Virus record (IMG/VR): IMGVR_UViG_3300025120_015120
Location: 1-20,311 of that record
DNA from: a virus
Reading direction: 5' to 3' (one strand)
Length of the DNA stretch: 20,311 nucleotides
Part shown: positions 1 through 20,311 of the stretch, piece by piece
Position numbering within the stretch: the stretch's first letter is position 1
Layout of the letters: each line of letters opens with the position of its first letter
Translations under genes and position numbers: made by a program
Notes under the pieces: model-generated
The model's database searches: none
What the model was told of the DNA's origin: nothing
What the model saw: the letters and a program-made list of their open reading frames with translations, nothing else

Positions 1-884
1 TTGCTGAAGATATTGATGGTGAGGCACTTGCAACTCTTATTGTTAATAAAATGAGAGGTATTTTGAATGTTTGTGCTGTTAAGGCTCCTGACTTTGGTGA
101 TCGTCGTACTTTGCTTATGAATGACATGGCTACCCTTACAGGTGGTGTAGTTGTTGATAAAGATAAAGGTATGAAACTTGATAAATTTGATTTAAATTGG
201 TTGGGTGAATGTCGTACTGTAACTGTTACTAAAGAATCAACTACTATTGTAGATGGAGCTGGTGATGAAGAAGCAATTGAAGCATTATGTACTGAACTTC
301 AATCTCAAATTGAAAATTCAACTTCTCCTTTTGAAACAGAAAAACTCCAAGAACGCCTTGCTAAACTCACAGGAGGAGTAGCAGTGGTTCACGTAGGAGG
401 AAATACAGAAACCGAAATGCGTGAACGTAAGGATAGAGTAGATGATGCACTTCAGGCTACTAAAGCAGCCATTGAAGAAGGTATTGTACCTGGGGGTGGA
501 TTAGCATTGCTTAGAGCTTCCCATAATGTAGATTGTGAGAATGATATGGAGAATGCAGATCAAAAATTAGGATGTGCTATTGTTAAAACAGCTCTTCGTA
601 AACCCTTTAAACAAATTCTTCAAAATGCAGGAGTTGAAGATGCTTCACGAATTGAATTTAGTGTAACATCTGGTGAAAAAATTGGTACAGGTTATAATAT
701 TAAAACAGGTAAGTTTGATGATTTCCTTGAAAAGGGTATTATTGATCCTACTAAAGTTACCCGTTGTGCTCTTGAAAATGCAGCATCTATTGCAGGTACA
801 GTTTTGTTAACTGAATGTACTGTAGTAAACAAACCACAAGAACAGGATGAACCTCAACTTGGAGGTATGCCTGGAATGTTTTAA
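1..884 (+). CDS. groEL: GroEL-type chaperonin, 5'-truncated by the window edge
   Basis: This is the C-terminal half of a group I chaperonin (Hsp60), the ATP-driven ring that folds proteins with a GroES-type lid. The reading frame is open from base 3, so the upstream part lies outside the window. About 293 residues are visible, matching roughly residue 250 to the end of E. coli GroEL. Hallmarks include MRGILNVCAVKAP early on, KLTGGVAVVHVG, then DALQATKAA, which carries the ATP-hydrolysis aspartate (D398 in E. coli), followed by the glycine-rich IVPGGG loop. The tail is a single short GGMPGMF in place of the long GGM repeat of E. coli. No GroES gene is visible here. It sits 9 bases before the next gene, at the head of a replication block. 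Phage GroELs are known in several large myoviruses, where they are thought to help fold virion proteins. Confidence 0.95.
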   Translation, partial: AEDIDGEALATLIVNKMRGILNVCAVKAPDFGDRRTLLMNDMATLTGGVVVDKDKGMKLDKFDLNWLGECRTVTVTKESTTIVDGAGDEEAIEALCTELQSQIENSTSPFETEKLQERLAKLTGGVAVVHVGGNTETEMRERKDRVDDALQATKAAIEEGIVPGGGLALLRASHNVDCENDMENADQKLGCAIVKTALRKPFKQILQNAGVEDASRIEFSVTSGEKIGTGYNIKTGKFDDFLEKGIIDPTKVTRCALENAASIAGTVLLTECTVVNKPQEQDEPQLGGMPGMF

Positions 885-893
885 ATTTAGATA

Positions 894-1160
894 ATGTCTG
901 GATTTGAAACTGTAGAACAGAAACAACTTATTGCCAAGCGAGTCCCCCCAGGGGACCGCTGGCAGTTGGTTGATCAACAAGGAGTTATTCATCCTACATT
1001 AACTGAAGCATTAGAAGCGTATTTTAAAAAAACACAATTTAATGCTGCTTTCTATTTAGATCCTATTGGAAGTGCCTTGTATGCTGTAGATAGAGTAGAA
1101 GTAGAAATTAAACCCGAACCAATCAAAACATTTGACTTTTATGGAGATGGCTACAACTAA
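894..1160 (+). CDS. Small hypothetical protein, 88 residues
   Basis: I do not recognise this protein. It is soluble-looking, with no signal peptide or membrane segment, and has mixed charge and aromatic residues. It ends in an acidic/aromatic tail (FDFYGDGYN). Its start is 9 bases after the GroEL stop, without a Shine-Dalgarno sequence. Its 3' end overlaps the start of the clamp-loader gene by 14 to 20 bases, so the two may be translationally coupled. Support for being real: it fills the only gap between two clear genes in the same direction with the same tight spacing. An unusually strong GC-rich hairpin lies within its first 70 bases (entered separately). Confidence 0.7.
   Translation: MSGFETVEQKQLIAKRVPPGDRWQLVDQQGVIHPTLTEALEAYFKKTQFNAAFYLDPIGSALYAVDRVEVEIKPEPIKTFDFYGDGYN
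933..963 (+). promoter_or_regulatory. Strong GC-rich intragenic RNA hairpin
   Basis: Read from the sequence: GCCA (933-936) pairs with TGGC (960-963), GCG (938-940) with CGC (957-959), and GTCCCC (942-947) with GGGGAC (951-956). The loop is CCA, and single unpaired A residues sit at 937 and 941. That gives 13 Watson-Crick pairs, mostly G-C, in a very AT-rich genome. It begins 39 bases after the start codon of the 88-residue gene. No T-run follows, so it does not look like an intrinsic terminator. Its role is unknown; translational or processing control is a guess. Confidence 0.5.
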
Positions 1161-2067
1161 TAGTTTATGGGTCGAAAAATATCGACCTAGCGTTTTAGAA
1201 AATTATATTGGAAATGAACATCTTAAGGGTACTATTAGTAAGTACCTAGAGGATAATGATATCCAAAACATGATTTTTTATGGTCCTGCTGGGACCGGGA
1301 AAACTACATTGGCTAAATTACTAGTTAACAACCTTAATTGTGATTACCTTTATATCAATGCCTCAGATGAAAGAGGTATTGAAACTATTAGAGATAAAGT
1401 ATCAGGCTTTGCTAGTACTATGTCTTTTAAACCTCTTAAAGTGGTTATTCTTGATGAGGCTGATTTCCTTACAATTCAAGCACAGGCTTCACTTCGAAAT
1501 GTTATTGAAACATTTTCTAAGAGCACACGATTTATTTTAACTTGTAACTATGTGGAACGTATTATTGATCCACTTCAATCTCGTTGCCAAGTACTTAAAA
1601 TTGTACCTCCTAGTAAGGGTGAAGTAGCTAAACATGTATTTCAAGTATTATCTAAGGAAAATATCCAACATGATAATAACAATTTAAAGACAATAGTAAA
1701 CCAATATTACCCAGATGTACGTAAAATGCTTAACGTATGTCAGTTGTCTTCTAGGCAAGGTGAATTAGAATTAGATCATCAAACACTTGTATCATCTAAT
1801 TATATTGATAAAGTAATTGAATTATTACCTAATAAAAAGTCATTTAAACAAATTAGACAGGTTATCGCCGATTCTAATGTAGGTGATTTTGAATCGCTGT
1901 ATAAAACGTTATATGAGCGTATGGACGAATATACATCACGCCCTGCTGAAGCAATTATTATCATTGAAGAATACATGTATCATTCAAACTTTAGAATCGA
2001 TAAAGAAATTAATGCGATGGCTTGCATTTCTAAACTACTAGAAATCTCAGGAAAAGTTGTTTTATAA
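1147..2067 (+). CDS. 44: Sliding-clamp loader large subunit (T4 gp44-like AAA+ ATPase)
   Basis: This is the AAA+ ATPase subunit of the DNA-polymerase clamp loader. It uses ATP to open the sliding clamp and place it on primer-template junctions. The protein starts MATTNSLWVEKYRP, the conserved opening of RFC/gp44 proteins. Counted from the start at 1147, Walker A is GPAGTGKT (46-53) and Walker B is ILDEAD (101-106). The SRC arginine-finger motif is at 145-147, and a helical collar domain completes about 306 residues, the usual length. The in-frame ATG at 1141 and TTG at 1132 are alternative starts; 1147 was chosen because homologs begin close to the WVEKYRP motif. The gene overlaps the upstream small gene. 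The segment SDERGIETIRDKV resembles cellular RFC small subunits more than T4 gp44 itself. Confidence 0.93.
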   Translation: MATTNSLWVEKYRPSVLENYIGNEHLKGTISKYLEDNDIQNMIFYGPAGTGKTTLAKLLVNNLNCDYLYINASDERGIETIRDKVSGFASTMSFKPLKVVILDEADFLTIQAQASLRNVIETFSKSTRFILTCNYVERIIDPLQSRCQVLKIVPPSKGEVAKHVFQVLSKENIQHDNNNLKTIVNQYYPDVRKMLNVCQLSSRQGELELDHQTLVSSNYIDKVIELLPNKKSFKQIRQVIADSNVGDFESLYKTLYERMDEYTSRPAEAIIIIEEYMYHSNFRIDKEINAMACISKLLEISGKVVL

Positions 2068-2269
2068 AGACATAATACAATTTGGAGATAGAAAATTTCT
2101 ATTGTATCGTACGGTACGAGATGAAAAAAAAGTAGATGCTAACCTACTTAAAAAATATTGGCGTTGTGACACAGTTTTAAAAAAAGAAAATGTATATTAC
2201 TTTTGTAATGAAATTAAAGAAATAGATTATGAAGAAATCAGAAATGACCCCCCAACAACCTCAAATTGA
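2057..2269 (+). CDS. Small hypothetical protein, about 70 residues
   Basis: This is a small basic protein with the core KDIIQFGDRKFLLYRTVRDE and a C-terminal acidic stretch (EIKEIDYEEI). I cannot assign a function. It overlaps the clamp-loader gene by 11 bases and the next gene by up to 41. The first usable start is the TTG at 2057; no ATG occurs in the relevant part of the frame, so a non-ATG start is needed. The overlap with the clamp-loader end suggests translational coupling. Its location between the two clamp-loader subunits makes a replication-related accessory role possible, but that is inference from position only. Confidence 0.6.
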   Translation: MFYKDIIQFGDRKFLLYRTVRDEKKVDANLLKKYWRCDTVLKKENVYYFCNEIKEIDYEEIRNDPPTTSN

Positions 2270-2474
2270 TTTGAGTAAAACCACCACCATTGAAACTGAA
2301 AATGGTGGTAAGGTATGGCAACAAGGATTTGTTTTGCGTAAAGTATCACGCTTTATTACTAATAGTTCTGAAGATGCTGTAATGCCTATTCCTGTATTTT
2401 ATGATCCCGAAACAGGTAAAATCCTAGGACAAGGTTTGCCACCTGAAATTCGAGGTGATTATGACACTATTTGA
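2229..2474 (+). CDS. Small hypothetical protein, 81 residues
   Basis: The function is not recognised. A low-complexity N-terminus (PQQPQIDLSKTTT) leads into a compact-looking core: KVWQQGFVLRKVSRF, then MPIPVFYDPETGKIL and LPPEIR. Alternative ATG starts lie at 2229 and 2244. The later one avoids most of the overlap with the preceding gene. The 3' end overlaps the start of the probable small clamp-loader subunit by 14 bases, with the Shine-Dalgarno-like GAGG of that gene inside its last codons. A 9-bp hairpin lies 39 bases after the ATG at 2244. Confidence 0.6.
   Translation: MKKSEMTPQQPQIDLSKTTTIETENGGKVWQQGFVLRKVSRFITNSSEDAVMPIPVFYDPETGKILGQGLPPEIRGDYDTI
2283..2309 (+). promoter_or_regulatory. 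Perfect 9-bp intragenic hairpin
   Basis: ACCACCATT (2283-2291) is followed by a 9-base loop and the exact reverse complement AATGGTGGT (2301-2309). A stem of this size can arise by chance about once in a window this long, so on its own it is weak. It is listed because it sits at the same offset from a start codon (39 bases from the ATG at 2244) as the stronger hairpin at 933-963. Confidence 0.25.
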
Positions 2475-2871
2475 TTGGTTAAAAGAATTAACAGGTAAGA
2501 AACGAGATTGGGACTCCTTCTCGGATAAAGAGAGGGAGTCCTTTAATCCTTATATGATTAATCGTTTTTTATCTATGCACCAACCTTTTGTAGAGTTAAT
2601 AAACTATGTGCAAACCATTCCTTACACTAATAAGAAAAAGTACTATATAGTGTACTGTGGTTTACTACCTAAACAAAATGTTTGGTTAAAATATATAAAA
2701 TCAAAAATGAAACAACCTACCACTGAATTAGTAGAGGCCTTGTCTAAAATTTATGAATGTTCTACTCGTGAAGCCGCTACTGCAGTTGCTACTTTAGATA
2801 ATGATATTCTAGAAGATATGTTATATAAAGCAGGCTACCAGGATAAAGAGGTAGTAAAAATGTTTAAATAA
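2461..2871 (+). CDS. 62: Probable clamp-loader small subunit (T4 gp62-like)
   Basis: This is likely the small, non-ATPase subunit that completes the clamp loader with the gp44-like ATPase. The protein is about 136 residues, close to the short gp62 proteins of marine T4-like phages and shorter than T4 gp62 (187). Recognisable features are NPYMINRFLSMHQPFVELIN near residue 30, then a Lys/Tyr-rich stretch and KQNVWLKYIKSK. The family is very divergent, so the call leans on this pattern plus the position just downstream of the gp44-like gene. The ATG at 2461 is preferred over the GTG at 2455 because GAGG (2452-2455) lies at a suitable distance upstream of it, one of the few Shine-Dalgarno-like sites in the window. 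A strong hairpin lies 50 bases inside the gene. The stop shares a base with the next start (TAATG). Confidence 0.72.
   Translation: MTLFDWLKELTGKKRDWDSFSDKERESFNPYMINRFLSMHQPFVELINYVQTIPYTNKKKYYIVYCGLLPKQNVWLKYIKSKMKQPTTELVEALSKIYECSTREAATAVATLDNDILEDMLYKAGYQDKEVVKMFK
2511..2541 (+). promoter_or_regulatory. Strong intragenic RNA hairpin in the gp62-like gene
   Basis: GGACTCC (2511-2517) pairs with GGAGTCC (2535-2541). The stem continues with T2518 opposite G2534 as a wobble pair, then TTCTC-side bases 2519-2522 against GAGA (2530-2533). The loop is GGATAAA (2523-2529). This is 12 continuous pairs with one wobble, much stronger than expected in AT-rich coding DNA. It starts 50 bases after the ATG. 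The T-run after it is only three bases, so termination is unlikely. A role in translational control of the clamp loader is possible but untested. Confidence 0.5.
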
Positions 2872-3071
2872 TGGACAGTATAGTAAAATCAGTTATAAAA
2901 CAATTTACTGAACGAGCAGAGTTTGGTAAAGAAAAGTATGGTGTTGATTTAGATAGAGAAGATTTAGTATTTGGAGAATGGGTTACTCATATGAAAGAGG
3001 AACTTATGGATGCTATACTTTATTTAGAAAAAATAGAAAAGTTATATGGCCAAGAAACCCCAAATACTTAA
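2871..3071 (+). CDS. Small helical protein, MazG-reminiscent, 66 residues
   Basis: This small, highly charged protein has the pattern ERAEFGKEKYG, a tryptophan (EW), then HMKEELMDAILYLEKIE. The R-FG-KYG…W…H-EELMDA order resembles small phage proteins related to MazG-type nucleotide pyrophosphohydrolases, which hydrolyse (d)NTPs through metal-binding acidic residues. At 66 residues, however, it has only one clear acidic helix and may not be an active enzyme. It starts in a TAATG overlap with the gp62-like gene and overlaps the nuclease gene by 26 bases, so it is part of the same coupled run. Real gene: likely. Function: low confidence. Confidence 0.6.
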   Translation: MDSIVKSVIKQFTERAEFGKEKYGVDLDREDLVFGEWVTHMKEELMDAILYLEKIEKLYGQETPNT

Positions 3072-3972
3072 GGAGATACAGAATAAAGAATTGCCTGAGG
3101 TAAACTATGCTTACCAAAAGACAATTTCTTATTCCCAAATGTCAATGTATAGGAGTTGCCCTCACAAGTGGTCACTTCAATATAAGGATGGACACTATCA
3201 AAATCAACAATCCATCCATTTTACTTTTGGAACATCTATGCATGAAGTAATTCAAGATTGGCTTACTACAATGTATGAAGAATCAGGAGTAAAAGCAGAT
3301 GCTATGAACCTGGAAGAAATATTCCAGGAAAAATTCGTAAACTTATATAAAGAAGGTTATACTAAAAATAAAGATACTCACTATTCATCACCCGAAGAAT
3401 TACGTGAGTTCTTTGAAGATGGGGCAGCAATACTAGATTTTCTTAAAAAAAGACGTAAACAATACTTTGGTAATCGTGGATGGCACCTTGCAGGTATTGA
3501 ATTACCCATTGTGATGAACCTTAGTAACAATTTAGTATACAAGGGTTTTATTGATATGGTATTATACCATGAACCTACAAATAAATTTTATGTATACGAT
3601 ATAAAAACGTCTACTAGGGGATGGGGTGCTAAAGCTAAAAAAGATGAAACTAAGCAAATGCAGCTTGTACTTTATAAAAAGTTTTTTAATGAACAGTATG
3701 GAATTCCACTCGAAAATATAGAAGTAGAATTTTTTATTGTGCGTAGAAAAATTTGGGAAAATAGTGATTACCCTATCCATAGAGTACAACTCCATAGACC
3801 TGCTGCTGGTAGGAACAAGCTTAACAAAGCAAATAAAATTTTAGATGAATTTATTACAGATTGCTTTTCCCCTCAAGGTAAATATTTAGACGTGGAACAC
3901 CCAAAAGTTGTATCTAAATTATGTGAGTGGTGCCCTTTTAATAATAATAAAGAGTTATGCAATAAAAAATAA
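3046..3972 (+). CDS. PD-(D/E)XK nuclease, Cas4/AddB-like with probable Fe-S cluster
   Basis: This is a RecB/Cas4-family DNA exonuclease domain (PDDEXK_1 type), likely acting in phage recombination, replication or DNA-end processing. The motifs are in order: H66 in FGTSMHEVIQ, D170 in GFIDMV, the D185-x-K187 core in YDIKTS, and the QxxxY motif Q206-Y210. Four cysteines, C38 early and C293-x2-C296-x8-C305 at the end, match the 4Fe-4S staple of AddB and Cas4 nucleases. The length of 308 residues is normal for stand-alone phage versions. No CRISPR array or other cas gene is present, so this is a phage nuclease rather than an adaptation protein. It overlaps the 66-residue gene upstream and ends 4 bases before the first glycan gene, marking the end of the replication block. 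Confidence 0.88.
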   Translation: MAKKPQILKEIQNKELPEVNYAYQKTISYSQMSMYRSCPHKWSLQYKDGHYQNQQSIHFTFGTSMHEVIQDWLTTMYEESGVKADAMNLEEIFQEKFVNLYKEGYTKNKDTHYSSPEELREFFEDGAAILDFLKKRRKQYFGNRGWHLAGIELPIVMNLSNNLVYKGFIDMVLYHEPTNKFYVYDIKTSTRGWGAKAKKDETKQMQLVLYKKFFNEQYGIPLENIEVEFFIVRRKIWENSDYPIHRVQLHRPAAGRNKLNKANKILDEFITDCFSPQGKYLDVEHPKVVSKLCEWCPFNNNKELCNKK

Positions 3973-3976
3973 AATT

Positions 3977-4732
3977 ATGGAAAAAAGTTTTGAAAAACAT
4001 TTTAATATGTTATTGTCTAAATTAAAATTAGGTGAAAACTTTGCATTTGCACGATTTTCTGATGGGGAAATGTACCTTTTAATGGATAGGAGTACTACAC
4101 TTGGGAATGGTTATTATGCAATAGATGGTAAAAAACATACGGGTTCATACCATCCTATAAACTACAAAAACATCAACCCTAACGAACATGGATTTTTTTA
4201 TGATGCGTTAAAAGATGCTTTTAAGCACCATGCTGAAAATTATTTTGTTGGCCTCAGTTGCAGATGTTGTGTTGGAGAAGATAATTTTAAATGGCAAGTA
4301 GATTTAAGAGGGGGGGATGATGATAATTTAACTTGGTCAAATCTTTTAATAAACGGTAATTTTAGTAGGTTTATTAACGAGATGGTACCCCTATTTAACA
4401 ATAAAAAAGTTGTTTTTATTGGTAATGAAAATCTTGATTTATTAAAACTTCCTTTTAAAGTAGAAAAAGATTTTAGAGTAGGAAATAACTGTGCTATTAA
4501 TGATTTTGATTTATCTGACAAAATAATCAAATGGGTAAAAGAAAATAATATTAAGAACCACTTATTTCTATTTTCAGCTGCTTCTTTAAGTGAAGTGTTA
4601 ATACATAAATTATTTGTTGAAGAAAAAGAAAACACATACATAGATGTAGGTACTGGGTTAAATTTGTATTTGGGAGTTGATACGTCCCGTGGATATTTAC
4701 GTGGTACAAATAATAAAATGTGCATTTGGTAA
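3977..4732 (+). CDS. GT-D-like (DUF1792-type) glycosyltransferase
   Basis: This is a putative sugar transferase and opens the glycan locus. The N-terminal part reads FAFARFSDGEMYLL. The SDGE contains a D-x-E motif like the metal-binding motif of the GT-D fold first described for DUF1792 proteins. The C-terminal half has KVVFIGNENLDLL and YIDVGTGLNLYLG, consistent with the second nucleotide-binding half and the family's typical end. The length of 251 residues fits. The start at 3977 was chosen because it lies 4 bases past the nuclease stop; an earlier in-frame ATG at 3908 would run back into that gene. The leader is A-rich (AATAAAATT) with no Shine-Dalgarno sequence. A run of seven G residues (4310-4316) lies inside the gene. 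The family call is by motif only. Confidence 0.6.
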   Translation: MEKSFEKHFNMLLSKLKLGENFAFARFSDGEMYLLMDRSTTLGNGYYAIDGKKHTGSYHPINYKNINPNEHGFFYDALKDAFKHHAENYFVGLSCRCCVGEDNFKWQVDLRGGDDDNLTWSNLLINGNFSRFINEMVPLFNNKKVVFIGNENLDLLKLPFKVEKDFRVGNNCAINDFDLSDKIIKWVKENNIKNHLFLFSAASLSEVLIHKLFVEEKENTYIDVGTGLNLYLGVDTSRGYLRGTNNKMCIW

Positions 4733-4741
4733 TATTAAGTT

Positions 4742-5503
4742 ATGAATATATATAGTAAAATAGATAGCAATAGATTTGGTTATAAAATTGGTAAAATAGA
4801 TGAATCATTTTTTAATGATAAAAGCATTGATGAAGCAATACAGTACTTTAAAGAAAATGATTATGAATGTATTTTTTCAAGAATTGACCATTCAAGACTT
4901 GATTTAATTAATGGGTTAGAACAACGTGGTTTTACTACAAAAGATATGCAATACACACTTCGTAATTCATTTAGGAATTATAAAGGTGAACTTCTTTTTA
5001 AACCTACAAAAAGAACAGATGGGTATGTATTTGGGGAAGCTCAAGAATCTGAAACAGACCAAATAATTAATATTGCTAAAAATTCATTTAGGGGGTATGG
5101 TCATTATTCTACAGATAATAGGCTAAACCCCCAAGATTGTTTAGATGCTTATGTAGATTGGACCTATAATTCATGTATCAATAAAAATGTTGCAGATAAG
5201 ATATTTGTAGCAAAAAAGAATAATGAAGTTGCGGGGTATATAGCATATAAAAAATTTACTAGAGAAAATTCACTATATGCTGCGGGAGTTTTAGGTGCAG
5301 TAGACCCAAAACACAGGGGCAACAGATTATTCCCAGACATTGATATAGCTGGATTAGAATGGGGCATTGAAGAAAATATGGCTTGGCAAGAACATAATGT
5401 ATTACTTGATAATTTTGCTGTATTTAAGGCTCACATGAGTGTAGGGTATAAACCACATGAATTTATGGTAACTCTACATGGTTGGATAGATGAAATAAAA
5501 TAA
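4742..5503 (+). CDS. GNAT-family N-acetyltransferase, WecD-like
   Basis: Likely transfers an acyl group from acyl-CoA to a sugar, most plausibly to the amine of a nucleotide-activated amino sugar, as WecD does for dTDP-4-amino-fucose. Of 253 residues, the first half is divergent. The second half carries the GNAT core: IFVAKKNNEVAGYIAYKK (beta-4), then LGAVDPKHRGNRLF, the acyl-CoA binding region with RGN in place of the usual R/Q-x-x-G-x-G/A. It ends with LDNFAVFKAHMSVGYKPHEF, matching the conserved terminal strand of the fold. The FRGYGHYSTDNRL segment resembles the corresponding part of WecD. It lies 4 bases before the FabH-like gene and near an aminotransferase gene, which suggests an amino-sugar acylation module. 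Confidence 0.72.
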   Translation: MNIYSKIDSNRFGYKIGKIDESFFNDKSIDEAIQYFKENDYECIFSRIDHSRLDLINGLEQRGFTTKDMQYTLRNSFRNYKGELLFKPTKRTDGYVFGEAQESETDQIINIAKNSFRGYGHYSTDNRLNPQDCLDAYVDWTYNSCINKNVADKIFVAKKNNEVAGYIAYKKFTRENSLYAAGVLGAVDPKHRGNRLFPDIDIAGLEWGIEENMAWQEHNVLLDNFAVFKAHMSVGYKPHEFMVTLHGWIDEIK

Positions 5504-5507
5504 AATT

Positions 5508-6452
5508 ATGAGGTATAATAATGTAGGAATAAAGGGTATTGGAGCTTTTTTACCTCCTTCTATAAAAACTGCGTCCGATATAGAACAAAATGCACCTACT
5601 TCTGGGGAATGGGTGTATAATAAATTAGGTATTCGAGAAAGAAGAACAGCTTTAAACCAAACCCCTTCAGATTTAGGAGTTAAGGCTGCACTAGAAGCTA
5701 TAAAAAATGCAGGGTTAACTAAAGAAGATATAGATATGATTATAGTAGCTACTTCTAGCGGTGAAAAAACATCTCCTTCTACAGCATGTATTATACATAA
5801 TAAACTTAATCTTAATAAAAATACTCCTTCTTTTGATGTAAATGCTGTATGTGCAGGTTTTGTGTATGCTTTATCAATTGCTTGTCCTTTAATTACTACT
5901 AAAACTTATAAAAATATTTTAGTAATAGGTACTGAAACTTATTCCAAAATTACAAATTGGGAACACCGAAACTGTGTATTTTTTGGGGATGGTGCTGGAG
6001 CTGTAGTAATAGGGGAATCTAACAAAGGGTGGATGTCTGTAGAATTAAATGCTAATGGGCAAGGAACTGGAATGACAGGTTTTTCTTTAGACCCTGGTGG
6101 GACATATGTAACTAACCCTAAAGAAGTATGGGATCAGGCTGTTACCGTCCTTCCTCTTTCAATAAAACAAATATTATCTAATAATAATCTTTCCCCTAGA
6201 GACATAGATCATTTTGTTCCTCACCAAGCTAGCATTAATATGTTAAAGTTAATAGCACAAGAAGTAGGTCTTGAAGAGGGAAAATTAAAAACAGTTATGG
6301 AAAAGTATGCTAATATTGCCGGAGCTTCAATTCCTATAGTTTTAGATGATATTAACAAACAAAATTTAATAAAACCCAAACATAAACTTCTTTTAACAGC
6401 TATTGGATCAGGTTGGGCTTGGGGTTCTGTTATAATAAATTATGAAAATTAA
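5508..6452 (+). CDS. 3-oxoacyl-ACP synthase III (FabH/KASIII-like)
   Basis: This is a thiolase-fold condensing enzyme. Classical FabH joins acetyl-CoA to malonyl-ACP to start fatty-acid synthesis; related enzymes transfer acyl groups to other acceptors. The catalytic triad is intact: C115 in VNAVCAGF, H239 in FVPHQAS, and N269 in YANIAGASIP (usually YGNTSAAS). The N-terminal GIRERR and the GDGAGAVVIG motif are typical. Its 314 residues are the normal family length. It follows the GNAT gene by 4 bases and overlaps the aminotransferase by 11, with no acyl carrier protein or other fatty-acid gene nearby. That context argues for making or transferring an acyl group for a sugar rather than for bulk lipid synthesis; this is inference. 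Confidence 0.9.
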   Translation: MRYNNVGIKGIGAFLPPSIKTASDIEQNAPTSGEWVYNKLGIRERRTALNQTPSDLGVKAALEAIKNAGLTKEDIDMIIVATSSGEKTSPSTACIIHNKLNLNKNTPSFDVNAVCAGFVYALSIACPLITTKTYKNILVIGTETYSKITNWEHRNCVFFGDGAGAVVIGESNKGWMSVELNANGQGTGMTGFSLDPGGTYVTNPKEVWDQAVTVLPLSIKQILSNNNLSPRDIDHFVPHQASINMLKLIAQEVGLEEGKLKTVMEKYANIAGASIPIVLDDINKQNLIKPKHKLLLTAIGSGWAWGSVIINYEN

Positions 6453-7080
6453 TATGAGAAATAATCCATACCAAATAGTAAAAATGTTTGAAGAGGAGAT
6501 TGCCCAATACACAGGTGCTCCTTATGTAGTTACAGTTGATAGTTGCACTAATGCTTTATTTTTAATGTGCAAATACCTTAATGTAAAAGAAGTAACTATA
6601 CCTTCACAAACATACTTATCAGTACCACAATCCATTATACATTCTGGTGGAGAAGTAATATTTGATAAAAGACCAAAATCAAATCATTGGAAAGGTGTTT
6701 ACCAATTAAAACCATATCCAATATATGATGCTGCTAAAAGATTTACTAAAGACATGTACATAGAAGGATCTTATATGGGTTTATCATTTCATATAAAAAA
6801 ACAACTCCCAATTTGGAAGGGAGGGGCTATTTTATGTGATAATAAAGAAGCATATGAATGGTTTAAAAGAGCCAGATATGAGGGTAGAAGTGAAAAATAT
6901 TATAAAGAAGACGATATTGAATTTTTAGGATGGAATATGTATATGACCCCACAACAAGCAGCCCATGGGCTAGCCTTATTCCAAAACTATCCAGACCATA
7001 AAGACGATATAACTGAATTGAACGGTTACAGAGATTTAACTGAATTTACAGTTTTTAAAAATAATAAAACTATAGATTAA
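6442..7080 (+). CDS. Minimal DegT/DnrJ/EryC1-type aminotransferase
   Basis: This is a PLP-dependent enzyme of the family that aminates keto-sugars bound to nucleotides. The conserved pieces appear in order: VVTVDSCTNALFL (residues 29-41), the PSQTYLSVPQS region (54-64), IYDAAK with the PLP-nitrogen aspartate D96, and LSFHIKK with K120 in the Schiff-base lysine position, followed by the glycine pair (KGGAI). At 212 residues it is far shorter than the usual 360-400: the large PLP domain is abbreviated and the C-terminal small domain is nearly missing. There is no sign of a frameshift, so it is a compact version rather than a broken gene, though activity is uncertain. The ATG at 6454 is an alternative start just after the FabH stop. 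Confidence 0.75.
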   Translation: MKINMRNNPYQIVKMFEEEIAQYTGAPYVVTVDSCTNALFLMCKYLNVKEVTIPSQTYLSVPQSIIHSGGEVIFDKRPKSNHWKGVYQLKPYPIYDAAKRFTKDMYIEGSYMGLSFHIKKQLPIWKGGAILCDNKEAYEWFKRARYEGRSEKYYKEDDIEFLGWNMYMTPQQAAHGLALFQNYPDHKDDITELNGYRDLTEFTVFKNNKTID

Positions 7081-7081
7081 A

Positions 7082-8095
7082 ATGAATAAAAGAAATATAA
7101 AAAAAACAGCCCTAATATTAGGTGGAGGTGGTTTTATAGGAGGCCATTTAGCAAAACGACTTAAAGATGAAGGATTTTGGGTCCGTGTTGTTGATATAAA
7201 AGAACAACATGAATTTTGGGATCATGATAAAATTTGCCATGAATATATTTGTGGGGATCTTAGAGATCCTAAAATTGTAAGCCGAATTATGTTTTCCCCT
7301 ACCCAAACTACAGAAAAAAATTGCCCTAATTCATTTGATGAAGTATATCAACTTGCTGCTGATATGGGGGGAGCAGGCTATATCTTCACAGGTAATAACG
7401 ATGCTAACGTAATGCACAATTCAGCATTAATTAATCTTAATGTTGTGTATGAGGCTGCTAAAAAAGGAATCAAACGAATATTTTATAGCTCCTCAGCTTG
7501 TATGTATCCTGAACACAACCAGTTAGACCCTAATAACCCAAATTGTGAAGAATCAAGTGCTTACCCAGCAAACCCCGATTCAGAATACGGTTGGGAAAAA
7601 TTATTTAGTGAGCGCTTATTTTTATCATTTAATCGTAATTATAACCTTGATGTTAGGGTAGCTCGTTTTCATAATATATTTGGACCTATGGGTACTTGGG
7701 CTGGTGGTAAAGAAAAAGCACCTGCTGCTATGTGCAGAAAAGCTGCTGAAGCTGTATCTGAAATTGAAGTATGGGGTGATGGTCAACAAACAAGATCGTT
7801 TCTTTATATTGATGAATGTGTAGAAGCGGTGCTCCGCTTTATGAGACAAGAAGAATTTTATGGTCCTGTTAATATTGGATCTGAAGAAATGGTTACTATT
7901 AATCAGTTAGCCCAAATTGCTATAGATCTTTCTGGAAAGGATTTATCAATCAAAAATATAGATGGCCCTTTAGGAGTTAGAGGAAGAAATTCCGATAATA
8001 AACTTTATAAAGAAAACATGGGATGGGAACCAACACAACCCCTTTATAAAGGAATGAAACAAACATTTAAATGGATAAACCAACAAGTAAAATGA
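7082..8095 (+). CDS. GDP-mannose 3,5-epimerase
   Basis: This short-chain-dehydrogenase-fold enzyme converts GDP-D-mannose to GDP-L-galactose (and GDP-L-gulose) using bound NAD. The match to the plant enzyme is strong along the whole length. It has the Rossmann GGGGFIGG (14-21), AADMGGAGYI, SSSACMYPE with the catalytic cysteine C140, YGWEK with Y169/K173, and RFHNIFGPMGTW. K212 in EKAPAA is the partner acid/base, followed by WGDGQQTRSF and the RGRNSDN substrate-binding motif near the end. The spacing of C, Y and K keeps a constant offset of 5 from the Arabidopsis numbering as I recall it. Its 337 residues form a full domain. It ends in an ATGA overlap with the dehydrogenase gene. GDP-L-galactose is a likely donor for the fucosyltransferase-like enzymes downstream. 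Confidence 0.93.
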   Translation: MNKRNIKKTALILGGGGFIGGHLAKRLKDEGFWVRVVDIKEQHEFWDHDKICHEYICGDLRDPKIVSRIMFSPTQTTEKNCPNSFDEVYQLAADMGGAGYIFTGNNDANVMHNSALINLNVVYEAAKKGIKRIFYSSSACMYPEHNQLDPNNPNCEESSAYPANPDSEYGWEKLFSERLFLSFNRNYNLDVRVARFHNIFGPMGTWAGGKEKAPAAMCRKAAEAVSEIEVWGDGQQTRSFLYIDECVEAVLRFMRQEEFYGPVNIGSEEMVTINQLAQIAIDLSGKDLSIKNIDGPLGVRGRNSDNKLYKENMGWEPTQPLYKGMKQTFKWINQQVK

Positions 8096-9171
8096 GTAAA
8101 AAAATATCAATAATAGGTGTAGGTAAACTAGGGCTTTGTTTAGGTCTTAATTTGGAAACAAAAGGATATAATGTATTAGGTATTGATGCGAGTAAACCTT
8201 ACATTGAGTTACTCAAAACTAAAACTCTTAAATCTAGTGAACCTTTTGTAGAAGAATTACTACAAAATAGTTCTAATATAGAGTTTACAACTAATTTAAC
8301 ACGTGCCGTAGAATCTGATACTATTTTTGTAGTAGTAGCTACTCCATCGACCCTAGAATGGAAATATGATCATACTCAAGTTGAACAAGTAGCAGATGAG
8401 TTGATAAAATTAGGTAAGCAACCTACTAGAAAAGATTTAGTTATTAATTGCACTACTTTCCCAGGATATTGTGATACTTTACATGAAAAACTCAAAGAAT
8501 ATAATTATTACGTTTCGTATAATCCTGAATTCATAGCCCAGGGCACTATTATTAAAGATCAATTAAATTGTGATAATGTTTTAATTGGAGAAGCTGATGA
8601 AATTGCAGGTAATAAGATTGAAACAATCTATAAAGACCTATGTGAATCCGATCCCTATTATAATAAAATGTCTTGTACCGAAGCAGAATTAGTGAAATTA
8701 GCTACTAATTGTTTTTTAACTACTAAAATTAGTTTTGCCAACATGGTAGGGGATATTGCTAGTAGATTAGAATGTGACGCTAATAAAGTATTACAAGCTA
8801 TAGGTACTGATTCTAGAGTAGGATCTAAATACATTAAACCTGGATTTGGGTTTGGGGGTCCATGTTTTCCTAGAGATAACAGGGCATTAGCTAAATGTGG
8901 TGAAGAATTAGGGATAGATGCTGCTATCTCTAAAGCTACAGATGAAATGAATAAAAAACACCTTCAATATCAAATTGAAGATTTTGTAAAAGCTAATCCT
9001 GATAGAACTAAAGAAATAGAAATAGAATATGTTACTTATAAAAAAGATAGTGTTTTGTTAGAAGAATCCCAACAACTGGAGTTTGCTCTTAAATTAAAAG
9101 AATTAGGTTACTCTATTAAAATTTTAGATCAAAGAAAAGAAGTATTAATTCAATTAAAAAATTTATTATGA
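8092..9171 (+). CDS. UDP-glucose/GDP-mannose dehydrogenase family, short form
   Basis: This is an NAD-dependent oxidase of the UGD/GMD family, which turns a UDP- or GDP-sugar into its uronic acid in two steps. The N-terminal Rossmann motif is GVGKLG. YNPEFIAQGTI and the KLATNCFLTTKISFAN segment hold the conserved Lys and Asn, and FGFGGPCFPRD carries the catalytic cysteine. Two oddities: the usual STVPVGT motif is CTTFPGYCD, and the C-terminal nucleotide-binding domain is reduced to roughly 70 residues (359 in total, against about 430 in most relatives). Substrate is uncertain: UDP-glucose by family majority. The start at 8092 forms an ATGA overlap with the epimerase gene; an in-frame ATG at 8071 would add seven residues. 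Confidence 0.85.
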   Translation: MSKKISIIGVGKLGLCLGLNLETKGYNVLGIDASKPYIELLKTKTLKSSEPFVEELLQNSSNIEFTTNLTRAVESDTIFVVVATPSTLEWKYDHTQVEQVADELIKLGKQPTRKDLVINCTTFPGYCDTLHEKLKEYNYYVSYNPEFIAQGTIIKDQLNCDNVLIGEADEIAGNKIETIYKDLCESDPYYNKMSCTEAELVKLATNCFLTTKISFANMVGDIASRLECDANKVLQAIGTDSRVGSKYIKPGFGFGGPCFPRDNRALAKCGEELGIDAAISKATDEMNKKHLQYQIEDFVKANPDRTKEIEIEYVTYKKDSVLLEESQQLEFALKLKELGYSIKILDQRKEVLIQLKNLL

Positions 9172-9911
9172 ATCTAGATCAAAAAATAAGCAATTGGTTA
9201 GAAAATTATCTTACCCACAATAAATTAGATACTTTTATTATTGGAGTAAGTGGTGGAATAGACTCTGCAGTAACTTCTACATTATGTGCTCTTACCAATA
9301 AACCTACTATAGTAGTAAGTATGCCAATCCACCAGGCACCTACTCAACTACAACGAGCTCATGACCATATTAAGTGGTTAAAAATGAATTTTCCTAATAT
9401 TTTATCTTTAGAGTATGATTTAACTACTACATTTGAAACTTTTAAATTATTATTCCCAACTGATGATTTATTAGCCCTAGCTAATTCTAGAGCTAGACTT
9501 AGAATGACTACTTTATATCAAGTAGCTGCTGAAAACAAAGGAATAGTAGTAGGTACAGGTAATAAAGTAGAAGACTTTGGAGTAGGGTTTTATACAAAGT
9601 ATGGAGATGGTGGAGTTGATATTTCCCCTATTGCAGACTTAACTAAAACAGAAGTCAGACAATTAGCTAAGGATTTAGGAATAAATAATGAAATTATTAT
9701 TGCACCCCCAACAGATGGGTTATGGGGTGATGATAGAACAGATGAAGATCAAATTGGTGCTTCTTATGAAGAGTTAGAATGGGCTATGGAATTTAGAGGC
9801 GACCCCACTACTTTAACGGGTAGAAATAAAGAAGTATATTATATTTACAATAATTTTAATACCAAAAACAAACATAAAATGCTTCCCATACCTATTTTTA
9901 AAAAATATTAA
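9168..9911 (+). CDS. nadE: NAD synthetase, ammonia-dependent type
   Basis: Makes NAD+ from nicotinic acid adenine dinucleotide, ATP and ammonia. The ATP pyrophosphatase loop SGGIDSAV lies near residues 29-36. NSRARLRM, GTGNKVEDFG and YGDGGVDISPIADLTKTEV follow. The C-terminal DDRTDEDQIGASYEEL matches the family's conserved TDE-x(2)-G-x-SYEEL end. There is no nitrilase-type glutaminase domain, so ammonia or a partner would supply nitrogen. Its 247 residues are close to stand-alone bacterial NadE (about 270). It starts in an ATGA overlap with the NAD-dependent dehydrogenase gene and ends in a TAATG overlap with a glycosyltransferase gene, so it is embedded in the glycan operon. It could feed NAD to its neighbours or counter host NAD depletion; both are inference. 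Confidence 0.92.
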   Translation: MNLDQKISNWLENYLTHNKLDTFIIGVSGGIDSAVTSTLCALTNKPTIVVSMPIHQAPTQLQRAHDHIKWLKMNFPNILSLEYDLTTTFETFKLLFPTDDLLALANSRARLRMTTLYQVAAENKGIVVGTGNKVEDFGVGFYTKYGDGGVDISPIADLTKTEVRQLAKDLGINNEIIIAPPTDGLWGDDRTDEDQIGASYEELEWAMEFRGDPTTLTGRNKEVYYIYNNFNTKNKHKMLPIPIFKKY

Positions 9912-10651
9912 TGGCTTATTATTCTTTATATAAGGGATCTCACAAAGCAGGCATTGGATCCTTACTCCAAATTCAACAACATTTATATGCTTATACTCGT
10001 ATAAATAATCTAGAATTTTACCATCCAGGATTTAGTGAGTTAGCTCATTGGGAGTATACTAATTACTCTCAACAGGAATATTGTGATACACTTAATAAGT
10101 TTTTTAATTTACCCACTGTAGATAATAATCAAGATTTAGAATTTGTAAGTGATAGATATTTAATTAAAGAGTGGGGGGAACAATTTAATAACCAAAAACA
10201 AGAATATATTAAAGAATTAGCTTCTTGTATTCAATATAAAGGAGATTTATATTTTAACCCCAATAAAACTTCAGTTGCGGTTCATATTAGAACGGTAAAT
10301 TCACAAGATAACTGTTTTGCTTCCTCTCGTGAATATTATAATAAAAATAAAATATCTTATTACACTGACTTATTAAATAAAATAACATCCACTCACGGAA
10401 AGAACCTAGATATCCATGTATTTTCCCAGGGGGATGAAAAAGATTTTCAATTTTTAGTAGATACCCATGATGCTACTTTACATATAAATGATAATATATT
10501 AACTACAATTTATCATTTAACATTTAGTAATATTTTAGTAACTGCTAATAGTTCTCTTAGTTGGAGTGCTCATTTATACGGGCAAAATAATGTTGTATAT
10601 GCTAGACCTACTTTTTCTCACTCATGGTATCCTAATACAAATTTAACATAA
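9911..10651 (+). CDS. Fucosyltransferase-like glycosyltransferase
   Basis: Likely transfers a GDP-bound sugar (L-fucose or L-galactose type). It has the HIR signature of alpha-1,2/alpha-1,6 fucosyltransferases (VAVHIRTVN, H125-R127). An N-terminal glycine-containing motif, KAGIGSLLQIQQHLYAY, is analogous to the GRLGNQLFQ motif of GT11. At the C-terminus, ILVTANSSLSWSAHLYG resembles the conserved sugar-nucleotide binding end. Its 246 residues are slightly shorter than GT11 enzymes. The gene begins in a TAATG overlap with nadE. The precise GT family is uncertain; the fold class (GT-B, fucosyltransferase-like) is a motif-based judgement. Confidence 0.65.
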   Translation: MAYYSLYKGSHKAGIGSLLQIQQHLYAYTRINNLEFYHPGFSELAHWEYTNYSQQEYCDTLNKFFNLPTVDNNQDLEFVSDRYLIKEWGEQFNNQKQEYIKELASCIQYKGDLYFNPNKTSVAVHIRTVNSQDNCFASSREYYNKNKISYYTDLLNKITSTHGKNLDIHVFSQGDEKDFQFLVDTHDATLHINDNILTTIYHLTFSNILVTANSSLSWSAHLYGQNNVVYARPTFSHSWYPNTNLT

Positions 10652-10655
10652 TAAT

Positions 10656-11372
10656 ATGAACATTAAAAAATATATTCCTTCTCAATTATTGGTAAATGAA
10701 AAAATTGAACTCCCAGATAATTTTACTAAAGTAAAAATAGATATTGGACTATCTCATAATGCCCCTAATTCTGAAGTCTGGTTAAATGCAAACCCAAATG
10801 ATTTAGTTGTATTTGGATTTGAGCCCAATCCTAAAGCACTTAGCATACTAAAAGGAGAATTAGAACGGGAAGGAAATTTTGCTAATGTTTTATCTTTAGA
10901 CAAATTAAATAGTAATTTTTTCCTAATACCTTTGGCGTTAGGGAATGAAGATAAATTAAGTAATTTTTATGGTGTTACAAATATAGATTGTGGAGTTTCA
11001 AGTTTATATAAACCTAATCAATGGGATTATACTCAATCCCAAGTCCCTCAGTTTAAATTAGATACCTTTCTAGAATTATTTCCTTTTAATCAAATCCCTT
11101 ATATTTCCCATATTAAAATAGATGCCCAAGGTCATGATTGGAATATAATTAAAGGAATGGTTAACCATCTAGATAAAATAGCTTATATTTCTTATGAATC
11201 TACTACTCGTGGTCAATATCAAGGAGTGACAGAAGAAGTAGGTCACATACATAATTTGTTAATAGAAAATAAATTTAGACAGGAAGGTAAAATGGGTTGT
11301 GATTTAATTTATTTTAATGAAAATTTTAATAATATTAAAGATCAAATAGATTTTAGATTAGAAGGACTATGA
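10656..11372 (+). CDS. FkbM-family methyltransferase
   Basis: This is an S-adenosylmethionine-dependent O-methyltransferase, typically acting on sugar hydroxyls in surface-glycan clusters. Motif I appears as KVKIDIGLSHNAP (D29-I-G), and the acidic end of strand 2 is FGFEPN (E56). The FkbM signature LDTFLELF…HIKIDAQGHDWNIIKGM lies in the C-terminal third, with IDAQGHD replacing the more common IDVEGHE. The length of 238 residues is standard. Its 3' end overlaps the next gene as ATGA. It sits between two fucosyltransferase-like genes, which suggests it caps or decorates the deoxyhexose or L-galactose residue they add; that is inference from order. Confidence 0.87.
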   Translation: MNIKKYIPSQLLVNEKIELPDNFTKVKIDIGLSHNAPNSEVWLNANPNDLVVFGFEPNPKALSILKGELEREGNFANVLSLDKLNSNFFLIPLALGNEDKLSNFYGVTNIDCGVSSLYKPNQWDYTQSQVPQFKLDTFLELFPFNQIPYISHIKIDAQGHDWNIIKGMVNHLDKIAYISYESTTRGQYQGVTEEVGHIHNLLIENKFRQEGKMGCDLIYFNENFNNIKDQIDFRLEGL

Positions 11373-12220
11373 TTACCTTTAATGAATTAGGGAAATATGG
11401 GAGGCTTGGAAATCAATTATTCCAATACGCTGCTTTAAGAGCTTTAAGTTTAAAAAAAGAATACGAGATATCTTTACCTCTTTTAGAAGATAAAGTTTGG
11501 CATGGGCAGAAATGTTTATTGGGTAATTTTACCATTATTACTAATTACTCTTCATTTTCTCCTTCTTATACTTATTCTGAATCTTCACTTACTAAATTTG
11601 ACCCTAATTTTTTTGATCTTCCTGATGGAGTAAACCTTCACGGGTTTTTTCAAAATTTAGAATATTTTGATAAGTACAAAGAAATTATCTGCAAAGAACT
11701 TACTTTAAAGTCTTCTTATCTAAATCAAGCCCAAACCCTACTTTCTAATTATCAATCTTCTTACCCAGACTATAAATTAGTTACTTTACACATTCGAAGA
11801 GGAGATAATATTACAGTAAATGGGGGTTTTATTTCTTTATTTGGTTCTGATAGTACTAAGTTAGATCCTAATTCTCCTTGGGCTATTTATTTTAACAATG
11901 CTAAAAAGATTTTTGGAGAAAAAACCAAATATTTAGTCTTTACTGGGGGTAATAGGGATAATAATGATCAAGCGGATTTAGATTGGGTTACAAATAATCT
12001 AGGTTCTGAATGTATTTTAGCATCTACTTTGGACCCATTATTAGATTATGCTTTAATTTATCTTTGTTCTAATAATATTTTAAGTTATGCTAGTAGTTTT
12101 GGATGGTGGGCTTCTTATTCTAATTTAGATCCTAATAAAAAAATAGTAATGCCAAAAAATTATTTTGTAGATGGTCAAGATACTACTAGATTAACCCCTA
12201 AAAATTGGATAACAATATGA
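11369..12220 (+). CDS. Glycosyltransferase family 11 (alpha-1,2-fucosyltransferase-like)
   Basis: Transfers L-fucose (or a close GDP-sugar) in alpha-1,2 linkage to a glycan acceptor. Two diagnostic motifs are clear: GRLGNQLFQYA (residues 11-21) at the N-terminus and HIRRGD (141-146) in the middle. The C-terminal motif LSYASSFGWWASYSN is also typical. Its 283 residues are a full-length bacterial GT11. Starts and ends are ATGA overlaps with the methyltransferase and the epimerase genes. No GDP-fucose pathway gene (Gmd or Fcl) is visible in this window. The donor is therefore either host GDP-fucose or GDP-L-galactose from the epimerase encoded at 7082. Confidence 0.92.
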   Translation: MITFNELGKYGRLGNQLFQYAALRALSLKKEYEISLPLLEDKVWHGQKCLLGNFTIITNYSSFSPSYTYSESSLTKFDPNFFDLPDGVNLHGFFQNLEYFDKYKEIICKELTLKSSYLNQAQTLLSNYQSSYPDYKLVTLHIRRGDNITVNGGFISLFGSDSTKLDPNSPWAIYFNNAKKIFGEKTKYLVFTGGNRDNNDQADLDWVTNNLGSECILASTLDPLLDYALIYLCSNNILSYASSFGWWASYSNLDPNKKIVMPKNYFVDGQDTTRLTPKNWITI

Positions 12221-13191
12221 TATTACTCTGTTTTGGAACCCGCCCCGAGTGGCTTAAAATTAAACCCTTAATAAAGGTATTAGACAACTACCAACTTTTA
12301 TTTACTGGACAACACCCAGATTTGCTTAAAGATTTAAAGGTGGATCATAAAATAACTATTAAAGATAATCCTAATAGACTAGATCAATTAATTAGTGATT
12401 GCCTCCTACAATTCCCAAAAGATGATTTTGATTCAGTGTTGGTACAGGGAGATACAGCTTCTGCTTTTGCTTGTGCTATAGCTGCCTTTAATAGAAAAAA
12501 GAAAATTTATTATTTAGAAGCAGGTCTTAGAAGTTACAATTTAGATCATCCCTACCCTGAAGAAGGATACAGACAAATGGTAGCTAGATTAGCAGACGTT
12601 AACCTTTGCCCCACAGAATTATCTAAACAAAATTTAATAGACGAAAAAGTACAAGGAGAATGTCACGTAGTGGGGAACACAGTATTAGATAACTTACTGC
12701 CTTATAAAGATAAATGTGAATATACTAATAAAGTGTTAGTTACATTGCATAGAAGAGAAAATCATCATCAAATGAATCAATGGTTTACTGAAGTAAATAA
12801 TTTAGCTAAAAATAACCCGGATTTAGAATTTATTTTACCTATTCACCCAAACCCAAATGTTCAAAAACACAAACATTTACTTACTAATATAAATGTAGTA
12901 GAACCCTTATCCCATCCTGAATTACTAGATATTTTAGTAAAATGTAAATTAGTAATTAGTGATAGTGGGGGGTTACAAGAAGAAGGCAGTTTCTTTAATA
13001 AGAAAGTTATAGTATGTAGAGAAACTACAGAACGTCCTGAAGCTATAGAAACAGGGCATCTATATTTATGTCCTTCCCCTTTGGGGTTAGAAAGCAAATT
13101 TGAAGATTTAATAAATGGTTATTATATTGACTCAACTTGCCCTTATGGAGATGGTCAATCTAGTCTAAAAATAAAAACAATAATAAAATAA
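12217..13191 (+). CDS. wecB: UDP-N-acetylglucosamine 2-epimerase, non-hydrolysing
   Basis: Interconverts UDP-GlcNAc and UDP-ManNAc or a related amino-sugar nucleotide. It begins ILLCFGTRPEWLKIKPL, where the family usually has GTRPEAIKMAP. Conserved catalytic and binding segments follow: VQGDTAS, YLEAGLRS, PEEGYRQM, LHRRENHH, LPIHPNPNV, SDSGGLQEEGSF and ETTERPEAIETG. The acidic residues and the histidine equivalent to E. coli WecB D95, E117, E131 and H213 are all kept. At 324 residues it is about 50 shorter than E. coli WecB. The start at 12217 gives an ATGA overlap with the GT11 gene; an ATG at 12205 is also in frame. It adds amino-sugar supply to the pathway, possibly ManNAc or its uronic acid together with the dehydrogenase. 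Confidence 0.93.
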   Translation: MILLCFGTRPEWLKIKPLIKVLDNYQLLFTGQHPDLLKDLKVDHKITIKDNPNRLDQLISDCLLQFPKDDFDSVLVQGDTASAFACAIAAFNRKKKIYYLEAGLRSYNLDHPYPEEGYRQMVARLADVNLCPTELSKQNLIDEKVQGECHVVGNTVLDNLLPYKDKCEYTNKVLVTLHRRENHHQMNQWFTEVNNLAKNNPDLEFILPIHPNPNVQKHKHLLTNINVVEPLSHPELLDILVKCKLVISDSGGLQEEGSFFNKKVIVCRETTERPEAIETGHLYLCPSPLGLESKFEDLINGYYIDSTCPYGDGQSSLKIKTIIK

Positions 13192-13192
13192 A

Positions 13193-13921
13193 ATGATTAC
13201 AGTTATATTAAATTGTTATAAACGCCCTCAATATCTTCAAGAACAAATTAAATCAATACTCAACCAATCTACCCCACCAGAAGATATTTGGATTTGGTAC
13301 AATAAACCTGAAGACCAAGAACAATATGATTTATCTAATTTAGGGTGTAAAGTAGTAACTTGTAATCATAACTATAAGTTCCACGGTAGATTTGCGTATG
13401 GTTTGTTAGCACAAACTGAATATGTTGCTTTTTTTGATGATGACACTATTCCGGGTAATAAATGGTTTGAAAATTGTATAAACACTATAGAACAGGGTCA
13501 AGATGGTATATTAGGTACTACTGGGGTTTATTTATTAGGGGATAATTATTCTAATAATACTAAGTTTGGATGGAATGGAGAACAAAACCCATCCACAGTA
13601 GAAGTAGATTTAGTGGGCCATGCTTGGTTTATGAAAAAGAATTATCTTAGATATCTTTGGTACGAAGATCCTATTAGTTGGGATAATGGAGAAGACATGC
13701 AACTAAGTTACCAAGCTCAAAAGTACGGAAATATAAAAACATACGTACCCCCTCATCCTTCAGAAGATACTTCAATATGGGGTAGCCTTCCTAAAACTGG
13801 GATAAAGTATGGATCAGATAAAGCTGCTTCTTGGATTCATAATTCTGACCATGGTAATTTGAGAGATAAAATTGTGCAGGAACAAATAAAAAGAGGGTGG
13901 AAACTTTGTAGAAATAATTAA
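13193..13921 (+). CDS. Glycosyltransferase family 2
   Basis: This inverting GT-A enzyme adds a sugar from a nucleotide donor. The N-terminus ITVILNCYKRPQYLQEQI is the typical first strand and helix. The metal-binding DXD motif is AFFDDDTIPG (DDD at 82-84), and the late WDNGEDMQLSYQAQKYG contains the ED acid/base motif. No membrane segment is evident, so it is a soluble cytoplasmic enzyme. Its 242 residues are a bare catalytic domain. It starts one base after the epimerase stop, with an A-rich leader, and is the last gene before the 39-base intergenic gap. Donor and acceptor are unknown. Confidence 0.88.
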   Translation: MITVILNCYKRPQYLQEQIKSILNQSTPPEDIWIWYNKPEDQEQYDLSNLGCKVVTCNHNYKFHGRFAYGLLAQTEYVAFFDDDTIPGNKWFENCINTIEQGQDGILGTTGVYLLGDNYSNNTKFGWNGEQNPSTVEVDLVGHAWFMKKNYLRYLWYEDPISWDNGEDMQLSYQAQKYGNIKTYVPPHPSEDTSIWGSLPKTGIKYGSDKAASWIHNSDHGNLRDKIVQEQIKRGWKLCRNN

Positions 13922-13924
13922 ATT

Positions 13925-13957
13925 TTATATTTTCAATATATGTATATCAAAATATAA
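13925..13957 (+). promoter_or_regulatory. Inverted repeat upstream of the ribbon-helix-helix gene
   Basis: TTATATTTT (13925-13933) and its exact reverse complement AAAATATAA (13949-13957) flank a 15-base centre. They lie in one of the only two real intergenic gaps and end 3 bases before the start of a DNA-binding-protein gene. A loose Bacteroidota-like promoter could be read here: TTTG at 13905-13908, and TATATTTT from 13926 against the consensus TAnnTTTG, with a 17-base gap. The match is imperfect. The repeat could be an operator for the downstream repressor-like protein. AT-only repeats arise easily in this base composition. Confidence 0.3.
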
Positions 13958-13960
13958 GCT

Positions 13961-14149
13961 ATGAAAAAAGATATGACATTAACTAGTGTAAAGATTCAAA
14001 GTGGTTTGTTTGATGAGTTTAAAGTTGCCTGTGTTAGGCAAAAGTTTTCTTTCCAAAAACTTGCTGATCGAGCAATCCATATGTATCTTACCAATGAGGA
14101 TTTTAAAAGACAAATCCACAATCATACTAATTTAGATTTAAAAGACTAA
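13961..14149 (+). CDS. Small ribbon-helix-helix-like DNA-binding protein
   Basis: This 62-residue protein fits the ribbon-helix-helix (MetJ/Arc/CopG) layout. A short beta strand (TLTSVKIQ) is followed by helix A (LFDEFKVACVRQ), a turn with KFSFQ, and helix B (KLADRAIHMYL), then a charged tail. Such proteins bind DNA as dimers through the strand, often next to their own promoter. It is the only candidate regulator in the window, follows the longest internal gap and has an inverted repeat just upstream, so autoregulation is plausible. It separates the nucleotide-sugar region from the second glycosyltransferase run. The fold call is by pattern, not by strong motif. Confidence 0.6.
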   Translation: MKKDMTLTSVKIQSGLFDEFKVACVRQKFSFQKLADRAIHMYLTNEDFKRQIHNHTNLDLKD

Positions 14150-14161
14150 AAATAAAAAATA

Positions 14162-15616
14162 ATGGTTACGAAAATGGAGGGGTACATTCCCCAATCCGAA
14201 AGGAAAAAAATATTATTGTTATGTGATGATATTAGAACCCACTCAGGGATAGGAACTATTGCTAAAGAAATAGTTTTACATACTTGCCACCACTATAATT
14301 GGGTTCAAATAGGAGCAGCAATTGACCACCCTGAACAAGGGAAACGGATGGATTTAAGTGAAGAAACTAATAATCTTGTAGGACTCAGTGATTCTTCTGT
14401 AACGGTATATCCTAATAACGGATATGGAGACGCAGATAAGCTTAGAAAAATGTTAAAGGATGAAAAACCTGATGCTATTTTTATATTTACTGATCCTAGG
14501 TATTGGACTTGGCTGTTCCAAATAGAGAATGAGGTAAGACGTAAAATCCCTATTATTTATTTAAATATTTGGGATGATTATCCTGCTCCTATGTATAATA
14601 AAACTTATTACGAATCATGTGATTTGCTATTAGGTATTTCAAAACAAACTGTTAATATTAATAAAATTGTTTTGGGAGATAAAGCGAAAGATAAAAGTAT
14701 AGAATACATTCCTCATGGTTTGAATGATAAACTTTATTTTCCTATAAATAAAACTGATAAACAATGGGATGAGTTTTGGGAATTCCAAAATCAACTTTTT
14801 GGGGGGGAACAATATGATTTTGTAGCTTTATATAATTCTAGAAACATTAGAAGAAAACAAGTACCCGATACTATATGGGCTTTTAAGCAATTTGTAGATA
14901 AATTACCTTTAGAAAAAGCTAAAAAATGTGCTTTAGTATTACACACTCAAAAAGTAGATAGTAATGGCACTAATTTACCTGCTGTAATTGAAGCTTTATG
15001 TGGCCATGATATGGACAGATACAATTTTATATTTTCAGACCAAAAACTTTCAAATGAACAAATGAACTATCTGTACAATAGTACAGACATTCAAATCCAG
15101 CTTACTTCTAATGAAGGTTGGGGGTTAAGTTTAACTGAAGCTTTACTATGTGGTAATCCTATTATAGCCAATGTTACCGGGGGTATGCAAGACCAAATGA
15201 GATTTATAGATCACGATGGTAAATGGTTTACTCCGGATGCTAATATACCTTCAAATCATAGAGGTACATTTAAACAACATGGTAAATGGGCACTTCCTGT
15301 TTACCCTACTAATATTTCCATTGTTGGCTCAGTACCAACTCCTTATATTTTTGATGATAGATGTGATGCTTCTGACGCTGCTGAAAGATTATTAGAAGCC
15401 TATAATATGGGCCCTAAGGAAAGGGAGGTTAGAGGAAGTTTAGGAAGAGAATGGGCCTTAAGTGATGAAGCAGGATTTACATCTGAGAAAATGTCTTATA
15501 GAGTAATGAATGCTATAAATAAATTATTTGAAAATTGGTCCCCCCGAGAACATTATTCTCTTATAAAAATAGAAGAAGCAAAGCCTAATTTTGTCCCCCA
15601 TAACTTAGAATACTAA
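14162..15616 (+). CDS. Glycosyltransferase family 4, GT-B fold
   Basis: This retaining glycosyltransferase has two Rossmann domains. KKILLLCDDIRTHSGIG near residues 15-31 is the N-terminal acceptor-side loop. HGLNDKLYFP marks the start of the donor domain. SNEGWGLSLTEALLCG carries the E-x7-E signature (E318 and E326), followed by NPIIANVTGG. Its 484 residues are longer than many family members, with extra loops after the E-x7-E motif. The ATG at 14174 is an alternative start. A run of seven G residues at 14801-14807 encodes the GG of residues 214-215. It ends as TAATG with the next, related glycosyltransferase gene, a likely functional pair. Confidence 0.88.
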   Translation: MVTKMEGYIPQSERKKILLLCDDIRTHSGIGTIAKEIVLHTCHHYNWVQIGAAIDHPEQGKRMDLSEETNNLVGLSDSSVTVYPNNGYGDADKLRKMLKDEKPDAIFIFTDPRYWTWLFQIENEVRRKIPIIYLNIWDDYPAPMYNKTYYESCDLLLGISKQTVNINKIVLGDKAKDKSIEYIPHGLNDKLYFPINKTDKQWDEFWEFQNQLFGGEQYDFVALYNSRNIRRKQVPDTIWAFKQFVDKLPLEKAKKCALVLHTQKVDSNGTNLPAVIEALCGHDMDRYNFIFSDQKLSNEQMNYLYNSTDIQIQLTSNEGWGLSLTEALLCGNPIIANVTGGMQDQMRFIDHDGKWFTPDANIPSNHRGTFKQHGKWALPVYPTNISIVGSVPTPYIFDDRCDASDAAERLLEAYNMGPKEREVRGSLGREWALSDEAGFTSEKMSYRVMNAINKLFENWSPREHYSLIKIEEAKPNFVPHNLEY

Positions 15617-16905
15617 TGAAACCTTTATTAATAATAAGCTGCCCTATTGACACTTACAGTGGTTATGGTGCCCGATCTAGAGATGTAGTAAAAGCTCTAG
15701 TTGAACAGAATAAATATGATGTTAAAATTTTACCCCAAAAATGGGGAAATACCCCTTGGGATTTTATACAAGACCATCATGATGAATGGGGGTTTCTTCA
15801 ACCCCTTCTCCTCCCTATAGGTAATCAACTCCCTGCTAAACCTAAAGTTTGGATTCAATTAACAATACCTAATGAATTTCAACCTGTAGGAGAATATAAT
15901 ATTGGTATTACTGCTGGTATAGAAACTACACTTTGCCACCATAGTTGGATTGAGGGGATAAATAGAATGGATTTAACATTAGTCTCTTCTAATCACGCTA
16001 AAGATACTTTTAAAAATACTTCTTATACTCAACAAGATGATAAAGGTAATGTATTAGGAACTGTAGAAGTTACTAAACCCCTTGAAGTACTATTAGAAGG
16101 AGCTAATTTAGATAAATATTTCCCCTCAAAAAATACTAAAACATTTGATTTAGATCAGATAAAAGAATCGTTTGCTTACTTATTTGTAGGACATTGGATG
16201 CAAGGTGATTTAGGGGAAGATAGAAAAAATGTAGGACTATTAATAAAATGTTTTTACGAAACATTTAAAAATAAAAGTAAAACACCTGCTTTAATTCTTA
16301 AAACAAGTAGTGGGGGTGCTTCTTATATGGATAGAGACTCTATTTTAAGTAAAATATATCAAATAAAACAATCTATAAAAGCTGATACATTACCTAATAT
16401 TTATTTAATCCATGGGGAACTTAGTGATAAAGAAATAAATGATTTATACAATCATAAAAAGGTTAAAGCAATGGTTAATTTAACTAAAGGTGAAGGATTT
16501 GGAAGACCTTTGCTAGAGTTTAGTTTAACTAAAAAACCTATTATTACTACTAATTGGAGTGGACATATTGATTTTTTAGATAGTAAATTTACTACTCTAA
16601 TTCAAGGAGAATTAACAAATGTACATCCTAGTGCCCAAGCTAAAGATATGATTTTAGCTGAAAGTAAATGGTTTACTCCTGATTTATCTGAAATTAATTT
16701 TAGATTATTAGATATGTTTAATAATTATAAAAATTATGAAAAGGGGGCATTACTCCAATATCATAAAAGTAAAAACAATTTTAGTTACCAAAATATGTTA
16801 GAAACCCTTAATTCACTAACGGATACTTACATACCAGATTTTCCTTCTCCTATATCTTTAAATCTTCCTAAGTTAGAAATGCCTAAATTACAAAATAATG
16901 TCTAA
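15616..16905 (+). CDS. Glycosyltransferase family 4-like, GT-B fold
   Basis: The N-terminus LLIISCPIDTYSGYGARSRDV gives the glycine-containing acceptor-domain loop. VLLEGANLDKYFP marks entry to the donor domain, and AYLFVGHWMQGDLGEDRKNV the conserved first strand. TKGEGFGRPLLEFSL holds the E-x7-E motif (E293 and E301). The 429 residues end in an unusual proline/leucine-rich tail (SLNLPKLEMPKL). No membrane helix is seen. It abuts the previous GT4 gene (TAATG) and overlaps the zinc-ribbon gene by 8 bases. The sugar specificity cannot be told from sequence. Confidence 0.86.
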   Translation: MKPLLIISCPIDTYSGYGARSRDVVKALVEQNKYDVKILPQKWGNTPWDFIQDHHDEWGFLQPLLLPIGNQLPAKPKVWIQLTIPNEFQPVGEYNIGITAGIETTLCHHSWIEGINRMDLTLVSSNHAKDTFKNTSYTQQDDKGNVLGTVEVTKPLEVLLEGANLDKYFPSKNTKTFDLDQIKESFAYLFVGHWMQGDLGEDRKNVGLLIKCFYETFKNKSKTPALILKTSSGGASYMDRDSILSKIYQIKQSIKADTLPNIYLIHGELSDKEINDLYNHKKVKAMVNLTKGEGFGRPLLEFSLTKKPIITTNWSGHIDFLDSKFTTLIQGELTNVHPSAQAKDMILAESKWFTPDLSEINFRLLDMFNNYKNYEKGALLQYHKSKNNFSYQNMLETLNSLTDTYIPDFPSPISLNLPKLEMPKLQNNV

Positions 16906-17419
16906 AGATAAATTAATAACTTGCCCTCGATGTGGTAGTGATGCTTGCTATGATAATCAAGAATCTCCTAATTTAATCAATCGTATGTGCTATGGGTGTG
17001 GGTTTATGACTCATAATTATATGAAAGAAGATAGTGAATTTCTACAGGAACAACTTGAGGTTCTTCCTGAATTATATAAAGATTTAATTTTTATAGATGA
17101 TAATGGGTATCATTGGATTCCTAGTACTGTTAATCTTCCTGAAAAGGGCATGATATACGTAAACGGAGCTTCAAGTGAGAATTGGAATTGGACAGCAGTA
17201 CCAGTTAAACTAATCCCAGAAGATGAAAAAGAAAGATTCCCCATAAAAGGAAAGCCAGGTCAATTCCACATTTATAAGATGGATCATTCTTTAGCAAAAA
17301 GTTTTAAAGAACGTGATTATATAGAAGCTTTAGATTATATTGGTGTCTTCAATAGTAAAATCACTCCACCTAATATTGGTTCAACAGGTAGTTATCCTTC
17401 TGAATCAAGTGAAAAATAA
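16898..17419 (+). CDS. Zinc-ribbon protein of unknown function
   Basis: The N-terminus has two cysteine knuckles, CPRC (C9, C12) and CYGC (C31, C34), with an extra C17, giving a zinc ribbon over the first 40 residues. The remaining 130 residues include VNLPEKGMIYVNGASSENWNWTAVPVKLIPEDE and a short Ser-rich tail. I see no known enzyme domain. The gene starts inside the end of the GT4 gene and is followed 4 bases later by a glycosyltransferase gene, so it is co-expressed with the glycan genes. It could be a nucleic-acid or protein adaptor; alternatively it may be an unrelated phage core protein trapped in the cluster. Confidence 0.7.
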   Translation: MSKDKLITCPRCGSDACYDNQESPNLINRMCYGCGFMTHNYMKEDSEFLQEQLEVLPELYKDLIFIDDNGYHWIPSTVNLPEKGMIYVNGASSENWNWTAVPVKLIPEDEKERFPIKGKPGQFHIYKMDHSLAKSFKERDYIEALDYIGVFNSKITPPNIGSTGSYPSESSEK

Positions 17420-17423
17420 AAAT

Positions 17424-18044
17424 ATGAAAATTAGTTATGGTCTTACTGTATGCCATGAGCATAAAGAAATAGATAATTTAATAAAATATCTTCTTGAAAG
17501 GATTTCTTTGGAAGATGAAGTTGTAGTTGTTTATGATCAAAATAGAATCACATCTGAAACTATGCAAGTTTTAGAATCTTATAAGGAAAATATTGCTTAT
17601 TATCCTTTTGATTTTCAACAAAATTTCCTTGAAAACAAAAATTATTTAAACTCCAAATGCACAGGGGATTATATTTTTCAGTTAGATGCTGATGAAATCC
17701 CTAGTGAAGTGTTAGTTGCTAATTTAAAGGCTATTTTAGAAAACAACCCAGTAGATTTACTTATTACTCCTAGAAAAAATTTAGTAGAGGGTCTTACAGA
17801 TCAACATGTAAAACAATGGGGATGGAGAGTAACTAATGAGGGGTGGGTAAACTGGCCAGATGCTCAAAAAAGAATATATAAAAATACTTCGGATATTCAA
17901 TGGAGAGGACATCAAGTTCATGGTATGGTAGATGGTTATAAAACGTATGCTACTCTACCTATGGAGGAACATTTTAGTATCATCCATAATAAAGAAATCC
18001 AACGTCAAGAATCCCAAAACGAAAGATACGCTAAAATAGGTTAA
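17424..18044 (+). CDS. Glycosyltransferase family 2, WaaE/KdtX-like
   Basis: This is a GT-A enzyme of the type that adds glucose to lipopolysaccharide core. The N-terminus KISYGLTVCHEHKEIDNLIKYL is the start of the GT-A fold. The QQNFLENKNYLNSKCTGDYIFQLDADEIP stretch resembles WaaE-type proteins, which place an asparagine-rich helix just before the DAD-E metal motif (D88-E91 here). The late HQVHGMVDGYKT fits the same group. It has 206 residues; the start at 17424 is preferred over the in-frame ATG at 17340 because the latter overlaps the zinc-ribbon gene by 80 bases and adds an unrelated segment. The leader is A-rich (AATAAAAAT). Confidence 0.82.
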   Translation: MKISYGLTVCHEHKEIDNLIKYLLERISLEDEVVVVYDQNRITSETMQVLESYKENIAYYPFDFQQNFLENKNYLNSKCTGDYIFQLDADEIPSEVLVANLKAILENNPVDLLITPRKNLVEGLTDQHVKQWGWRVTNEGWVNWPDAQKRIYKNTSDIQWRGHQVHGMVDGYKTYATLPMEEHFSIIHNKEIQRQESQNERYAKIG

Positions 18045-18046
18045 TA

Positions 18047-18721
18047 ATGGATCCTGTAATTAATATTATAACTAGAACTCACAAAAGACCTAAATATTTT
18101 AGTAACTGTGTTAAATCTATAATACAACAATCTTACCAAAATATTAGGCATATTGTTACTTACCAAACAGAAGAAGATTATAATTATGTTAAACAATATA
18201 CTCATAATATTACTCCTGTAAAAGTACCTAATGTAAAAAAAGACCCTGCTAAATTTACTACAATATATGATAATGTAAGGGCGGACCATGCTCCTTATAA
18301 TGCTCATTTTAATTATGCATATGATGTAGTAAATGAAGGGTGGATTTTACATGTAGATGATGATGATATGTTAAAATATTCTAATTCTATTGAATGTATA
18401 GTACAAAATATTAAATCTTTTGATATAGAAAATATATTACATCTCTGGACAGTTGATTTCCAGGATTATTTAGTACCCCACCCAACAGTTTTACCTCGTT
18501 ATAAAGCAGGAGAAAAATTCATCAGAGGAAATGTATCTACTATTGGTATATGTTTCCATTCATCATATAAAAAAGTAGCCCAATGGCATGAATGGGCTTT
18601 AGGGGATTGGGATGTTTACCAAAAATTAGACAAACAAATCTCTAATAGAAATTTTATAGAAGCAGCTTTAACAGGTATACAAACTTACCCTGGCAAGGGA
18701 GAATCTCACGACATAGGATAA
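18047..18721 (+). CDS. Glycosyltransferase family 2, short
   Basis: The GT-A core begins PVINIITRTHKRPKYFSNCVKSI, with the metal-binding motif WILHVDDDDM (D104-D107) following NEGW. The second half includes LGDWDVYQKL and ends GKGESHDIG. At 224 residues it is a single catalytic domain without transmembrane segments. It starts 2 bases after the previous stop and ends in TAATG with the next gene. Closely similar small GT2 enzymes recur in this cluster (13193 and 19407) but are divergent in sequence, so they are probably not recent duplicates. Confidence 0.85.
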   Translation: MDPVINIITRTHKRPKYFSNCVKSIIQQSYQNIRHIVTYQTEEDYNYVKQYTHNITPVKVPNVKKDPAKFTTIYDNVRADHAPYNAHFNYAYDVVNEGWILHVDDDDMLKYSNSIECIVQNIKSFDIENILHLWTVDFQDYLVPHPTVLPRYKAGEKFIRGNVSTIGICFHSSYKKVAQWHEWALGDWDVYQKLDKQISNRNFIEAALTGIQTYPGKGESHDIG

Positions 18722-19410
18722 TGAAAATAATTTATAGAATATCAGACGCTGGGTATAATAAGATAAAACCTGATTATATTGGAAATGAACAATGTTTAAA
18801 AAATGCCACTGAAGTATTTAAGGATGCCGATTGGTCTATTATAGCAGATAATATTTCTCCTGAAACAAATGATATGGTCCAAAGGTATAAATCAAGGGGT
18901 TGTATTAACTATGTTTCTGTAGGACACGGTGCTGGAACGTTTAATATGGCATTAGATGAAGCTCTCATGTACCCCGATGATGAAATTATTTATTTTATTG
19001 AAAACGATTATCTACACAAACCTCAATCGAAAAAAATATTAGAAGAAGGATTTAATCTAGGTGCTCCATTTGTTTCTTTATATGATCACCCTGACAAATA
19101 TTTAGATCCGTCTCAAGGGGGTAATCCTTATTGTGAAGGAGGAGCTGAAGATACTAGAGTATATTTAAGTGATAACTGTCATTGGAAAATGACTAACAGT
19201 ACAACTATGACCTTTGCTGCTAAAGTTAGTACTTTAAAAAGAACAGAACCTATTTTAAGAAAACATACATTAGGATCTCATCCTAATGATTTTAAGATGT
19301 TTCTTGAATTAAGACAAAATAACGAATTACTAATAACACCCCTCCCAGGTTATTCTACTCACGGAGAAACAGCTTACTTAACCCCTTTAACCAACTGGTC
19401 AAAAATATGA
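18721..19410 (+). CDS. Putative GT-A-type glycosyltransferase
   Basis: The family is less certain than for its neighbours. It opens MKIIYRISDAGYNKIKPDYI. Mid-protein, IIYFIENDYLHK carries an E94-N-D96 triplet at the place where GT-A enzymes hold their DXD metal motif. SVGHGAGTFNMALDEAL just before it looks like the acceptor/nucleotide loop of such enzymes. Later, NSTTMTFAAKVSTLKRTEP and the final GYSTHGETAYLTP are distinctive. It has 229 residues and no membrane segment. It is flanked on both sides by overlapping GT2 genes (TAATG upstream, ATGA downstream), which supports a role in the same glycan. Confidence 0.65.
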   Translation: MKIIYRISDAGYNKIKPDYIGNEQCLKNATEVFKDADWSIIADNISPETNDMVQRYKSRGCINYVSVGHGAGTFNMALDEALMYPDDEIIYFIENDYLHKPQSKKILEEGFNLGAPFVSLYDHPDKYLDPSQGGNPYCEGGAEDTRVYLSDNCHWKMTNSTTMTFAAKVSTLKRTEPILRKHTLGSHPNDFKMFLELRQNNELLITPLPGYSTHGETAYLTPLTNWSKI

Positions 19411-20183
19411 TTTCTGTAATTATCCCTACCTACAAAGAGCCCGAAGTGCTAGATGTATGTTTAACTTCTGCTATTGAAGGTCAAACCCAAAAAAACCAAA
19501 TTATAGTAGTAGTAGATGGTTTTTATGATATGAATAAAGATGTAATTGAAAAACATAAAAAACATATTGAAGTTCTTAATTTAGAAAAAAACTATGGTTT
19601 ATCCAAAGCTACTAATTTAGGAGTTTATAATGCTAAATCTAATAAAATTCTTATAGTTAATGATGATAACATTTTCCCAGATGAGTGGGATATAGCACTA
19701 ATTGCTAGTTATAGACCTGGTGCTGTAATTACCCCTAATCAAATTGAACCTATTCCTAGTATATTTAAGCAAATGCATATTAAAAATTTAGGAAGAGATC
19801 CTGAAAAATTTGATATTAAAGCATTTTGGGAATACGAAGAAAGCATCATAGAAGAAAATAAAATTGAACCCAATGGTAATACTTTACCTATTTTTATGAA
19901 TAAATGGGATTATCTGAAAGTAGGAGGATGGGATGAAGCCTATCCAGGAGCTTGGGTTGTTGATTGGGATTTTTTCTTAAAATGTGAAATTGCGGGTTTG
20001 CAAATGCTTCGAACTTATGAGTGCCATTTTTATCATTTTGTTTCTTATGGTACAGAAGCTACTCATGAAGAAAAACAGACTAAACAACAAAAAGAAGAAT
20101 TATGTCATGAGTACTTTAAATATAAATGGGGGCAGTGGGCTAAGCATAATCCCGAAACTAACTCAAAGATGCTAGACTTTTAA
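19407..20183 (+). CDS. Glycosyltransferase family 2
   Basis: This has a classic GT2 N-terminus (MISVIIPTYKEPEVLDVCLTSA), a nucleotide-binding strand ending in VVVDG and the LNLEKNYGLSKATNLGV helix. The DXD-type motif is ILIVNDDNIFP (85-88 NDDN). GGWDEAYPGAWVVDWDFFLK contains the D-x-D/ED-like acid/base region. Its 258 residues form one domain. It starts in an ATGA overlap and is the last gene of the second glycosyltransferase run; a 48-base gap follows, so the operon may end here. Confidence 0.9.
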   Translation: MISVIIPTYKEPEVLDVCLTSAIEGQTQKNQIIVVVDGFYDMNKDVIEKHKKHIEVLNLEKNYGLSKATNLGVYNAKSNKILIVNDDNIFPDEWDIALIASYRPGAVITPNQIEPIPSIFKQMHIKNLGRDPEKFDIKAFWEYEESIIEENKIEPNGNTLPIFMNKWDYLKVGGWDEAYPGAWVVDWDFFLKCEIAGLQMLRTYECHFYHFVSYGTEATHEEKQTKQQKEELCHEYFKYKWGQWAKHNPETNSKMLDF

Positions 20184-20231
20184 ATATTTATTACTGATAA
20201 TAATTGTATTAATCTCCTAAATTTATTTATC
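20184..20231 (+). other. 48-base intergenic gap, no clear signal
   Basis: This is the longest gene-free stretch in the window. It is nearly pure A/T. Short palindromes (TAAATATTTA overlapping the stop at 20181-20190, and TAAAT-TT-ATTTA further on) are within what such composition gives by chance. There is no GC-rich stem with a T-run, so no convincing terminator. A start site for the next gene is likely in this stretch, but I cannot identify a promoter with confidence. Confidence 0.35.
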
Positions 20232-20311
20232 ATGAAAAAGAAGGAAAGAGAGGTATTATCTATTCAAATTGAATATGATTATGCAGAAGAGTTAGAAGAA
20301 TTAGTAGGGAG
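20232..20311 (+). CDS. Start of an unknown gene, cut by the window end
   Basis: Only the first 26 codons are visible: a lysine-rich opening (MKKKEREVLS) followed by an acidic, probably helical segment (YAEELEELVG). The frame stays open to the edge. It follows the largest intergenic gap, so it may begin a new transcription unit. No function can be assigned from so little sequence. Confidence 0.5.
   Translation, partial: MKKKEREVLSIQIEYDYAEELEELVG

Follow-up and report, generated by a model that had tools for sequence, protein, structure and literature searches.

A candidate phage gene module for acylated amino sugars that includes a FabH-like ketoacyl synthase

What would a phage do with a FabH-like ketoacyl synthase encoded between an acyltransferase and a sugar aminotransferase-like protein? 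We addressed this question for three genes in a fragment of a phage genome, IMG/VR virus record IMGVR_UViG_3300025120_015120. The stretch of DNA analyzed, called the window here, is this record in full (20,311 bases). The original prediction was that the three genes form a compact module for acylated amino sugars. Our analysis supports that prediction: the linkage of FabH exceeded a random-gene control, and there is a bacterial precedent tested with mutants (PMC3927599). Taking all four steps of the pathway described below together, we think it fairly probable that the trio makes a nucleotide-linked amino sugar carrying an unusual short acyl group.

The trio and the surrounding glycan island

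We found that the three genes are adjacent and nearly touching, as predicted. All are intact and on the + strand (Table 1), with a 4-bp gap between the GNAT and FabH genes and an 11-bp overlap between the FabH and mini-DegT genes. The products are 212 to 314 amino acids long; the longest stop-free run in 200 shuffles of the window was 145 codons. An AAATT-like sequence precedes the starts at 3977, 5508, and 6442, with no evident Shine-Dalgarno motif. Starts of this type are common in Bacteroidota.

Table 1. Features of the window in and around the gene trio
Feature	Position	Strand	Basis or remarks
Variable glycan island holding the trio	3973..13960	.	Comparison with relative L203
Probable GT-D-fold glycosyltransferase	3977..4732 (ORF also opens at TTG 3908)	+	PF22882 GT-D-like, weak
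GNAT-type acyltransferase, proposed amino-sugar N-acyltransferase	4742..5503	+	253 aa, intact ORF
FabH-like ketoacyl synthase (KAS III), Cys115, His239, Asn269	5508..6452	+	314 aa, intact ORF
Mini-DegT, half-length DegT/DnrJ/EryC1/StrS-type aminotransferase, Asp96 and Lys120	6442..7080	+	212 aa, intact ORF
GDP-mannose 3,5-epimerase-like enzyme, next island gene, outside the trio	7082..8095	+	E 1e-94, Arabidopsis structures

The carrier is probably a T4-like phage with a flavobacterial host. In the left part of the window, only the end of the GroEL gene is present, together with clamp-loader genes of the T4 type and a gene for a PD-(D/E)XK nuclease, and the remainder is mostly glycan genes. The clamp loader is similar to those of T4-like phages. 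Several window genes match a colinear stretch in Flavobacterium phage immuto (42-58% identity), and the top matches to the window GroEL are from immuto phages (60%). Based on these matches, a host in the Flavobacteriia is likely. A clear match to the T4-type capsid protein gp23 (E 4e-39 or better) was found in 11 of 32 FabH-bearing records tested, and weak matches were found in 3 more.

The trio lies in a variable part of the genome. Compared with the relative L203 (7388-10697), the flanks of the window island match (67-90% on the left, 51-86% on the right), and the block between the flanks differs except for a mini-DegT (49%). With its flanks conserved and the block between them replaced, the island is a site at which glycan genes are swapped between phages, and the trio occupies this site.

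The gene upstream of the trio probably encodes a glycosyltransferase of the GT-D fold. Nine of 13 members of its family matched PF22882 weakly (best E 1.7e-4; 0.019 for the window member), and no curated family scored above cut-off. This type of gene occurred no farther than 5 kb from mini-DegT in 30 of 80 loci and is the usual 5' neighbor of the pair formed by an acyltransferase and mini-DegT. Cyanophage proteins 57-59% identical to the epimerase-like product encoded downstream of the trio are labelled only UDP-glucose 4-epimerase or NAD-dependent dehydratase. The island also contains a NAD synthase-like gene (nadE, PHROG 11189) at 9168-9911.

Assignment of the three proteins

The middle gene was predicted to encode a ketoacyl-ACP synthase III with an intact Cys-His-Asn triad, and we confirmed both the domains and the triad. 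The protein matched Pfam ACP_syn_III and ACP_syn_III_C (both about 6e-26), and the triad was conserved in 58 of 58 viral FabH sequences. Since it passed PRK09352 (297.9 bits, cut-off 249) and missed the curated cut-off of TIGR00747 (fabH; 284.3 bits, cut-off 292.1), we class it on these profile scores as a member of the KAS III family and do not file it as a housekeeping FabH.

The third protein was described as sugar aminotransferase-like. This description fits its family and its pyridoxal phosphate (PLP) site, and does not extend to a full-length enzyme with a small domain. The protein matched PF01041 (6e-20), and D96 and K120 of the PLP site were invariant in 24 aligned mini-DegT rows. However, it has 212 amino acids compared to the usual 360-400 or so of DegT enzymes, and the C-terminal small domain is absent. 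The best PDB matches to its AlphaFold model (pLDDT 88) were DegT enzymes, e.g., GDP-perosamine synthase, with a target-normalised TM of about 0.4 to DegT structures. As judged from sequence and model, mini-DegT is a shortened branch of the DegT/DnrJ/EryC1/StrS family that has retained the PLP residues and the large-domain fold. With the small domain absent, it may be inactive or act differently. The half-length family is common in viral contigs (at least 585 related stretches) and raises the question of whether the small domain is dispensable for a sugar aminotransferase.

The assignment of the GNAT is the weakest of the three. The prediction of an acyl-CoA-type transferase is consistent with the modelled fold, in that the top Foldseek matches in the PDB were all GNATs (from a low-confidence model). 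By sequence the assignment is weak: the window protein scored 19.6 bits against PF00583, just under the cut-off of 20.7. A homologue in the locus L033, 63% identical, scored above it (23.5 bits). A viral search with the window GNAT as a single protein gave no matches, and a search with a two-row alignment returned the L033 record again and nothing else. Homology of the window protein to WecD, the dTDP-fucosamine acyltransferase, was not supported (hhalign probability 0.3), and the L033 homologue was far below the cut-off of PRK10975 (E 0.012).

Linkage and ancestry of FabH in viral loci

We found that FabH is linked to acyltransferase genes in other viruses. A FabH profile search identified 57 other viral loci or contigs, and dereplication at 90% FabH identity gave 39 loci. 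Matches in records titled as phages of Listeria, Staphylococcus, and others (24-42% identical, mostly unannotated) were excluded as possible bacterial contamination. An acyltransferase gene was no more than two genes from FabH in 32 of the 39 loci, which were selected by FabH and guarded against shared ancestry only by dereplication and the random-gene control. In that control (5000 draws of genes from the same regions), the mean was 12.7 and the maximum was 23. Of the 7 loci in which an acyltransferase gene and a DegT gene (mini or full-length) were not both within 8 kb of FabH, 5 were short contigs or had FabH near a contig end.

Further genes were frequent near FabH, encoding a WbuC-type cupin, a FabG-like short-chain dehydrogenase/reductase (SDR), a PhyH dioxygenase, and GDP-mannose 4,6-dehydratase. 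In L002-L051, a WbuC-type cupin (about 137 aa) and a PhyH-type dioxygenase (about 300 aa) recur upstream or downstream of FabH. The nearest family of the hexapeptide partner found in FabH loci was NeuD/PglB/VioB.

No acyl carrier protein (ACP; PF00550) was found in the window, as predicted, or in 50 related records, and the controls were positive; a search of annotations for an ACP was likewise negative. The companion statement, that no fatty-acid gene is nearby, was correct for the window fragment, which has no FabG-like SDR, no 4,6-dehydratase, and no other fatty-acid elongation gene. It did not apply to many relatives, in which a FabG-like SDR follows FabH. Such an SDR was near FabH in 25 of the 39 loci, and in a sample it was closest to 3-oxoacyl-ACP reductase.

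We found that FabH is not an obligate partner of mini-DegT. Among loci selected for mini-DegT alone, a GNAT, hexapeptide, or formyl transferase was adjacent in 35 of 65 after dereplication (random mean 6.8), and examples were checked with Pfam. FabH was within 5 kb of mini-DegT in none of 80 loci selected for close mini-DegT relatives. Because of these two results, we regard the aminotransferase and an exchangeable acyl or formyl transferase as the core, and FabH as an optional addition that would broaden the range of acyl groups available. Formyltransferase-domain proteins occupy the slot 5' of mini-DegT in L146 (7385-8011) and L147 (7337-8005). The presence of formyltransferases in this position suggests N-formyl amino sugars in other phages.

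FabH is found repeatedly beside an acyltransferase and a DegT gene, but the exact order GNAT-FabH-DegT was seen in the window only. In L033, the GNAT homologue is directly 5' of mini-DegT and FabH is one gene beyond. Our results might also indicate that the GNAT works with mini-DegT as a simple pair for N-acetyl amino sugars, using acetyl-CoA, and that FabH acts elsewhere, e.g., on another sugar or a lipid carrier. The arrangement in L033, with no FabH between the two genes, fits such a pair, as does the widespread occurrence of GNAT and mini-DegT without any FabH. We consider this explanation unlikely given the closeness of acyltransferases to FabH in most FabH-bearing loci and the position of the window FabH, exactly between the two other genes and with an overlap.

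The ancestry of FabH bears on a second alternative. The phage FabHs formed one clade of 43 sequences, including the window FabH, with moderate support (91). This clade adjoins Bacteroidota FabHs that mostly have FabI as a gene neighbor, so an ancestry in fatty-acid synthesis is likely. One Bacteroidota FabH near the phage clade is in a polysaccharide cluster, where DegT-like, GNAT, FabH, SDR, flippase, and glycosyltransferase genes stand in a row. A grouping that places the window FabH among the housekeeping FabHs of proteobacteria was rejected (p-AU 7e-5), in a test that covered the proteobacterial enzymes and is compatible with a Bacteroidota fatty-acid ancestor. The proposed objection to the module, that FabH might fall among host fatty-acid enzymes and be unlinked to the other two genes, was not borne out by this rejection and the recurring linkage. 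The FabI genes beside most of the nearest bacterial relatives and the match to the general KAS III model could still point to a role in starting fatty-acid synthesis for the infected host in the usual way, with a location in the glycan island that is incidental. We find this highly improbable in view of the strong linkage with sugar acyltransferases across phages, the placement of the window FabH outside the proteobacterial housekeeping enzymes, and a window without other fatty-acid elongation genes.

The viral FabHs also differ from E. coli FabH at several positions. Basic residues found in housekeeping enzymes at positions 214, 249, and 257 were mostly lost, and F87 was Ser in 52 of 58 sequences. 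We rejected the loss of these basic, ACP-docking residues as proof of ACP independence because FabI-linked Bacteroidota FabHs also lack them. Some KAS III relatives act as acyltransferases, and the changed positions might indicate that the KAS III fold itself moves a ready-made acyl group to the sugar without forming a C-C bond; we give this very little credence, as a separate acyltransferase is usually encoded and the FabG-like reductase after FabH in many loci fits a 3-oxoacyl product.

The proposed pathway and its bacterial counterparts

In the pathway that we favor, the trio acts together with host enzymes or other phage enzymes in four steps. We infer the substrates, step order, product, and malonyl donor, alongside the observed gene content, linkage, residues, and fold. 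Mini-DegT, based on its family, PLP residues, and fold, would aminate a keto 6-deoxy nucleotide sugar. This sugar would probably come from a GDP-mannose 4,6-dehydratase of the host or of another part of this phage; the gene for this enzyme adjoins mini-DegT in many relatives. FabH, based on its family and intact triad, would condense an acyl-CoA starter and a malonyl unit into a 3-oxoacyl thioester, e.g., acetoacetyl, and the FabG-like SDR of many relatives could reduce the 3-oxoacyl to a 3-hydroxyacyl group. Because no phage ACP was found, the malonyl unit would be supplied either by the malonyl-ACP of the host or by malonyl-CoA itself. NphT7 condenses malonyl-CoA with acetyl-CoA (PMC5432608). 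The GNAT would then transfer the acyl group to the new amino group as an amide, and glycosyltransferases of the island would put the sugar on a virion or infected-cell glycan. More tentatively, T4-like phages might possess an ACP-free N-acyl amino-sugar pathway, in which a CoA-using KAS III supplies a GNAT or hexapeptide transferase that works with a half-length DegT, and in which the acyl enzyme can be swapped.

A similar pathway is known in P. syringae. The aminotransferase VioA, the acyltransferase VioB, the KAS III VioS, and the reductase VioR, with an ACP, are assigned to a 3-hydroxybutyryl amino sugar of flagellin; vioA, vioB, and vioR mutants lose this sugar, and the role of VioS there is assigned by homology (PMC3927599). 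The phage loci resemble the viosamine island of P. syringae pv. tabaci 6605 and the glycosylation island of P. aeruginosa PAK in their DegT (VioA), hexapeptide-type acyltransferase (VioB), and KAS III (VioS) genes, and many phages have a FabG-like reductase as a counterpart of VioR (PMC3927599). Aminotransferase, acyltransferase, and KAS III genes occur together in the window and, within 8 kb, in 32 of the 39 loci. In contrast to the viosamine island, the phage loci are carried by phages, have no ACP that we could find, and encode a half-length aminotransferase. The window has a GNAT in place of VioB and no reductase, and the sugar base in the phage relatives is probably derived from GDP-mannose rather than from dTDP-glucose. 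The phage module may well work like a viosamine-type pathway, but we do not file it as a member because a dedicated ACP was not found.

Other systems share parts of this arrangement. Flagellin glycosylation islands of Enterobacteriaceae likewise combine aminotransferases, exchangeable acetyl or formyl transferases, and fatty-acid-type enzymes; unlike the phage trio, they are chromosomal, serve flagellin, and carry an ACP, and the parts of the published account used here name no KAS III (PMC4875605). In E. coli wecD-wecE (enterobacterial common antigen), a GNAT gene adjoins a DegT aminotransferase gene, as in the trio, but there is no FabH and the aminotransferase is full-length. The sugar and lipopolysaccharide-type clusters of jumbo phages and cyanophages contain epimerases, cupins, and glycosyltransferases and vary between related phages, like the window, whereas KAS III and mini-DegT are unmentioned there; these clusters have been proposed to change host surface glycans, acting against rival phages (PMC7824862).

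In the open-access literature, a scope outside which most subscription papers fall, our searches turned up no description of phages in which FabH accompanies amino-sugar genes. The acylated amino-sugar pathway is known from bacterial flagella and, as far as we found, is undescribed in phages. In a published inventory of viral metabolic genes from the ocean, contigs carrying lipopolysaccharide-type islands were taken out (PMC11360552), and this filter may partly explain why such modules go unreported. Our results suggest that phages make acylated amino sugars of their own and vary them through an acyl step that can be exchanged. These sugars could decorate virions or alter the surface of the infected cell.
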